Assembly: GCF_010211765.1 (NCBI RefSeq)
Contig: NZ_PDWO01000001.1
Location: 434,001-498,000, forward strand
Origin: Pseudoxanthomonas kaohsiungensis
GTDB taxonomy: Bacteria > Pseudomonadota > Gammaproteobacteria > Xanthomonadales > Xanthomonadaceae
DNA: 64,000 bases
Direction of reading: 5' to 3'
In this document: positions 1 through 64,000 of the stretch, piece by piece
Layout: every line of letters begins with the position of its first letter
Numbering within the stretch: the stretch's first letter is position 1
Translations under genes and position numbers: made by a program
Notes under the pieces: model-generated
Database searches by the model: none
Seen by the model: the letters and a program-made list of their open reading frames with translations, nothing else
Told to the model about the DNA's origin: nothing

Positions 1-57
1 TCGAACCTGTGACCCTTGCCGTGTGAAGGCAATGCTCTACCGCTGAGCTAACCGCCC
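1..57 (-). tRNA. tRNA-Val (anticodon CAC), 3' end beyond the window
   Basis: Read on the minus strand, the first 57 bases give an acceptor strand GGGCGGT, a D arm, and an anticodon stem TTGCC/GGCAA around a loop whose middle bases are CAC, which reads GUG valine codons. The T loop is entered at the window edge, so the T arm, 3' acceptor strand and CCA lie outside. The 5' end was set by requiring seven acceptor bases before the T8-A9 pair. Confidence 0.93.
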
Positions 58-245
58 GAAATCTTGGGTATCCGCATCGCTCGATGCGGGGTGCGCATGT
101 TAAATGGACGCCGCAATCCGGTCAACGCCGGCGGACGGCCATCGCGAACGCCTGGCGCAAAGGGGTAGCCCGGCCCACTTCCAGCCAGCCTGCGCCACCG
201 GTCTGGCTGACTTGACGGCCGCCGGGTATGGAGACGCCTGCCCGG

Positions 246-1880
246 TCAGGCCTTGCTCCGGCGCAGGGCGTCCACCCGGGCCGGCGGCTGGAACGCGTCG
301 CTGCGCGCCTCGGCCCAGAAGTCGTGGAAGACCGCATGCCCGGGGATGTGCTCGAGCAGCTCGCCCGGGCGCAGGTAGCGGTACAGCGCCGCCAGCGACC
401 GGATCTCCACCGGCGATACCCGGCGCAGGATGTGTTCCGGGCCCAGGTCGGAGGGGTGGACCAGGCCTGCGGCGCACAGCAGGTCGCGCAGCGCGCGCAG
501 CGTGTTGTCGTGGAAATTGCGCACGCGGGCGGCCTTGTCGGCCGGGTCCAGGTGCTTCCAGCGGTGCGGGTTCTGGGTGGCGATGCCGGTCGGGCAGCGG
601 TCGGTGTGGCAGCTCATCGACTGGATGCAGCCGAGCGCGAACATGTAGCCGCGCGCCGCGTTGCACCAGTCCGCGCCCAGCGCCAGGGTGCGCGCGATGT
701 CGAAGGCGCTGGTGATCTTGCCCGCGGCCGCCACCCGCACCCGGTCGCGCAGCCCCAGGCCGACCAGGGTGTTGTGCACGAGCAGCAGCGCCTCGTGCAT
801 CGGCACGCCGATGTGGTCGATGAACTCGGCCGGGGCCGCGCCGGTGCCGCCCTCGGCGCCGTCGACGACGATGAAGTCCGGCAGCAGGTCCGGCGCCAGC
901 GACGCGCTCTCGTGCATGGCCTTGGCGATGCCGAACCATTCCCAGGGATGGCCGATCGCCAGCTTGAAGCCGACCGGCTTGCCGCCCGACAGCTCGCGCA
1001 GGCGGGCGACGAATTCCAGCAGGCCGATCGGCGTGGAGAAGGCCGAATGGCTGGCCGGCGACACGCACTCCACGCCCACCGGCACGCCGCGGGTGGCGGC
1101 GATCTCGGCGCTGACCTTGGCCGCAGGCAGGACCCCGCCGTGCCCGGGCTTGGCCCCCTGCGACAGCTTGACCTCGATCATCCGCACCTGCGGCCGCGCG
1201 GCCTGCTCGGCGAAGCGGACCGGATCGAAGCGGCCGCCAGCGTCGCGGCAGCCGAAGTAGCCCGAGCCGATTTCCCAGACCAGGTCGCCGCCGTTCTCCA
1301 GGTGGTACGGCGAGATCGAGCCCTCGCCGGTGTCGTGGTAGAAGCCGCCGCGCCGGGCGCCCTCGTTGAGCGCGCGTATCGCGTTGGCCGACAGCGAACC
1401 GAAGCTCATCGCCGAGATGTTGAACACGCTGGCCGCGTAGGGTTGCGTGCGGCCGGCGCCGACCACGATCCGGAAGTCGTGGCTCGCGATCCGGGTCGGC
1501 GCCAGCGAGTGGTTGATCCATTCGTAGTCCACGGCGTACGGGTCCTGCAGCGAACCGAACGGAACCACGTCCATCACGTTCTTGGCGCGCCGGTACACCA
1601 GCGTGCGCTGCTGGCGCGAGAACGGCGCCTCGGCGGTGTCGCTTTCGATGAAGTACTGGCGCATCTCCGGGCCCACGGATTCGAGTCCATAGCGGAAATG
1701 GGCCAGGATCGGGTAGTTCCGGCGCAGCGTGGTCCGGGTCTGCAGCAGGTCCCAGGTGCCCAGCACCACGAGCAGCCCGCCGGACGCCACGCCCCACCAC
1801 CAGCCGGGCCAGCGCAGCGCCAGTGGTATCGACGCCAGCAGCACTATCCAACTGGCGATATAGGCCGAATAGCGGCTCAT
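246..1880 (-). CDS. FMN-binding glutamate synthase family protein
   Basis: 544 aa. This is the FMN and Fe-S (synthase) half of a glutamate synthase, without the N-terminal glutaminase domain. Two hydrophobic stretches near residues 8-20 and 28-44 suggest membrane anchoring. The central TIM barrel carries the family signature (motifs such as GAEGGTGAAP), and Cys418, Cys424 and Cys429 (C-x5-C-x4-C) match the 3Fe-4S ligands of GltB. The ATG at 1880 follows a GGAGA ribosome site; upstream in-frame codons look non-coding. With no glutaminase domain in the chain it cannot use glutamine directly, so it may take free ammonia or act on another substrate. The neighbours give no clue to the true reaction. 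Confidence 0.88.
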   Translation of the reverse strand: MSRYSAYIASWIVLLASIPLALRWPGWWWGVASGGLLVVLGTWDLLQTRTTLRRNYPILAHFRYGLESVGPEMRQYFIESDTAEAPFSRQQRTLVYRRAKNVMDVVPFGSLQDPYAVDYEWINHSLAPTRIASHDFRIVVGAGRTQPYAASVFNISAMSFGSLSANAIRALNEGARRGGFYHDTGEGSISPYHLENGGDLVWEIGSGYFGCRDAGGRFDPVRFAEQAARPQVRMIEVKLSQGAKPGHGGVLPAAKVSAEIAATRGVPVGVECVSPASHSAFSTPIGLLEFVARLRELSGGKPVGFKLAIGHPWEWFGIAKAMHESASLAPDLLPDFIVVDGAEGGTGAAPAEFIDHIGVPMHEALLLVHNTLVGLGLRDRVRVAAAGKITSAFDIARTLALGADWCNAARGYMFALGCIQSMSCHTDRCPTGIATQNPHRWKHLDPADKAARVRNFHDNTLRALRDLLCAAGLVHPSDLGPEHILRRVSPVEIRSLAALYRYLRPGELLEHIPGHAVFHDFWAEARSDAFQPPARVDALRRSKA

Positions 1881-2027
1881 CCCGTCTCCCGCGAATGGCG
1901 TGGCGGCCCCCAGTCTAGCGGGGTCGGGTCGTGATGCCCTCCAGGGGAGCACACGCCCTGGGGAGGGGTGATGCAGCCGACGACCGGCGCGGGCGAGCAC
2001 GGACCCGCGCGGCGTGGGTCCACGCCG

Positions 2028-3323
2028 CTAGAGTCGGTCGTCCACTGCGCTGCGCGGCCAGACGGATTTGACGTCGTAGACCGCCGCACCGGGCCGACCG
2101 AGCGAGCGCACCCGGGCGGCGTCGTAACCGCGATACTCGTCGTGCGCGACCGCCAGCACCACCGCATCGTAGGCGCCGGCTTCAGGCACCCGCCGCAATG
2201 GCACGCCCAGCCGTGCCGACTCTTCCGGGTCGGCCCAGGGATCGCAGGCATCCACGCGCGCACCGCCCGCGGCCAGCTGCAGCGCCAGGTCGAGCGCACG
2301 GCTGTTGCGCAGGTCCGGGCAGTTCTCCTTGAAGGTCACGCCCAGTACCAGCACCCGCGCGCCCTCGGCCCCGACGCCCCGCTCGGCCAGCATCGCCCGC
2401 ACCCGTCCGGCGACATGGGCCCCTACCCGTTCGTTGACCTGGCGCGCCGTGCGGATCAGCTCGGGGTGGTAGCCCAGGCTCTCGGACTTGTGCAGCAGGT
2501 AGTAGGGATCCACGCCGATGCAGTGCCCGCCGACCAGGCCGGGCCGGAACGGCAGGAAGTTCCACTTGGTGCCAGCCGCCTCCAGCACATCGCCGGTGTC
2601 GATGCCCAGGCGGTCGAAGACCAGCGCCAGCTCGTTGACCAGCGCGATGTTCACGTCACGCTGGATGTTCTCCACCACCTTGGCTGCCTCGGCCACGCGG
2701 ATGGAAGGTGCGAGGAAGGTGCCGGCGGCGATCACCTGGCGGTAGAGCGCATCGACCACGGCGGCCGCCTCGGGCGTCGAGCCCGAAGTGATCTTGCGGA
2801 TATCGGCGAGCCGCCGTTGGCGGTCGCCCGGACTCACCCGCTCGGGGCTGTAACCGCAGCTGAAATCGATGCCGAAACGCAACCCGGAACCCTGCTCGAG
2901 GATTGGCACGCAGATTTCCTCGGTGGTGCCCGGGTAGACCGTGGACTCGTAGATCACCAGTGCGCCGCGCCGCAATGCGCGCGCCACCAGCATGCTGGCT
3001 TCGCGCAGCGGCGCCAGGTCCGGGTTGTGCGAGGCGTCGATCGGCGTGGGCACTGCGACGATGAAAATGCCGCAGCCATCGAGGTCGGCGGGGTCGCTGC
3101 TGAAGCGCAGATGCGCGGCTGCGCCGATTTCCGCGGCATCCAGTTCCAGCGTCCGGTCCGCCCCGCCTGCCAGTTCGGCCACCCGGCGCGCGTCGATGTC
3201 GAAACCGACCACCGGCCTGACGGCCCCGAAGGCCACCGCCAGTGGCAGGCCGACGTAGCCCAGGCCGATCACCGCGATGCGGGCATCCTCGGCGGGCAGC
3301 GGCACGATCGATGCGGCAGGCAT
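2028..3323 (-). CDS. UDP-sugar 6-dehydrogenase (TviB/WbpA-like nucleotide sugar dehydrogenase)
   Basis: 431 aa. Enzymes of this family use NAD to oxidise C6 of a UDP-hexose or UDP-HexNAc to the uronic acid, for capsule, O-antigen or exopolysaccharide synthesis. The N-terminus has the Rossmann motif GLGYVGLP (about residues 20-27). The middle has the YSPERVSPGD motif, and Cys268 in GGHCIGVDPYYL is the expected catalytic thiol. The motif set fits the TviB/WbpA branch (UDP-GlcNAc or UDP-GalNAc substrates) better than simple Ugd, but substrate is inferred. The ATG at 3323 has AGGAG just upstream. No other polysaccharide gene is next to it; a tRNA-Leu gene lies 23 bp upstream on the same strand. 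Confidence 0.9.
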   Translation of the reverse strand: MPAASIVPLPAEDARIAVIGLGYVGLPLAVAFGAVRPVVGFDIDARRVAELAGGADRTLELDAAEIGAAAHLRFSSDPADLDGCGIFIVAVPTPIDASHNPDLAPLREASMLVARALRRGALVIYESTVYPGTTEEICVPILEQGSGLRFGIDFSCGYSPERVSPGDRQRRLADIRKITSGSTPEAAAVVDALYRQVIAAGTFLAPSIRVAEAAKVVENIQRDVNIALVNELALVFDRLGIDTGDVLEAAGTKWNFLPFRPGLVGGHCIGVDPYYLLHKSESLGYHPELIRTARQVNERVGAHVAGRVRAMLAERGVGAEGARVLVLGVTFKENCPDLRNSRALDLALQLAAGGARVDACDPWADPEESARLGVPLRRVPEAGAYDAVVLAVAHDEYRGYDAARVRSLGRPGAAVYDVKSVWPRSAVDDRL

Positions 3324-3346
3324 GGAACTCCTGGCTGGTTCGGGAA

Positions 3347-3430
3347 TGCCCGGGGCGGGGGTCGAACCCGCATACCCTTTCGGATGGGGGATTTTAAGTC
3401 CCCTGTGTCTACCGGTTTCACCACCCGGGC
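3347..3430 (-). tRNA. tRNA-Leu (anticodon TAA)
   Basis: 84 nt on the minus strand, a class II tRNA. The acceptor stem GCCCGGG/CCCGGGC closes perfectly and is followed by discriminator A. The anticodon stem GGGGA/TCCCC holds loop CTTAAAA, giving anticodon TAA. A long variable arm (CATCCGAAAGGGTATG region) and the GGTTCGA T loop are present. CCA is not encoded. Confidence 0.97.
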
Positions 3431-3537
3431 ATGGCGCGTGCATTGTGCCATCGACTCGGGGACGTACCGCGGCCGGCCCGCGTTGCTATGATGCCGACGG
3501 CCCGCGACCAGCCGACGGGCCAAGGGAATGCGGACGC

Positions 3538-4551
3538 ATGCGGGCCAGGATCGAGGACGTCGCCGCGGCGGCGGGCGTTTCCATGAAGACCGTCTCGCGG
3601 GTGTTCAACCGCGAGCCCAACGTGCGCGAAGAGACCCGGCTCAGGGTCGAGGAAGCCGCGCGCCAGCTGCGCTACCGCCCCAACTCTTCCGCGCGCAGCC
3701 TGGCCGGCCGGCGCTCGTACCTGATCTCGCTGCTCTACGACAATCCGTCGTCGAACTACATCATGGAGATCATCGAAGGCGTGCTGGCCGCCTGCGAGCA
3801 GGCCCACTACGGCCTGACCCTGCGCCCCGTCGATTTCGGCCGCCGTGGCCACGTCGAATCGGTCGAGGGCCTGGTCAACCAGTACCGGCCCGACGGCCTA
3901 GTGCTGACCCCGCCGCTGACCGACGACCTGCCCCTGCTCCGCCGCCTGCGCGAACTGGACGTGCGCTACGCCGGCATCTCGGCCAAGCGCAACAACGCGC
4001 GCATCGGCGCCACCCTGGACGAGCGCGCGGCGGTGGCCGACATGATGGCCCACGTGGTCGCGCTCGGGCACCGGCGCATCGCCCACATCACCGGCCATCG
4101 CAGCCACGGCGCGCGCGCCTGGCGGCTGGCCGGCTACCTGGACGGCCTGAACCAGGCCGGGATCGAACCGGATCCGGCGCTGGTGATCGAAGGCGAGTTC
4201 TCGTTCGAATCCGGCATCGCCGGCGCACGCCGGCTGCTGGACCTGGACGACCCGCCCACCGCGATCTTCGGCGCCAACGACGACACCGCCTGCGGCGTGA
4301 TCTACGAAGCGGCCGCGCGCGGGCTGGCCGTGCCCGACCAGCTGTCGGTGTTCGGCTTCGACGACACGCCGATGTCGCGCCAGGTGTGGCCGAGCCTGAG
4401 CACCATCCGCCAGCCCAGCCGCGACATGGGCCGGATCGCCGCGCGCCAGTTGCTGGACGAGATCAGCGGGCACGGTGCGGGCGGCATTGTCCGCCTGCCC
4501 TACCAGCTGCAGATCCGCCACTCGACCGGGCCGGTGCCGCAACGGCGCTGA
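3538..4551 (+). CDS. LacI family transcriptional regulator
   Basis: 337 aa. The N-terminal 25 residues form the LacI helix-turn-helix (IEDVAAAAGVSMKTVSRVFN), followed by the hinge and a periplasmic-binding-protein-like effector domain to the C-terminus. The effector is presumably a sugar. The ATG at 3538 was chosen because the HTH begins directly after it; the longer frame upstream runs across the tRNA-Leu gene. It stands alone between a tRNA gene and a convergent lipoprotein gene, with no sugar gene adjacent, so its targets are probably elsewhere. It is distinct from the second LacI regulator at 55.5 kb. Confidence 0.93.
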   Translation: MRARIEDVAAAAGVSMKTVSRVFNREPNVREETRLRVEEAARQLRYRPNSSARSLAGRRSYLISLLYDNPSSNYIMEIIEGVLAACEQAHYGLTLRPVDFGRRGHVESVEGLVNQYRPDGLVLTPPLTDDLPLLRRLRELDVRYAGISAKRNNARIGATLDERAAVADMMAHVVALGHRRIAHITGHRSHGARAWRLAGYLDGLNQAGIEPDPALVIEGEFSFESGIAGARRLLDLDDPPTAIFGANDDTACGVIYEAAARGLAVPDQLSVFGFDDTPMSRQVWPSLSTIRQPSRDMGRIAARQLLDEISGHGAGGIVRLPYQLQIRHSTGPVPQRR

Positions 4552-4629
4552 GCAGGCACGGCATCCGGCCCCAGGTCGAACCGGGCCACGCGAACGCGGA
4601 CCCGGCAGGGCGGCGTCGCCGCTATCGGA

Positions 4630-5223
4630 TCACTGCGGACGCGGGCGGATGTCCACCGCCACCGCTTCGCTGAAGGTCACCCGCAGCAGGTCCCCGGCCT
4701 CGATCCTCGCCAGGGCCGCACGCAGGTCTTCGCGCAGCACCTCCAGGGTGACCACGTTGCCGCGCGGTCCCTTGAGGGTCACGGTGCTGGCGGCCGCGTC
4801 GACGGCCAGGACCTCGGCCACCAGGGTGACGGTCTCGGAAGCCGATCCGCCCGGCCGGCTGCCGGCCCCGGCGCGGCTGCCGCCCTGCTCCACCGTCGTG
4901 CCGACCTGGGCGCTGCCCGCCGGCTCGATCTGCGCGGCGACCGCGCGGTGGTAGTCCAGCGCGACCCGGTCGCCAACCTGGAGCTGGTCGAAATTGCGGA
5001 CCTGGTCATCCACGTAAACGTCCAACTCGGCTCCCTCGCTGCCGCGGATCGTAACCATCCGGTTGGCGCGGTCGACCCGGGTGATCGAACCTTCCAGGGT
5101 CACCTGCTCGGAGCTCAGGGTGACCGGCGCACGGGCCGCCGTGTCGGCCGGGGTGCTGCTGCAGGCGGACAGGGCAAGCACGGTGGCGATGGCGAGCGGT
5201 GACGAGAAGCGGGTCCAGCGCAT
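4630..5223 (-). CDS. Putative lipoprotein of unknown function
   Basis: 197 aa. The N-terminus is a lipoprotein signal ending in lipobox LSAC with the modified cysteine at residue 21, followed by a short Thr/Ala-rich linker. The mature part seems to hold two related beta-rich units: the first contains ITRVDRANRMVTIRG, the second VLAVDAAASTVTLKG, separated by a Gly/Ser-rich linker near residue 120. This resembles proteins with repeated OB-like or DUF5666-like folds, but the match is not firm. The ATG at 5223 is the only start that gives the signal peptide. It lies downstream of the tRNA-Cys gene on the same strand and converges with the LacI gene. Confidence 0.75.
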   Translation of the reverse strand: MRWTRFSSPLAIATVLALSACSSTPADTAARAPVTLSSEQVTLEGSITRVDRANRMVTIRGSEGAELDVYVDDQVRNFDQLQVGDRVALDYHRAVAAQIEPAGSAQVGTTVEQGGSRAGAGSRPGGSASETVTLVAEVLAVDAAASTVTLKGPRGNVVTLEVLREDLRAALARIEAGDLLRVTFSEAVAVDIRPRPQ

Positions 5224-5381
5224 GACGGGACTCCAGGCACGCCGCGGGAGTGCGGACGGGCCGAGGATCGGCAGTCGTGCGTTAAGCCGGCGTTGGGCAC
5301 CTGGCATGCGGCGGTGAGCGGGCCGGCCCATTGCCCGGGAAGCACCTGGCCCGCTTGCGCGGGCCAGATGGGAGTACCGGA

Positions 5382-5455
5382 TGGAGGCCTGGGTCGGAAT
5401 TGAACCGGCGTACGCGGATTTGCAGTCCGCTGCATAACCACTCTGCCACCAGGCC
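5382..5455 (-). tRNA. tRNA-Cys (anticodon GCA)
   Basis: 74 nt including an encoded CCA. The acceptor GGCCTGG pairs with CCAGGCC; discriminator U is typical of tRNA-Cys. The anticodon stem GCGGA/TCCGC encloses CTGCAAA, giving GCA. It follows tRNA-Gly on the same strand. Confidence 0.97.
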
Positions 5456-5499
5456 GGATGGCGCAAGGCCGCCGCCGCAGTGTAAACGCTGGCGCCGGC

Positions 5500-5528
5500 C
5501 CGACAAAACAAAACCCCGTTGCCGGGGT
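5500..5528 (-). terminator. Rho-independent terminator after tRNA-Gly
   Basis: On the minus strand, stem ACCCCG/CGGGGT (5513-5528) with a four-base loop is followed by a T-rich run (TTTGTTTTGTC, 5503-5513). It lies between tRNA-Gly and tRNA-Cys, so at least part of the pgsA/tRNA-Gly transcription should stop here. Confidence 0.7.
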
Positions 5529-5577
5529 CTGGTTTCGGCCCTGTCCGAAGCCGGCGGCTACGGCAGGATCGTGTGTC

Positions 5578-5653
<76 letters not shown>

Positions 5654-5690
5654 TTGGGAGACGCGCATTTTAGGGATTCGGGCGACGCTG

Positions 5691-6329
5691 TCAACCATGT
5701 TTCCGCTTTTCTTCGCGGGCCCGTTCCGTGGCCGCCTTTTCGTCGGCGCGCAGTGCCGGCCAGGCCGCATGCAGGTACTGGACGCCGGACCACAGGGTCA
5801 GCAATGCGGCCGCGGCCAGCAGCCAGTCGCCCAGGTGGAAAATCTGCTCGCCCAGCCAGATGTCGGTGCCCGGATGCAGGGGATGGCGCGGATTGATCGC
5901 GTACAGCAGGCAGGACAGCGCGACCATCTGCGCGACGGTCTTGATCTTGCCGATCGTAGCCACCTTCACCGTCGCCCGCTGTCCCAGTTCGGCCATCCAC
6001 TCGCGTAGCGCCGACACCGCGATCTCGCGACCGACGATCACCGAGGCCCAGAACGCCATCCAGGGCGTGGGGTGTCCCTGCACGATCAGGAACAGGGCCA
6101 CGGCCACCATCAGCTTGTCGGCGACCGGGTCGAGGAAGGCGCCGAACGCCGAATACTGGTGGTAGCGGCGCGCGATCCAGCCGTCCAGCCAGTCGGTGAC
6201 CGCGGCCAGGATGAACACCGCCGCGGAGGCGAAGTTGGTCCATTTGTACGGCAGGTAAAAGACCACCACCAGCACCGGGATCAGCAGGATCCGCAGCAAT
6301 GTCAGCCAGGTCGGGATGGTCAACTTCAT
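5691..6329 (-). CDS. pgsA: CDP-diacylglycerol-glycerol-3-phosphate 3-phosphatidyltransferase
   Basis: 212 aa inner-membrane enzyme. It joins CDP-diacylglycerol and glycerol-3-phosphate to phosphatidylglycerophosphate, the committed step to phosphatidylglycerol and cardiolipin. The CDP-alcohol phosphotransferase motif is complete: Asp49-Gly50, Ala53-Arg54, Gly63, Asp67 and Asp71 with the canonical spacing. Several hydrophobic helices cover the chain. The start at 6329 is set by homology of the MKLTIPTWLTLLRI N-terminus; the ribosome site is weak. The gene starts only 10 bp after uvrC ends, so it is probably the last protein gene of the kdsB-uvrC operon. Confidence 0.96.
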   Translation of the reverse strand: MKLTIPTWLTLLRILLIPVLVVVFYLPYKWTNFASAAVFILAAVTDWLDGWIARRYHQYSAFGAFLDPVADKLMVAVALFLIVQGHPTPWMAFWASVIVGREIAVSALREWMAELGQRATVKVATIGKIKTVAQMVALSCLLYAINPRHPLHPGTDIWLGEQIFHLGDWLLAAAALLTLWSGVQYLHAAWPALRADEKAATERAREEKRKHG

Positions 6330-6339
6330 CGAGAGGGGT

Positions 6340-8229
6340 CTATCCGTTCGCGGCCGGGGGCGCCAGCCCGTGCAGGGTAGCGTAGATGCGCGCGGCGAGC
6401 GCGGCATTGATGCCTTCGACCCGTGCGATTTCCTCCTCGCCCGCCGCCTTCAGCCCGCCCAGCCCGCCGAAGTGGCGCAGCAGCGCGGCGCGACGGCGCG
6501 GGCCGATGCCCGGGATGTCTTCCAGCCGGCTGGTCGTGCGCGCCTTCTGCCGCCGGCCGCGGTGGCCGGTGATGGCGAAGCGGTGCGCCTCGTCGCGCAC
6601 CTGCTGGATGAACTGCAGCGCCGGCGAGGCGGCGCCCGGGCGCAGTTCGCGTCCATCGGCGAGGACGAGGGTCTCGTCGCCGGCGCGCCGCTGCTCGCCC
6701 TTGGACACGCCGACCAGCAGCACGCCCTCCACGCCCAGGTCGGCCAGCGCCTCGCGCGCCTGCGCCAGTTGCCCGGCGCCGCCGTCGATCAGCAGCACGT
6801 CGGGGAGCACGGCGTTGGCGGCCGCCGGCCCCGGCCCGCCAGCGGCCTCGGCCTCCAGCGCGCGCCGGAAACGGCGCTCGATCGCCTGGCGCATCGCCGC
6901 GTAGTCATCGCCCGGTTCGATCCCGCTGATGTTGTATCGGCGGTACTGGTTGCGCACCGGGCCGGCCGGGTCGAACACCACGCAAGAAGCCACCGTGGCT
7001 TCGCCCAGGGTATGGCTGATGTCGAAGCATTCGATCCGCGCCGGCACTTCGGCCATGCCGAGCAGGTCGCGTAGCCCTTCGCTGCGCGCCTGCTGCGCTC
7101 CACGGCTCGCGAGCTCGGTGGCCAGGGCCAGCTGGGCGTTGCGCCGGGCCAGGTCCAGGTAGCCGGCACGTTCGCCGCGCACGCTGGATTTCAGCGCCAC
7201 CTTGCGTCCGGCCGCCTCGGCCAGCGCCAGTTCGATCAGCTCCGCGTCGGGGATGGCGCGGTCGAGCACGATCTCGGCCGGGGGCGGCTGCTCGGCGTAG
7301 TACTGCGACACGAACGCGGCCAGCACTTCCTCGGCGCTGTCCTCGCCGTTGGTGCGCGGATAGAACGCGCGCGTACCCAGGTTGCGCCCGTCGCGGAACG
7401 CCAGCAGCAGCACGCAGGCGGCGCTGCCCTGCATCGCGCAGGCCAGCACGTCCAGGTTGGCCGCGTGGCCGTCCACGTACTGCCGGGCCTGCAGGCCGCG
7501 CAACGTGGCCAGCAGGTCGCGCAGCCGCGCGGCCTGCTCGAACTCCAGCTGCGCGCTGGCCGCCTCCATCGCCCCGGCCAGTTCCTCGCCCAGCTCGTCG
7601 CTGCGGCCCTCCAGGAACAGCGAGGCGCGGTGCACCGACTCGGCATAGGCGTCGGCCTCCACCAGGGCCACGCAGGGCGCGCTGCAACGCCCGATCTGGT
7701 ACTGCAGGCACGGCCGGCTGCGGTTGCGGAACACGCTGTCCTCGCAGCTGCGCAGGCGGAACAGCTTGTGCATCAGGTCCATGGTCTCGCGCACCGCGCC
7801 GGCGCTGGCGTAAGGACCGAAATAGCGCCCTGGCACCGCGCGCGGCCCGCGATGGAAGGCCAGCCGGGGCCAGCGTTCCTGGGTGAGCAGCACGTACGGA
7901 TAGCTCTTGTCGTCGCGCAGCGAGACGTTGTAACGCGGCGCCAGCGACTTGATCAGCTGGTTCTCCAGCAGCAGCGCCTCGGCCTCGGTGCGGGTGACCG
8001 TGACCTCCATCCGCGCCACCTGCGCGACCATGGCGTGGATCCGCGCGGTCTTGGGCGTGTTGCCGAAGTAGCTGGCGACGCGGCGCTTCAAGGCGCCGGC
8101 CTTGCCCACGTAGAGCAGGCTGCCGTCGGCGGCGTACATGCGGTACACGCCCGGGGCGGTACTCAGCTGCGCGACGAACGCCTTGCCGTCGAACCCGCCC
8201 GCCGCCGCATCGCCCACCGCCTCGCTCAT
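6340..8229 (-). CDS. uvrC: Excinuclease ABC subunit C
   Basis: 629 aa. UvrC makes the 3' and 5' incisions during nucleotide excision repair after UvrA and UvrB have located a lesion. The order of domains is normal: GIY-YIG nuclease near residues 20-95 (GVYRMYAADGSLLYVGKAG), a cysteine-containing middle region, a UVR motif near 205-240 that contacts UvrB, an RNase H-like C-terminal nuclease (ECFDISHTLGE, LLIDGGAGQL), and helix-hairpin-helix repeats at the end (EDIPGIGPRRRAALL). The ATG at 8229 overlaps the stop of the upstream NHL gene by ATGA, which fixes the start and suggests translational coupling. Confidence 0.97.
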   Translation of the reverse strand: MSEAVGDAAAGGFDGKAFVAQLSTAPGVYRMYAADGSLLYVGKAGALKRRVASYFGNTPKTARIHAMVAQVARMEVTVTRTEAEALLLENQLIKSLAPRYNVSLRDDKSYPYVLLTQERWPRLAFHRGPRAVPGRYFGPYASAGAVRETMDLMHKLFRLRSCEDSVFRNRSRPCLQYQIGRCSAPCVALVEADAYAESVHRASLFLEGRSDELGEELAGAMEAASAQLEFEQAARLRDLLATLRGLQARQYVDGHAANLDVLACAMQGSAACVLLLAFRDGRNLGTRAFYPRTNGEDSAEEVLAAFVSQYYAEQPPPAEIVLDRAIPDAELIELALAEAAGRKVALKSSVRGERAGYLDLARRNAQLALATELASRGAQQARSEGLRDLLGMAEVPARIECFDISHTLGEATVASCVVFDPAGPVRNQYRRYNISGIEPGDDYAAMRQAIERRFRRALEAEAAGGPGPAAANAVLPDVLLIDGGAGQLAQAREALADLGVEGVLLVGVSKGEQRRAGDETLVLADGRELRPGAASPALQFIQQVRDEAHRFAITGHRGRRQKARTTSRLEDIPGIGPRRRAALLRHFGGLGGLKAAGEEEIARVEGINAALAARIYATLHGLAPPAANG

Positions 8230-9638
8230 TCGCTGATCGACACGTCTTCCAGGGTGCCGCCGGCGATGTCGTAGCGCAGGATGCCGTGGGCGTCGGTCTC
8301 GGCGATCCAGACCGCACCGCCGGCGATCGCCAGCCCGGTGGGCCCGTGCAGGCGTCGCGGCAGTTCGACCGTGCTCAATTCGCCGCCACCCAGGCGCAGG
8401 GTCCGCAGCATCCCGTTGCCGCTGTCGGCGATCCACAGCAGCGGCGCATCGGCGCTCAGCGCGATTCCCAGGGGGTGCTGCAGGCGCGCGCTCGAGCGCG
8501 GACCATCGGCGTCGCCGAACTCCCAGGGCCCCTGCCCGACCAGGGTCTGCACCAGGTCGTTGCGCAACTGCAGCGAGCGCACCGCCGAGCCCAGCGCATC
8601 GCACACGTACAGCGCCTGCTGCACCGCGGCCAGGCCCGCCGGCTGGGCGAACGCGGCCATCATCGCGTTGCCGTCGCGCACGTCCAGGCGCCCGGAACCG
8701 GCGCGCAGGTGCAGCTCGGTGCGGCCGAGGTCGCAGCTCCAGATGCGGTTGTCGCCGGCGCTGGCGATGTGCACCTGGTTGCCGGCCACGGCCAGCGCGA
8801 GCGGGTGGTTGAGCGGCCCGCGCGCGGCCGGATTGACCGGACCCTCGACCGGATCGCCCGGGCGGCCGTTGCCGCACAGCGTGTCGACCTGCCCGGTGCG
8901 CAACTGGATCCGGCGCAACGCATGGTTGCCGGTGTCGGCGACGAACAGCTGCTCCCGCTCCAGGGCCAGGCCCTGCGGGCGGTGGAACGCGGCCTGGTCG
9001 CCGGGGCCGTCCATGAAGTCGGCGGTCCCCAGGCCGAACTGGCGCAGGATGCGACCGCCGTGGCTGCATTCGAGGATGCGGTGGTGGCCGCTGTCGGCGA
9101 TGTACAGCCGGTCGGCACTGGCGGCGATGCCCGCCGGGAAACGCAGGGTCAGGCGCGGCTCGGGCGCGGTCTCGGACGTGGTCAGGTCCTCCTCGAGTGG
9201 AGGGGGCAGGCCCTCCACCAGGGCGAAGAGCGCCCGCTCCATGTCCCCGCCCAGCCCGACGATGCGTTCGCGCTCGCGCCCGTCGGCATCGACCAGCAGC
9301 AGCGTCGGCCAGGCCTCGATGCCGTAGCGCTGCCAGGCGGCCCAGTCGGCGTCGAGCAGGACCGGCGATGCCACCCCCAGCCGGCGCAGCAGCTTGAGCG
9401 AGCGTTGCGGCACCCGTTCGCTGTCGAAGCGCGGCACCTGCACCACCAGCACCTGCAGGCGGCCGGGATTGCGCGCCTGCCACTGCGCCAGCTCGGCCAG
9501 GCGTTGCGCGCACCAGGCCGAGGCGGCGTTGACGAAGGCCAGCACGACCGGCCGGCCGCGCAACTCGTGGAGCGAGGCCGCCGGGGCGTTGAGCCAGGGC
9601 AGTTCGCGGGGCAGTTCCTGGAGGATGGCCGCGTTCAT
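8226..9638 (-). CDS. Thioredoxin-like/NHL-repeat protein (NHLRC2-like)
   Basis: 470 aa, no signal peptide. Residues 1 to about 150 look like a thioredoxin/TlpA-type fold (PVVLAFVNAASAWCAQRLAEL, WPTLLLVDADG) in which the usual CxxC is reduced to one cysteine. The rest is a beta-propeller of NHL repeats with recurring LYIADSGHHRI, LFVADTGNHAL and LWIADSGNGML units. This architecture matches the NHLRC2 family, whose bacterial role is not established. The start ATG at 9638 overlaps the phosphatase stop, and the stop overlaps the uvrC start, both by ATGA. It must therefore be made in fixed proportion to its neighbours. It lacks the redox pair, so reductase activity is unlikely. Confidence 0.85.
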   Translation of the reverse strand: MNAAILQELPRELPWLNAPAASLHELRGRPVVLAFVNAASAWCAQRLAELAQWQARNPGRLQVLVVQVPRFDSERVPQRSLKLLRRLGVASPVLLDADWAAWQRYGIEAWPTLLLVDADGRERERIVGLGGDMERALFALVEGLPPPLEEDLTTSETAPEPRLTLRFPAGIAASADRLYIADSGHHRILECSHGGRILRQFGLGTADFMDGPGDQAAFHRPQGLALEREQLFVADTGNHALRRIQLRTGQVDTLCGNGRPGDPVEGPVNPAARGPLNHPLALAVAGNQVHIASAGDNRIWSCDLGRTELHLRAGSGRLDVRDGNAMMAAFAQPAGLAAVQQALYVCDALGSAVRSLQLRNDLVQTLVGQGPWEFGDADGPRSSARLQHPLGIALSADAPLLWIADSGNGMLRTLRLGGGELSTVELPRRLHGPTGLAIAGGAVWIAETDAHGILRYDIAGGTLEDVSISE

Positions 9639-10138
9639 GGCCTGATTATGCCGGACGCCGGCCGCGCGGACAGGCGGTCCACGACCGCCCGTGCCGCCGT
9701 ATCGACCAGTTGCCAGACCCCTTCGAAGTGGCTGCCGTCGCCGTAGTACGGGTCGGGCACCTCGCCATGCGGCACCGTACCGGCCCAGTCCAGCAGCAGC
9801 GCGGTGCGCTCGCGTGCTCCTGGCGGCGCCAGGGCGCGCACGTCGCGCAGGTTGTCGGCATCGGCGCAGAGCAGCCAGTGGAAGTCCTCGAAGTCGCGCG
9901 CGCGCAACTGGCGCGCGCGCAGGCCGGCGATGTCCACGCCATGCCCGCGCGCGCAGGCGATCGCGCGGCGGTCCGGCGGCTCGCCGGCGTGCCAGCCGCC
10001 GGTGCCGGCCGAATCGACCATCACCCGCCCGGCCAGCGGCGACGCTTCGATGCGGGCACGCAACGCGCCTTCGGCGAGCGGGGAACGGCAGATGTTGCCC
10101 AGGCATACCACCAGCAGGCGCGTCGGCCCGGCACTCAT
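9635..10138 (-). CDS. Low-molecular-weight protein-tyrosine phosphatase
   Basis: 167 aa cytoplasmic phosphatase. The P-loop C-x5-R is CLGNICR at Cys12-Arg18 and the catalytic acid loop is VPDPYYGD near residue 133. Family members dephosphorylate protein tyrosine, often on autokinases that control exopolysaccharide chain length, although no such kinase is present here. The gene overlaps kdsB upstream and the NHL gene downstream by ATGA at each end. The link to kdsB suggests an envelope role, but this is an inference. Confidence 0.93.
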
Positions 10139-10914
10139 GCGGCGGCGCCGCGCAGGCGCGCCTCGGCGCGATCGAGGTCCTCGGGCGTGTCGACCCCCGG
10201 CGGGAACGGTGCCGGCGCCAGCGCGACCGCGATGCGGTGCCCGGCTTCCAGCACCCGCAACTGCTCCAGCGACTCGACCTGTTCCAGTCGGCCCGGCGGC
10301 ATCCGCGCGAACACCTGCAGGAAACCCGCACGGTACGCGTAGATCCCGATGTGGCGCAGCCAGTGGCCGCCGGCCGGCAACACGCTGCGGTCGCGGGCGA
10401 AGGCATCGCGCGGCCAGGGCAGCGGCGCCCGGCTGAAATACAGCGCATCGCCGGACGCGGCGCGGACCAGCTTGACCGTGTTCGGATCGAACAGGGTTTC
10501 CACCTCCGCCACCGGCTCGGCCAGGGTCGCCATCGGCGCGCCGCTGCCGACCAGTGCGCGCGCCACTTCGGTGATACCGCTGGCCGGGGCGAAGGGCTCG
10601 TCGCCCTGCAGGTTCACCACCACGGTATCGTCGTCCCAGCCCGCGATCGCGGCGCACTCGGCCAGGCGGTCGGTGCCGGAGGCATGGGCCGGCGACGTCA
10701 TCGCCACGCGCACGCCCGTGGTGCCGGCGACCGCCGCGGCCACGCGTTCGTCGTCGGTGGCCAGCCACACCTCGCGCGCGCCGGCCTCCAGCGCGCGCCG
10801 GGCCACGTGCAGCACCAGCGGCTCGCCGCCGAGCAGGCGCAGCGGCTTGCCGGGCAGGCGGCTGGCCGCATAGCGCGCCGGCACGGCGACGACGAAATCG
10901 ATCTGCGGGTCCAT
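10135..10914 (-). CDS. kdsB: 3-deoxy-manno-octulosonate cytidylyltransferase
   Basis: 259 aa. KdsB activates Kdo with CTP to CMP-Kdo, needed to complete the lipopolysaccharide inner core. The nucleotide-binding signature [17 protein letters not shown] is at the N-terminus, followed by the expected NLQGDEPF motif for metal and nucleotide binding. The ATG at 10914 has GGAGG six bases upstream; an in-frame ATG four codons earlier (10926) is the alternative. It heads the coupled kdsB-phosphatase-NHL-uvrC-pgsA run, and lies 264 bp downstream of lpxK. Confidence 0.95.
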
Positions 10915-11178
10915 CGGATCCTCCATGGCGAAGCGGCATTGTAGGGGCGTGGCGGCGGGCCTCCCCCCGCCAGGGCGGCGCTGGCGCGCCGCCTTCCGGG
11001 GGCACGGGCCCACATCGGCCCCCGGGCGGCGGGTGCCACGACACATCCGCTGCAGAACCTGCCCGGCAGAATCCACCGAAGGAACGACGAGGGCCGGCAA
11101 TGCGCCGGCGACCAGGGGCTCGGTCGGGCGCCGATTCCCCTCTCGGATTCTCCCCTCTTGCCCGCAGCAGAGGGCCTG
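10915..11178. other. Intergenic region lpxK-kdsB with two hairpins
   Basis: No convincing gene. It contains an 8-bp hairpin with a TGGC loop at 10974-10993 (arms GGCGGCGC/GCGCCGCC) and an inverted repeat CCGGGGGC/GCCCCCGG at 10996-11003 and 11018-11025. Neither has a T tract, so they are not clear Rho-independent terminators. The kdsB promoter is probably here, but no convincing -35/-10 pair was seen. Confidence 0.4.
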
Positions 11179-12183
11179 TCAGCGAAGCCGGTCGAGCCGG
11201 TCCAGCAGCGCCACCCAGAAGGCCGCGGGCAGTTCCGCGTCGACCGGCACGGCGAAACAGCGCGCATCGGCGAACGGGGCGCACTTGACCGCATCCTTCT
11301 CGGTCATCAGCACTGGCAGGTCGTTGCCGAACTGCAGGTCCTCGGGGCGATACGCATGGTGGTCGGCGAACGCGTGCGGCACCACGCCCACGCCCAGCGC
11401 GCGCAGCATGTCGAAGAACCGCTGCGGGTTGCCGATGCCGGCCACCGCATGCACGCGGATGCCGATGTACGAGGCCAGTGCGCGCGGGCGCCCGCCGGCG
11501 ATCGGCAGCGCGGCGCGCGCCTGCAGGTGCATCGGCCACTCGCCGAAGCCGGTGCCGCCCTGCCCGGCCCCATGGCCCAGGTTGACCACGCGGAAATCGC
11601 AGCAGCGACCGCGCTCGACCGGCTCGCGCAGCGGTCCGGCCGGCAGCATCCGGCCGTTGCCGTAGCGGCGGCTGCCATCGATCACCTCGATCTCGATGTC
11701 GCGCGCCAGGCGGTAGTGCTGCAGGCCGTCGTCGCAGACGACGATGTCGCAGCCGGCTTCGGCCAGCGCGCGCGCGGCCGCGGCGCGGTCGCGGTCCACG
11801 CGCACGGGGACCGGCAGGCGCCGCGCGACCAGCACCGGTTCATCGCCGCCGTCCTGCGGCAGGGTCTCGGCGGTGACCCATAGCGGCGTCGCATCGTCGC
11901 GCCGGCCGTAGCCGCGGCTGGCCACGCCCGGCCGCCAGCCGGCCTCGCGCAGCTTCTGCACCACCGCGATCGTCAACGGGGTCTTGCCGGCGCCGCCGGC
12001 GGCCAGGTTGCCGATCACCACCACCGGCACCTCGGCCCTGCGCTGCCGCAGCAGGCCGCGGCGGTACAGCCGCCGCCTGAGTGCGGTCACGCCGGCGTAG
12101 AGCGGCGCCAGCAGGCGTGCCCACGCGGGCACCGCGGCGTCGCCGAACCACCAGCCTGGTGTCCGTGGAGCCCCCTTGTTCAT
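11179..12183 (-). CDS. lpxK: Tetraacyldisaccharide 4'-kinase
   Basis: 334 aa, inner-membrane-associated. LpxK phosphorylates the 4' position of the lipid A disaccharide precursor to give lipid IVA. The P-loop is the family's [13 protein letters not shown] near residue 58, preceded by a short amphipathic N-terminal segment thought to touch the membrane. Length is normal. The start ATG at 12183 sits 22 bp after the msbA stop. The msbA-lpxK order is the classic one and links lipid A completion with its export. Confidence 0.96.
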
Positions 12184-12205
12184 GCCGTCCGCCTCGCCCC
12201 CGGCC

Positions 12206-13954
12206 TCATCCGGCGCCGCGCTCGCGGAACTGCGCGCCATGCAGGTGGGCATACAGTCCCCCCGCGGCCAGCAACTGCGCGTGGTTGCCGCGCTCGACCA
12301 GCCGCCCGTGGTCCAGCACCAGCACCTGGTCGGCATGCTCGATGGTGGAAAGACGGTGGGCGATGACCAGCGTCGTGCGTTCGGGCATCAGCCGGTGCAG
12401 CGCATCCTGGACCAGGCGCTCGGACTCGTTGTCCAGGGCGGCGGTCGCCTCGTCAAGGATCAGGATCGGCGCGTCGCGCAGGATCGCCCGGGCGATCGCC
12501 AGGCGCTGGCGCTGGCCGCCGGACAACAGCGCGCCGTTCTCGCCGATGTGGGTGTCGAGGCCGTGCGGCAACCGCTCGATGAATTCCCAGGCGTTGGCGG
12601 CCTCGGCCGCCGCGCGGATCGCTTCGCGGCTGGCTTCGGCGCCATAGGCGATGTTGGCCGCCACGGTGTCATCGAACAGCATCACCTTCTGCCCGACCAG
12701 GGCGATCTGCCGGCGCAGGTCGGCCATGCGGTAGTCGTGCAGCTCCACCCCGTCGAGGGTGATATGGCCGCTGCTGGGCTCGTAGAAGCGCGGCACCAGC
12801 CGCACCAGGCTGGTCTTGCCGCTGCCGGAGCGGCCGACGATCGCGGTGACCGTGCCGGGCTTGGCGGTGAAGCTGATGTCGTCCAGGGCGAAACCGGGCT
12901 GGTCGCGGTAGCGCAGGCTCACGCGGTCAAACACCAGCTCGCCACGCGCTCGGCCAAGGGTGCGCGTGCCGGCGTCGGCCTCCTCCTCGGCGTCGAGGAT
13001 CGCGAACAGGCGCTCGGACGCGGCCACCCCGCGGGAAATGGCGGTCTGCACGCTGGTGATCCGCCGCAGCGACGGGATGATCGCCATCATCGCCGTCATC
13101 AGCATCACGAAATCGCCGGCGTCCAGCCGCCCCTCCTGGGCCTCGTGCGCGGCGACCCAGACAATCGCCGCCAGCGCCAGCGCCGCCAGCAGCTGGGTCA
13201 TCGCCGAGGCGCCGGCGCGGGTGCTCTCGACCTTCATGTTCAGGCCGAGGATGCGGTTGGCGAGGGCGGCATAGCGGGAGATCTCCAGCGCCTGCGCGCC
13301 ATGGATCTTGACGTCCTGCTGCGCCGACAGGGACTGCTCGGCGCTGGCCGCCATCCGGCCCATGCCATCCTGGATGCCGCCGCTGATCCGGCGGTAGCGT
13401 TTGCCCACGTACCACACGATCACGCCGATCAGCGGCGTCACCAGCAGCATGGCGATGGTCACCTTGACGCTGGCCCAGAGCATCAACCCCAGCAGGTAGG
13501 CGATGGTCAGGCTGTCGGTGACCAGGGTCTTGAGCGCGTCCGAGCTGGCCTGGGTGACCTGTTCGGTGTCGAAATTGAGCCGGCTCACCATCACCGGCGT
13601 GGACTCGGCGTCGAACTGGGTCGACGGCAGGCGCAGGTACTTGGCCAGGACCTGCTCGCGCAGGTCGCGCACCACGCTGCGGCCGGTCCGGGCCATGCCG
13701 TAGTCGGTGACGAACGTGGCCAGGCTGCGCAGCACGAACAGGCCGACGATGGCCAGCGGCAGCAACACCGCGTCGCGGGCCGAGGGTTCGACGAAATTGT
13801 TGGTGAGCGGCTTCATCAGGCGCACGAAGCTGCCGCCGGCGATCGCCTCGATGACCATCCCGACCAGCGCCGCGGCCAGGAACGGCCAGTAGCGGCCCGT
13901 GTAACCCAGCAGGCGCCGGTAGATCGGCCAGACCGGGGGATGCCGGTCGCTCAA
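12206..13954 (-). CDS. msbA: Lipid A export ABC transporter MsbA
   Basis: 582 aa half-transporter that works as a homodimer to flip lipid A-core across the inner membrane. Residues 1-320 form the six-helix exporter domain; the ATPase follows with Walker [11 protein letters not shown], signature [16 protein letters not shown] and Walker [13 protein letters not shown], then the H-loop histidine in VIAHRLST. The start appears to be TTG at 13954, sharing TTGA with the exbD stop; no ATG exists in the first 30 codons. A TTG start fits modest translation coupled to exbD. Confidence 0.95.
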
Positions 13955-14394
13955 GGCTGCGGCTCCGGCGACGCCGCGGATGTCGTCTCCGGAGCGGTGG
14001 CGATGGCGATCCGGCGGAAGCCCAGCTGCGCCAGCGCGTCCTGCGCGGTGACCACGGCCTGGTAGGGCGTGCGCGCGTCGGCGCGCAGCATCACCGGCAG
14101 TTCGCGGTCCTCGCCGGCCGACTCCACGATCGCCTGCTTCACCGCCTCGATCCCGGTCTGCAGCACTTCGCGCTCGCCGACGAAGTAGCGCCCGTCGGCG
14201 TTGACGATGATGTTGAGCGTGCGCGCCGGCGGCGGTGCCTGGGGACTGGCCACCGGCAACTGCAGCTGCAGGGTCGAGCGCACGTCGAAGGTGGTCGTGA
14301 TCACGAAGAAGATGATCAGCACCAGGATGACGTCGATCAGCGGGACCAGGTCGATCCCGGGCTCGTCGTAGGCGCGCTGGTCGCGGATGCGCAT
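13951..14394 (-). CDS. exbD: Biopolymer transport protein ExbD/TolR family
   Basis: 147 aa. One N-terminal membrane helix carries the essential aspartate (DLVPLIDVILVLIIFF, Asp near residue 21 in the helix), followed by a periplasmic domain ending in an Ala/Pro-rich tail. With ExbB it forms a proton channel that powers an energy-transducing partner such as TonB. No tonB gene is adjacent. In xanthomonads this exbB-exbD pair precedes msbA, and a role in the envelope rather than iron uptake is possible. The ATG at 14394 follows exbB by 7 bp. Confidence 0.93.
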   Translation of the reverse strand: MRIRDQRAYDEPGIDLVPLIDVILVLIIFFVITTTFDVRSTLQLQLPVASPQAPPPARTLNIIVNADGRYFVGEREVLQTGIEAVKQAIVESAGEDRELPVMLRADARTPYQAVVTAQDALAQLGFRRIAIATAPETTSAASPEPQP

Positions 14395-14401
14395 GGCAGG
14401 C

Positions 14402-15115
14402 TCAGCCGCGGGCCGGTGCGGGCGGCGCCGGGCGCGCGCCGGCCACGCGGGCCGCCGCCTGCGCGGCCGCGGCCGGCGACACCTGCGGCGCCGGGCGGGC
14501 GGTGTCCAGGGCATCGAGCAGTGCCGTGGCCTCCTGCTCCATCTCGATCACGTAGCCGGCGATGCGGCTGCGGAAAAAGCGGTGGAAGATCAGCGCCGGC
14601 ACCGCGATGATCATGCCGGTCGCCGTGCACACCAGCGCCTTGCCGATGCCGCCGGCCAGCTGGTTCACGTCGCCCAGGCCATGGTCGAGGATGCCCAGGA
14701 ACATCTGGATCATGCCCACCACGGTGCCCAGCAGTCCCAGCAGCGGACCGGCCGAGGCGATGGTGCCGAGCGCGCTGAGGAACTTTTCCATCCTGAAGAC
14801 CAGGTGCCGGCCGGTGTCCTCGAGCCGCTCGCGGACCACCTCGCGTGGCTTGTGGCGCACGTCCAGGGCCGCGGCCAGCAACGCGCCCAGCGGCGAGTTG
14901 CGGCGCAGCGACTCGATGTGGGCCGGGTCGAGCTGGCCGCGCGCGGCCCAGTTGCGGACTTCCTCGCCCAGCTTCGGCGGCATGACCTCGGCGCGACGCA
15001 GGCTCCAGAGCCGTTCCAGGATGATCGCCAGGGCCGCCACGCCCAGCAGCAGCAACGGCAGCATCGGCCATCCACCGGCCTTGACCAGCTCCCACACCTG
15101 AACCACCTCCGGCAC
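14402..15115 (-). CDS. exbB: MotA/TolQ/ExbB proton channel family protein
   Basis: 237 aa with three membrane helices: about residues 15-35, 110-145 (GPLLGLLGTVVGMIQMF, the proton-channel signature) and 155-180 (GIGKALVCTATGMIIAVPALIF). The C-terminal 35 residues are Ala/Pro-rich. The frame begins with GTG at 15115; other GTG codons a few residues in could also serve, so the N-terminus is uncertain by about seven residues. It starts the exbB-exbD-msbA-lpxK operon. Confidence 0.92.
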   Translation of the reverse strand: MPEVVQVWELVKAGGWPMLPLLLLGVAALAIILERLWSLRRAEVMPPKLGEEVRNWAARGQLDPAHIESLRRNSPLGALLAAALDVRHKPREVVRERLEDTGRHLVFRMEKFLSALGTIASAGPLLGLLGTVVGMIQMFLGILDHGLGDVNQLAGGIGKALVCTATGMIIAVPALIFHRFFRSRIAGYVIEMEQEATALLDALDTARPAPQVSPAAAAQAAARVAGARPAPPAPARG

Positions 15116-15394
15116 CGGGCCCTATCGACGAGGCGTAAGGATGACGGCAAAGACGGCCCCGGCGCCAGCCCGGCGCGCCGGGGCTGAGGACCGGCGCACG
15201 TTAACCGTGGACGGCGCATGCGCCGCCGCGGCAGGGGCGCGTCGGGCATCCGCGACCGGGCGCGGCGCCACATGGGACGTCCGCCGGCAGTCGCCTGGCC
15301 CGATCCGGCGCGGCTTCCGGGGTTCGCCGACACGGGAGCTGGCGACGGCGCGCAGGCGAAGGCCGGGCAGGCACGGCCGGTTGTGCATCGGCGG
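15116..15394. other. Intergenic region comEC-exbB with a GC-rich hairpin
   Basis: A 10-bp perfect stem GCCCCGGCGC/GCGCCGGGGC lies at 15156-15184. On the minus strand it is followed by GTCTTTGCCG, a poor T tract, so it may act as a weak terminator for comEC. An 88-codon frame here has no recognisable domain and a biased composition, and is not called. Confidence 0.35.
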
Positions 15395-17764
15395 CTAGGG
15401 CGGCGGGTCGTCGGGATACCAGAGGCGGCGACGCCAGGCGCGGCGCTCCCGCAGCGACAGGCCATCGGCGTCGAGCCAGACCCGTATCGCACCGGATCGC
15501 GGTGTCGCCAGCACCTCGGCGCCGTGGTGGCGCCAGCGCCGGACCACCGCTTCGCGCGGGTGCCCGAAGCGGTTGCCGCGGCCGGCCGAGACCAGAGCAA
15601 GGCGTGCCCCGGTGGCGGCGACGAAGGCGCCGGAAGACGATTCGTCGCTGCCATGGTGCGGGACCACCACCACCTCGGCGCGCAGGCGCCGCGGGTCGCG
15701 CAGCAGGCGCCGCTCCACCACCTCGCCGATGTCGCCGGTGAGCAGCATTGCGCCGTGGGCCGATTCGATCCGCAACACGCAGCTGGACTCGTTGCGCAGG
15801 TACGGGAAATGCGCGGTGGGGTGCAGGAAGGCGAAGCGCACCCCATCCCATTCCCAGCCTTCTCCTGCCCTGCAGGGACGATCCACCTGCACCGGGCCCC
15901 CTTCAGGCCCCGACGACGACCCTGTCGGCAGCGTCCGCTGGATCGCGGGCCAGCCGCCGGCATGGTCGAGGTCGCCGTGGCTGAGCACCGCCCGGTCCAC
16001 GCGGGTGATGCCGAGCGCGCGCAGGGCCGGCACCACCGCCCGCTCACCGGCATCCCAGCCATCGTGCACGGCCGGCCCGGCGTCGTAGAGCAGCACGTGG
16101 CGCGAGGTCCGCGCCACCAGCGCGAGCCCCTGCCCCACGTCCAGCACGTGCAACTCGACCCCACCCGGGGCGGGCAGCTCCCGCGGCGGCCACAGCAGCG
16201 GCAACCAGAGCAGCAGCGCCAGGCCCTTGCCCGGAACCCCGCGCGGCAACATCAGCCAGAATGCCGCGAGCAACGCCACCGGCAGCGCCCACGCTTCGGC
16301 CTCCGGCAGCCACCACAGGGCGAAGGGGCTGGCCGCCATGCGTTCGAACAACTGCCAGCTCGGCGCGAAGCACGCGCCGGCCGCACGCCAGGCCCATGCT
16401 CCCGCGCCGTCATGGACGGCTTCCAGCGCCGTGCCCAGCAGCGACAGCGGCACCACCACCAGGCTCCACCACGGCACCGCAAGCAGGTTGGCCAGCGGTC
16501 CGGCCAGCGACGCCTGCAGGAACAGCACCGCCCCCAGCGGCAACAGGCCGAGGGTGGCCACGCCCTGCGCCGAGAGGAAATCGCGCAGCCAACGGCGGCC
16601 GCCTTCGGTGGGCAGGCACCAGACCAGCCAGGCCACCCCGGCGAAGCTGAGCCAGAAGCCCGCCTGCAGCACGGCCAGCGGATCGAACAGCAGGATTGCC
16701 AGCAGCGCCAGGGCGAGCGCCTGCCAGGCGCCCAGCGGCCGGCGCGCCAGGCGCGCGCCGGCCACCACCGCGATCATCAGCGCGGTACGCACGGTCGGCA
16801 GGGCGAAGCCGGCGACCGCCGCGTAGCCGGCGGCACCGGCCATCGCGGCCAGCGCAGCGGCATGCGGGCGCGGCAGGAACAGGCCCAGCCGCGGCCACAG
16901 CCACCACCCGGCCATCGCCAGCCAGGCGCAGAACCCGGCGACCAGGCCGACATGGAAACCGGAGATCGCGACCAGGTGGGTGAGCCCCACCGCGCGCAGC
17001 GTTTCCCAGTCACCGTCATCCAGGCCGCGGGTATCGCCCAGCGCGAGCGCGCGCACGAATGGCGACGAGGCCGCTGGCACCTGCGCGTCGATCCGGGAGG
17101 CGATCCGCGCACGCCAGGCATCCAGCCCCGTTGCCGGCGCCAGTTCGCGCGCCAGTTGCGGGTTGCGCACGTAGCCGGTGCCGGCGATGCGCTGGGCCAG
17201 GGCGTGGCGACCGGCGTCGGCGCCCCCGGGATTGGCCAGTCCGTGCGGCGCGCGGAGCTTGAGCGGGAAGCTCCAGCGCGCGCCCGGCTCCAGGCCCAGC
17301 CGCGGCCCAGGACCGGTCGCGCCGAAGTCGTCGTACCAGGCCAGTCGCACCCGCCGTCCCGCGACCGGGGCGGGTGCGTCCCCATCGATCCGGAACTCGA
17401 AGCGGGTCCGCCGGGCCTCGTGCGATGGCAGGCCCAGCACCTGGCCGGTCACTTTCAACTCGCGTCCCTCCCAGGCGGGCGGCAGCCAGCTGCCCAGTGC
17501 CCAGCCGGCGTGCAGCACCACCCAGCCGGCACCTGCCAATCCCGCGGCCAACGCGCGTCCGCGCCAGCGCGCCGCCCAGCCGGCCAGGCCGGCGAGCAGC
17601 AGGAGCCCACCCGCTGCCGCAGGTACCAGCCAGGGGAGGAACAGGCAGGTCACCGTTCCGGCGAGCAGGCCGCACACGCAGGCCGGGCCCAGGGCAGGCG
17701 GCACCGTGGCGGCCGCGGTAGCGCGATCGCTCGACCTATGGTCGAGCGAGCCAGCGGCGCTCAC
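15395..17764 (-). CDS. comEC: DNA internalization-related competence protein ComEC/Rec2
   Basis: 789 aa inner-membrane channel for single-stranded DNA during natural transformation. Domain order is normal: N-terminal hydrophobic segments and a DUF4131-type soluble region (residues about 1-180), the ComEC membrane domain with LVAISGFHVGLVAGF (near 240), further helices, and a C-terminal metallo-beta-lactamase-like domain with VLSHGDLDHAGGW (near 590) and PHHGSDESS. The GTG at 17764 has CGGAGGG six bases upstream and gives the usual family length; the long upstream frame is low-complexity. A 10-bp palindrome falls within codons 6-13. It faces the selenoprotein-W-like gene divergently. Confidence 0.9.
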   Translation of the reverse strand: MSAAGSLDHRSSDRATAAATVPPALGPACVCGLLAGTVTCLFLPWLVPAAAGGLLLLAGLAGWAARWRGRALAAGLAGAGWVVLHAGWALGSWLPPAWEGRELKVTGQVLGLPSHEARRTRFEFRIDGDAPAPVAGRRVRLAWYDDFGATGPGPRLGLEPGARWSFPLKLRAPHGLANPGGADAGRHALAQRIAGTGYVRNPQLARELAPATGLDAWRARIASRIDAQVPAASSPFVRALALGDTRGLDDGDWETLRAVGLTHLVAISGFHVGLVAGFCAWLAMAGWWLWPRLGLFLPRPHAAALAAMAGAAGYAAVAGFALPTVRTALMIAVVAGARLARRPLGAWQALALALLAILLFDPLAVLQAGFWLSFAGVAWLVWCLPTEGGRRWLRDFLSAQGVATLGLLPLGAVLFLQASLAGPLANLLAVPWWSLVVVPLSLLGTALEAVHDGAGAWAWRAAGACFAPSWQLFERMAASPFALWWLPEAEAWALPVALLAAFWLMLPRGVPGKGLALLLWLPLLWPPRELPAPGGVELHVLDVGQGLALVARTSRHVLLYDAGPAVHDGWDAGERAVVPALRALGITRVDRAVLSHGDLDHAGGWPAIQRTLPTGSSSGPEGGPVQVDRPCRAGEGWEWDGVRFAFLHPTAHFPYLRNESSCVLRIESAHGAMLLTGDIGEVVERRLLRDPRRLRAEVVVVPHHGSDESSSGAFVAATGARLALVSAGRGNRFGHPREAVVRRWRHHGAEVLATPRSGAIRVWLDADGLSLRERRAWRRRLWYPDDPPP
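17727..17749. repeat. Perfect 10-bp palindrome at the 5' end of comEC
   Basis: TCGCTCGACC and its exact complement are separated by TAT. It lies within the first codons of comEC, 15 nt after the proposed GTG start, where an mRNA hairpin could hinder early elongation or initiation. It may instead mark a protein-binding site. Confidence 0.5.
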
Positions 17765-18109
17765 GACCACCCTCCGGCCTCCCGCGCGCCTCCCGCCTGC
17801 GGCCGCCTGGTGCGTGCCCGCGGCGCACGGACCGGCAGGCGCCGGCCGCAGCCATCGCCCAACCACGGCCACACGCCCGCACTCCTGCCCTCGCCCGGAT
17901 CGTTCATCGCCGCTTCGTCCCTGAAGCCGTCGTGTTCCATCGTGCCGCCGCCGGCCCGGCGCCGGCGATCGGACAAGCCTGTGCCGATGGCTCGGACTTC
18001 TCCGCGGGCTTCCCACTGGACGCGCTGGCGGGCCCGCGGCGACCATCGGGCGCGGCGGCCGTGGGTCGCAGGCGCCGGCGGCCGCCGACGCCCCCGAGGA
18101 CCCGACCTG
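17765..18109. other. Divergent intergenic region, comEC and SelW-like gene
   Basis: 345 bp, GC-rich. No gene is supported; short frames on both strands are Arg/Pro/Gly-rich shadows. It should contain the comEC promoter and that of the small plus-strand gene, but no clear promoter elements are visible. Confidence 0.3.
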
Positions 18110-18397
18110 ATGCACCGGATCGAGATCGTCTATTGCACCCGTTGCCGCTGGCTGTTGCGCGCGGCGTGGATGGCGCAGGAACTGCTGACCACCTTCGAGC
18201 GGGAGATCGCTTCGCTCTCGTTATGCCCCGGCGACGGCGGCATCTTCGAGGTACGGGTCGACGGGGCGGCGGTCTGGTCGCGGGCAGCCGACGGCGGCTT
18301 CCCGGACATCGCCGAACTCAAGCGGCGCGTGCGCGACCGGGTGGCACCCGGGCGGCCACTGGGCCACCTGGATCGCTCGGACGCGGGCCCGGGCTGA
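18110..18397 (+). CDS. SelT/SelW/SelH family (Rdx) protein
   Basis: 95 aa. The N-terminus MHRIEIVYCTRCRWLLRA holds the CxxC redox pair (Cys9, Cys12) at the end of the first strand, and VRDRVAPGRPLGHLDRS near the C-terminus matches the Rdx family end. The fold is thioredoxin-like; bacterial members have cysteine in place of selenocysteine. Function in bacteria is unknown, presumably thiol redox. The ATG at 18110 follows a GAGGA site. It lies 131 bp upstream of a PspC-domain gene on the same strand. Confidence 0.88.
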   Translation: MHRIEIVYCTRCRWLLRAAWMAQELLTTFEREIASLSLCPGDGGIFEVRVDGAAVWSRAADGGFPDIAELKRRVRDRVAPGRPLGHLDRSDAGPG

Positions 18398-18528
18398 CGC
18401 GTGCGCGGCGGTTGGCACGCCGATGCGCCGTTTCCTACGCCGCGTCGCGGCATCGTCCGACGGCGGGCGGCCGCGCGAGCGGCCACGCTGTCTGCGGACC
18501 GGCGCCACGCCGCCGGCGGGAGGCGGCG

Positions 18529-18759
18529 ATGGAGTGGAATTTCAGGGAACTGCAGCGGTCGCGACGCGACGCATGGTTCGGCGGGGTGTGCGGCGGCCTG
18601 GGCGAACACACGCCCGTGCCTTCCTGGCTGTGGCGGGTGGCGTTCATCGCCACCACCGTGGGCCTGGGCTGTGGCCTGGTGACTTACGTGGCGTTGTGGA
18701 TCCTGATGCCACGCGCGCCCGTGGCGCCGGTGGTGGTGGCGGACGAGCCGGCCCCCTAG
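18529..18759 (+). CDS. PspC domain-containing protein
   Basis: 76 aa. Residues about 13-64 form a PspC domain: an amphipathic start, [24 protein letters not shown], and one long hydrophobic segment ending LWILMP. Family members are small inner-membrane proteins; PspC itself senses envelope stress, but stand-alone short versions are of unknown role. The ATG at 18529 is preceded by GGGAGG. No pspA, pspB or pspF is present nearby. Confidence 0.85.
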
Positions 18760-18933
18760 CGATGCCGGCGCGGGCCGCCTGCTCCCCGGCTACCAGGATT
18801 GCGGCGGACGCGGCGGGAGCGTCGTGCGACTTCGGGCCAGGCCACGCGCGATGGCCCCGTCGCAGCGCGGGCGCCTGGCAAGCGGACTGCCGCCGAAGCG
18901 TTCCACCCCGGCATCGGGGCGCCGCCCGGACAG

Positions 18934-19680
18934 TCAGGCGGCCTGCAGGTCGTGCGGCGACAGCTCGCGCAGTTTGCCCTCGTGCAGCTCCAGCACCCGA
19001 TCGAGCCGGCGCGCCAGGCGCCGGTCGTGGGTGACCAGGACCAGGCTGGTGCGCTGGGCGCGGTTGAGCTCGAGCATCAGCTCGAACACCGTGGCCGCGG
19101 TCTTCTCGTCGAGGTTGCCGGTCGGCTCGTCGCCGAGCACGCAGGCCGGACGGTTGACCAGCGCGCGCGCCACCGCCGCACGCTGCCGCTCGCCGCCGGA
19201 CAGCTCGCCGGGCTTGTGGCCGAGGCGATGCCCCAGGCCCACCGCCTCGAGCAGCGCGCCGGCGCGCGCGCGCGCATCGTCGACTTCGCCGCCTGCCAGC
19301 AGCACCGGCATCATCACGTTCTCCAGCGCGGTGAACTCCGGCAGCAGGTGGTGGAACTGGTAGACGAATCCCAGCGCGCGGTTGCGCAGGCGGCCGCGCT
19401 GCGCGTCCGACAGCGTCGACATCTTCTGCCCGGCCACGTAGACCTCGCCGGCGCTGGGCGTGTCCAGGCCCCCGAGCAGGTGCAGCAGGGTGCTCTTGCC
19501 GACGCCCGAGGCGCCGACGATCGCCACGGTCTCGCCCGCGTTCACGTGCAGGTCCAGGCCGTCGAACACGTGGGTCTTCATCCTGCCTTCGGCGTAGGTC
19601 TTGCCCAGGCCTTCGGCGCGCAGCGCCTCGCTGGATTCGTGCACGGTGCCCGCTCCGGTGGCGTTGGGGTTCTCACTCAT
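18934..19680 (-). CDS. lolD: Lipoprotein-releasing system ATP-binding protein LolD
   Basis: 248 aa ATPase that drives extraction of outer-membrane lipoproteins from the inner membrane to LolA. Walker A is [11 protein letters not shown] (about residue 55), the signature is [15 protein letters not shown], and Walker B is [12 protein letters not shown]. About 25 extra N-terminal residues precede the ABC core. The start at 19680 overlaps the end of lolC by 8 nt, so the two are translationally linked. Confidence 0.95.
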
Positions 19681-20914
19681 AGCGCAGCGCCTCCGCCGGC
19701 TGGGTGCGCGCGGCGCGCCAGGCCGGGTACAGGGTGGCGAGGAAACTCATCACCAGCGCCACCACCAGGGTCAGGACCACGTCGTTGGTCTGCATGTCGG
19801 TCGGCAGGCCGGTGATGTAGTACACGTCCTCCGGCAGCAGGGTCACGTTGAACAGCGCTTCGATGCCGTCGAGGATCCGTTCCAGGTTCCAGGTCAGGGT
19901 CACGCCGCCGATGAAGCCCAGCACCGTGCCGATGATGCCGATCAGCGTGCCCTGGACCATGAACACCTGCATCACCCCGCCCGGGGTCAGGCCGAGCGTG
20001 CGCAGGATCGCGATGTCGGCCTGCTTGTCGGTGACCAGCATGACCTGCGAGTTCACCAGGGTGAAGGCGCCCATCAGGATGATCAGCGACAGCAGGATGC
20101 CCATCACCGTCTTTTCCATCTTCAGCGACTGGTAGAGGTTGGCGTTCTCGCGGGTCCAGTCGCTGACCCGGTAGTAGCCGGGCAGCTTCAGCGCCAGGTC
20201 GCGCGCCACCTCGTAGGCCTGGTTCATGTCGTGCAGCATCAAGCGCACGCCGCTGGCGCCGTCCATGCGCAGCACCCGCTGCAGGTCCGCCATGTTGACC
20301 ACGGCCAGGCCGCGATCGATGTCGTTGTAGCCGGCCTCGAACACGCCGCTGACGGTGAAGCGCTTGTAGCGTGGCATCGCGCCCATCGGCGAGCCCTGGA
20401 ACTCCGGCAGCATCACCGTGACCTGGTCGCCCACGTCCACGCCCAGCCACAACGCCAGCTCCTGGCCGAGCAGGATGTTGTAGCTGCCGTCGGCCAGCGA
20501 GGTGGCCGAGCCGCGCTTCATTTTCTCGGACAGCACCGACACCTGGTCCTCCAGCGCCGGCACGATGCCACGCACCATCGCCGGCTGCTTGCGCGGGCCC
20601 GACAGCAGCGCCTCGGTCTCGATGAACGGCGCCGCGCCCGCCACGCGCGGGTCGGCGACCGCCACGTCCAGCGCGTGCTGCCAATCCTGCATCGGCACGC
20701 CGTCGGCGACTACGGTCGCGTGGGCGGCGAACTGCAGCAGGCGGTCGCGGATCTCCTTCTGGAACCCGCTCATCACCGCCATGGTGGTGATCAGCACGGT
20801 GACGCCCAAGGCGATGCCGAGGATCGAGGCCAGCGAGATGAAGGAGATGAAGCCGTTGCGGCGCTTGGCCCGCAGGTAGCGCAGGCCGATGGCCACGGGG
20901 ACGGGTTTGAACAT
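19673..20914 (-). CDS. lolC: Lipoprotein-releasing ABC transporter permease LolC/E
   Basis: 413 aa with the MacB/LolC layout: first helix at about residues 25-50, a large periplasmic domain, then three helices near 270-300, 315-345 and 380-400. The signature [29 protein letters not shown] is at the N-terminus. Only one permease gene accompanies lolD here. Either the second subunit is elsewhere or the protein works as a homodimer like the LolF type. The ATG at 20914 follows ygfX by 46 bp. Confidence 0.93.
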
Positions 20915-20960
20915 GGGCCGAGGGTGTCCGTTGCCGGCTCACCCCGGCGGTCGATGGCCG

Positions 20961-21416
20961 CTATGGTGCCATCGCCCGGTCGCCGCGCGAAGCGGCGCGC
21001 GCGGCGACGGCCAGCCGCAGTTCACGCCGCAGCGGCGGCGGCAGCGTGTCCGGCCACCACACCAGGCGCGCGTGGCGGCCATCGGCTTGCACGGCATGGA
21101 CGAACGCCAGCGGTCCTCGCCACCGTACCCAGCAGTCGTGCAGGTGCTCACCATCCAGGCTGTCCGCCCCGCCTGCATGGCCGGCAAGGACCAACCGGCG
21201 ATGGGGCCTGGCCGCTTCTCGCCGCAGCAGCCACAAGCCCCGGCACGCCGCAGCGGCGGCCAGTGGCCAGGCCCACGCACCCGGCAGGTCCGATCCGAGT
21301 ACCGCCGCCGGTGCCAGGCCGGAGATCAGCGCCAGCAATGCCAGCAGCCAGCGCGAAGGGCGCCATTCAAGCCGGCAGGGCGCGGATCCGGGCGATGAGG
21401 TCGGCGAGTTCGGCAT
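20961..21416 (-). CDS. YgfX/CptA-like membrane protein
   Basis: 151 aa. The segment [26 protein letters not shown] (broken by a turn) begins two hydrophobic helices, typical of YgfX. The C-terminal part has the [18 protein letters not shown] and [17 protein letters not shown] pattern of the family. In E. coli ygfX is the partner of ygfY (sdhE) and was described as a toxin-like inhibitor of cytoskeletal proteins, a role still debated. The ATG at 21416 gives a 50-nt overlap with sdhE; no other in-frame start precedes the conserved motif. Name by position and motif, not by high sequence identity. Confidence 0.75.
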
Positions 21417-21636
21417 CCGGACAGGCCTCGTAGCCCATGAACCAGCGCCACAGCCTATCGTCCTCGCAATCGAGCAGCCTCAGGAAAACACCCCGCTGGG
21501 CGTCGGTCGCAGCCGGATAGGCGTGTACGAGCCAGCGCTCGAACAGCTGGTCCAGCTCGCGCATCCCGCGCCGGCAGCGCCAGCGGATGCGACGCAGGTC
21601 GGCGGCGGGATCGATGTCGGGCGGAAGGTCGGTCAT
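21367..21636 (-). CDS. sdhE: FAD assembly factor SdhE
   Basis: 89 aa. SdhE promotes covalent attachment of FAD to SdhA and FrdA. The conserved RGMxE motif is present as RRGMRELD (about residues 22-29) and the fold-typical [10 protein letters not shown] follows near residue 63. Length is normal. The ATG at 21636 starts the frame. It is followed by ygfX, as in E. coli, and lies about 10 kb from the sdhCDAB operon whose flavoprotein it should mature. Confidence 0.93.
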
Positions 21637-21689
21637 CGGAGCGGCGTTGCAAGCGAGCCACCATTGTGCCGGCGGCACCGCCGTTTTTT

Positions 21690-21712
21690 GTAGGCGCCCG
21701 CCTTCATGGGCG
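21690..21712 (+). repeat. Possible GTAG-type palindromic repeat, divergent subtype
   Basis: A GTAG start is followed by CGCCC, an eight-base loop and GGGCG. It resembles the GTAG-headed repeats further right but has a different stem. It directly follows a T6 run after a GGCGG/CCGCC hairpin in the 274-bp sdhE to MFS gap. Single copy, so family membership is tentative. Confidence 0.35.
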
Positions 21713-21910
21713 ACCACTCGACGCCGAACCCGCATTCGCCCGCTTCATCATTGCGGGTGGCGACTCGCAGGCACGTGCGCGTCGCGCGCCGGCAAGCAAC
21801 AGGCGCGAGCCCGCACCCACGCACGGCCGGCATGGACACCGGCGACGGCGCCTCGTACCACCACGAATGGCCACGTTACCGCTGGTCCGGCGCTTAGGCC
21901 TCGCCCGCGA

Positions 21911-23254
21911 TCAGCCCTGCGCCGCCTCGCGCTGCTTGAGCCGGCGGTTGACCACCAGCGCCGCCAGCGTCGCCAGCGCGCCCGACAGCAGGTACAGGCC
22001 CACGTATGGCAGGCCGAATTCGGCCGCCAGCACCAGCGCCACCAGCGGCGCGAACGCCGCGCCGATCAGCCACGCCAGGTCGGTGGTCAGCGCCGCCCCG
22101 GTGTAGCGGTAGCGCGAACCGAAATTGCGGGTCACGGCGCCGGAGGCCTGCCCGTAGGACAGCCCGAGCAGGACGAAGCCGATCAGCACGAACAGCTGCT
22201 GCGCACCCGGACCGCCACCCAGCAGGGTCGGGGCGAAGCCGCTGAACACCGCGATCGCCACCGCGGTGGCGGCCAGGGTCTGCACCCGGCCCACCCGGTC
22301 GGCGATCACGCCGGAGGCCAGCACGCCGCCCATCGCCAGGAACCCGCCCACCACCTGCACCATCAGGAAGCGGCTGATGTTCTGCTCGGTGTACAGCTGG
22401 ATCCACGACAGCGGGAAGATCGTGACGACATGGAAGATGGCGTAGCTGGCCAGCGCGGCGAACGCACCGATGACCACGTGCCGGCCCTTGACCCGGAACA
22501 GCTCCGACACCGGCACCGGCTCGAGCTCGCGCTCGCCCATCTGCTGCTCGTACTCTTGGGTGACCACGATGCGCAGGCGCGAGAACAGCGCCACGACGTT
22601 GATCGCTAAGGCCGCGAAGAACGGATAGCGCCAGCCCCAGTCGTAGAAGTCGGCGTTGGACAGGCTCGAATACAGGAACGCGAACAGCGCGGCGGCGACG
22701 ATGAAGCCGGCCGGCGCGCCGAGCTGGCCGAGCATGGCGTACCAGCCGCGGCGGTGCTTGGGGGCGTTGAGCGCCAGCAACGACGGCAGGCCGTCCCAGG
22801 AACCGCCCAGGGCCACGCCCTGGCTGGTGCGGAACAGGATCAGCAGGACGATGGCCAGCGCACCCACCTTCTCGTAGCCGGGCACGAAGGCGATGCCGGC
22901 AGTGCTGGTACCGAGCAGGAACAGCGCGGCGGTCAGCTTGGTGCCGCGGCTCCAGCGGTCCTGGATCCACAGGAACAGTACCGTGCCCAGCGGCCGCGAG
23001 ACGAACGCCAGGGCGAACACCATGAACGAGTACAGCGTGGCCTGCAGCGGCTCGGCGAACGGGAAGAACACCTTCGGGAACACCAGCGCCGAGGCGATGC
23101 CGTATACGAAGAAGTCGAAGTATTCGGAGATGCGGCCGATGACCACGCCCACGGCGATCTCGCCGGGGGCGACCTGGGCATGGGACGCCGGATCCTGTCC
23201 GTGGACGGAAACCGTGGGAGAGGCGGCGGGGCTGGACGCGGGGATGGAGGACAT
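21911..23254 (-). CDS. MFS transporter, metabolite:H+ symporter (MHS) type
   Basis: 447 aa with 12 predicted helices. The MHS-subfamily pattern is visible: GVVIGRISEYFDFFVYGIASALVF in helix 1, SRPLGTVLFLWIQDRWSRG in the 2-3 loop, and FRTSQGVALGGSWDG in helix 4. Known MHS members carry citrate, proline/betaine, shikimate or alpha-ketoglutarate; the substrate here cannot be told. The ATG at 23254 starts a chain with a 30-residue polar N-terminus. It diverges from cyoA with 198 bp between them. Confidence 0.9.
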   Translation of the reverse strand: MSSIPASSPAASPTVSVHGQDPASHAQVAPGEIAVGVVIGRISEYFDFFVYGIASALVFPKVFFPFAEPLQATLYSFMVFALAFVSRPLGTVLFLWIQDRWSRGTKLTAALFLLGTSTAGIAFVPGYEKVGALAIVLLILFRTSQGVALGGSWDGLPSLLALNAPKHRRGWYAMLGQLGAPAGFIVAAALFAFLYSSLSNADFYDWGWRYPFFAALAINVVALFSRLRIVVTQEYEQQMGERELEPVPVSELFRVKGRHVVIGAFAALASYAIFHVVTIFPLSWIQLYTEQNISRFLMVQVVGGFLAMGGVLASGVIADRVGRVQTLAATAVAIAVFSGFAPTLLGGGPGAQQLFVLIGFVLLGLSYGQASGAVTRNFGSRYRYTGAALTTDLAWLIGAAFAPLVALVLAAEFGLPYVGLYLLSGALATLAALVVNRRLKQREAAQG

Positions 23255-23452
23255 CGCGATGGGAGTGTGCTGTGCCTGCGGGGGGAGGCTACACCGGGTT
23301 GCGTGGCGGAGGCGTGCGCCACCGGGCCGGGGCCGGCGGCACAGGTTCCCACCGATGGCCCGCCGCGACCATAGGACAAAACGCCCAATCGTCGTGTTAA
23401 CGCGGCAGGAGTAAAGTGGCGGCCGCTGAGACCCCCACCAGCCCCTATTCAG

Positions 23453-24508
23453 ATGTCCACCATCATGCACCTGCGCCGGCTCCTGCTGGCAGCCGGACTG
23501 GTCGCTCCGTTGGCCGGCTGCAACACCATCCTGCTCAACGCGCCCGGCGACATCGCCCGGCAGCAGGGCGACCTGATCATCGTCGCGACGCTGCTGATGC
23601 TGATCATCATCGTCCCGGTGATCGCCCTGACCCTGTTCTTCGCCTGGCGCTACCGGGCCTCGAACAAGGCGGCCACCTACAAGCCGGACTGGGACCACTC
23701 GCTGCAGCTGGAGCTGGTGATCTGGGCCGCGCCGCTGCTGATCATCATCGCCCTGGGCGCGATCACCTGGATCAGCACCCATACCCTGGATCCGTACCGC
23801 CCGCTGGACCGCATCGCCGAGGGCCGCCCGCTGCCGGAAGGCACCGAGCCGCTGGTGGTGGAGGTGGTGGCGCTGGACTGGAAGTGGTTGTTCCTCTATC
23901 CCGAACAGGGCATCGCCACCGTCAACGAGCTGGCCGCGCCGGTGGACCGGCCGATCCAGTTCAAGCTCACCTCGTCCACGGTGATGAACGCGTTCTACGT
24001 GCCGGCGCTGGCCGGCATGATCTACACCATGCCGGGCATGCAGACCGAGCTTAACGCGGTCATGAACTCGCCCGGCGAGTACGAAGGCTTCTCGGCCAAC
24101 TACAGCGGCGCCGGTTTCTCGGGCATGCGCTTCCGCTTCCATGCGCTGGACGGTGCCGGCTTCGACGACTGGGTGTCCCGCGCGCGCGCCGGCGGCAAGC
24201 TCGACCGCGAGGCCTACCTGGCGCTGGAAAAGCCCAGCGAGCGCGAGCCGGTGCGGCACTTCGGCAGCGTCGAGGACGGCATGTTCGACGCCATCCTCAA
24301 CCGCTGCGTCGACCCGCGCCGGATGTGCATGCACGAGATGATGGCCATCGACGCCGGCAACGGCCCCGGCCGCACCGGGATCGAAGGCCTGGAGGCGCGC
24401 CGCACCGGCGACCTGCGCGGCCGCCGCTACGTGCAGTCGGCCATGTGCGCCTCCACCGACGCCCCGGCCGCCGGCCTGAACACCTCCCTTTCCCGCCTCG
24501 CTCCCTGA
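23453..24508 (+). CDS. cyoA: Cytochrome bo-type ubiquinol oxidase subunit II
   Basis: 351 aa. The N-terminus is a lipoprotein signal with lipobox LAGC (Cys23), followed by two membrane helices and a cupredoxin-like periplasmic domain. That domain lacks the Cys and His ligands of CuA (the equivalent stretch reads NSPGEYEGFSANYSG), which marks a quinol rather than cytochrome c oxidase. The C-terminal region is longer than the cupredoxin core and includes CVDPRRMCMHEMM. First gene of cyoABCD; the 198-bp gap to the MFS gene should hold its promoter. Confidence 0.95.
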   Translation: MSTIMHLRRLLLAAGLVAPLAGCNTILLNAPGDIARQQGDLIIVATLLMLIIIVPVIALTLFFAWRYRASNKAATYKPDWDHSLQLELVIWAAPLLIIIALGAITWISTHTLDPYRPLDRIAEGRPLPEGTEPLVVEVVALDWKWLFLYPEQGIATVNELAAPVDRPIQFKLTSSTVMNAFYVPALAGMIYTMPGMQTELNAVMNSPGEYEGFSANYSGAGFSGMRFRFHALDGAGFDDWVSRARAGGKLDREAYLALEKPSEREPVRHFGSVEDGMFDAILNRCVDPRRMCMHEMMAIDAGNGPGRTGIEGLEARRTGDLRGRRYVQSAMCASTDAPAAGLNTSLSRLAP

Positions 24509-24566
24509 GCGGACCACGCCGCCGCCCGCGCCCGCGCCGGCGGCCTGACGACGGAAACTGCAAGCG

Positions 24567-26579
24567 ATGTCCTCCCCCCACTCCACTTCCGCGCCCTACA
24601 ACCCGCTGACCGGCTACCTGGGCTGGGAATCGTTCCCGCTGCACGACCCGGTGATCCTGTCGGCGTTCGTCGGCACGCTGCTGGCCGGCATCGCCGTGCT
24701 GGCGCTGATCACCCGCTACAAGCTGTGGGGCACGCTGTGGCGCGACTGGTTCACCAGCATCGACCACAAGAAGATCGGCATCATGTACATGGTGCTGGGC
24801 CTGGTGATGCTGCTGCGCGGCTTCGCCGACGCGCTGATGATGCGCCTGCAGCAGGCGATGGCCTTCGGCGACAACCTGGGCTACCTGCCGCCGCACCACT
24901 ACGACCAGGTGTTCACCGCCCACGGCGTGATCATGATCTTCTTCGTGGCCATGCCGCTGGTCACCGGCCTGATGAACTACCTGGTGCCGCTGCAGATCGG
25001 CACCCGCGACGTCGCCTTCCCGTTCCTCAACAACTTCAGCTTCTGGATGACCACCGCCGGCGCGGCCCTGGTCATGCTGTCGCTGTTCGTGGGCGAGTTC
25101 GCCAAGACCGGCTGGCTGGCCTACCCGCCGCTGTCGGGGATCGACTACAGCCCCGACGTGGGCGTGGACTACTACATCTGGGCCTTGCAGATAGCGGGCC
25201 TGGGCACGTTGCTGTCGGGCGTCAACCTCATCGTGACCATCGTCAAGATGCGCGCGCCGGGCATGACCCTGATGCGCATGCCGGTGTTCACCTGGACGGC
25301 GCTGTGCACCAACGTCCTGATCGTGGTCAGCTTCCCGGTGCTGACCGCGGTGCTGGCGCTGCTGGCGCTGGACCGCTACGTGGGGACCAACTTCTTCACG
25401 AACGACCTCGGCGGCAACCCGATGATGTACGTGAACCTGATCTGGATCTGGGGCCATCCGGAGGTCTACATCCTGATCCTGCCGGTATTCGGCGTGTTCT
25501 CGGAGATCGTGGCCACCTACTCGGGCAAGCGCCTGTTCGGCTACAGCTCGATGGTCTACGCCACCGTCGTGATCACCGTCCTGTCCTACCTGGTGTGGCT
25601 GCACCACTTCTTCACCATGGGCTCGGGCGCCAGCGTCAACTCGTTCTTCGGCATCACCACGATGATCATCTCGATCCCCACGGGCGCGAAGATCTTCAAC
25701 TGGCTGTTCACCATGTACCGCGGCCGCATCCGCTTCGAGGTGCCGATGCTGTGGACGGTCGGGTTCATGGTCACCTTCGTCGTCGGCGGCATGACCGGCG
25801 TGCTGCTGGCGGTGCCGCCGGCCGACTTCGTGCTGCACAACAGCCTGTTCCTGGTCGCCCACTTCCACAACGTGATCATCGGCGGCGTGGTGTTCGGCCT
25901 GTTCGCCGGCATGACCTTCTGGTTCCCGAAGGCGTTCGGCTTCAAGCTCGACGACTTCTGGGGGAAGATGTCGTTCTGGTTCTGGCTGGCCGGCTACTGG
26001 TTCGCCTTCACCCCGCTGTACGTGCTCGGCCTGATGGGCGTGACCCGCCGGGTCAGCCACTTCACCGATCCCTCGCTGCAGATCTGGTTCCAGATCGCCG
26101 CCTTCGGCGCGGTGCTGGTGGCGATCGGCATCGCCTGCTTCCTGATCTGCATCTTCGTCAGCTTCCGCAGGCGCGAGCAGCTGCGCGACGTCACCGGCGA
26201 CCCGTGGGACGCGCGCAGCCTGGAGTGGTCCACCTCCTCGCCGCCGCCGGAATACAACTTCGCCTTCACCCCGGTGGTCCACGACAACGACGCCTGGTGG
26301 GACATGAAGCAACGCGGTGCCAGGCGCCCGCTGTCCGGGTTCCTGCCGATCCACATGCCGAAGAACACCGCCGCCGGCGTGGTCCTGGCCGGCCTGAGCA
26401 CGGTGCTCGGCTTCGCCCTGGTCTGGCACATCTGGTGGCTGGTGGTCGCCGCGTTCGCCGCAACCGTGGTCGCCACGATCGTGCACACCTTCAACTACAA
26501 GCGCGACTACCACATCCCGGCCGAAACGGTGGCCCGGACCGAGGAGCAGCGCACCGCCCTGCTGAACGCCCATGTCTGA
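24567..26579 (+). CDS. cyoB: Cytochrome bo-type ubiquinol oxidase subunit I
   Basis: 670 aa, about 15 helices. It carries heme b, the heme-copper active site and the proton channels. Numbering runs 13 ahead of E. coli CyoB. The quinol-site residues Arg84, Asp88, His111 and Gln114 are all kept ([19 protein letters not shown]). His119 and the HFHN histidines near 432-434 should be heme ligands; GHPEVY holds the Cu ligand His and its cross-linked Tyr, and the HH pair near 346 completes CuB. It starts 58 bp after cyoA and its end overlaps cyoC by 8 nt. Confidence 0.97.
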
Positions 26580-27213
26580 CGCGATCGCCCTGAACCCCGC
26601 CGGCGCCGTGCCGGACAGCCGCCCGGTGCAGTTCTACGACCTGTCCGGGGAGCACCATCCGCAGCAGGGCACCCTGCTCGGCTTCTGGCTTTACCTGATG
26701 AGCGACCTGCTCATCTTCGCCTGCCTGTTCGCGGTCTACGGCGTGCTGGGCCGCAGTTACGCCGCCGGGCCCACCGGCGCGGACCTGTTCGACCTGCCGC
26801 TGGTGGCGGTGAACACGGCGATGCTGCTGTTCTCCTCGATCACCTACGGCTTCGCCATGCTGTCGATGCAGCGCCGGCACGTGCCCGGGGTGCTCGCCTG
26901 GCTGGCGATCACCGGGCTGTTCGGCCTGGCCTTCCTCGGGATCGAGCTGTACGAGTTCTCGCACCTGATCCACCAGGGCGCCGGGCCCCAGCGCAGCGCG
27001 TTCCTGTCCTCGTTCTTCGCCCTGGTCGGCACCCACGGCCTGCACGTGACCTTCGGCATCGTCTGGCTGGTGGTGCTGATGGTGCAGGTGCAGCGCTACG
27101 GCCTGCATGCGGCCAACCAGCGCCGGCTGCTGTGCCTGTCCATGTTCTGGCACTTCCTGGACGTGGTCTGGATCGGCGTGTTCACCTTCGTCTACCTGAT
27201 GGGAGTGCTGTGA
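26572..27213 (+). CDS. cyoC: Cytochrome bo-type ubiquinol oxidase subunit III
   Basis: 213 aa with five hydrophobic helices, starting after a polar N-terminus of about 35 residues ([18 protein letters not shown], first helix). The helix with [11 protein letters not shown] carries the conserved acidic residue of subunit III. The frame overlaps cyoB by 8 nt and its TGA overlaps the cyoD ATG by one base. Confidence 0.95.
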
Positions 27214-27635
27214 TGAGCCGTCCCCACGACCCGCACGCGCACGACGGCCACGGCCATGCCGGGCAAGCGCACGGCGACCACGGCCACGACCACCACGTCG
27301 AGGCCGCGCACGGCACGATGCGCGATTACGTCACCGGCTTCGTCCTGTCGGTGATCCTCACCGCGATCCCGTTCTGGCTGGTGATGAACGGGGTCATCGC
27401 CAGCGCGGGCATGACCGCCGCGGTGATCCTCGGCTTCGCCGCGGTCCAGATCGTGGTCCACATGGTGTACTTCCTGCACATGAACGCCCGATCCGAGGGT
27501 GGCTGGAACATGCTCGCGCTGATCTTCACCGTGGTGCTGGTGGTGATCGTGCTGTCCGGCTCGTTGTGGGTGATGTACCACCTCAACGCCAACATGATGC
27601 CGATGTCCCCGCACGAGGCGCGGGTCCAGCCCTGA
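27213..27635 (+). CDS. cyoD: Cytochrome bo-type ubiquinol oxidase subunit IV, His-rich N-terminus
   Basis: 140 aa. The C-terminal 105 residues are a normal CyoD: three helices with YVTGFVLSVILTAIPFWLV and IVVHMVYFLHM. The first 33 residues are unusual, with 11 histidines in HxH and GHGH patterns. The E. coli protein has no such tail. It would face the cytoplasm, where it might bind copper, nickel or zinc, perhaps for CuB loading; that is inference. Start ATG at 27213 overlaps the cyoC stop. Confidence 0.94.
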   Translation: MSRPHDPHAHDGHGHAGQAHGDHGHDHHVEAAHGTMRDYVTGFVLSVILTAIPFWLVMNGVIASAGMTAAVILGFAAVQIVVHMVYFLHMNARSEGGWNMLALIFTVVLVVIVLSGSLWVMYHLNANMMPMSPHEARVQP

Positions 27636-27664
27636 ACCGGGGCCTTCCCCACGGACCGGTGCCG

Positions 27665-28486
27665 ATGGCCAGGGCCGGACAGGGTCGCGACGAAGTGCCG
27701 CGCGCCCCGCGTGGCCCGCTCGCGCTCGCCCTGCTGGCCATCGCCTTCGCCTGCGGTCTGGCCCTGTTCGCCTCGCTCGGGGCCTGGCAGGTGCAGCGCC
27801 TGCAGTGGAAGCACGACCTGGTCGCCCGGGTGGAGGCGCGCATCCACGCCGAGCCGGTGGCCGCGCCCGACGCCGCCGCCTGGACCGCCGCGGCGCCAGA
27901 AGACCACGAGTACCGGCGCGTTCGCCTGCACGGCCGCTGGCTGGGCGGCCGCGACACCCGCGTGCAGGCGGTGACCGAAGCCGGCGCCGGACGCTGGCTG
28001 CTGCGCCCGTTGCTGCGCGACGACGGCAGCGTGGTCCTGGTCAACCTGGGCTACGTGCCCGAAGACTGGCAGGCGCCCGCACCGGCGAACGGTCCGGTCG
28101 AAGTCACCGGGCTGCTGCGCCTGACCGAACCGGCGGGTGGATTCCTGCGCGACAATGTGCCGGCGCAGGAGCGCTGGTACTCCCGCGACGTGGCGGCCAT
28201 CGCCGCCCATCGCGGCCTCGCCGGTGCGGCGCCCTACTTCGTCGATGCGGACGCGGCCTCGGCGGCGCAGGCCGGCACGCCCTGGCCGCGCGGCGGCCTG
28301 ACGGTGGTACGGTTCCGCGACAACCACCTGGGCTACGCGCTGACCTGGTTCGCGCTGGCCCTGCTGGTGGCCGGCGGCGCGTGGCGTTTCGCGCTGGAGG
28401 AAGCGCGCATCCGCCGGCGCTGGCGGCTGGAACCGGCCACGGAGGCCCACGATGCGGCGGATGGCGACAACCCGCGTGCCCGATAA
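27665..28486 (+). CDS. SURF1 family protein
   Basis: 273 aa. SURF1-type factors help insert heme into terminal oxidases. The architecture is two helices, about residues 20-40 and 225-245, flanking a soluble domain in the periplasm. Family signatures include LFASLGAWQVQRLQWK, the GxW segment RVRLHGRWLG, VLVNLGYVP and the C-terminal NNHLGYALTWF-like RDNHLGYALTWFALA. It follows cyoD by 29 bp, so it probably serves this oxidase. cyoE, the usual fifth gene, is absent. The ATG at 27665 was chosen over upstream codons that overlap cyoD. Confidence 0.88.
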   Translation: MARAGQGRDEVPRAPRGPLALALLAIAFACGLALFASLGAWQVQRLQWKHDLVARVEARIHAEPVAAPDAAAWTAAAPEDHEYRRVRLHGRWLGGRDTRVQAVTEAGAGRWLLRPLLRDDGSVVLVNLGYVPEDWQAPAPANGPVEVTGLLRLTEPAGGFLRDNVPAQERWYSRDVAAIAAHRGLAGAAPYFVDADAASAAQAGTPWPRGGLTVVRFRDNHLGYALTWFALALLVAGGAWRFALEEARIRRRWRLEPATEAHDAADGDNPRAR

Positions 28487-29816
28487 GCGCCAGGCGATCG
28501 AGTCGGCCCGCACCGATACCGCCCGTGGCGCCGGCGTGCGCAACATGCAGCAGCTGATCCAGTTGCGCTGGATCGCGCTGGTCGGGCAGCTGGCCACCAT
28601 CCTGTTCGTCCATTTCGTGCTTGGGATCGCCCTGCCACTGGCGACGATGCTCGGCGTCGCCGCCTGCCTGGCCGCCTTCAACCTGGCCAGCCTGCTCTAC
28701 TGGCGCCCGCGCCAGGACGTGGGCGATGCGGCACTGCTGGCGGCACTGCTGGTCGACGTGGCGGCCTTGACCGCGCAGCTGTACCTGAGCGGCGGCATCA
28801 CCAATCCGTTCGTGTTCCTGTTCCTGCTGCAGGTGGCGGTCGGCGCGGTGCTGCTGCCGGGCTGGGCCGCCTGGGTGGTGGTGGCGGCCAGCTGCGCCGG
28901 GGTGCTCGGACTGGTCGTCTTCCCCGGCCCGGTCACCATCGCCGCCAATCCCGAACAGGGCATCGGCGATGCCTACGTCCAGGGCCTGCTGGCCTGCTTC
29001 CTGCTCACCGCGGTGCTGGCGGGGCTGTTCATCGGCCGCATCGCGCGGATCCTGCGCGTGCGCGACGCACGCCTGGCCGACCTGCGCCAGCAGGCGGCAG
29101 AGGAGGAACACATCGTGCGCATGGGCTTGCTGGCCTCCGGGGCCGCGCACGAGCTGGGCACGCCGCTGGCCACGCTCTCGGTGCTGCTGGGCGACTGGCG
29201 GCGCATGGCGCCGTTCACCGAACACCCCGAGCTGCAGCAGGACCTGGACGAGATGCAGACCCAGCTGGCGCGCTGCAAGGCGATCGTCACCGGCATCCTG
29301 CTGTCGGCCGGCGACACCCGCGGCGAGGCGCCGGCACAGACCACCCTGGCGGTGTTCCTGGACGAGCTGGTCAGCGAATGGAGCGCCACGCGCCCGGTCG
29401 GCGTGCTCGACTACCGCCGCCACCTCGACCAGGACCTGCCGATCGTCTCCGACTCCGGGCTCAAGCAGATGATCGGCAACATCCTGGACAACGCGCTGGA
29501 GGCCTCGCCGGACTGGGTCGGGCTGGAAGTCAGCCGCCAGGGCGAGGACGGCGAAACGCTGCGCCTGAAGGTGAGCGACGCCGGAACGGGCTTCACCGCC
29601 GAGACCCTGGCCAATTTCGGCAAGCCCTACAATTCCAGCAAGGGGCGCCCGGGCGGCGGCCTGGGCCTGTTCCTCTCGCTCAACGTCGCCCGCAGCTTCG
29701 GCGGCCGCCTGTACGCGGCCAACCGCGTCCCGCGCGGCGCCGAGGTGGTGCTGGAGCTGCCGCTATCCGCGCTGGCCCTGCCCGCGCAAGAACCGGACGG
29801 ATCGATCGATGGTTGA
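28452..29816 (+). CDS. regB: RegB/PrrB-type redox-sensing histidine kinase
   Basis: 454 aa. Six hydrophobic helices (residues about 40-200) contain GGITNPF at 114-120, the heptapeptide that binds quinone in RegB. The H-box GAAHELGTPLA has His233. Cys275 (QLARCKAIV) lies where RegB has its redox-active cysteine. The ATP domain has N and G boxes (IGNILDNALEA, DAGTGF, GGGLGLFLS). It should report quinone redox state to RegA. The frame overlaps the SURF1 gene by 35 nt; starts at codons 4 or 32 are possible. Placement after cyoABCD-SURF1 suggests it senses and controls this branch. Confidence 0.92.
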   Translation: MRRMATTRVPDKRQAIESARTDTARGAGVRNMQQLIQLRWIALVGQLATILFVHFVLGIALPLATMLGVAACLAAFNLASLLYWRPRQDVGDAALLAALLVDVAALTAQLYLSGGITNPFVFLFLLQVAVGAVLLPGWAAWVVVAASCAGVLGLVVFPGPVTIAANPEQGIGDAYVQGLLACFLLTAVLAGLFIGRIARILRVRDARLADLRQQAAEEEHIVRMGLLASGAAHELGTPLATLSVLLGDWRRMAPFTEHPELQQDLDEMQTQLARCKAIVTGILLSAGDTRGEAPAQTTLAVFLDELVSEWSATRPVGVLDYRRHLDQDLPIVSDSGLKQMIGNILDNALEASPDWVGLEVSRQGEDGETLRLKVSDAGTGFTAETLANFGKPYNSSKGRPGGGLGLFLSLNVARSFGGRLYAANRVPRGAEVVLELPLSALALPAQEPDGSIDG

Positions 29817-30354
29817 AGATACCGCCCCACGCCGCCTGCTGGTAGTCGAGGACGACGAAGCGTTCGCCCGGACCCTGATCCGTTCCTTCGAACGGCGGGG
29901 CTACGAAGTCCGCCACGCCACCGGCCAGGCCGAACTGGAGCTCGCGCTGCGCGACTTCGCCCCGGGCTACGCGGTGGTCGACCTGAAGCTGGCCGGCGGC
30001 AGCTCCGGGCTGAGCTGCGTGCAGGCGCTGCATGCGCACGATCCGGCGATGCTGATCGTGGTGCTCACCGGCTATGCCAGCATCGCCACCGCGGTGGAGG
30101 CGATCAAGCTCGGCGCGTGCCACTACCTCGCCAAGCCGTCCAACACCGACGACATCGAGGCCGCGTTCGGTCGCGCCGAGGGCAACGCCCAGGTCGGCCT
30201 GGGCGAGCGCCCCACGTCGATCAAGACCCTGGAGTGGGAGCGCATCCACGAGGTGCTGGCAGAGACCGGCTTCAACGTCTCGGAAACCGCCCGCCGCCTG
30301 GGCATGCACCGGCGCACGCTGGCGCGCAAGCTGGGCAAGCAGCAGGTCAAGTAG
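29809..30354 (+). CDS. regA: RegA/PrrA/ActR-type response regulator
   Basis: 181 aa. The receiver domain has the acidic pair (VVEDDEAF), phosphoacceptor Asp58 (YAVVDLK), Thr in VLTGYAS and Lys in LAKPSN. The C-terminal Fis-type HTH (NVSETARRLGMHRRTLARKL) is nearly the invariant RegA/PrrA recognition helix. It overlaps regB by 8 nt. In other proteobacteria this pair controls respiration, carbon and nitrogen fixation genes according to redox; here cyo and sdh are likely targets, though no RegA site was confirmed. Confidence 0.94.
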   Translation: MVEDTAPRRLLVVEDDEAFARTLIRSFERRGYEVRHATGQAELELALRDFAPGYAVVDLKLAGGSSGLSCVQALHAHDPAMLIVVLTGYASIATAVEAIKLGACHYLAKPSNTDDIEAAFGRAEGNAQVGLGERPTSIKTLEWERIHEVLAETGFNVSETARRLGMHRRTLARKLGKQQVK

Positions 30355-30568
30355 CGCCCGATCGTCGCGGCGCTGCCCCCCAATCGCGGCGAGCTCCTGC
30401 CTCCGACTAACCGCGTGTCGTCCAATTGGACAGTTTGCATGAGTCAAGGACGGGAGGCGTCGGCGGTTCCGTTCGGGTGCAAGGCGGTGCATGCGCCGGC
30501 CTCGAAGCGCCGATCCGTGGGTAGCCGGGACTCAAGAGCGGCGGCGAACGCAGCTCCGGACGGGGCCA

Positions 30569-30671
30569 CCGTTCTGCCGCCATGGGGGTCGTCGCTCGCG
30601 CCGGCGTCCCTGCCTCAGCTCGCGACCGCGGCACATCCCTGTGCCGCTCGACCCCCATGGCGACAGAACGG
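30569..30671 (+). repeat. Nested palindrome A1
   Basis: Arms at 30569-30591 and 30649-30671 pair over 22 of 23 positions. The 57-nt loop contains its own 8-bp hairpin GCGGCACA/TGTGCCGC with loop TCCC (30628-30647). The loop can be aligned with that of element A2 read on the other strand, from a CCTG-CT...CTCG stretch through GGCACATCC to TGTGCC, mostly with transition differences and one 1-nt gap. The arms of A1 and A2 are unrelated in sequence. Confidence 0.75.
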
Positions 30672-30698
30672 CGTCCTTTCGGCCCGTTCGGCGCATGT

Positions 30699-30802
30699 CT
30701 TCGATCATTGCCGGGACCTCAGCAATAGGGCGTTCCTTAAAGATTCGGGGGACGGTGACGGCGAAGCACCATCCCATCCCGCCGTCACCCCATCGATCGA
30801 AG
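30699..30802. repeat. Third, weaker nested palindrome between A1 and A2
   Basis: Arms CTTCGATC (30699-30706) and GATCGAAG (30795-30802) enclose a second perfect 9-bp stem GGTGACGGC/GCCGTCACC (30754-30762 and 30781-30789). Size is close to A1 and A2, but the core GGCACATCC is absent, so family membership is doubtful. Confidence 0.4.
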
Positions 30803-30831
30803 CCACGACCTCGAAGATCACCGAGGACGCC

Positions 30832-30928
30832 GTGTCCTGGGGAGAGGGTCCAAGTGGCACATGGATGTGCCACGACCCGAGTAAAGACAGGATGTCGTCC
30901 CGAGGGATGGGCCCTCTCCCCAGGGCAC
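30832..30928 (-). repeat. Nested palindrome A2
   Basis: Arms at 30832-30848 and 30912-30928 pair over 16 of 17 positions, and to 21 if one G-U pair is allowed. The loop of about 55-63 nt holds a perfect 9-bp hairpin GTGGCACAT/ATGTGCCAC (30854-30873). The core is in opposite orientation to that of A1. Confidence 0.75.
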
Positions 30929-31026
30929 GGCGGCCCCTTCCGAAGCCGACGCTTCAACCAACCGGCCCCTAAAGCCGGCCCGCGCTTCCAGCGTCGCCCG
31001 CCCGACACGCGGCGCGGAACAAGGCC

Positions 31027-31054
31027 AAAAAAAAGCCCGGCGATGCCGGGCTTT
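31027..31054 (-). terminator. Rho-independent terminator of the sdh operon
   Basis: Stem AAGCCCGGC/GCCGGGCTT with loop GAT, followed on the minus strand by a run of eight T. It starts about 26 bp after the sdhB stop codon. Confidence 0.92.
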
Positions 31055-31079
31055 TCCAGTAGCTCGAATCAACCGCGCA

Positions 31080-31862
31080 TCAGGCGCGGCGCGCCATCAT
31101 CAGCTTCTTGATCTCGGCAATTGCCAATGCCGGGTTCAGGCCCTTCGGACAGGTCCGCGCGCAGTTCATGATGGTGTGGCAGCGGTAGAGCTTGAACGGA
31201 TCTTCCAGGTCGTCCAGGCGCGCACCGGTGTCCTCGTCGCGCGAATCGATGATCCAGCGGTAGGCCTGCAGCAGGATCGCCGGGCCCAGGTAGCGCTCGC
31301 CGTTCCACCAGTAGCTGGGGCAGCTGGTCGAGCAGCAGGCGCACAGGATGCACTCGTACAGGCCGTCCAGCTTCTTGCGGTCCTCCGGCGACTGCAGCCG
31401 CTCGCGGTCCGGCGGCGCCGGCGTCTGGGTGCGGATCCACGGTTTGATCGAAGCGTACTGCGCGTAGAAATGGGTCAGGTCCGGGACCAGGTCCTTGACC
31501 ACGCTCATGTGCGGCAGCGGGTAGATCGGCACCTCGGCCTTGCCGCAGTCGGCGATCGCCTTGGTGCAGGCCAGCGTGTTGGTGCCGTCGATGTTCATCG
31601 CGCACGAACCGCAGATGCCCTCGCGGCAGGACCGGCGGAAGGTCAGGGTCGGGTCGATCTCGTTCTTGATCTTGATCAGCGCGTCCAGGACCATTGGACC
31701 GCACGCCGCCAGGTCGACCTCGTAGGTGTCGGTGCGCGGATTGGCGCCGTCGTCCGGGCTCCAGCGGTAGACCTTGAAGGTGCGCGGGTTCTTCGCGCCC
31801 TTGGCCGGGAAGTGCTTGCCCTTCCGGACCGTGGAATTCTTCGGGAGACTGAACTCTGCCAT
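31080..31862 (-). CDS. sdhB: Succinate dehydrogenase iron-sulfur subunit
   Basis: 260 aa. It passes electrons from the SdhA flavin to quinone through three clusters. The 2Fe-2S motif is [15 protein letters not shown] with a distal Cys in NTLAC; the 4Fe-4S motif is [16 protein letters not shown]; the last cysteines are in [15 protein letters not shown]. The N-terminus is about 20 residues longer and more basic than E. coli SdhB. Last gene of the operon, 98 bp after sdhA; that gap shows no gene. Confidence 0.97.
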
Positions 31863-31960
31863 GGCTGATCTCGTTGGCTCAGGCGGCCCGCGGTGCGAGC
31901 GTGGCGCGCGCGGTGCCGCGTGCGTCGTGGAGGGTGGCGGTCTGGCGCTGCATCGCGGCC

Positions 31961-33751
<1,791 letters not shown>

Positions 33752-33775
33752 CGGGTCTGTATTCCTTTGCGCGGC

Positions 33776-34177
33776 TCAGCCGGCCAGCGCGATGCGGGCG
33801 ACGGCGAAGATGCTGACGATCGCGCCGAGCACCGCGATGAACTTCACGCCGGTCTGCAGGACCAGGGCGAGCAGCGAATGGTGGATGTAGTCCTCGAGGA
33901 TCACCTGGAGGCCGAGCTGCGCGTGCCAGAACATCGCCACCAGGAAGCCGACCAGCAGCACGGCATTCCACGGCCGCGACACCGCGTCGGCGGCGGTCAG
34001 GTAGTCGCTGCCGACCAGGCCGATGACGAACCAGACGAACCACAGGCCCAGCAGCGCCAGTGCGGTGGCGGTCAGGCGCTGGTGGATGAAATGCTCGGTG
34101 CCGGTCTTGGCCGACCCCAGGCCGCGCACGTCCTTCAGCGGCGTGCGGTAACGGTTGCCCCTGTTGCCGGCATTCAT
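33776..34177 (-). CDS. sdhD: Succinate dehydrogenase membrane anchor subunit
   Basis: 133 aa, three helices. The N-terminal segment ends in [23 protein letters not shown], and [16 protein letters not shown] provides the expected heme-b histidine and the conserved Asp-Tyr of the quinone pocket. ATGA overlap with sdhC sets the start at 34177. Confidence 0.94.
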
Positions 34178-34566
34178 GCGGCACCTCCGTTCAATGCAAG
34201 GGTCCAGATCGCAGCGGTGATCACCAGGCTGCCGACCACCGCAAGCCAGCTGCTGCGGACGAAGGCCGGAATGCTGTGGCCGATGGCGAAGTCCTGCACC
34301 AGGTGGCGGATTCCATTGCAGATGTGGTAGCTGAACGCCCAGCTCCAGCCGAACAGGAACACCTTGCCGTACCAGGCGCCGGCCACGCCGGTGAAGCAGG
34401 CCCAGGCATCGGGGCCGAGCATCAGGGACAGCAGGCCCGCGGCGATGACCAGCGCACCGGCGGCCAGGACCATGCCGGTGGCGCGGTGCAGGATCGAGGT
34501 CACCATCTGGATCTGCCAGCGGTACACCTGCAGGTGCGGTGACAGGGGGCGTTCGCGGCTGCTCAT
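34174..34566 (-). CDS. sdhC: Succinate dehydrogenase cytochrome b556 subunit
   Basis: 130 aa, three helices. The family motif [12 protein letters not shown] followed by [11 protein letters not shown] is at the N-terminus; [10 protein letters not shown] carries the heme ligand region of helix 2. It starts 54 bp after the SdhAF4-like gene. Confidence 0.95.
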
Positions 34567-34620
34567 CGGCAGGTTCGTCTCGGCTGTGCGGCACGCGGCC
34601 GCGTGGCTGTTGGCGCGGCG

Positions 34621-34797
34621 TCAGAAATCGACGCAGCGTCCGTTCTTTTCCCAATCACCGTAGCGGGTCGGCTCCGGTCCGTCGCGCCCGCCGAACTCCC
34701 GCGGCCTGGACTTGCCCGCGTCGCGGTCGGCGGGCGGCTGTGTTCCATCCTCCGGCGCGCCGGCAGGCTCGGGAACCGCGGGGCTTTGACCTATCAT
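34621..34797 (-). CDS. DUF1674/SdhAF4-like succinate dehydrogenase assembly factor
   Basis: 58 aa. The C-terminal REFGGRDGPEPTRYGDWEKNGR-C-x-D-F region is the diagnostic DUF1674 motif shared with eukaryotic SDHAF4, which protects flavinylated SdhA before assembly. The N-terminal 30 residues are Pro/Ala-rich and variable. The ATG at 34797 has AAGGAG upstream. First gene of the sdh operon, which supports the role. It is only 41 bp from the divergent ygfZ start, a short gap with AAAATTTTAA at its centre where both promoters must overlap. Confidence 0.9.
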   Translation of the reverse strand: MIGQSPAVPEPAGAPEDGTQPPADRDAGKSRPREFGGRDGPEPTRYGDWEKNGRCVDF

Positions 34798-34838
34798 GGG
34801 ACTCCTTGCAACGCACAAAATTTTAAGCCCCGGTCAAC

Positions 34839-35717
34839 GTGCCTGACAACCAGCCTTTCGTATCCCCCTTGAATCCGCCGGGTTTTTTCCCGCTCGACGA
34901 CCATTCGGTGCTCGCGCTGGAGGGTCCGGAGGCGATTGCGTTCGCCCACGCGCAGTTTTCCAGCGACGTGACCGCGCTGGCCGTCGGGCACTGGCAATGG
35001 AGCACCTGGCTCACCGCCAAGGGACGGGTCCTGGCCGTATTCGCGCTGCTGCGCACCGGCGAGCATGCGTTGCGGCTGGTGCTGCCGGACGTCGATGCGG
35101 CGGAGCTGGCCGATGCGCTTCGTCGCTACGTGTTCCGGCGCAAGGTCACGCTCGCCGCCCGGCCCGACCTGCGCGTGACCGGCGCATTCGCCGCGCCCGC
35201 GCAGGCGCGCGGACCGCTGCTGGCCGGCGACGAAGCCAACGGCCTGGAGCTGGACTACGGCACGGCCGCGCTGCCGCGTACGCTGCGCCTGGCGGGCGGA
35301 CCTGGCGCCATCGAACCAGCGTCGACCGAGGCCTGGTCGGTCGCCGACCTGCGCCTGGGCCTGCCGCGCCTGCCGCCGTCGCAGCGCGAACAATGGACCC
35401 CGCAGCAGCTGGCCCTGGACAGGCTGGCGGCCTTCAGCGTGAAGAAGGGCTGCTATCCGGGCCAGGAGATCGTCGCCCGCACCCATTTCCTGGGCCGGGC
35501 CAAGCGTGAGCTGCTGTTGCTGCAGGTGGCCGACGCCGCCGAGCCGGGCGCCGCGGTGCTCCAGGCCGGCCAGGCGATCGGAAGCCTGGCCAGCGCGGCG
35601 GGCCGGTCGCCCCGCTACGCCCTGGCGGTGGTGCCGCTGGAGCGCGCAGACGGTCCGCTGAAGGTGGCCGATACGCCGGTGCGGGTCGAGCCGTTCGTGG
35701 AGGGGTTCGCCCGCTGA
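34839..35717 (+). CDS. ygfZ: Folate-binding Fe-S cluster repair protein YgfZ
   Basis: 292 aa, related to GcvT. YgfZ uses folate to help make or repair certain Fe-S enzymes. The hallmark KGCYPGQE is at residues 203-210 with Cys205 conserved. The frame begins with GTG at 34839. Divergent pairing with the sdh operon is suggestive, because SdhB carries three Fe-S clusters. A GTAG-type palindrome begins 27 bp after the stop. Confidence 0.93.
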   Translation: MPDNQPFVSPLNPPGFFPLDDHSVLALEGPEAIAFAHAQFSSDVTALAVGHWQWSTWLTAKGRVLAVFALLRTGEHALRLVLPDVDAAELADALRRYVFRRKVTLAARPDLRVTGAFAAPAQARGPLLAGDEANGLELDYGTAALPRTLRLAGGPGAIEPASTEAWSVADLRLGLPRLPPSQREQWTPQQLALDRLAAFSVKKGCYPGQEIVARTHFLGRAKRELLLLQVADAAEPGAAVLQAGQAIGSLASAAGRSPRYALAVVPLERADGPLKVADTPVRVEPFVEGFAR

Positions 35718-35743
35718 GCGTCAGTGTGCAATGACGTCGGAGC

Positions 35744-35765
35744 AGCGGGGCAAGCCCCGCTCTAC
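35744..35765 (-). repeat. GTAG-type palindromic repeat (SMAG-like), single
   Basis: 22-nt unit: GTAG, then AGCGGGGC/GCCCCGCT stem halves around TT, read on the minus strand. It lies between convergent ygfZ and the MalK-like gene. Confidence 0.85.
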
Positions 35766-35818
35766 GCGTCGGAAGCCGGCGGCGCCAACCCGGCCAGTGC
35801 GCGGCGCCTTGGACAGGC

Positions 35819-36898
35819 TCAGGCCGCCAGGCGCAGGCCGCTGCCGGGATCGAAGAAGTGCAGGTGCGCCGGATCGGCGCGCAGGCTCAGCCGGGTGCCG
35901 GGTTCGGGCAGGCCCTGGGGCGGCAGGCGCGAGACCAGCACGCGGCCGGCGAAATCCAGGTGCAGGAAGGCCTCGCTGCCGACCGGCTCGACCACGTCCA
36001 CCCGCGCCTGCAGCCCCTCCCCGGCCGCCGGCAGCAGGTGTTCCGGGCGCACGCCCAGGGTGACGCGCCGACCGAGCCAGGCGCCGGGGACCTCCGCGCC
36101 CGGCAGCGGCACGTCGCCCTGCCCGTCCAGCACCAGGCGCAGGCCGTCGGCCGCGCGCAGCTCGCCCTCGAGCACGTTCATCGCCGGGCTGCCGAGGAAG
36201 CCGGCCACGAACAGGTTGGCCGGCCGCTCGTACAGCGCCATCGGCGTATCGATCTGCTGGATGCGGCCCGCGTCCAGGACCACGATCCGCTGGCCGAGGG
36301 TCATCGCCTCGACCTGGTCATGGGTGACGTAGACCATGGTGGTGCCCAGGCGCTGGTGCAGCCGCGCGATCTCGGTGCGGGTGGAATGGCGCAGCTTCGC
36401 GTCGAGGTTGGACAGCGGCTCGTCCAGCAGGAACACCGACGGCTCGCGCACCAGCGCCCGGCCCAGCGCCACGCGCTGGCGCTGGCCGCCGGACATTTCC
36501 CGCGGGCGCTTGCCGAGCATGTCCTGCAGGCCCAGCATCGCCGCCGCGTCGGCTACCCGCCGGTCCAGCTCGGCGCGCGGGGTGCCGCGCAGCTTCAGTC
36601 CGAAGGCCAGGTTCTCGGCGACGGTCATGTGCGGATACAGCGCATAGCTCTGGAAGACCATGGCGATGTCGCGGTCCTTCGGCGCCACGTCATTGACCAC
36701 CCGCTCACCGATGCGCAGGGTGCCCGACGTGATCTCCTCCAGCCCGGCGATCATCCGCAGCAGCGTCGACTTGCCGCAGCCGGACGGACCGACCAGCACC
36801 ATCAGTTCGCCATCGGCGATCTCGAAGGTGGCGCCGTGCACCGCCACCTGGCCGTTGCCGTAGACCTTGCGGACCTGGTCCAGCTGAAGACCCGCCAT
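35819..36898 (-). CDS. Sugar ABC transporter ATP-binding protein (MalK/UgpC type)
   Basis: 359 aa. Residues 1-235 are the ABC ATPase: Walker A GPSGCGKSTLL, signature MSGGQRQRVALGRAL, Walker B VFLLDEPLSNLDAKLR, H-loop VTHDQVEAMT. The rest is the MalK-type regulatory OB domain (LGVRPEHL, LHFFDP). It energises sugar importers and can serve several. The only matching permeases in the window are MalF/MalG-like genes at 47.7-49.4 kb, which have no ATPase of their own. The ATG at 36898 has GGGAGG upstream. Divergent from zwf. Confidence 0.93.
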   Translation of the reverse strand: MAGLQLDQVRKVYGNGQVAVHGATFEIADGELMVLVGPSGCGKSTLLRMIAGLEEITSGTLRIGERVVNDVAPKDRDIAMVFQSYALYPHMTVAENLAFGLKLRGTPRAELDRRVADAAAMLGLQDMLGKRPREMSGGQRQRVALGRALVREPSVFLLDEPLSNLDAKLRHSTRTEIARLHQRLGTTMVYVTHDQVEAMTLGQRIVVLDAGRIQQIDTPMALYERPANLFVAGFLGSPAMNVLEGELRAADGLRLVLDGQGDVPLPGAEVPGAWLGRRVTLGVRPEHLLPAAGEGLQARVDVVEPVGSEAFLHLDFAGRVLVSRLPPQGLPEPGTRLSLRADPAHLHFFDPGSGLRLAA

Positions 36899-37282
36899 CG
36901 TGACCTCCCGGGAATACGTATGCATGGCCCGCGCGCGACCTCCGCCCGGCCGCTCCGATGATGTCACGCGGCAGCATCCGCTGGCGACCGGACGCGCCTG
37001 GCAGGCGCAATGGCGAGCTGCCGCCGCCGGCCCGCGCGACAACGCCTGCGCATCGACGACCCATCCTGCGGCGGCGCGCTACGGGCCCGCGAAGGGCACC
37101 GGCGACCATGCGCGGCAGGATGTTGGCTACCGTTTCCGTGGACACGGTTTTGACCACTGGACAAGAAGCGCGGCGGACCGCCATATTTCCCAAGTTAAGG
37201 CACGGCCGCACGGAGCACCCGGACGCCCCGCCACCACGCCCGTCCCCCGGGCACGCCCCCACCGAAAGAAGCCACGGAACCG
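36899..37282. other. Divergent control region, MalK-like gene and zwf
   Basis: 384 bp without a gene. The AT-richer part, 37125-37200, includes GCTACCGTTTCC and GGTTTTGACC stretches and probably holds the zwf promoter. No perfect LacI-type or HexR-type palindrome was found. Confidence 0.4.
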
Positions 37283-38755
37283 ATGCCACACGCCACGGAA
37301 GCCCACCGGATGCATGACACCCTGCTGCTGTTCGGCGCCACCGGCGACCTGGCGCAGCGCTACCTGTTCCCCTCGCTGCTGCGCCTGCAGGGCGACGGGC
37401 TGCTGCCGGAGGACTTCCGCGTGCGCGCGCTGGCGCTGTCGCCGCACGACACCGGCAAGTTCCGCGAGATCCTGCGCGAGCGCTTCGCCAACCTGGCCCA
37501 CTACTCGCCCAGCGACGAGCAGGTCGAGCAGTTCCTGGCGCGCGTGGACTACCGCTCCGTCGACATGCGTACGCCCGAATCGGTGGCCGACGCGGTGCGC
37601 GACATGGTCGACCGTCCCTGCGTGAGCTACCTGTCGATCCCGCCGGGCCTGTACATCAGCACCTGCGAAGGCCTGGCCCTGGGCGGCGCGTTCAAGGCAC
37701 CGAACCGGCTGATGCTGGAGAAGCCGATCGGGCACGACCTGGACTCGGCGCGCGAGATCAATGCCACCATCGGCCGGCTGATCGACGAGGACCGGATCTT
37801 CCGCATCGACCACTACCTGGGCAAGGCGGCGGTGCAGAACCTGCTGGCGCTGCGCTTCGGCAACACGCTGCTGGAAGCGGTGTGGAACCGCAACTACATC
37901 GACTCGGTCAACATCCTGGTCTCCGAGACCGAGGGCGTGGACGGGCGCAACTCGTACTACGCGCGCTCCGGCGCGCTGCGCGACATGGTCCAGAGCCACA
38001 TCCTGCAGCTGCTGTGCCTGGTGGCGATGGAACCGCCGGCCTCGCTGGGCGCCGACCGGATCCGCGACGAGAAGGTCAAGGTGCTGCGCGCGATGCGTCC
38101 GTTCAGCGCCGCCGAGGCGCAACGCCACAGCGTGCGCGGCCGCTACATCGCCGGCACGATCGATGGCGCCCCGGTGCAGGCCTACACGCCTCCGGATGAC
38201 AGCGATGTCGAAACCTTCGTCGGCGTCACCGCCCACATCGACAACTGGCGCTGGGCCGGGGTGCCGTTCCACCTGGTCACCGGCAAGCGCATGGCCGAGC
38301 GGTCGACCGTGGTCACGGTGACGCTCAAGCCGGTCACCCACTGGCTGTTCGAGCGCCCCGACGGCGCCCATGCCGCGCCCAACCGCCTGACCTTCCGCCT
38401 GCAGCCGCAGGAGGACATCGAGCTGGGCCTGATGAGCAGCCTGGCCGGCCCCGAATGGGGCACGCTGGAGCTGCATCCGCTGGAGCTGGAGCTGTCCTCG
38501 CAGCCGGGCCACAACCGCCGCATCGCCTACGAGCGCCTGTTCCTGGACGCACTGCACGGCAGCCACGCCCTGTTCGTGCGCAACGACGAGGTCGAGGCGG
38601 CCTGGGCCTGGACCGACAGCGTGGTCGACGCCTGGAAGAGCGGCCACGTGCCCATGCAGTACTACCCCGCCGGCACCTGGGGCCCGCACGACGCCAACGC
38701 CTACCTGCCGGCCGAGTTCGACGCGGTCGGGCGCCCGGCCAGCCGCGGGACCTGA
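37283..38755 (+). CDS. zwf: Glucose-6-phosphate 1-dehydrogenase
   Basis: 490 aa. It oxidises glucose-6-phosphate to 6-phosphogluconolactone. The NADP-binding GATGDLAQRYLFPSL is at the N-terminus and the active-site motif is RIDHYLGKAAVQN, where most relatives have GKE after the lysine. The ATG at 37283 is taken; a start nine codons later is possible. First gene of a five-gene set for the Entner-Doudoroff route, with glk 2 bp after its stop. Confidence 0.96.
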   Translation: MPHATEAHRMHDTLLLFGATGDLAQRYLFPSLLRLQGDGLLPEDFRVRALALSPHDTGKFREILRERFANLAHYSPSDEQVEQFLARVDYRSVDMRTPESVADAVRDMVDRPCVSYLSIPPGLYISTCEGLALGGAFKAPNRLMLEKPIGHDLDSAREINATIGRLIDEDRIFRIDHYLGKAAVQNLLALRFGNTLLEAVWNRNYIDSVNILVSETEGVDGRNSYYARSGALRDMVQSHILQLLCLVAMEPPASLGADRIRDEKVKVLRAMRPFSAAEAQRHSVRGRYIAGTIDGAPVQAYTPPDDSDVETFVGVTAHIDNWRWAGVPFHLVTGKRMAERSTVVTVTLKPVTHWLFERPDGAHAAPNRLTFRLQPQEDIELGLMSSLAGPEWGTLELHPLELELSSQPGHNRRIAYERLFLDALHGSHALFVRNDEVEAAWAWTDSVVDAWKSGHVPMQYYPAGTWGPHDANAYLPAEFDAVGRPASRGT

Positions 38756-38757
38756 CC

Positions 38758-39747
38758 ATGTCCGCCACGCTGCTGATCGCCGACATCGGCGGTACCAATG
38801 CCCGCTTCGCCCTGGCCGACCCGCACGCGGCGACGCCGCTGCTCGACGACAGCGTGCGCGAGTTCGCGGTCGCCGACTTCCCGTCGCTGGCCGACGCCGC
38901 GCGCCACTACCTGGACCAGGCCGGCGCGCACGCCGACCGCGGCGTGTTCGCGGTCGCCGGCCGCGTCGATGGCGACGAGGCCCGCATCACCAACCATCCC
39001 TGGGTGATCTCGCGCAGCCGCACCCGCGAGATGCTCGGCTTCGACCAGGTGCACCTGCTCAACGACTTCGCCGCGCAGGCGATGGCCATCAGCCTGTACC
39101 GGCCTGAAGACCTGGTCGCCATCGGCGGCGTGGCCTGGAACCCGGCGCCGGCCGACCAGCCACGCACCTATGCGGTGCTGGGCCCGGGCACCGGCCTGGG
39201 CGTGGGCGGCCTGGTGGTCCGCGACGGCCGCTGCTACCCGCTTGAGACCGAAGGCGGCCACGTGAGCTTCCCGCCGGGCACGCCGGAGGAGATCCGGATC
39301 CTGGAGATCCTGTCGGCGCAATTCGGCCGTGTGTCCAACGAGCGGCTGATCTGCGGTCCGGGCCTGGTCAACATCCACCGCGCCCTGTGCGAGCTCGCCG
39401 GCCTCGACCCGGGCCTGCTGGAGCCCAAGGACATCACCGCACGCGCCGCCCAGGGCGATGCCCTGGGGATGCGCGCGGTCGACGTGTTCTGCGCGGTGTT
39501 CGGCGCCATCGCCGGCGACCTGGTGCTCACCCTGGGTGCCTGGGACGGGGTGTTCCTGACCGGTGGCCTGGTGCCGAAAATGCTCGACTCCCTGCGCCAC
39601 AGCGGCTTCCGCCAGCGCTTCGAATACAAGGGGCGCTTCTCGCCGACGATGGCCCGGGTGCCGTCCCTGGCCGTGGTGCATCCGCGCGCCGGCCTGCTCG
39701 GTGCGGCCGCCTATGCGGTCGACCTGCTCCGCCGGGAGGCCGCATGA
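38758..39747 (+). CDS. glk: Glucokinase
   Basis: 329 aa. It phosphorylates glucose to glucose-6-phosphate with ATP. The phosphate motif is LLIADIGGTNARFAL, the sugar-binding region includes LLNDFAAQAMA, and the GPGTGLGVGG adenosine-site motif and EGGHVSFPP follow. The zwf-glk gap is 2 bp, and its stop overlaps pgl by ATGA. Glucose released by the glycosidases at 44-52 kb would enter here. Confidence 0.96.
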   Translation: MSATLLIADIGGTNARFALADPHAATPLLDDSVREFAVADFPSLADAARHYLDQAGAHADRGVFAVAGRVDGDEARITNHPWVISRSRTREMLGFDQVHLLNDFAAQAMAISLYRPEDLVAIGGVAWNPAPADQPRTYAVLGPGTGLGVGGLVVRDGRCYPLETEGGHVSFPPGTPEEIRILEILSAQFGRVSNERLICGPGLVNIHRALCELAGLDPGLLEPKDITARAAQGDALGMRAVDVFCAVFGAIAGDLVLTLGAWDGVFLTGGLVPKMLDSLRHSGFRQRFEYKGRFSPTMARVPSLAVVHPRAGLLGAAAYAVDLLRREAA

Positions 39748-40472
39748 AGCGCAACCCGCCCGTGCGCGACTCGCGCGTGGAATGGATCGAGCACGGCGAT
39801 CCGGAATCCTGGATCCACGGCATCGTCGCCGACATGGAACGCATGCTCGCGGTCGAGCTGGCGATCCGCGGCCGCGCGCGCATGCTGCTCTCCGGCGGCA
39901 CCACGCCGGCCCCCGCCTATGCACAGCTGGCCGTCGCGCCGCTGGACTGGTCGAAGATCACCGTCGGCCTGGTCGACGAGCGCTGGCTGTCGCCGCAGGA
40001 CAGCGCCAGCAACGCGCGCCTGGTACGCGAGAGCCTGCTCGACCGCGCCGACGTCGGCCGCTTCGAGCCGCTGGTCCGCGAGGGCCTGACCCTGGCCGAG
40101 TCGGTCCACGCCGCCAACGTCGAGGCCGAACATGCGCAGGAAGCCTGCGTGGCCGTGCTCGGCATGGGCAACGACGGCCATACCGCCTCGTTGTTCCCCG
40201 GCTCGGCCGACCTCGACCGCGCCCTGGCCAGCCCGCTGCCGTACGCGGCGCTGGACGCCAGCGGCTGCCCGGTCGCCGGCGACTGGCCCTTGCGCATCAC
40301 CCTGACCCCGGCCGGCCTGGCGCGTACCCGCCACCGGCTCCTGCTGTTGCGCGGCGAGACCAAGCGCGAGGTATTCCTGCGCGCGCTGCAAGGCGACGAC
40401 GTGCGCGAACTTCCGATCCGCGCGGCACTGGGGATCGGCCTGGAACCGGTGCGCGTGCACTGGTGCGAGTGA
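39744..40472 (+). CDS. pgl: 6-phosphogluconolactonase
   Basis: 242 aa. It hydrolyses the lactone made by Zwf. Conserved blocks are [26 protein letters not shown] and [19 protein letters not shown] overlap with glk fixes the start; edd begins 4 bp after the stop. Confidence 0.95.
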
Positions 40473-40476
40473 AGAC

Positions 40477-42390
40477 ATGAGCCTGCATCCGAAGATCGAA
40501 GCCATCACCGCGCGCATCGTCAAGCGCAGCGCCCCCTCGCGTGCGGCCTACCTGGCTGGCATCGACCAGGCGGTCCGCAACGGGCCCAACCGCACGCCGC
40601 TGAGCTGCGCCAACCTGGCCCACGTGTTCGCCGCCTGCGGCGACACCGACAAGGCGCGCCTGCGCGCCGACGCGACGCCCAACCTCGGCATCATCACCGC
40701 CTACAACGACATGCTCTCGGCGCACCAGCCGTACGAGCACTACCCCGAGCGCATCCGCGCCCTCGCCCGCAGCCTGGGCGCGACCGCGCAGGTCGCCGGC
40801 GGCGTGCCGGCGATGTGCGACGGCGTCACCCAGGGCCGCGGCGGCATGGAGCTGTCGTTGTTCTCGCGCGACGTGATCGCCCAGGCCGCCGCGATCGGCC
40901 TGAGCCACGACGCGTTCGACGCCGCGCTTTACCTCGGCATCTGCGACAAGATCGTGCCGGGCCTGCTGATCGGCGCGCTGGCCTTCGGCCACCTGCCGGC
41001 GCTGTTCGTGCCGGCCGGGCCGATGCCCGCCGGCATCCCCAACAAGAAGAAGGCCGAGGTGCGCGAGCGCTACGCCGCCGGCGAAGCCACCCGCGAGGAG
41101 CTGCTCGAGGTCGAGGCGCAGTCCTACCACTCGGCCGGCACCTGCACCTTCTACGGCACCGCCAATTCCAACCAGGTGCTGCTCGAGGCGATGGGCGTGC
41201 AGCTGCCGGGCAGTTCCTTCATCAACCCGGGCACGCCGCTGCGCACCGCGCTCGACGACGAAGCCGTCCACCGCGTGCTGAAGATGACCGCGCTGGGCGA
41301 CGACTACCGCCCGCTGGGCCGGTTGATCGACGAGCGCGCCATCGTCAACGCGGTGGTCGCGCTGATGGCCACCGGTGGCTCGACCAACCACACCATCCAC
41401 TGGATCGCCGTGGCGCGCGCCGCCGGCGTGGCCCTGACCTGGGACGACATGGACCAGCTCTCGCAGGTGGTGCCGCTGCTGGCGCGCGTCTATCCCAACG
41501 GCGAGGCGGACGTGAACCGCTTCCAGGCCGCCGGCGGCGTGCCGTTCGTGTTCCGCGAACTGCTCGATGCCGGACTGATGCACGACCTGGCCACCGTCGT
41601 GCCCGAGGGCATGCGTGCGTTCACCCGCGAACCGCGCCTGGAAGGCGGCGTGCTCACCTCGGTGCCGGCACCGGCCGTTTCCGGCGACGAGTCGGTCGTG
41701 CGCACCGCGGCCGCGCCGTTCGAAGCCCAGGGCGGCCTGCGCCTGCTGCGCGGCAATATCGGGCGCGGCCTGATCAAGCTGTCCGCGGTCAAGCCCGAGT
41801 ACCGCTATATCGAAGCGCAGGCGGTGGTGGTCGACGCGCCGCAGAAGCTCAACAAGCTGCATGCCGCCGGCGTGTTGCCACGGGATTTCGTCGCCGTGGT
41901 GACCTACCAGGGCCCGCGCGCCAACGGCATGCCGGAGCTGCACTCGCTCGCCCCATTGCTGGGCATGCTGCAGAACCAGGGCCGCAAGGTGGCGCTGGTC
42001 ACCGACGGCCGCCTGTCCGGTGCCTCGGGCAAGATCCCCGCGGCGATCCACGTCACGCCCGAAGCCGCGCGTGGCGGCGCGATCGGCAAGGTCCGCGACG
42101 GCGACATCGTCCGCCTGGACAGCGAGGCCGGTACGCTGGAAGTGCTGGTCGACGCGGCCGAGTTCGCGGCCCGCGAGGTCGCCGCCAACACCAGCCCCGC
42201 GCTGCACGACCTCGGCCGCAACCTGTTCGCCAACAGCCGTGCCCTGGTCGGCCCGGCCGACCAGGGCGCGCTGTCGATCTCCTGCGGACCGCCGGCGCAC
42301 GATGGCAGCGCCTGGGACTACGACGCCGAATACGAGCTCGGCTGCGATGCCGACGCGGCGCTCGCCCCGCACGAGGCCAAGGACGCCTGA
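40477..42390 (+). CDS. edd: Phosphogluconate dehydratase
   Basis: 637 aa. It dehydrates 6-phosphogluconate to KDPG. Family features: Fe-S cluster cysteines in [13 protein letters not shown] and [16 protein letters not shown] near the end, and the [16 protein letters not shown] segment. Length is normal for Edd rather than IlvD. The stop is 42 bp before a cluster of three GTAG palindromes, then eda follows. Confidence 0.97.
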
Positions 42391-42431
42391 GCCGGGGGCA
42401 CACCGGCGCCGCGGCTTGCGACCCGCGTCTC

Positions 42432-42546
42432 GTAGAGCGGGGCTTGCCCCGCTGCTTCCGACCGGGCGGGGAAAGCGCAGCGGGGCGAGCCCCGCTCTAC
42501 GAAAGAGCTGGACGGGGAAGGCGCAGCGGGGCAAGCCCCGCTCTAC
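42432..42546. repeat. Cluster of three GTAG-type palindromic repeats (SMAG-like)
   Basis: Copies at 42432-42453 (plus), 42479-42500 (minus, GCGAGC centre) and 42525-42546 (minus). All have GTAG at one end and the AGCGGGG/CCCCGCT stem. They fill most of the 272-bp edd-eda gap, where they could attenuate read-through or stabilise edd mRNA. An eda promoter may lie to their right. Confidence 0.9.
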
Positions 42547-42662
42547 GGAACGCCCGTCTCGCGACGGATGGTCAGATTGGATGCAGCGGCAACCGAAGCG
42601 TTGGCGCGCGGGGCGTCGGTTAGAATCGGCGTCCGCACGAACACGCACGGACCCCACGCCCC

Positions 42663-43322
42663 ATGAGCATCGCCGATACCCAGGCCCAGGCCGAACAGCT
42701 GCTGCGCAAGTCCGGCATCCTGCCGGTGGTCACCGCCGACAGCGTGGACGAGGCACGCAGGCTGTCGGCCGCGCTGCTCAAGGGCGGCCTGACCGCGATC
42801 GAACTGACCCTGCGCACGCCGGCCGCGCTCGATGCGCTGGTCGCGCTGAAGAAGGAACTGCCGGGCATCGCGGTCGGCATGGGCACGGTGCTGACGATCG
42901 AGCAGATGCAGAAGTGCATCGAGCTGGGCGCCGACTTCCTGGTCACCCCGGGCACGCCGCCGGAGCTGGCCGATGCGCTGGCGCGGGCGCCGATCCCGGT
43001 GGTTCCCGGCGGCGCGACGCCGACCGAATTCCTCTCGCTGATGGCGCGCGGCTTCCGCGTGTGCAAGCTGTTCCCGGCTACCGCGGTCGGCGGCCTGGCC
43101 ATGCTCAAGGGCCTGGCCGGCCCGATGGCCGAACTGAAGATCTGCCCCACCGGCGGCATCACCGAGGACACGGCGGCCGAATTCCTGTCGCAGCCCAACG
43201 TGGTGTGCATCGGCGGCTCGTGGATGGTGCCGAAGAACTGGCTCAAGGCCGGCGAGTGGGACAAGGTCGAGGCCAGCGCCGCCAAGGCCGCGGCGATCGT
43301 CGCCGGCGTGCGCGCGCGCTGA
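42663..43322 (+). CDS. eda: KDPG/KHG aldolase
   Basis: 219 aa. It splits KDPG to pyruvate and glyceraldehyde-3-phosphate. Catalytic Glu is in IELTLRTPAAL and the Schiff-base Lys in FRVCKLFPAT; the phosphate-binding FLVTPGTPPEL and PTGGITEDTA loops are intact. It ends the Entner-Doudoroff set. Confidence 0.97.
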   Translation: MSIADTQAQAEQLLRKSGILPVVTADSVDEARRLSAALLKGGLTAIELTLRTPAALDALVALKKELPGIAVGMGTVLTIEQMQKCIELGADFLVTPGTPPELADALARAPIPVVPGGATPTEFLSLMARGFRVCKLFPATAVGGLAMLKGLAGPMAELKICPTGGITEDTAAEFLSQPNVVCIGGSWMVPKNWLKAGEWDKVEASAAKAAAIVAGVRAR

Positions 43323-43347
43323 CTTCCCCTCGGGCGCTGCGCGCCTC

Positions 43348-43424
43348 GTAGAGCGGGGCTTGCCCCGCTGCTCTGGCCCGGCCATCGATCGCCAACGGCG
43401 CAAGCGGGGCAAGCCCCGCTCTAC
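43348..43424. repeat. Inverted pair of GTAG-type palindromic repeats (SMAG-like)
   Basis: Copies at 43348-43369 (plus) and 43403-43424 (minus), 33 bp apart and facing each other. They sit between convergent eda and a membrane-protein gene. The GTAG of the right copy supplies the TAG stop of that gene. Confidence 0.9.
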
Positions 43425-44101
43425 GAAGCCTCGAACGACAGATGCAGGCGTTCATGGCGCCAGCACCAGGCCTGCACCACGTACCACGCGGCCAGCAGCA
43501 GTCCCAGCTGCCACTCCAGTGCATTCTCCAGCCGGTCCTGGCGCGCGCGATCCTGCAGCAGCGCATCGCCGAGCACGTTGCCCACTCCCAGCAGCAGCAT
43601 CGCGACGCAGATCGCGGCCATGGCCTGCCACTGCCGCAACGCCATGCCGGTCATCGCGCCGCTGCGCCAGCGCCGCAGGAACACCAGCTGGGCGAGGAAG
43701 CCGCAGCCGAAGAACACGGTGACCCCATAGCGGCGCAGGAAGCCGTAGGCGACGCCCTCGGTGCCCAGGAATGTCGCGTACACGCCCAGCGCCAGCGCGC
43801 AGGCCAGCCCGAGCACGGCCAGCGTGCGTGACGGCATGCCCCTGGCCTCGAGCCAGCGCGACGCCAGCCACCAGTGGATCGCCACCAGCACCGCGCACGG
43901 AAGCATCAACAGCCGGAACAGGTGGTTGCCCAGCCCGTGCCGGGCCGCGCGGCTGATCGAGGTACAACCATCCCAATAGGGGTTGCAGGCCTCGACGTGG
44001 CCGCCTTGCAGCGACAGCCACCATGCCAGGTGCACGGCCACCCCCATCACCAGCGCGATCGCCAGCGGACATGCCCACAACGTGATGGTGGTACGCGACA
44101 T
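43421..44101 (-). CDS. Uncharacterised integral membrane protein
   Basis: 226 aa with six predicted helices. After helix 1 comes a conserved-looking extracytoplasmic loop ACNPYWDGCTSISRAARHG with two cysteines, reminiscent of Frag1/DRAM/Sfk1-type proteins, but the relation is weak. The ATG at 44101 starts with MSRTTITLW. The TAG stop is the GTAG end of a palindromic repeat. It follows the large glycosidase gene by 83 bp on the same strand. Confidence 0.7.
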   Translation of the reverse strand: MSRTTITLWACPLAIALVMGVAVHLAWWLSLQGGHVEACNPYWDGCTSISRAARHGLGNHLFRLLMLPCAVLVAIHWWLASRWLEARGMPSRTLAVLGLACALALGVYATFLGTEGVAYGFLRRYGVTVFFGCGFLAQLVFLRRWRSGAMTGMALRQWQAMAAICVAMLLLGVGNVLGDALLQDRARQDRLENALEWQLGLLLAAWYVVQAWCWRHERLHLSFEAS

Positions 44102-44184
44102 GGTCCGGCTCCGTTCGCCTGCACCCGATCCAAACCCGATTCCAGGCCGACCGCATCCGCTACGGACGCGGCGCGCCGCCGCGG

Positions 44185-47100
44185 TCAGGGCACAGCGACG
44201 CGCACGCGTGCACCGGGCCGGGCTATGCGCAGCTCGCCGTCGCGCCACAGCGCCGGCTCGCCGTCGATGGTGGTCGCTCCCGGCGTGCCCGGGTACGGCC
44301 AGGGCAGCACCAGCCCGCCCGGCGGCAGGCCTGCGTCGGCGGCCACGTCCAGCTGCAACTGCCCATCGATACGCCGCAGCGAGTAGTCCAGTCGCCCGTG
44401 CGGCGTGTACAGGCCTTCGATCGCGACGCCCTCGCCGTCCAGCCAGTCCAGCGGCACGCCGGCGGCCAGCACCAGGCTGTCGTCGCGTTCGCGGGTATTG
44501 GCGAACATGTCCAGCGCCGAGCGCAGGAAGTCCGAAGCCACCCACGCATGCGGCAGGTCGCCGACGAAGAACGGCTTACGCGGCGTGCGCGAGACCACTT
44601 CGGCCCACTGGTTCCAGTCGGCCGGCGCGCGATCCGTGAAGAAGTACTCCGTCGCCTCCCAGGCACGCTCGCGCCAGCCCAGGCGCACGAACGCGGCCAC
44701 GTTGCGCCATTCGTACGGGGTGTAGTCCTTCCATTCGCGCTGGCCGTCGCGGCGCTGGACGAACTCGCGCCAGTAGCGCTCGAAGGTGTTCTCCAGCAGG
44801 TCGCGCGGCAGCCAGTCCTGCTCCCCGCCCGGTGCCAGCGCGATCGTGGTCGAGGTCGGGTCGAAGTCGCCCAGTTCGGCCGCGCCGGGCAGGTAGTCGA
44901 TGCCGTGGCGGCGGGTCGCCGCGCGCAGCGAGGCCGCCAGGTCCGCGCGGAACTGGTCGCGCGCCCGGGCCATCCGCCGCGCGTCCTCGTCCTTGCCCAG
45001 CGCCCGCGCGATCTCCACCGCGTCCTTGTAACCGCGCAAGGCCCAGAAGTTGTCCCAGTACGAATGCATCGGCTTGGCCGAGTAGCCCTCGTGGCTGATC
45101 GACGCCGGCATCATCCCGTAGAACGCCGGATCCAGCGCCCGGTTCGCCGCGGTACGCTCGCTGGCGCGCAATTGCTCCATGTAGCCGAACGCGCCGGCCA
45201 CGTGCGGCCACATCTTCTCCAGGAAGGCGCGATCGCCGGTGTAGCGCCAGTATTCGGCGATGTTGAAGATCAACTCGCCATGGCTGTCGTTTTCCGGCAC
45301 CGGGTCGCTGCCGCGGTCGTCGACGCAGCATGGCACCTTGCCGTTGTCGAACTGGTACGGCGCGTACCACTCCAGGTACTCGCGCACCACCTCGGGCCGG
45401 CCCAGGCGCAGCAGTCCTTCTGAAATCATCGCCCCGTCGCGGATCCAGCTGCGCGAATACGAGCGCGTGCCCGGCTGCAGGCGCGGACCGACCCTCGAGA
45501 CCAGCATGTGCGCCAGCGCGGTATGCACCGTGTCGGCGAACGCCTGGCCCTGCGGCGGCAGGCGCAGGCGCACCTGGCCGAGCAGGTCCTGCCATTGCGC
45601 CTGCGCGGCCTGCTCGGCCGCGGCCAGGTCGAACCCCTCCGGTATCCGTGCCGGCCCGTCCAGCGGCGCCACCAGCGCGATATCACGCGTTTCACCCGGC
45701 GCCAGGCGCACGCGATACAACAACATGCCCGAGGCCAGTCCGGTCGGATCGACGACCGAACGCGTTGCGGGGACATCGCCCCCCGCCAGGCGCATCACCT
45801 CGAGCCCGGCATCGAATGGCGTGGCGAATGCCGCGTCCGGTTCGGTGGTGGCGAACACCCGTGGCCTGCCGTCCACGACGACCGCGCTTCCTTCCAGCGC
45901 GAGCTGTTCGATCCGGCTCACCCCACCCACGGTGTTGAGGAACTGGCTGGGCGGATTGACCTGCAGCGGCCGCACGGCCAACGCCAGGGTGGCCTCGCGC
46001 GGTCGGTCGCTGGGGTTCTCCAGTCGATAGCGCATTACCAGCTGCGAATTCCCCGGCGTGCCTTGGGCGAAGGCGAGCACATCCAGCAACGGCGCTGGCG
46101 CATCGCCGGATGCGTCCTTGGCGGTCCAGCTCACGTTCGGCATCGGAATGCCGCCCGGACGCAAGCCCTGCCCGGTGCGCACATCGGCCCAGCTGCGCAA
46201 CTGGCCATCCTCGAGCAGGAACGGCTCGACGCTGAAACCAGCGCGCGATACCTCGACCGCGCCGTCCTCGCCGATCAGGCCCTGCTCGTGGCCGCCATCG
46301 ATGCCGATGATGGTCCAGTACGGCTGCTCGCCACTGAAGCCCCGCGGCAACCAGCCGCGCGGCAGGTCGGCCGCCACGGCCTTGATGAAATCGTTCGGGT
46401 GGGCGGAGAACGACAGCGGCTGCACGTGCGCCTCGGCCAGCGCATAACCTCCACCATCGAAGTCCAGCGCGATCCGACGCGACTCGGCTTCAGGCAGGGC
46501 CAGCCAGTCGGTGACGCCGCGCCCCTCGTCGACGCGCCGCACTTCGCGCCAGCCCTCGCGCGGATCGTCCAGCAGCACGGCATAACGCGTCGGCCGCCGG
46601 TCGGCAGCCGACCAGTGCAGGCGCAGGCCGCCGAACTCGCGCACCTGGCCCAGGTCCAGCACCAGGCGCTGCCTGCCGCTGGCCCGCCAGGCGGTGGACA
46701 GGTCGCCGTCTATCGCCAGCGCCGCGGTATCGGGCGAAGCGGTGGCTTCCGCCGCCATGGCCCGGGGTGGCGCCGGGGGGTCCACCGGCAGCGGTTCGAA
46801 GGTCAGCCCGTCGAAGCACACCGAGCCGGCACCGCCCGCGTTGTTGTAGATGGTGAACTCGATCTTCGCGCTGCGGCGCAGGACCTTGTCCGCGTCCGGA
46901 CCCCAGGCCTTGGAGATGTGCCGCTGGCGATATCGCACCTCGCTCCAGTCGCGCGGGAACTCGTACTTCGGCCGGTTCACCCACCACACGTTGTCGCCGC
47001 TGGCGTCGACCAGCTTGAACTGCAGGTCGTTGGCCGGCGAATCGCCGCGCAGCTGGAAGGCGAAACGGAAATTCTCCGGATACTCCAGCGGCAGGTCGCG

Positions 47101-47388
47101 CTGGATGCCGGCGTAGCCCGACACCCCGTTGAAGTCGTAGTCCAGGCACAGCGCCTTGCCTGCGACGCCCTCGACCTGGCGGATGCTGCCGCTGACCTGG
47201 TTGGAGACGACCACGCGCCAGGGCGAGGCGTCCTCGAAATCATCGAGCACGCGAGGTTGGGCCATTGCCACCATCGGCGCCTGGGAAGCCAAGGCCAATG
47301 CAAAAGCCCCTGCCTGGCGGAGGATGCGGCTTGCCGGCCTCTGGCGAAACACGCCGTGAATCCATCCATGGAGGCTCGGGCGCGCCAT
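44185..47388 (-). CDS. Large modular secreted glycosidase with F5/8-type C domain
   Basis: 1067 aa from the proposed ATG at 47388; GTG at 47352 is the main alternative. Order: signal peptide ending AMA-QP; a CBM-like jelly roll (about 50-190, DDFEDASPW...VCFDGLTFEPL); an F5/8-type C domain (about 200-310, LVLDLGQVREFGGLRLHWS); a beta-sandwich (about 320-590); and an alpha/alpha barrel (about 600-960) with YSRSWIRDGAMISEGL and ENDSHGELIFNIAEYW, typical of GH15/GH63-like glucosidases. Probably a periplasmic or secreted exo-glucosidase; substrate unproven. Both possible start codons lie inside repeat B1. It ends the minus-strand sugar block. Confidence 0.85.
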   Translation of the reverse strand: MARPSLHGWIHGVFRQRPASRILRQAGAFALALASQAPMVAMAQPRVLDDFEDASPWRVVVSNQVSGSIRQVEGVAGKALCLDYDFNGVSGYAGIQRDLPLEYPENFRFAFQLRGDSPANDLQFKLVDASGDNVWWVNRPKYEFPRDWSEVRYRQRHISKAWGPDADKVLRRSAKIEFTIYNNAGGAGSVCFDGLTFEPLPVDPPAPPRAMAAEATASPDTAALAIDGDLSTAWRASGRQRLVLDLGQVREFGGLRLHWSAADRRPTRYAVLLDDPREGWREVRRVDEGRGVTDWLALPEAESRRIALDFDGGGYALAEAHVQPLSFSAHPNDFIKAVAADLPRGWLPRGFSGEQPYWTIIGIDGGHEQGLIGEDGAVEVSRAGFSVEPFLLEDGQLRSWADVRTGQGLRPGGIPMPNVSWTAKDASGDAPAPLLDVLAFAQGTPGNSQLVMRYRLENPSDRPREATLALAVRPLQVNPPSQFLNTVGGVSRIEQLALEGSAVVVDGRPRVFATTEPDAAFATPFDAGLEVMRLAGGDVPATRSVVDPTGLASGMLLYRVRLAPGETRDIALVAPLDGPARIPEGFDLAAAEQAAQAQWQDLLGQVRLRLPPQGQAFADTVHTALAHMLVSRVGPRLQPGTRSYSRSWIRDGAMISEGLLRLGRPEVVREYLEWYAPYQFDNGKVPCCVDDRGSDPVPENDSHGELIFNIAEYWRYTGDRAFLEKMWPHVAGAFGYMEQLRASERTAANRALDPAFYGMMPASISHEGYSAKPMHSYWDNFWALRGYKDAVEIARALGKDEDARRMARARDQFRADLAASLRAATRRHGIDYLPGAAELGDFDPTSTTIALAPGGEQDWLPRDLLENTFERYWREFVQRRDGQREWKDYTPYEWRNVAAFVRLGWRERAWEATEYFFTDRAPADWNQWAEVVSRTPRKPFFVGDLPHAWVASDFLRSALDMFANTRERDDSLVLAAGVPLDWLDGEGVAIEGLYTPHGRLDYSLRRIDGQLQLDVAADAGLPPGGLVLPWPYPGTPGATTIDGEPALWRDGELRIARPGARVRVAVP

Positions 47389-47428
47389 CCATGGCGCGCA
47401 CGGTTTCGCCAGAGGCCGGCAAGCCGCA
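47325..47428 (-). repeat. Variable-arm palindromic element B1
   Basis: Arms 47325-47350 and 47403-47428 are perfect inverted repeats over 26 bp. The 52-nt core between them, read on the minus strand, aligns without gaps to the core of B2 with 43 of 52 identities. The core contains its own 9-bp hairpin GCGCGCCAT/ATGGCGCGC (47380-47399) and repeated ATGGATGG. The B1 arms bear no resemblance to those of B2. The element overlaps the 5' end of the glycosidase gene. Confidence 0.85.
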
Positions 47429-47701
47429 CCTGCACATTCCTGCCGCGACCTGAAGGAAGCAGCAGGACCACGAATGACGGAAGCGCTGTTGCCCTCCACA
47501 TCCGGTCGCGATGACATCGGGAGGCCCGGCGCGATGCGCCGGGCCGGGACCGTTGGCGTCATGGATGGCGCCATCGAGCCCCCATGGATGGGTTCATGGC
47601 GTGTCCCGGCCCGGTGCATCGCGTCGGGCCCATGACCGCGCCGGCAAGCCAGCGCGTCACCCCGACCACTCGACAGTCCATCGAAAAGCATCAGACCCAC
47701 C
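47389..47701. other. Intergenic region malG-like gene to glycosidase, repeat-filled
   Basis: 313 bp. It holds part of B1, all of B2, and the sequence between them (47429-47522), in which nothing else was recognised. Frames through it are repeat-derived. No clear promoter or terminator. Confidence 0.5.
47523..47630 (+). repeat. Variable-arm palindromic element B2
   Basis: Arms 47523-47550 and 47603-47630 pair over 26 of 28 positions. The left arm also folds on itself (GGCCCGGCGC/GCGCCGGGCC around GAT). The core 47551-47602 is 52 nt, the same length as in B1, and in opposite orientation to it. Confidence 0.85.
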
Positions 47702-48538
47702 TCACCCTTTGACACTACCCAGCAACAGGCCCTGGATGTAGTAGCGCTGCAGCAGCAGGAACAGCAGCAGCACCGGGATCACCGTGACCACCGCGCCGGC
47801 CATCATCATCTCCACGTCCATGATGTGCTCGCGCGACAGCGAGGCCAGCGCGACCGGCAACGTGTAGTGCTCCTGGTCGGTCAGCACGATCAGCGGCCAC
47901 ATGAAATCGTTCCACGCGGCCATGAAGGTGAAGATCGCCAGCGTCACCAGCACCGGCTTGAGCATCGGCAGCACGATCTGGAAGAAGATCCGCCACTCCC
48001 CCGCCCCGTCGATCCGTGCCGCCTCCAGCAGCTCGTCCGGGATCGAACGCGCGTATTGGCGCACCAGGAAGATGCCGAACACGCCGGCCAGCGCCGGCAC
48101 CACCACGCCGGCGTAGCTGTTGACCAGGCCGAGCTGCTTCATCAGCAGGAACAGCGGCAGCATCGCCACCTGCGCCGGGATCACCAGCGCGGCCAGCAGC
48201 AGCTGGAATACCCGTTCGCGTCCGACGAAGCGCAGCTTGGCGAACGCATAGCCGGCCAGGGTGTTGAACAGCAGGGAACCGAGGGTGATCGCCACCGACA
48301 CCAGCACGCTGTTGGCGAAGTTGCGCGCCATGCCGGTGCGCCCGAACATCTCGCGGTAGTTGTCCAGGCTCAGCGCGGATGGCAGCAAGGGGGGCGGGAA
48401 GCGGCTGGCCTCGCCAGCGGGCATGAACGATACCGACAGCATCCACAGCAGCGGCGCGATGCTGACCAGCGCCATCGCCAGCAACGCCGCGTTGACCAGC
48501 AGCCCGTGCCAACGCGACTGCCCGACCTGCGCGCTCAT
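47702..48538 (-). CDS. Sugar ABC transporter permease, MalG type
   Basis: 278 aa, six helices. The EAA loop reads PDELLEAARIDGAGEWRIFFQIVLPMLKP, the contact for the ATPase. Together with the MalF-type protein it forms an inner-membrane channel for a sugar. ATG at 48538 with GGAGG upstream; 25 bp after the malF-like gene. No ATPase gene follows; the MalK-like protein at 35.8 kb is the nearest candidate. Confidence 0.93.
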   Translation of the reverse strand: MSAQVGQSRWHGLLVNAALLAMALVSIAPLLWMLSVSFMPAGEASRFPPPLLPSALSLDNYREMFGRTGMARNFANSVLVSVAITLGSLLFNTLAGYAFAKLRFVGRERVFQLLLAALVIPAQVAMLPLFLLMKQLGLVNSYAGVVVPALAGVFGIFLVRQYARSIPDELLEAARIDGAGEWRIFFQIVLPMLKPVLVTLAIFTFMAAWNDFMWPLIVLTDQEHYTLPVALASLSREHIMDVEMMMAGAVVTVIPVLLLFLLLQRYYIQGLLLGSVKG

Positions 48539-48563
48539 CGCCCCTCCTCCCGCGCCCACCGCC

Positions 48564-49442
48564 TCATACCAGCTCCTTGCGCCGGCCGAAGCGCAGCATG
48601 GCCGTGGTCACGCCCAGGATGATCAGGAACAGCAGGAACGCCACCGCCGAAGCGCGGCCCAGGTTCCACCACTTGAAGCCTTCCTCGAACATGAAGTACA
48701 GCACGCTGACCGTGCTCTGCAGCGGGTCGCCGCGGGTCATCACATAGGGCTCGGCGAACAGCTGGAAGTAACCCGAAACGGTGATCACCCCGACCACCAG
48801 CAGTACCGGGCCGAGCTGCGGCAGGGTGATATGCAGGAATTGCTGCCAGCGCGAGGCGCCGTCGATGCGCGCCGCCTCGTAGAGGTCCTGCGGAATCGCC
48901 TGCAGCCCGGCCAGGAAGATCACCATGTTGTAGCCGAAGTTCTTCCACACCGCGAACAGGATGATCGTAGGCATGGCCCAGCGCGGGTCGCCCAGCCAGT
49001 CCACCGGCGAAATGCCCACGTGGCCCAGCGCCCAGTTCACCAGCCCGTAGCTGGTATGGAACAGGTAGCGCCAGATCACCGCAACCGCGACCAGGGTGGT
49101 CACCACCGGCGCGAACAGGGCGGTGCGGTACAGCGCCTTGAACCGCGCCGCCGGCGCGTTGAGCAGCAGCGCCGCGCCCAGCGACACGGCGATCGACAGC
49201 GGCACGCCGACCACCACGAAGTAGGTGGTGTTCCAGAGCGACTTCCAGAACATCGGCGTGCGCAGCAACTCCAGGTAGTTGTCTAGGCCGATGAAGCGCA
49301 GGTTGCTTCGGTCCGCCAGGGCATACAGGTCGAAGTCGGTCAGGCTCAGGGCCAGCGCCGACAGCACCGGCAGGCCGAAGAAGACGCCGATCACCAGCAG
49401 CGCCGGCCCGGCGAACATCCAGCCTGCGAGCGAGCGCTTCAT
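48564..49442 (-). CDS. Sugar ABC transporter permease, MalF/UgpA type
   Basis: 292 aa, six helices, beginning WMFAGPALLVIGVFFGLPVLSALALS. The EAA loop is PQDLYEAARIDGASRWQQFLHITLPQLGP. ATGA overlap with the binding-protein gene fixes the start at 49442. Confidence 0.93.
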   Translation of the reverse strand: MKRSLAGWMFAGPALLVIGVFFGLPVLSALALSLTDFDLYALADRSNLRFIGLDNYLELLRTPMFWKSLWNTTYFVVVGVPLSIAVSLGAALLLNAPAARFKALYRTALFAPVVTTLVAVAVIWRYLFHTSYGLVNWALGHVGISPVDWLGDPRWAMPTIILFAVWKNFGYNMVIFLAGLQAIPQDLYEAARIDGASRWQQFLHITLPQLGPVLLVVGVITVSGYFQLFAEPYVMTRGDPLQSTVSVLYFMFEEGFKWWNLGRASAVAFLLFLIILGVTTAMLRFGRRKELV

Positions 49443-50740
49443 GGGGCCTGCTCCGCCGTGGCATCGGCGTGGTCGCGCTCGTACATCCAGCGCCGCTTCT
49501 CGAGGATCGCGTCGACCCGCCGGTCCAGTTCCGCCAGCGCCTGTTCCTGCGGCTGTCCGCCCCGCACCACCCGCTCGGTGGCGATGCGCATCTCCTGCAC
49601 GATCCGCTCCCACTCCAGCACCTTCGGCGTGGGCTTGACCCGCTCGAGCTGGTCGCGGAAGGCACGGGCGAACTCGTCCTGCGCCAGCGCCGGATGCTCC
49701 CAGGTGCTGCGCCGGGGCGGCAGGTCGCCGATCATCGCGTGGAAACGCTGCTGGATGTCCGGCCGGGACAGGAACTCGATCAGCTTCCACGCCTGCTGCT
49801 GCCGCGGCGAATCACGGAAGATCACCAGGCTGGTGCCGCCGGCGATGCCCGCGCCCGGGCCGTCGGGACCCGGCAAGGGCATCGTGCCCCACTGTCCTTC
49901 CAGCCCCGGTGGCTGGCGCTTGCGGAATTCGCGGATGTTCCAGGGGCCGGACAGGTAGAAGGCATAGAACCCGTTGAAGAACTCGTCCCAGACGTTGGAG
50001 ATCTGGGTTTCGGACATCTTCGGCGCCCAGCCCTGCTCGAACATGTTGGCGTAGAACGCCAGCGCGCGGCGGAAGCCGGGGCTCTGGAAGTTGCCGCGCG
50101 TGCCGTGGTCGCGCAGCAGCGGATCGTCCTGCTGCAGGGCGAAGGACAGCTGCTGCTCGAATTCGTTGAGCGGCATCAGGATCGCGTAGCGGTCCGGCCC
50201 GACGTGGGCCTTGACCGCGGCCATCGCCTGCTCCCACTCGGCCCAGGTCCGGGGCGGCCGCTGCACGCCGGCCTCGCGCAGCAGGTCCTTGCGGTAGAAC
50301 AGCAGGCGCGTGTCCACGTACCAGGGGATGCCCAGCAGCTGGCCGTCGATCACGCTGGTGTCCCAGATGCCCGGGAAGAAGTCGTCCGGGTCGACCACGC
50401 TGGAGGCATCGACGAACGGCTGCAGCGGCTCGAGCACGCCCAGCGCGGCGAACTCCGGCAGCCAGGTGTTGCCGAGCTGGCACACATCGGGCAGCCCCTG
50501 CGCGGCGAAGGCGGTCAGCAGCTTCTCGTGCGCCGCGGTCCATGGAATCTGCTGGATCTCGACGTCGATGCCGGTCTCGCGCTCGAACTCCGGAATCAGT
50601 TCGGCGACCACTTCCGCTTCGCGGCCCATGGCCCAGAAGCGCAGTGGCTCCTGCCGGTCGCGCGTGCAGGCGGACAATAGCACGACCAGGGAGGCGACCG
50701 CGCAGGCGGACGCCCATCGCCAGCGTCGCCTCGCGCTCAC
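49439..50740 (-). CDS. Extracellular solute-binding lipoprotein (sugar family 1)
   Basis: 433 aa. A GTG start at 50740 gives a lipoprotein signal with lipobox LSAC, Cys25. The mature protein has the sugar-binding class 1 pattern: LRFWAMGREAEVVAELIPEFERETGI, PDVCQLGNTWLPEFA, and FNGFYAFYLSGPWNIREF. It should capture sugar in the periplasm for the MalF/MalG-type permeases encoded next. The start shares GTGA with the stop of the glucoamylase-like gene. Ligand is unknown; context suggests glucose oligomers. Confidence 0.92.
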   Translation of the reverse strand: MSARRRWRWASACAVASLVVLLSACTRDRQEPLRFWAMGREAEVVAELIPEFERETGIDVEIQQIPWTAAHEKLLTAFAAQGLPDVCQLGNTWLPEFAALGVLEPLQPFVDASSVVDPDDFFPGIWDTSVIDGQLLGIPWYVDTRLLFYRKDLLREAGVQRPPRTWAEWEQAMAAVKAHVGPDRYAILMPLNEFEQQLSFALQQDDPLLRDHGTRGNFQSPGFRRALAFYANMFEQGWAPKMSETQISNVWDEFFNGFYAFYLSGPWNIREFRKRQPPGLEGQWGTMPLPGPDGPGAGIAGGTSLVIFRDSPRQQQAWKLIEFLSRPDIQQRFHAMIGDLPPRRSTWEHPALAQDEFARAFRDQLERVKPTPKVLEWERIVQEMRIATERVVRGGQPQEQALAELDRRVDAILEKRRWMYERDHADATAEQAP

Positions 50741-52368
50741 GGGGGCGGCTGCGCCCGGTTGCTGGCGGGCTGCTCCTGCTTGGCCTGTGCCTCGGCGGCC
50801 GCGGCGCGCGATTCGGCCATGCCCAGCGCGCGCGCGTCGCCGGCGCCCGGCACGGACGACCCGCCCTGCCCGGCTTCCTCCTCCGGGGTGAGCCAGCCCC
50901 CGCGGAACCCGGCCTGCTCCAGGCCCTTGCGGATGTACGGGCTCTTCTTCATCACGGTCCAGACGAACTCGTTGCGGTAATTGGCGATCATCGCCAGGAT
51001 CGGCCCCTGGTCGATGCCGATGTAGTCGCTGGCCACCCAGCCCTTGCCCGGCACCAGGCGGCCGGTCTTGAGCGGAATCTCGAAGTCGAAGCTGGGATTG
51101 AACGAATCGAGGAATCCGTAGCTCGAGTACAGGTAGTCGCCGTAGCGGCGGTGCATCTCCTCGGTGGCCGGGATCACGACCTCGGGCGCGAACACGATCG
51201 AGGAGATCGCCGCGGTCGGCGCGATCGTGCCGTCGTCGAAGTTCTCGCGCAGCCCTGCGCCACGCGAGGAGTAATGGCGGAACTCCCGCTCTTCGCCGCG
51301 GTAGATCTGGCGGGTATTCTGCGGGCCGTCGCTGGCGGTCAGGCCCCAGACGTTCTCGCCGTAGTCCTTCCACTTCATCGGGTTGGCGATCGCATACTCG
51401 CGGTGGGCCAGCGCCGCGCGGCGGCTGTTGAGGAAGTAGTCGATCCCGCGCTCGCGCATGTACTGGTCCTGGATGTCCCGGTAGTCGATCCAGACATGGC
51501 TGTACTGGTGGCCGAACAGCGGCCCGAACGACAGGTACTCCTGGCCGTAGTAAACGCCCCAGTCATGGTCGTAGGTGCGCGTCCACACGGTCCACGCATC
51601 CGGGCTCACGGCGTGCGTCGGCGAGCCGAGCGCCAGCACGTAGAGCAGCATGGCCTCGTTGTAGCCCATCCAGTCATGGACGATGAAACCGCTCTCCGGG
51701 AACCAGCCCATCGATATCAGCGGTTCGCGCTGCTGCAGCCAGGTCCAGTCCACCTTGCGGTAGAGCTGGTCGGCGATGCGCCGGATCTCCCGCTCGCGCG
51801 GATCGTCGCTGTCGTAGTAGGCCTGCGCGAAGAGCACGCCCATCATCAGCAGCGCCGTGTCGACGCTGGACAGCTCCACCCAGCTGTCGTAGCGATGGCC
51901 CTGCTGCATGTCCAGGAAGTGGTAGTAGAAGCCCTTGTAGCCTCCCTTGCCGGTCCGCTGCGGCCCCTGCGGGATGTCGCGCAGGAAGCGCAGGGTGGTC
52001 AGGGTCCGGTCCACGGCCTGGGTGCGGCTGACCCAGCCGTTCTCGATGCCGATCGGATAGGCCGTGAGCGCGTAGCCGATCGAGGCGACGCTGGCGAACG
52101 GCCGCGACGGGTAGCGGTCGGGAGTCAGGCCGTTGCGTTCGTTGGTCGTGTCCCAGAAGAACTGGAAGGTGCGCTTCTCGATGTCGCGGAACAGCGGCGG
52201 CAACTCGGGCCGCGGCGGCCGCTCCGGCAGCACCGGCTCGATCAGCACGACGTCGGGCTTGGGCGCGGCCGGCTCCGGCGGCGGGGGCGGCGGCTCCCGG
52301 CCGCACGCGGCCAGCAGCCAGACTGCTACCGCCACCAGTGCCCCGATCTTCAGCTGCCGCGCGCTCAC
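50737..52368 (-). CDS. Glucoamylase-like (PF10091/GH144-type) lipoprotein
   Basis: 543 aa. The GTG at 52368 has GGGGAG upstream and gives a lipoprotein signal with lipobox LAAC, Cys22, followed by a Pro-rich linker. The rest is an alpha/alpha-barrel with TFQFFWDTTNERNGLTPDRYP, MGWFPESGFIVHDWMGYNEAML and YGFLDSFNP, typical of the glucoamylase family. Some members are GH144 endo-beta-1,2-glucanases; others are untested. The C-terminal 45 residues are Ala/Gln-rich. It shares GTGA with the binding-protein gene, so degradation and uptake are co-expressed. Beta-1,2-glucan as substrate is an inference from family only. Confidence 0.9.
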   Translation of the reverse strand: MSARQLKIGALVAVAVWLLAACGREPPPPPPEPAAPKPDVVLIEPVLPERPPRPELPPLFRDIEKRTFQFFWDTTNERNGLTPDRYPSRPFASVASIGYALTAYPIGIENGWVSRTQAVDRTLTTLRFLRDIPQGPQRTGKGGYKGFYYHFLDMQQGHRYDSWVELSSVDTALLMMGVLFAQAYYDSDDPREREIRRIADQLYRKVDWTWLQQREPLISMGWFPESGFIVHDWMGYNEAMLLYVLALGSPTHAVSPDAWTVWTRTYDHDWGVYYGQEYLSFGPLFGHQYSHVWIDYRDIQDQYMRERGIDYFLNSRRAALAHREYAIANPMKWKDYGENVWGLTASDGPQNTRQIYRGEEREFRHYSSRGAGLRENFDDGTIAPTAAISSIVFAPEVVIPATEEMHRRYGDYLYSSYGFLDSFNPSFDFEIPLKTGRLVPGKGWVASDYIGIDQGPILAMIANYRNEFVWTVMKKSPYIRKGLEQAGFRGGWLTPEEEAGQGGSSVPGAGDARALGMAESRAAAAEAQAKQEQPASNRAQPPP

Positions 52369-52504
52369 GCCATACTCCCCTGTTACCCGCCCCCTGGATC
52401 CACTTGCCTGCCCCGCCCCCGCCCGGCGCCTGACGGCGCACGGGCGGGGTGAAGCGCGACGGGCCTGCCTGGCGGGAGAGGTGACCCGGCAGGCCGTCGT
52501 GACC

Positions 52505-55486
52505 TCACCAGTCGATACCGATCGACAGCTTGAAGGTACGCGTCGGCAATGCGATGGCGTTCGGCGTGCCCCACAGCGGATTCTGCGGCTCGCCCGCACC
52601 GCCGCGCCAGTCTTCGTAACCGGAATAGTTGGTCCAGTCGAAAATGTTGAGCACGTCGAAGCGCAGCCGCAGCGCCACGTTGCTGCCGGTATCGAACACC
52701 TTCTCGACCGCCACGTCGACCTGCTTGAAGTCGTCGTCGGGCGTGTAGCTGTCGAAATAGCAGTAGGCCCAGGCCGAGACGTTGCAGTTCTGGTAGTAGC
52801 GCGGCGTCGCGTCGGACCACACGCCCTTGCCGGAGAAAGTCAGGTCCCACGGACCATCCCAGATGCCGGAGGCCACGACCCGGTTCTTGGGGACCTTGCC
52901 CGGGAACCAGCCGTAGTCTTCGATCCGCTCGGCGTTGAACGCACCGGGAAACCCGTCGATCGGGCTGTTCTGCTCGGAGTCGGTGTAGGTGTAGGCGAAA
53001 GTCGCCGCCCAGCCGGACGACCGGGTATAGGGCTTCTCGAGCTTGACGTACACCGAGTTGGTCTTCGTCTCCAGCGCGTTCTGTCCCAGGATCAGGTTCG
53101 AGAACGGCGCGAAGCCCTGCCCCCACGGCGGCGGATCGGTCGCGTCCGGCGGCGTCGGCGGGAAGAACAGCCCATCCGGGCGACGGTTGCCGAGCAGGAA
53201 CGCGATGCCGTCGTGGCTGCGCACGTAGGAATACATCACCTCGGTCTGCCAGTCATGCCCGAGGACTTCGAACGCGTTGCGCATGCCCAGGCCGAACTGG
53301 TCCGAGTACGGCACCACGAGGTTGTTGTCCATCAGGAACACCTCGCGACCGGCGCCGCTGACGCTGGTGCTGCGCAGGTAGTCCGGGTCGAGGTAGCGCG
53401 GGTCCCATTCGCGGCAGGGCGCGCTGGTGGCCGTGTCGCAGGGATGCAGCGCGGTGTTGAAGTCGTAGACGTACTGGCCCCAGCTGGCCTTGGATATCTC
53501 GTTCTGCAGGTAGTCGAACAGGTTGCGGTCGTAGGACCTGCCGGCGCCGCCGAAGATCACGTGGCGCTGGTCGGCGTTGAGGTCGTAGGAGAAGCCGAAG
53601 CGCGGGGCCCAGTTGTTGCGGTCCGGGTCGCGGTTGCCGCCGGTGCTGATGTAGTCGTTGATGTCGACGCCCGAGTTGGGCAGGTTGGTGTTCGAGTTCT
53701 GCAGCGCCGTGACCACTTCGGCCGGGGTGACGTAATCCTCGTATGCGGGCGTGCTTTCCACGTCCCAGCGGACGCCCAGGTTCAGGGTGAGGTGGTCGTT
53801 GACCTCCCAGTCGTCCTGGATGTAGATGCCGAACTGGCTGTTGTCCGAGCTTGCCGTTCCGTCGCCGAAGCCGGCGACCGGCGCACCGAACTGCACCCGG
53901 ATCGGCACCGTCAGGCTTTCGTTGACGTCATAGAAGAACTGCGGGTTGTACCTGTTCTGCTCCAGCGTCTCCAGGTCCACGCGCTTGTACTTCACGCCCA
54001 TCTTGATCGTGTGGCCGCTGATGCCGGTGAAGGTCAGGTCGTCCTGGAACGACCAGCCCTTCTGCCCCTTGTCCTGGTAGTTGTCGCCACCGCCGCTGCG
54101 GACGATGAGGGTGCCGTCGCGCGAGGTGCCGCCGTTGCCCGTGACCAGGTAGTAGCCCGGGACGAAGTTGGCCGGCTCCGGGCTCCAGAAAGCGTCCTCG
54201 TAGGTGATGTGCGCGTCGTTGAGCCAGTCGCCCGCCGTCAGCTGGTAGCGCAGGTCCACCCGCGTCTCTTGGTTGGTGTTGTACGTGCCCGCTGGCGGCA
54301 GGCGCTCGTCGCCGACCTGGATGGTCTCGCTTTCGTCGCGGTACTTGCCGGTCAGTTCGAAGTAATGGTTCTCGCCCACCAGCCAGTCGATCTTGCCGAA
54401 GTACAGGTCCTCCTTGAACGGCGAGGTATAGGTGCCCGACCCGAACTGCTCCTGCAACTCCGGCGGCAGGTCGCCGACGTCGTAGCCGCCGCCGATCCGG
54501 AAGGTCTTGGGGGTGCTGAACTCCTTGGCCTCGTAGGCCAGGAAGAAGTGCGCGCGGTCCTGCACGATCGGCCCGCCGAAGGACACGCCGTACTGCTCCT
54601 GCTTGCTCTCGGCCTTGGTGGCGCCTGGCCGCTTCTCGAAGTCGGTGGCCGCGCGCCAGTCGGTCATCGTGTAGTCCCAGAAGAAGCTGCCCTGGAACTC
54701 GTTGCTACCCGAACGGGTCGCGGCCACGACCGCCGCGCTGCTGAGCTGGTCGTACTCGGCCTTGTAGTTCTGGGTGATGACCTTGTACTCGCCGATAGCC
54801 GACTGCGGGAACGGGTTGCCGCGGCTGGTGTCCTGGCCACTGATGCCGCCGGTGGTGACGTAGTTCTTCTGGCCCACGCCATCGATGAACACATTGACCG
54901 CGTTGGCGCTCTGCGCGCCGGAGCGCAGCCGGGTGTTGCCGCTGGCGTCGGTGATGAACTGCACGCCGGGCACGGTATCGGCGAACGCCAGGAAGTTGCG
55001 GCTGTTCTGCGGCAACGCCTCGATCTGCTTGTTGCTGATGTAGGTGGCCACCTCGGAGGTGCGCGTCTCCACCGCCGCGCCGACCACCTGCACCGCGTCC
55101 AGCGTGGTCGCCTCGCCCGTCGTCGCGGTTTCGGCCACCCCGCCCACGCCCAGGTCCACGGTGGCGGTCTGGCCGACCTGCACCGTCAGCTCGCGGGTGG
55201 TGGTCTGCCCGCCCGACTGCACTTCGATGCGGTAGGTGCCCGGTGGCAGGCCGGCGACCGCGTAGCGGCCGTCCTCCGACGCCTGCACGGTCCTGCGCAG
55301 TCCCGTGGCCGGGTTGACGACGATCACCTGGGCGTTGGCCGCCGGTGCGGAATCGGCCATCACCTGGCCGCGGATGGTGGCGCCGGTGCTCTGCGCCATC
55401 GCCGGCGCCGCGCCCAGCGCCAGGCCGCCTGCCAGCGCCATGGCCAGCAGGCTGCGCGCGGGTGCGCCCTTGTAGTTGCCTTTCAT
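52505..55486 (-). CDS. TonB-dependent receptor, Oar-like, with carboxypeptidase-type N domain
   Basis: 993 aa outer-membrane receptor. Signal peptide ends AMAQ; residues about 35-110 are a carboxypeptidase regulatory-like domain (GATIRGQVMAD...GTYRIEVQSGG); then a plug domain (LPQNSRNFLAFADTVPGVQF) and a 22-strand barrel ending in Trp (FKLSIGIDW). TonB box candidate: TTLDAVQVVG. In xanthomonads such receptors take up plant- or microbe-derived oligosaccharides. The next genes are a glucoamylase-like protein and a sugar ABC system, which fits import across the outer membrane. It starts 58 bp after the LacI gene ends, so it may be co-transcribed with it. Confidence 0.94.
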   Translation of the reverse strand: MKGNYKGAPARSLLAMALAGGLALGAAPAMAQSTGATIRGQVMADSAPAANAQVIVVNPATGLRRTVQASEDGRYAVAGLPPGTYRIEVQSGGQTTTRELTVQVGQTATVDLGVGGVAETATTGEATTLDAVQVVGAAVETRTSEVATYISNKQIEALPQNSRNFLAFADTVPGVQFITDASGNTRLRSGAQSANAVNVFIDGVGQKNYVTTGGISGQDTSRGNPFPQSAIGEYKVITQNYKAEYDQLSSAAVVAATRSGSNEFQGSFFWDYTMTDWRAATDFEKRPGATKAESKQEQYGVSFGGPIVQDRAHFFLAYEAKEFSTPKTFRIGGGYDVGDLPPELQEQFGSGTYTSPFKEDLYFGKIDWLVGENHYFELTGKYRDESETIQVGDERLPPAGTYNTNQETRVDLRYQLTAGDWLNDAHITYEDAFWSPEPANFVPGYYLVTGNGGTSRDGTLIVRSGGGDNYQDKGQKGWSFQDDLTFTGISGHTIKMGVKYKRVDLETLEQNRYNPQFFYDVNESLTVPIRVQFGAPVAGFGDGTASSDNSQFGIYIQDDWEVNDHLTLNLGVRWDVESTPAYEDYVTPAEVVTALQNSNTNLPNSGVDINDYISTGGNRDPDRNNWAPRFGFSYDLNADQRHVIFGGAGRSYDRNLFDYLQNEISKASWGQYVYDFNTALHPCDTATSAPCREWDPRYLDPDYLRSTSVSGAGREVFLMDNNLVVPYSDQFGLGMRNAFEVLGHDWQTEVMYSYVRSHDGIAFLLGNRRPDGLFFPPTPPDATDPPPWGQGFAPFSNLILGQNALETKTNSVYVKLEKPYTRSSGWAATFAYTYTDSEQNSPIDGFPGAFNAERIEDYGWFPGKVPKNRVVASGIWDGPWDLTFSGKGVWSDATPRYYQNCNVSAWAYCYFDSYTPDDDFKQVDVAVEKVFDTGSNVALRLRFDVLNIFDWTNYSGYEDWRGGAGEPQNPLWGTPNAIALPTRTFKLSIGIDW

Positions 55487-55544
55487 CGATCTTCCCTCCC
55501 AGGACGATGCAGCGTGGGTGCTCGGCTTCGAGCGATTTTTCTGG

Positions 55545-56588
55545 TTATCCGTCCGAACGTTTCTTCCTGGCGGGCGCGGTTGCCGCCCTCCCGCCGCTCG
55601 ACTGGCGCACGACCAGCTCGGGCGTCAGCACGTGGCGCTCGGCTGCCGCCGCTTCGTCGGCGTCGATCTGCACCAGCAGGCGCTTGAGCGCACTGGCGCC
55701 GAGTTCGGCGATACTCACCCGCATCGTGGTCAACGAAGGGTGAACGAAACGCGCGAGCGGGATGTCGTCGAACCCGGCCAGCGCGATGTCGTCCGGTACC
55801 GCGAGCCCTGCCTGCGCGAACGCGTACAGGCAGCCCAGCGCCATCATGTCGTTGGCCGCGAACACGGCGTCCGGCCGCTGCGCCAGCGCCAGGATCTGCC
55901 CGCCGGCGCGATGGCCCGAGGCCTCGTCGAACTCGCCGTCGAATTCGCTGCCGCGCGCCCCTTCCTGCGCCGCGATCGCATCGCGGAAGCCGCGCAGGCG
56001 CTCGCGCGCATCGTGGTTGTGTTCCGGCCCGCCGACGAAGGCGAGGTGCCGGTGGCCGAGCGAGAGCAGGTGGCGGGTCATCGCCAGCGCGCCGGCATGG
56101 TTGTCGACCTCGAACACCGGCCAGGCGGGCGCGTCCTGTTGCGTGTTGATCAGCACTACCGGCAGTTGCGGCAGGTTCTCGGCGAGGAAGCCCGGCTGCC
56201 CGGCGTAGGGCGACATCACCAGCAGTCCGTCCACGCGGCCGCGCATCGCGCGAAGCGCGGCGGCCTGCTCTTCGGGATCGCCGTGGTAACTCGACAGCAG
56301 CAGGTGGCGGCCGGAGGTGCGCGCCAGCGAGTCGATGCCGCGGATCAGCTCGGAGAAGAACTCGCCATGCACGTCCGGCAGGACCACGCCGACGGTCTGG
56401 GTACTGCGGCTGCTGAGGCTGCGCGCGGCGGCGTGGGGGCTGTAGCGCAGCCGGTTGGCCACCTCCAGCACCTGCCGGCGCACCGGCTCGGCGACGTTGC
56501 TGTGCCCGTTGAGGGCACGCGACACGGTCGCCACGGAGACATTGGCCTCGCGCGCGACATCGCGGATCGTGACCGCCTGACGCCCCAT
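55545..56588 (-). CDS. LacI family regulator of the sugar-uptake locus
   Basis: 347 aa. HTH TIRDVAREANVSVATVSRALNG at residues 7-28, hinge helix with SPHAAARSLSS, and an effector domain (GVVLPDVHGEFFSELIRG, ALAGFDDIPLARFVHPSLT). The C-terminal 20 residues are basic. First gene of the minus-strand block, with a perfect LacI-type operator 42 bp upstream, so it probably represses itself and perhaps the receptor gene behind it. The ligand is likely the imported oligosaccharide or glucose. Confidence 0.94.
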   Translation of the reverse strand: MGRQAVTIRDVAREANVSVATVSRALNGHSNVAEPVRRQVLEVANRLRYSPHAAARSLSSRSTQTVGVVLPDVHGEFFSELIRGIDSLARTSGRHLLLSSYHGDPEEQAAALRAMRGRVDGLLVMSPYAGQPGFLAENLPQLPVVLINTQQDAPAWPVFEVDNHAGALAMTRHLLSLGHRHLAFVGGPEHNHDARERLRGFRDAIAAQEGARGSEFDGEFDEASGHRAGGQILALAQRPDAVFAANDMMALGCLYAFAQAGLAVPDDIALAGFDDIPLARFVHPSLTTMRVSIAELGASALKRLLVQIDADEAAAAERHVLTPELVVRQSSGGRAATAPARKKRSDG

Positions 56589-57205
56589 CCCGCTCCCTCC
56601 CGATCGCAGGGAGGCGACCGGCTGCGGCACTGTAATCGTTTTCAACCCGACTTGAAAGCCCGCAACGCGCGCGGGAATATCTCTTGGATCAATACGATAC
56701 CCGACATGCTTGATGTTGCGCTGCACAAATCCCGATGCCATCCACGTACGGCCGCCAGCCTGGCCGCGCGGGAAGTGGACGGGCCATGCGTTCGCCCCTC
56801 GCGGACTTGTCGTCGATGTCCGGTCCAGTTCGGCGGGTGGCCGGTCGGCTTGCCTGTACGGCGCCCGTCCGCGCATCCCGCATGTCCCCGGGCCGCTGGA
56901 CAGCCGCGTGCGCCAGCGCTTACCCTTGCTTCACACGTTGGCCGGAAGCAGCGGCCCGCCGGCAAGGGAACCCCGCCGGACACCCCGCCAAGAGGGTGCC
57001 AGCCACCCACGGCGACCGATCGCTGCCCCACCCCGCCACACGCAGACGACCTCCCGGCTGTCGGCCGCCGCCTCCCCCGCGGCGCCGCGCCCGTATTTGA
57101 TGTGCATGTAGCGGCGCCCGTCCCGTTGACCCGGCGACGTCCGCCTCCAGCAGGTGGCACCACGTTCCCGCCCGCGGGCACGTCTTGGTGCGCCCCGTCC
57201 CGGGC
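56589..57205. other. Divergent intergenic region, LacI regulator and scpA
   Basis: 617 bp. The left 60 bp hold the LacI operator and, overlapping it, a TTTCAA/TTGAAA inverted repeat with six-base spacer (about 56638-56659). The remainder is GC-rich; frames of 120-130 codons on both strands lack recognisable domains and are not called. The scpA promoter should lie near 57100-57200, not identified. Confidence 0.4.
56631..56644. promoter_or_regulatory. LacI-family operator
   Basis: TGTAATCGTTTTCA matches the LacI-family consensus TGnAAnCGnTTnCA at every fixed position. It lies 42 bp upstream of the regulator start, a typical place for autorepression. No second perfect site was seen in front of the other genes of the locus. 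Confidence 0.75.
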
Positions 57206-58135
57206 ATGGCTTTCGAGCAGATGAGTTCCGAACCCGCGCAAGACGCGACCTTGACAGTGCAGGCGACCTCGAACCCGCAGCAGCAGGAAATGCCGCTGGC
57301 GATGGTCCATGGCCAGCCGCTGCTGCAGATCCCGCAGGACCTGTACATCCCGCCGGACGCGCTGGAGGTCATCCTCGATGCCTTCGAAGGCCCGCTGGAC
57401 CTGCTGCTGTACCTGATCCGCCGGCAGAACCTCGACATCCTGGACATCCCCGTCGCCGAGATCACCCGGCAGTACGTGGACTACATCAACGTGATGCGCG
57501 AGCTGCGCTTCGAGCTGGCGGCCGAGTACCTGCTCATGGCCGCGATCCTGGCCGAGATCAAGTCGCGGATGCTGCTGCCGCGGCCGGTGAGCGAGGACGG
57601 CGAGGAAGCCGACCCGCGCGCCGAACTGGTCCGCCGGTTGCAGGAGTACGAGCGCTTCAAGCAGGCCGCCGAGGACATCGACGCCCTGCCCCGCCAGGAC
57701 CGCGACACCACCCCGGTGCAGGCGTTCGTGCCGGACCGGGCGGTGGTCCGCCTGCCGCCCCCGGTGGACCTGCGCGAGATGCTGCTGGCCCTGCACGACG
57801 TGCTCAAGCGCGCCGAGCTGTTCAGCGGCCACCACATCAAGCGCGAGGCGCTGAGCGTGCGCCAGCGCATGGGCGACGTGCTGCAGCGCCTGGACGACGG
57901 CCGCTTCCACCGCTTCGAGGCGCTGTTCTCCCCCGAGGAAGGCAAGCTCGGCGTGCTGGTCACCTTCCTGGCGCTGCTGGAACTGGCCAAGGAGCAGCTG
58001 CTGGACATCGTCCAGGACGCCCCGCTGGCGCCGATCTACGTCAAGTCGCTGGCGATCGGCAACACCAACGAACCGCTGCAGTTCCACAGCGAGTTCGACG
58101 ACGGCGATGCCGCCAACGAACCGGCCGCGGGCTGA
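57206..58135 (+). CDS. scpA: Segregation and condensation protein A
   Basis: 309 aa from ATG 57206; ATG 57221 is equally possible and the ribosome site is weak for both. ScpA is the kleisin that bridges the SMC dimer in chromosome condensation. The conserved N-terminal segment is LDAFEGPLDLLLYLIRRQNLDILDIPVAEIT, preceded here by about 45 variable residues, and the C-terminal winged helix includes TFLALLELAKEQLLDIVQD. scpB follows 37 bp later. Confidence 0.93.
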   Translation: MAFEQMSSEPAQDATLTVQATSNPQQQEMPLAMVHGQPLLQIPQDLYIPPDALEVILDAFEGPLDLLLYLIRRQNLDILDIPVAEITRQYVDYINVMRELRFELAAEYLLMAAILAEIKSRMLLPRPVSEDGEEADPRAELVRRLQEYERFKQAAEDIDALPRQDRDTTPVQAFVPDRAVVRLPPPVDLREMLLALHDVLKRAELFSGHHIKREALSVRQRMGDVLQRLDDGRFHRFEALFSPEEGKLGVLVTFLALLELAKEQLLDIVQDAPLAPIYVKSLAIGNTNEPLQFHSEFDDGDAANEPAAG

Positions 58136-58172
58136 TGCCCGGCCGCCCCTTCCACCAGAACCTGCGGGATCC

Positions 58173-59033
58173 ATGGACCAGGCGCTGATCAACCGTATCG
58201 TCGAGGCCGCCCTGCTGGCGGCCAACCAGCCGCTGGCGCTGGCCCAGCTGCACGCGCTGTTCCCCGAGGACGCCCCGGCGCCGCCGGGCAGCGTCGAGGC
58301 GGCGCTCGAGCACCTGCGCGAGGCCTGCGCCGACCGCGGCGTGGAGCTGGTGGAAGTCGCCTCCGGCTTCCGCTACCAGGTCAAGGCGGACGTGCACGGC
58401 TGGGTCGCGCGGCTGTGGACCGAGCGCAAGACCAAGTACACCCGCGCCACCCTGGAAACGCTGGCGCTGATCGCCTACCGGCAACCGATCACCCGCGGCG
58501 AGATCGAGCAGGTGCGCGGCGTGGCGGTGAGCAGCAACATCATCCAGGCGCTGGAAGAGCGCGAGTGGATCCGCGTGGTCGGCCATCGCGACGTGCCCGG
58601 GCGCCCGGCGCTGTACGGCACCACCCGCGGCTTCCTCGATTACTTCGGGCTCAAGCGCCTGGACGAACTGCCGCCGTTGTCCGAGCTGAAGGACATCGGC
58701 GAACTGGAACCCCAGCTGCCGCTGGATCCCGACCAGGCGCCGGCGCAGGCCGGCATTGCCGGCGCCGACCAGGACCACGCCCAGGACCAGGACGACGATG
58801 CGGACCGGGCACCGGCGGACGACGACGGCCTTGCCGCCAACGATGCCGATGCCGGCACCGCCGGCCAGGTCGACACCGATGATCACGCCGACCTCGACAC
58901 GGGCGACCGTGCCGAAGCCTCCGGCGACGACGACGGACACCCCACTTCAACCGCGCCCGGGGCCGATGACGCCCCCGGCGATCCCGAAACACAGGCCGAC
59001 GAAGAAGACGCCGGCCGGAGCAAGATCCAATGA
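58173..59033 (+). CDS. scpB: Segregation and condensation protein B
   Basis: 286 aa. Residues 1 to about 185 are the two winged-helix domains of ScpB (FRYQVKADVHGWVARLW, TLETLALIAYRQPITRGEIEQVRG). The last 95 residues are an acidic Asp/Ala-rich tail, absent from short ScpB proteins. The tail's opposite charge to the RluB tail encoded next is notable. Stop overlaps the rluB start by ATGA. Confidence 0.95.
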   Translation: MDQALINRIVEAALLAANQPLALAQLHALFPEDAPAPPGSVEAALEHLREACADRGVELVEVASGFRYQVKADVHGWVARLWTERKTKYTRATLETLALIAYRQPITRGEIEQVRGVAVSSNIIQALEEREWIRVVGHRDVPGRPALYGTTRGFLDYFGLKRLDELPPLSELKDIGELEPQLPLDPDQAPAQAGIAGADQDHAQDQDDDADRAPADDDGLAANDADAGTAGQVDTDDHADLDTGDRAEASGDDDGHPTSTAPGADDAPGDPETQADEEDAGRSKIQ

Positions 59034-60619
59034 CTGATCCAACCCCCCGCAAGCCCCTGGGCAAGCTCTCGCTCAAGCGCGCAGACGACACCGCAGCGCC
59101 GGCGGCCAAGGCCGAAGAACGCCTGCACAAGGTCCTGGCCCAGGCCGGGCTCGGCTCGCGCCGCGCCCTGGAGCAGCGCATCGCCGACGGCCTGGTCAAG
59201 GTCAACGGCGAGGTCGCCCAGGTCGGCCAGAGCATCCGCAGCGGCGACCGCGTCGAACTGGACGGCAAGGCCTTCGTCGCCTCGGCCCTGACCGAACCGG
59301 CGCGCGTGCTCGTCTACAACAAGCCCGAAGGCGAGGTCACGACCCGCGAAGACCCCGAAGGCCGCCCGACCATCTTCGAGGCGCTGCCGCGCCTGAAGGG
59401 TGCGCGCTGGATCGCCATCGGCCGCCTGGACATCAACACCACCGGCCTGCTGCTGCTGACCACCGATGGCGAGATCGCCAACGCGATGATGCATCCCTCG
59501 CACGAGGTCGAGCGCGAGTACGTGGTGCGCGTGCGCGCGCCCGAAGGCCAGGACAGCGTGCCGGACAACATCGTCGACCGCCTCGCCCGCGGCGTCGCGC
59601 TGGAGGATGGCCCGGCCAAGTTCGACAGGATCGAGCGCATCGGCGGCACCAGCGCGTCCGGCGAGGGCCGCCACGACTGGTTCAGCGTGGTCGTCAAGGA
59701 AGGCCGCAACCGCGAGGTGCGGCGCCTGTGGGAATCGCAGGGCTGCCAGGTCAGCCGCCTCAAGCGCGTGCGCTATGGCAGCGTGTCGCTGCCGCGCGAA
59801 CTGCTGCGCGGCCAGTCGCAGGAGCTGCCGGAGGCCCAGGTCGAGGCGCTGCGCAAGCAACTGGCGCTGGAGGACAACAGCGACTCCACCCTCACCCTGC
59901 AGCCGGTGATCGGCCAGCGCCGCGCGGCCAAGGCGACCGTGCACGTGGGCCGCGAGCGCGGCCCCGGCCAGGCTTACGTCAACGGCCACAACACCGCCGA
60001 CGAAGGCCGCGAACTGCGTCGCTTCGACCATGTGCGCGAGGACCGGCGTGGCGGCCGCGGCAACAAGAAGCCGCACGGCGGGCTGACCGTCAGCGGCGAA
60101 ATGGCGGCCAAGCAGTCGCAGAAGCCGTTCAAGCAGCGCAAGGACAAGGGCGCGCGGGCGTTGCCCGAGGGCAATCCCGCCGCGTTCCGCACCTGGTACG
60201 TACCCGAGGGCGTGGATACCGGCCCGAGCGGCCATCGCAACGCCGGTCCGGGCGGCAAGCCACGCTATGGCAAGCCCGGCGGCAAGCCGGGTGGCCGCTC
60301 CGGCGGCGGCGGCGGCGGATACGCTGGCGGCGGCCAGGGTCAGGGCCAAGGCGCCGGTGCCGGCGCGCGCAAGCCCCGCCCCTACGGCCATCCGGGCAAC
60401 GCCCCTCACTTCCCGTCCGACCATGCCACGCCCGGTGCCCATCCGGGCCCTGCGCGTGGCCCGCGCGGTCCCCGTCCCGGCGGCGGCAACGCCCAGGCGC
60501 GCCCGGGCGGTCGTCCCGGCGGCGGTGGCAATGCGCGTCCCGGTGGCGGTGCCCGCCCCGGAGGGCGTCCCGGTGGGGCGCCGCGCGGCGGCAACCGCGG
60601 TCCGCGCGGCCAGGGCTGA
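59030..60619 (+). CDS. rluB: 23S rRNA pseudouridine(2605) synthase with long RGG-like tail
   Basis: 529 aa. An S4 RNA-binding domain (residues about 30-80, ERLHKVLAQAGLGSRRALEQRI) is followed by the RsuA/RluB catalytic domain with the Asp motif GRLDINTTGLLLLTTDG. The enzyme core ends near residue 300. The remaining 230 residues are basic then Gly/Arg/Pro-rich, with many RPGG and GGR units. It is about 240 residues longer than E. coli RluB. The tail probably binds RNA unspecifically. ATGA coupling to scpB. Confidence 0.95.
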   Translation: MTDPTPRKPLGKLSLKRADDTAAPAAKAEERLHKVLAQAGLGSRRALEQRIADGLVKVNGEVAQVGQSIRSGDRVELDGKAFVASALTEPARVLVYNKPEGEVTTREDPEGRPTIFEALPRLKGARWIAIGRLDINTTGLLLLTTDGEIANAMMHPSHEVEREYVVRVRAPEGQDSVPDNIVDRLARGVALEDGPAKFDRIERIGGTSASGEGRHDWFSVVVKEGRNREVRRLWESQGCQVSRLKRVRYGSVSLPRELLRGQSQELPEAQVEALRKQLALEDNSDSTLTLQPVIGQRRAAKATVHVGRERGPGQAYVNGHNTADEGRELRRFDHVREDRRGGRGNKKPHGGLTVSGEMAAKQSQKPFKQRKDKGARALPEGNPAAFRTWYVPEGVDTGPSGHRNAGPGGKPRYGKPGGKPGGRSGGGGGGYAGGGQGQGQGAGAGARKPRPYGHPGNAPHFPSDHATPGAHPGPARGPRGPRPGGGNAQARPGGRPGGGGNARPGGGARPGGRPGGAPRGGNRGPRGQG

Positions 60620-60679
60620 GGCCTCGCCGACAATACCGGCCGACCCGGTGCATTGCGCCGGCCAGGCCACGCTCAACGC

Positions 60680-60781
60680 GTAGAGCGGGGCTTGCCCCGC
60701 TGCTCCTCTCCCTTCAGGCGACGCCACCCAGCCCCGCAACAAGCGGGGCTGGTTGTTTCAGCGGGGCAAGCCCCGCTCTGC
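60680..60781. repeat. Inverted pair of GTAG-type palindromic repeats (SMAG-like)
   Basis: Copies at 60680-60701 (plus) and 60760-60781 (minus, with GCAG in place of GTAG). A separate terminator hairpin lies between them. They separate rluB from a convergent gene. Confidence 0.85.
60730..60758 (+). terminator. Rho-independent terminator of scpA-scpB-rluB
   Basis: Stem AGCCCCGC/GCGGGGCT (60730-60750) with loop AACAA, followed by GGTTGTTT. The T tract is short but the stem is strong. Confidence 0.65.
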
Positions 60782-60786
60782 CACGA

Positions 60787-61233
60787 TCAGCGTGGCTCTA
60801 TCACGAAGTTGCCGAAGGCCACGCCCAGGTCCCAGCCCTGCCCGGTGCCGGCCAGGGCCAGTGACACCTCGCCCTTGGTCATCACCTGGGCCTTGCTCGA
60901 CTTGACCGCGCCGGCATGCGCTTCGGCCGCGGCATAGGTCCCGAGCGTTTCGCGGATGCTGGACACGCCGGAGAACTCACCGACACCGTTCTCGATCTTG
61001 GACTTGCCGAAGGTGATGCCGCCGCCCTTGGCGCTGATGCTCACCGGCAGGCTGCTGCCGTCGTCGCAGGTGATCGTGCCGGTGCCCTTGGCGGTCTTGT
61101 AGAAGGCCGACCAGCCCTCGAGGTTGAAGCGCAGCTTGCAGTCGACATTGCCGGCGGCCTGCGCGGCCGGCGCGAGCGCGATCAGGAACGGCAGTGCGGC
61201 GCACAGGATCGTCTGGCGGGAAAGAGTGGACAT
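60787..61233 (-). CDS. Secreted protein of unknown function
   Basis: 148 aa. A Sec signal peptide (LSRQTILCAALPFLIALAPAAQA) ends near residue 26. The mature part has KGTGTITCDDGSSLPVSISAKGGG and KIENGVGEFSGVSSIRETLGTYA, a beta-rich pattern somewhat like EipA/DUF1134 or YSC84-type proteins, but no family can be named with confidence. Two cysteines (near residues 32 and 56) may form a disulfide. It converges with rluB. Confidence 0.75.
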   Translation of the reverse strand: MSTLSRQTILCAALPFLIALAPAAQAAGNVDCKLRFNLEGWSAFYKTAKGTGTITCDDGSSLPVSISAKGGGITFGKSKIENGVGEFSGVSSIRETLGTYAAAEAHAGAVKSSKAQVMTKGEVSLALAGTGQGWDLGVAFGNFVIEPR

Positions 61234-61319
61234 GGCGGCCTCGCGTTGGGTAACGGCGGAAGGTGGGCCGAGGATATAGCAGCCAGGTGCGGCTGCATCG
61301 TGAGGATCCGCTCCGGCGT

Positions 61320-61820
61320 TCAGGCGCCCGTCGCCGTCTCCGGCGCCGCGCGCGTGCCGTGCAGCAGCGCGCCGTCCGCGTCGCTGACGCTGACCGTCAC
61401 CGGCACGCCCTGGCGCACGCTTTCGGTGACCAGGCAGAAGTCCTCGAACTGGGCCAGCAGCCGGTCCAGGCGCTCATGCCCGGCGGCGGCCTCGGCCAGC
61501 TGCAGGTCGGCCTGGATGTGCGCCACCCGCCAGCGGCCGCCCGCATTGCGGGCCAGGGTCGCGGTGGCCCGGGTCGTCAGCGGTCCGGGCGCGTTGTGGA
61601 ACTTGCGCATCGCGAACAGGAGGCTGGCGCTGAGGCAGTTGGCGACCGCGGCGGCGAGCAGGCGCGCGGGATTGGGACCGGCGCCCGCGCCCAGCGGCGG
61701 CAGCTCGTCGGTCAGCAGGTCGGGGATGGCGGTGTCGTCGAAGGCCACGCGGAACAGGTAGCCGGAACGGTCATCGGCTTCCTGGCGGAGGGTGAGGCTG
61801 AACTGCTGGATCTGGTCCAT
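61320..61820 (-). CDS. OsmC family protein
   Basis: 166 aa. OsmC/Ohr proteins reduce organic hydroperoxides with two cysteines; here they are in AVANCLSASLLFAM and QFEDFCLVTESVRQG, at the family spacing. The N-terminal strand region differs from classical OsmC, so it may be another subgroup. ATG at 61820 is 17 bp after the trxC-like stop, so the two form a likely redox operon. Confidence 0.88.
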   Translation of the reverse strand: MDQIQQFSLTLRQEADDRSGYLFRVAFDDTAIPDLLTDELPPLGAGAGPNPARLLAAAVANCLSASLLFAMRKFHNAPGPLTTRATATLARNAGGRWRVAHIQADLQLAEAAAGHERLDRLLAQFEDFCLVTESVRQGVPVTVSVSDADGALLHGTRAAPETATGA

Positions 61821-61837
61821 GGCGGTGCTCCGGGGCA

Positions 61838-62284
61838 TCAACTGGGCAGGTGCTGGCGGGTCCACTGCACGATCGCCTGCAGCGGCAACGCCCCGGCCTG
61901 GCGCGCCAGCTCGCGGCCGCGCAGGAACAGGGCCAGGGTGGGAATGCTGCGGATCGCGAAACGCGCACCGAGCGCTGGTTCGGCTTCGGTGTCCACCTTG
62001 GCAAGGCGCAGCCGCGGTTCGAGCAGGGCGGCGGCCTGCGCATAGGCCGGCGCCATCGTCCGGCAGGGACCGCACCATGGCGCCCAGAAGTCGACCAGCA
62101 GCGGCAGGTCCGAGCGCTGCGCATGGGCATCGAATCCGGCGGCCCCCAACACGAACGGCGCGCCCGGAAACAGCCGCGAACGGCAGCGTCCGCAGACCGG
62201 GTCGTCGCCGACCTTCGCCGCCGGCACGCGGTTGATCGTGTTGCACTGCGGGCAGGCCAGCTGCAGCGGATCGGGCGTGGTCAT
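61838..62284 (-). CDS. trxC: Thioredoxin TrxC
   Basis: 148 aa. The N-terminal zinc finger has Cys11-Cys14 and Cys31-Cys34 (CPQC, CGRC), which separates TrxC from TrxA. The active site is WCGPC at Cys71 and Cys74, with the cis-Pro loop RSIPTLALF. It reduces cytoplasmic disulfides and, in E. coli, responds to oxidative stress. First gene of the pair with the OsmC-like gene. Confidence 0.95.
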   Translation of the reverse strand: MTTPDPLQLACPQCNTINRVPAAKVGDDPVCGRCRSRLFPGAPFVLGAAGFDAHAQRSDLPLLVDFWAPWCGPCRTMAPAYAQAAALLEPRLRLAKVDTEAEPALGARFAIRSIPTLALFLRGRELARQAGALPLQAIVQWTRQHLPS

Positions 62285-62345
62285 GGCGAGGTCTCCTCGG
62301 ATCGACCGGGCCGGCATCGGCGACCGGCCATCAATATTGCACCAC

Positions 62346-62466
62346 GTAGAGCGGGGCTTGCCCCGCGATCCCGCTTGCATATCGCACCGCGTAGAGCGGG
62401 GCTTGCCCCGCTACCCCGCTTGCGAACCGACGTGGGCAACCCGCAGCGGGCCAAGCCCCGCTCTAC
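62346..62466. repeat. Cluster of three GTAG-type palindromic repeats (SMAG-like)
   Basis: Copies at 62346-62367 (plus, last base G), 62391-62412 (plus) and 62445-62466 (minus, one stem base changed). The right copy's GTAG gives the TAG stop codon of the nitrilase gene. Confidence 0.9.
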
Positions 62467-63263
62467 GGGCGCAGCTCGAACGCATCGGCGTCCAGCATCG
62501 CCGGGAACCGCTCGCGGTGCGCGGCCAGCGCCGAGGCCGACAACGTGGTGGTCAGCACCTGCTCGCGCCCGTGCGCCTCGACCTGCGCCAGGCCGAGGTA
62601 GTCGATCACCGCGCTGTCGCCGTCATAGGCCAGGCCGTTGCCGTCGGTGCCGACCCGGTTCACCGCCGCCACGTAGCACAGGTTCTCGATCGCCCGCGCG
62701 CGCAGCAGGGTCTTCCATGCGTGCGCCCGCGCCGAAGGCCAGTTGGCGACGAAGAGCTGCAGGTCGAAATCCATCGCGCCCGGCCGCTCCACGTCGTAGC
62801 GGTTGCGGCAGAACACCGGGAAGCGCAGGTCGTAGCAGACCTGCGGATTGATCCGCCAGCCCTTCAACTCCACGCACAGCCGCTCGCGGCCGGCGGCATA
62901 GCGCTTGTGCTCGCCGGCGTAACGGAACAGGTGGCGCTTGTCGTAGTGCGCCAGGGCGCCGTCGGGCGCGGCCCATAGCAGGCGATTGAAAACGCCTTCG
63001 GCCGTGCGCAACTGGACGCTGCCGGTGACCACGGCATCGAGCAGGCGGGCCTGCCCGCGGATCCAGGCCACGGTCGGTCCGTCCATGCCCTCGGCCTTGT
63101 CGATGGCGTCATTGGAAAAGCCGCTGGTGAAGGTCTCGGGCAGTACCACCAGGTCGGTCGCGCCGGCCAACGGCGCGACCAGCGCGCCGTAGTAGTCGCG
63201 GTTGGCCGCCGGGTCGTGCCAGCGGGTGTCGCCCTGGACGAGGGAAATGCGCAAGTCCTGCAT
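62463..63263 (-). CDS. Carbon-nitrogen hydrolase, YafV-type omega-amidase
   Basis: 266 aa. The nitrilase triad is Glu43 (LPETF), Lys109 (YDKRHLF) and Cys143 (VCYDLRFP). These with ANWPSARAHAWKTLLRARAIEN match YafV/NIT2 omega-amidases, which hydrolyse the amide of alpha-keto acids such as alpha-ketoglutaramate. It lies downstream of an YbdL-like aminotransferase that could make such keto acids. Its stop codon is the GTAG terminus of a palindromic repeat. ATG at 63263. Confidence 0.92.
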   Translation of the reverse strand: MQDLRISLVQGDTRWHDPAANRDYYGALVAPLAGATDLVVLPETFTSGFSNDAIDKAEGMDGPTVAWIRGQARLLDAVVTGSVQLRTAEGVFNRLLWAAPDGALAHYDKRHLFRYAGEHKRYAAGRERLCVELKGWRINPQVCYDLRFPVFCRNRYDVERPGAMDFDLQLFVANWPSARAHAWKTLLRARAIENLCYVAAVNRVGTDGNGLAYDGDSAVIDYLGLAQVEAHGREQVLTTTLSASALAAHRERFPAMLDADAFELRP

Positions 63264-63273
63264 GACAATCTCC

Positions 63274-63355
63274 GTAGAGCGGGGCTTGCCCCGCTGCTCC
63301 GGTGACCGGAGCTGTAAAAGACCAGAAGAAGCAGCGGGGCAGAGCCCCGCTCTAC
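63274..63355. repeat. Inverted pair of GTAG-type palindromic repeats (SMAG-like)
   Basis: Copies at 63274-63295 (plus) and 63333-63355 (minus, 23 nt, centre AGA). They fill the gap between the amidase and aminotransferase genes. The right copy provides the TAG stop of the aminotransferase. Confidence 0.9.
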
Positions 63356-64000
63356 AGTTCCCGCAGCCGCTCGATCGCCGCGTCCAGGGTCGCTTCGTTC
63401 TTGGCAAAGCACAGCCGCGCCAGCCGCTGGCCCGGCGGCGGGCTTTCGTAGAACGGCGACAGCGGAATCGCGGCCACGCCCTTCTCCACCGTGAGCCACT
63501 TCGCGAACTCGTGGTCGGGCAGGTCGCTGACCGCCGAATAGTCGACCAGCTGGAAGTAGCCACCCGGCACGGGCAGCGGCCTGAGCCGGGTGCCGAGCAG
63601 TTGCCCGCGGAAGCGGTCGCGCTTGGCCTGGTAGAACGCGCCCAGCTGCTCATCGTGTTCGGGCTCGTCGCGGATCATCGCGGCGAACGCGTGCTGGGCC
63701 GGGGCGAAGGTGCAGAACACGTTGTACTGGTGGACCTTGCGGAACTCGGCGGTCAGCGCGGCCGGCGCGATCGCGTAGCCGATCTTCCAGCCGGTGCAAT
63801 GGTAGGTCTTGCCGAAGCTGGACACCACGAACGCGCGCTCGCGCAGTTCCGGCCAGCGCAGCACCGACTCGTGGCGGCGCCCGTCGAACACGATGTGCTC
63901 GTACACCTCGTCGGAGATGAGCAGGATACCGGTGCCGCGCAGCAGGTCGGCCAGCGCGCGCATGTCGTCGGCCGAGAACATCGCCCCGGACGGGTTGTGC
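63352..64000 (-). CDS. PLP-dependent aminotransferase, YbdL-type (5' part outside window)
   Basis: The C-terminal 216 residues are present; the frame stays open to the window edge (HNPSGAMFSADDM). Fold-type I features are SDEVYEHIVFDG with the PLP-contacting Asp and Tyr, the Schiff-base lysine in SSFGKTYHCTGWKIGY, and ARLCFAKNEATLDAAIERL near the end with the substrate Arg. The sequence fits YbdL/kynurenine-aminotransferase-like enzymes, which use methionine or glutamine as amino donors. Pairing with the YafV-type amidase supports that reading. Confidence 0.9.
   Translation of the reverse strand, partial: HNPSGAMFSADDMRALADLLRGTGILLISDEVYEHIVFDGRRHESVLRWPELRERAFVVSSFGKTYHCTGWKIGYAIAPAALTAEFRKVHQYNVFCTFAPAQHAFAAMIRDEPEHDEQLGAFYQAKRDRFRGQLLGTRLRPLPVPGGYFQLVDYSAVSDLPDHEFAKWLTVEKGVAAIPLSPFYESPPPGQRLARLCFAKNEATLDAAIERLREL

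Follow-up and report, generated by a model that had tools for sequence, protein, structure and literature searches.

Two palindromic repeats of Pseudoxanthomonas in a dispersed YPAL/TwoAYGGAY-like family with candidate CsrA/RsmA sites on one strand

Introduction

YPAL/RU-2 is a dispersed, intergenic and palindromic repeat of Yersinia. In the parts of the literature used here, its unit is about 168 bp (or 130 bp) long and is bounded by outer inverted repeats. According to PMC2229807, YPAL is mobile, its target duplications measure 3-26 bp, and its targets lie at or next to dyad symmetry. The same review suggests that YPAL influences RNA stability. TwoAYGGAY RNA (Rfam RF01731) is composed of two hairpins with AYGGAY-type loops, closed by an outer stem. 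It is classified in Rfam clan CL00106, the clan of RsmW. According to the sections of PMC4333381 used here, TwoAYGGAY was proposed to bind CsrA, its external stem is poorly conserved and GGA hairpins generally come in pairs.

Other systems share some of these features. The CsrA/RsmA-binding sRNAs (RsmW, RsmY/Z, CsrB) have paired GGA hairpin loops of the CANGGANG type. We take CANGGANG loops to be the CsrA/RsmA motif. The REP/BIME, GTAG/CGTC and TIRYT repeats of S. maltophilia are intergenic palindromes that form inverted dimers and reach high copy numbers, as described in PMC3733652.

Here, we analyse two palindromic elements, B1 and B2, located in a stretch of 64,000 nucleotides of Pseudoxanthomonas kaohsiungensis DNA (the window). 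They are members of a dispersed palindromic family resembling YPAL and TwoAYGGAY. On balance, and with moderate confidence, we favour a reading in which the strand bearing the GGA loops is functional, most likely as an RNA with candidate CsrA/RsmA sites. The comparison joins three things that had been catalogued separately: a mobile repeat of Yersinia, an orphan RNA of Rfam and a high-copy repeat, apparently unnamed, that occurs in Stenotrophomonas and further Gammaproteobacteria. No paper linking YPAL and TwoAYGGAY was found in the open-licence literature searched.

Results

B1 and B2 are separated by a short spacer and point away from each other (Table 1). A preliminary description, made from the sequence alone, had reported 52-nt cores that align without gaps with 43/52 identities and arms that pair over 26/26 and 26/28 positions. 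Inverted-repeat search and alignment gave the same values. With up to three mismatches, the core pattern occurs twice in the window and is absent from 100 shuffles of it.

Table 1. Features of the B1/B2 locus (positions in the window)
Feature	Position	Strand	Description
Element B1	47325..47428	-	26-bp stem and 52-nt core; the GGA-loop strand is the minus strand
B1 core	47351..47402	-	Two CATGGATG hairpin loops; GGA at 47390-47388 and 47367-47365, separation 23 nt
B1 arm, 3' on GGA strand	47325..47350	-	Inverted-repeat search: 26/26 with 47403-47428 (26 nt, 100 %)
B1 arm, 5' on GGA strand	47403..47428	-	Inverted-repeat search
Spacer between outward-pointing B1 and B2	47429..47522	.	Inverted-repeat search; minus-plus order as in 73/73 pairs elsewhere
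Element B2	47523..47630	+	28-bp stem (26 Watson-Crick and 2 G.T on the GGA strand), 52-nt core
B2 core	47551..47602	+	GGA at 47563-47565 and 47586-47588, separation 23 nt
B2 5' arm	47523..47550	+	Inverted-repeat search: 28 nt, 93 % = 26/28 with 47603-47630
B2 3' arm	47603..47630	+	Inverted-repeat search

The predicted fold of each copy consists of a long stem followed by two hairpins bearing CANGGANG loops. ATGGAT forms the loop in all four hairpins of B1 and B2, and the minimum-energy folds place the second hairpin in slightly different registers. Both mismatches between the arms of B2 are G.T on the GGA strand and are paired in the predicted fold. Folded as RNA, the GGA strands have z-scores of -8.7 (B2, plus) and -9.5 (B1, minus), and none of 200 shuffles is equally stable. 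The opposite strands are also stable (z -7.7 for B2, minus; -11.3 for B1, plus). That of B1 even exceeds its GGA strand in stability (-85.2 vs -80.8 kcal/mol), which counts against our reading of the GGA strand. In the region 47150-47800 no sigma-70-like promoter or terminator was found, and this too weighs against a GGA-strand RNA. Within 160 nt, no outer or terminal inverted repeat around B1, B2 or the pair exceeded shuffles. Rfam at gathering thresholds returned only four tRNAs in the window, and a plasmid search with B2 in distant mode gave no match.

On the minus strand, the open frame of the neighbouring gene (44185-47715) passes through B1. By eye, an apparent signal peptide begins in or beside the core and arm of B1 in this frame, and the repeat may therefore have become a gene start.

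The core is homologous to that of YPAL/RU-2, on the same strand. With the YPAL/RU-2 sequence given in Table 1b of PMC2759123, the part of that paper used here, B1 matches at 52/60 positions (score 73, shuffle maximum 28) and B2 at 37/47 (score 37, shuffle maximum 27), with 500 shuffles each. B1 and B2 differ from YPAL/RU-2 in their length (104 nt and 108 nt, respectively), in having no outer inverted repeats and in that their arms are unlike each other. Relatives in genome G467 match the TwoAYGGAY model on the GGA strand with 51.5 and 55.0 bits, the cut-off being 43. At least one match above this cut-off is present in 7 of 19 element genomes. Relatives with either of the two core types exceed it; those with the core type of the window do so in G065 (46.0 bits) and G179 (44.1 bits). 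B1 and B2 themselves do not reach 43 bits: against RF01731 they are not listed in the window up to E 10, where a match weaker than that of RsmW, from the same clan, would be hidden, and they are absent among the matches up to E 0.001 in the window genome. The alignment of B1 with YPAL/RU-2 and the relatives above the TwoAYGGAY cut-off indicate that this kind of element was already known. This supersedes the statement, in the preliminary description, that neither mechanism it considered was known for such an element.

The RsmW model matches the GGA strand of both copies at chance level (E 0.18 and 3.5). B1 and B2 differ from the CsrA/RsmA-binding sRNAs in being a dispersed multi-copy repeat with a long, drifting stem and no recognisable promoter or terminator of its own. 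Ysr224 (Rfam RF02770) has weak opposite-strand matches at 47291-47406 of the window and at loci L264, L265, L268 and L270. These arise because the core, in reverse complement, is part of the Ysr224 consensus. The window matches (29.4 and 16.9 bits) are far under the cut-off of 70. This resemblance to the opposite strand counts against the GGA-strand reading, and the annotated strand of Ysr224 may be worth re-examining.

Four copies of the B1/B2-type core (up to three mismatches) are found in the window genome. A search of the core against genomes of the host family, as proposed in the preliminary description, established B1 and B2 as dispersed repeats: allowing two mismatches at most, it was detected in 33 of the 198, with a maximum of 51 copies (G044). 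A looser pattern was found in 17 of 369 genomes sampled across the class, in the host family and 15 others, with up to 70 copies (G571); the reversed pattern, used as a control, had no match in the 369 class genomes. A stem-confirmed copy was obtained in 14 of the 15 outside families, and G304 gave none. Among the 80 of 118 stretches listed, the named records are mostly Stenotrophomonas. L043, L090, L095 (label Bacillus subtilis SK7B5) and L056 (label Rickettsia endosymbiont MAG) bear Stenotrophomonas-like copies, so that these labels or assemblies are probably wrong or contaminated. The genus of the window also has a second subfamily, which belongs to the TwoAYGGAY type, has a longer linker and shares its arms between copies (L348, L349, L351-L358, L361). 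At least two copies of it are present elsewhere in the window genome.

Conservation was analysed in an alignment of 51 copies, composed of B1, B2 and 49 copies chosen for dissimilar arms from 218 fixed-length copies (88 columns, no gaps). The invariant columns are CA.G.A.G of loop 1, the AGC linker, CA.GGA.G of loop 2 and one further G. A fold model with an outer stem and two hairpins, of 7 and 3 pairs, has 95.9 % of its cells paired, and 27 of its 30 pairs vary on both sides. Over the three helices, covariation is 0.874, compared with 0.194 when shuffled and at most 0.163 when slid. Pairing of helix 1 is inflated, partly by construction, since paired arms were a condition for keeping a copy; pairing of the two inner hairpins was not a selection criterion. 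The stem is mainly required to pair, and the loops are nearly unchanged.

Departures from Watson-Crick pairing are distributed asymmetrically between the strands. In 284 unique stems, the non-Watson-Crick pairs on the GGA strand are 276 G.T, 67 A.C and 147 others. Stem extension gave G.T and A.C equal scores, and copies with a stem score below 9 were excluded from this analysis as well as from that of arm sharing. In 72 arm clusters, which are not fully independent, G.T is more frequent in 53 and A.C in 6 of the 59 that were decided (p 1.8e-10). Clusters of at least four show G.T versus A.C counts of 49 v 13 in G-C columns and 19 v 5 in A-T columns. As the bias is present in both, one-strand deamination is not the whole story. 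Selection therefore seems to act on the fold of the GGA strand. Taken alone, the bias fits RNA or single-stranded DNA alike and does not tell them apart.

This bias also bears on a purely mutational explanation, in which the arms stay paired because one is rewritten from the other by template switching during replication. The perfect 26/26 arms agree with such copying, and core inversions between paired arms show that the arms interact. Copying should be strand-neutral, yet tolerated G.T outnumbers A.C fourfold; moreover, the truncated chimaera of two arm types at L388 has unpaired arms. We therefore consider template switching a very improbable cause of the pairing. In the L388 recombinant (G234), the left and right arms are of different types, which reads as recombination within the core having unpaired the arms.

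At the site of B1 and B2 itself, 16 loci from 17 genomes of the genus were compared (the window and 15 orthologous loci). Both elements are present at four of them (window, G199, G205 and G060). G198 has B2 only, G087 has one core, whose loops are altered and whose arms pair poorly, and G200 has a relic joining both outer arms. The core is absent at nine of the 16 loci. In G205 (L154), the B1 core is inverted between its arms. B1 orthologues from four species differ in 5-11 of 24 pairs. Six comparisons gave 35 compensated changes, 3 wobbles and 9 broken pairs, which all trace to three positions mismatched in G199. Between five species, ten comparisons of B2 gave 22 compensated changes, 7 wobbles and no broken pair. 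Along with the two-sided changes and the G.T excess described above, the mostly compensated changes of orthologous arms support 'selection for structure only', one of the two explanations offered in the preliminary description.

The comparison of arms within and between copies, also suggested there, was carried out with 197 distinct elements from the first 151 loci. The median stem score is 24; the arms of 181 elements score at least 15 with each other and those of 16 fall below. By comparison, 2,000 combinations of left and right arms from different elements have a mean score of 6.5, and 6.7 % reach 15. Pairing within copies was thus confirmed. The accompanying claim, that arms are unrelated between copies, holds among the four window-genome copies, whose left arms are alike at or nearly at chance (8-12 of 24 identities, shuffle p 0.05-0.60). 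It does not hold between orthologues at one site, whose arms are mostly recognisably related, nor in several other genomes: arms are recognisably common to copies within G571, G486, G349, G365 and G334, and the second core type of the genus also has shared arms (G205). From the arms shared between copies in these other genomes, it follows that the arms belong to the element.

The second explanation of the preliminary description was an insertion of the core that would make an inverted copy of about 26 nt of the flanking DNA. A single, unduplicated arm was sought at the nine core-less orthologues of the window site, as had been proposed. None was clear: 4 of 45 comparisons exceeded the 95 % shuffle level, about 2 being expected. 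No clean pre-insertion site for B1/B2 was found among the 15 orthologous loci.

Two Stenotrophomonas sites, L072 and L035, were also compared across orthologues. For L072, 39 loci of 91 genomes were read, namely the 30 best matches to an element-bearing query and nine chosen for gaps. With L399, which was not bridged, set aside, 38 loci were readable, and 30 of these contain the core: 29 from the set of 30 best matches and the more distant L400. This filled fraction is biased, the loci being mostly best matches to a query containing the element. Several mutually diverged arm types occur among the filled loci. The eight core-less loci are L388 and seven losses (L393-L398, L401). By eye, about one arm is retained without the core at L393, L394, L396-L398 and L401, as well as at L234. 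Such sites, with about one unduplicated arm and no core, are what inverted copying would leave before insertion. In six single-arm cases, filled and empty loci differ by 83-89 nt, roughly the length of a core and an arm, which is also the prediction of the inverted-copy model.

Single-arm alleles were nevertheless rejected as pre-insertion evidence: their junctions have microhomology as in deletions, though the size fits both readings. Over both sites, microhomology of 2-4 nt is seen at 9 of 11 loss junctions, L401 and L251 being aligned too poorly to read. The loss events are fewer than the junctions, because L397 and L398 share one and L393, L394 and L396 may do so too. Several diverged arm types fill the L072 site, which makes losses the more economical reading, and one old insertion followed by later losses is simpler than many insertions at one spot. 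Together with arms that travel with the element in other genomes and the lack of a clear single arm at the nine core-less window-site orthologues, these observations make inverted copying of the flank highly unlikely. The interpretation of the preliminary description as a whole is therefore partly supported. More generally, long palindromes can lose the core and one arm, and thereby mimic a flank-copying insertion.

Neighbouring elements have a fixed relative orientation. In 118 loci with 198 elements, 73 neighbouring pairs are less than 1 kb apart, with a spacing of 73-266 nt, and 73/73 are arranged minus-then-plus, pointing outward. The 73 pairs represent 31 distinct sites. An inverted core breaks the outward rule in some orthologues (L230 in G250, L232 in G262 and L154 in G205). 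By eye, the core, or the core with its arms, is also inverted relative to orthologous or conserved flanks at L278, L282, L274 and L292. Inversions against such flanks indicate that these palindromes flip. At L235, L237, L238 and L252, other palindromic repeats interrupt the hairpin loops at CATGG/ATG or beside it, and further palindromes in element loops were seen by eye at L024, L064, L066, L077 and L088. The loops look like an insertion target, apparently hit more than once independently.

Sixty of the pairs could be assigned a gene context: 23 convergent, 32 tandem and 5 divergent, against 116, 449 and 119, respectively, in a background of 684 gene pairs. These counts rely on our own gene caller and on pairs that were not deduplicated; 13 of 73 were unclassed (12 at locus edges, one inside a gene). 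In convergent pairs, the nearest copy is read by the gene transcript on the strand without GGA loops, which counts against the GGA-strand RNA reading. Single copies in tandem contexts have no orientation bias (12 sense vs 10 antisense, not deduplicated), a further point against it. The over-representation of convergent gene pairs around paired copies, like the very stable stems, would suit a structural mRNA 3'-end or transcription element, an exonuclease block or a terminator-like structure that has no dedicated protein. Such an element would leave it unexplained that the stem drifts while the AGC linker and the GGA of each loop stay invariant or nearly so. The one-strand mismatch tolerance would have no explanation either, and we find this account improbable.

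A further alternative is a REP-like function, in which the GGA strand would be a single-stranded DNA hairpin for transposition or recombination, read by a transposase, and the outward pairs would be REPIN-like units. A one-strand DNA hairpin would also give strand asymmetry. The consistent outward pairing resembles REP dimers, and the high copy number and the core inversions between orthologues (L154, L230, L232) are also in favour of it. We nonetheless consider it unlikely, for the following reasons. A recognisable copy lies in the up to 1.5 kb read on each side of Y1_Tnp at 0 of 28 places in 17 genomes and at 0 of 10 places in 4 more, and the few relaxed matches (up to four substitutions) near Y1_Tnp were judged by eye to be due to chance. 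G060 and G106 have copies and no Y1_Tnp match. Unlike the REP and TIRYT repeats, no B1/B2-type copy examined has a Y1 transposase beside it. The loop pattern CANGGANG, presumably what CsrA reads, was also counted against a DNA hairpin.

The vehicles of the module in other genomes bear on the same question. In G334, the unit that contains it measures 180 bp, or 162 bp in one copy, and terminal repeats were found at 5 of 7 distinct places; four of these five have an exact 8-bp target duplication, and the remaining one matches at 7/8. In G486 and G571, the units are about 234 bp long, and 13 of 19 distinct places have a terminal repeat of 18 bp. Among those 13, a 9-bp target duplication is exact in 5, 8/9 in one and not found in seven. 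In G349, the three copies scored have terminal repeats of 28-33 bp. By eye, the terminal repeats of the G334, G486/G571 and G349 lineages are mutually unrelated. In G334, G486 and G571, some relatives have the terminal repeats and target duplications of MITEs, in contrast to B1, B2 and their pair, which have no terminal repeat around them. In these three genomes the module is enclosed by units whose terminal repeats are unrelated, so it is not the hairpin that serves as the transposition end.

Identity with the TIRYT/RAYT repeats was rejected, since the two repeats found beside Y1 genes of S. maltophilia D457 are unrelated in sequence. At L241 and L243 of this strain, Y1 transposase genes are flanked by a GGGGTCAGATCC hairpin and a GGGGACGGAGGGG repeat. 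These are probably the two TIR families of Di Nocera 2013. GGGGTCAGATCC-like sequences are also found in the spacers of some element pairs. By eye, a CTGTC-like stretch precedes the 5' arm in many Stenotrophomonas copies.

Discussion

The preferred reading remains that the GGA strand would act as a single strand, most likely as RNA. The predicted architecture is a long closing stem leading to a junction and to two short hairpins, each presenting a CANGGANG loop, 23 nt apart. This spacing could be bridged by one CsrA/RsmA dimer. The stem would keep both sites together and protect the transcript. Loops and linker would be fixed in sequence and the closing stem mainly in its pairing, so that its sequence could drift through compensated changes until copies appear unrelated. 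The element might then bind CsrA by titration, or place new genes under CsrA.

From this, a broader and more tentative proposal can be made, which we regard as possible. Unrelated miniature transposons across Gammaproteobacteria would carry the same candidate double CsrA-binding hairpin, as a mobile Csr module. Each insertion could put a neighbouring transcript under CsrA, and tens of copies together could titrate CsrA. The outward inverted pair would ensure one GGA-loop hairpin whichever strand is transcribed. If CsrA binds, transposition would be a way to rewire or buffer a global regulator. Independently of CsrA, the analysis provides evidence that one strand of the repeat is selected to fold.

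CsrA was found in 37/37 element-bearing genomes tried, a presence that is permissive and not discriminating because the gene is common. By eye, the csrA copy of the window genome looks canonical. Beside it, two weaker CsrA-family matches are located on one contig of this genome (G000:C77:40009 and G000:C77:5027).
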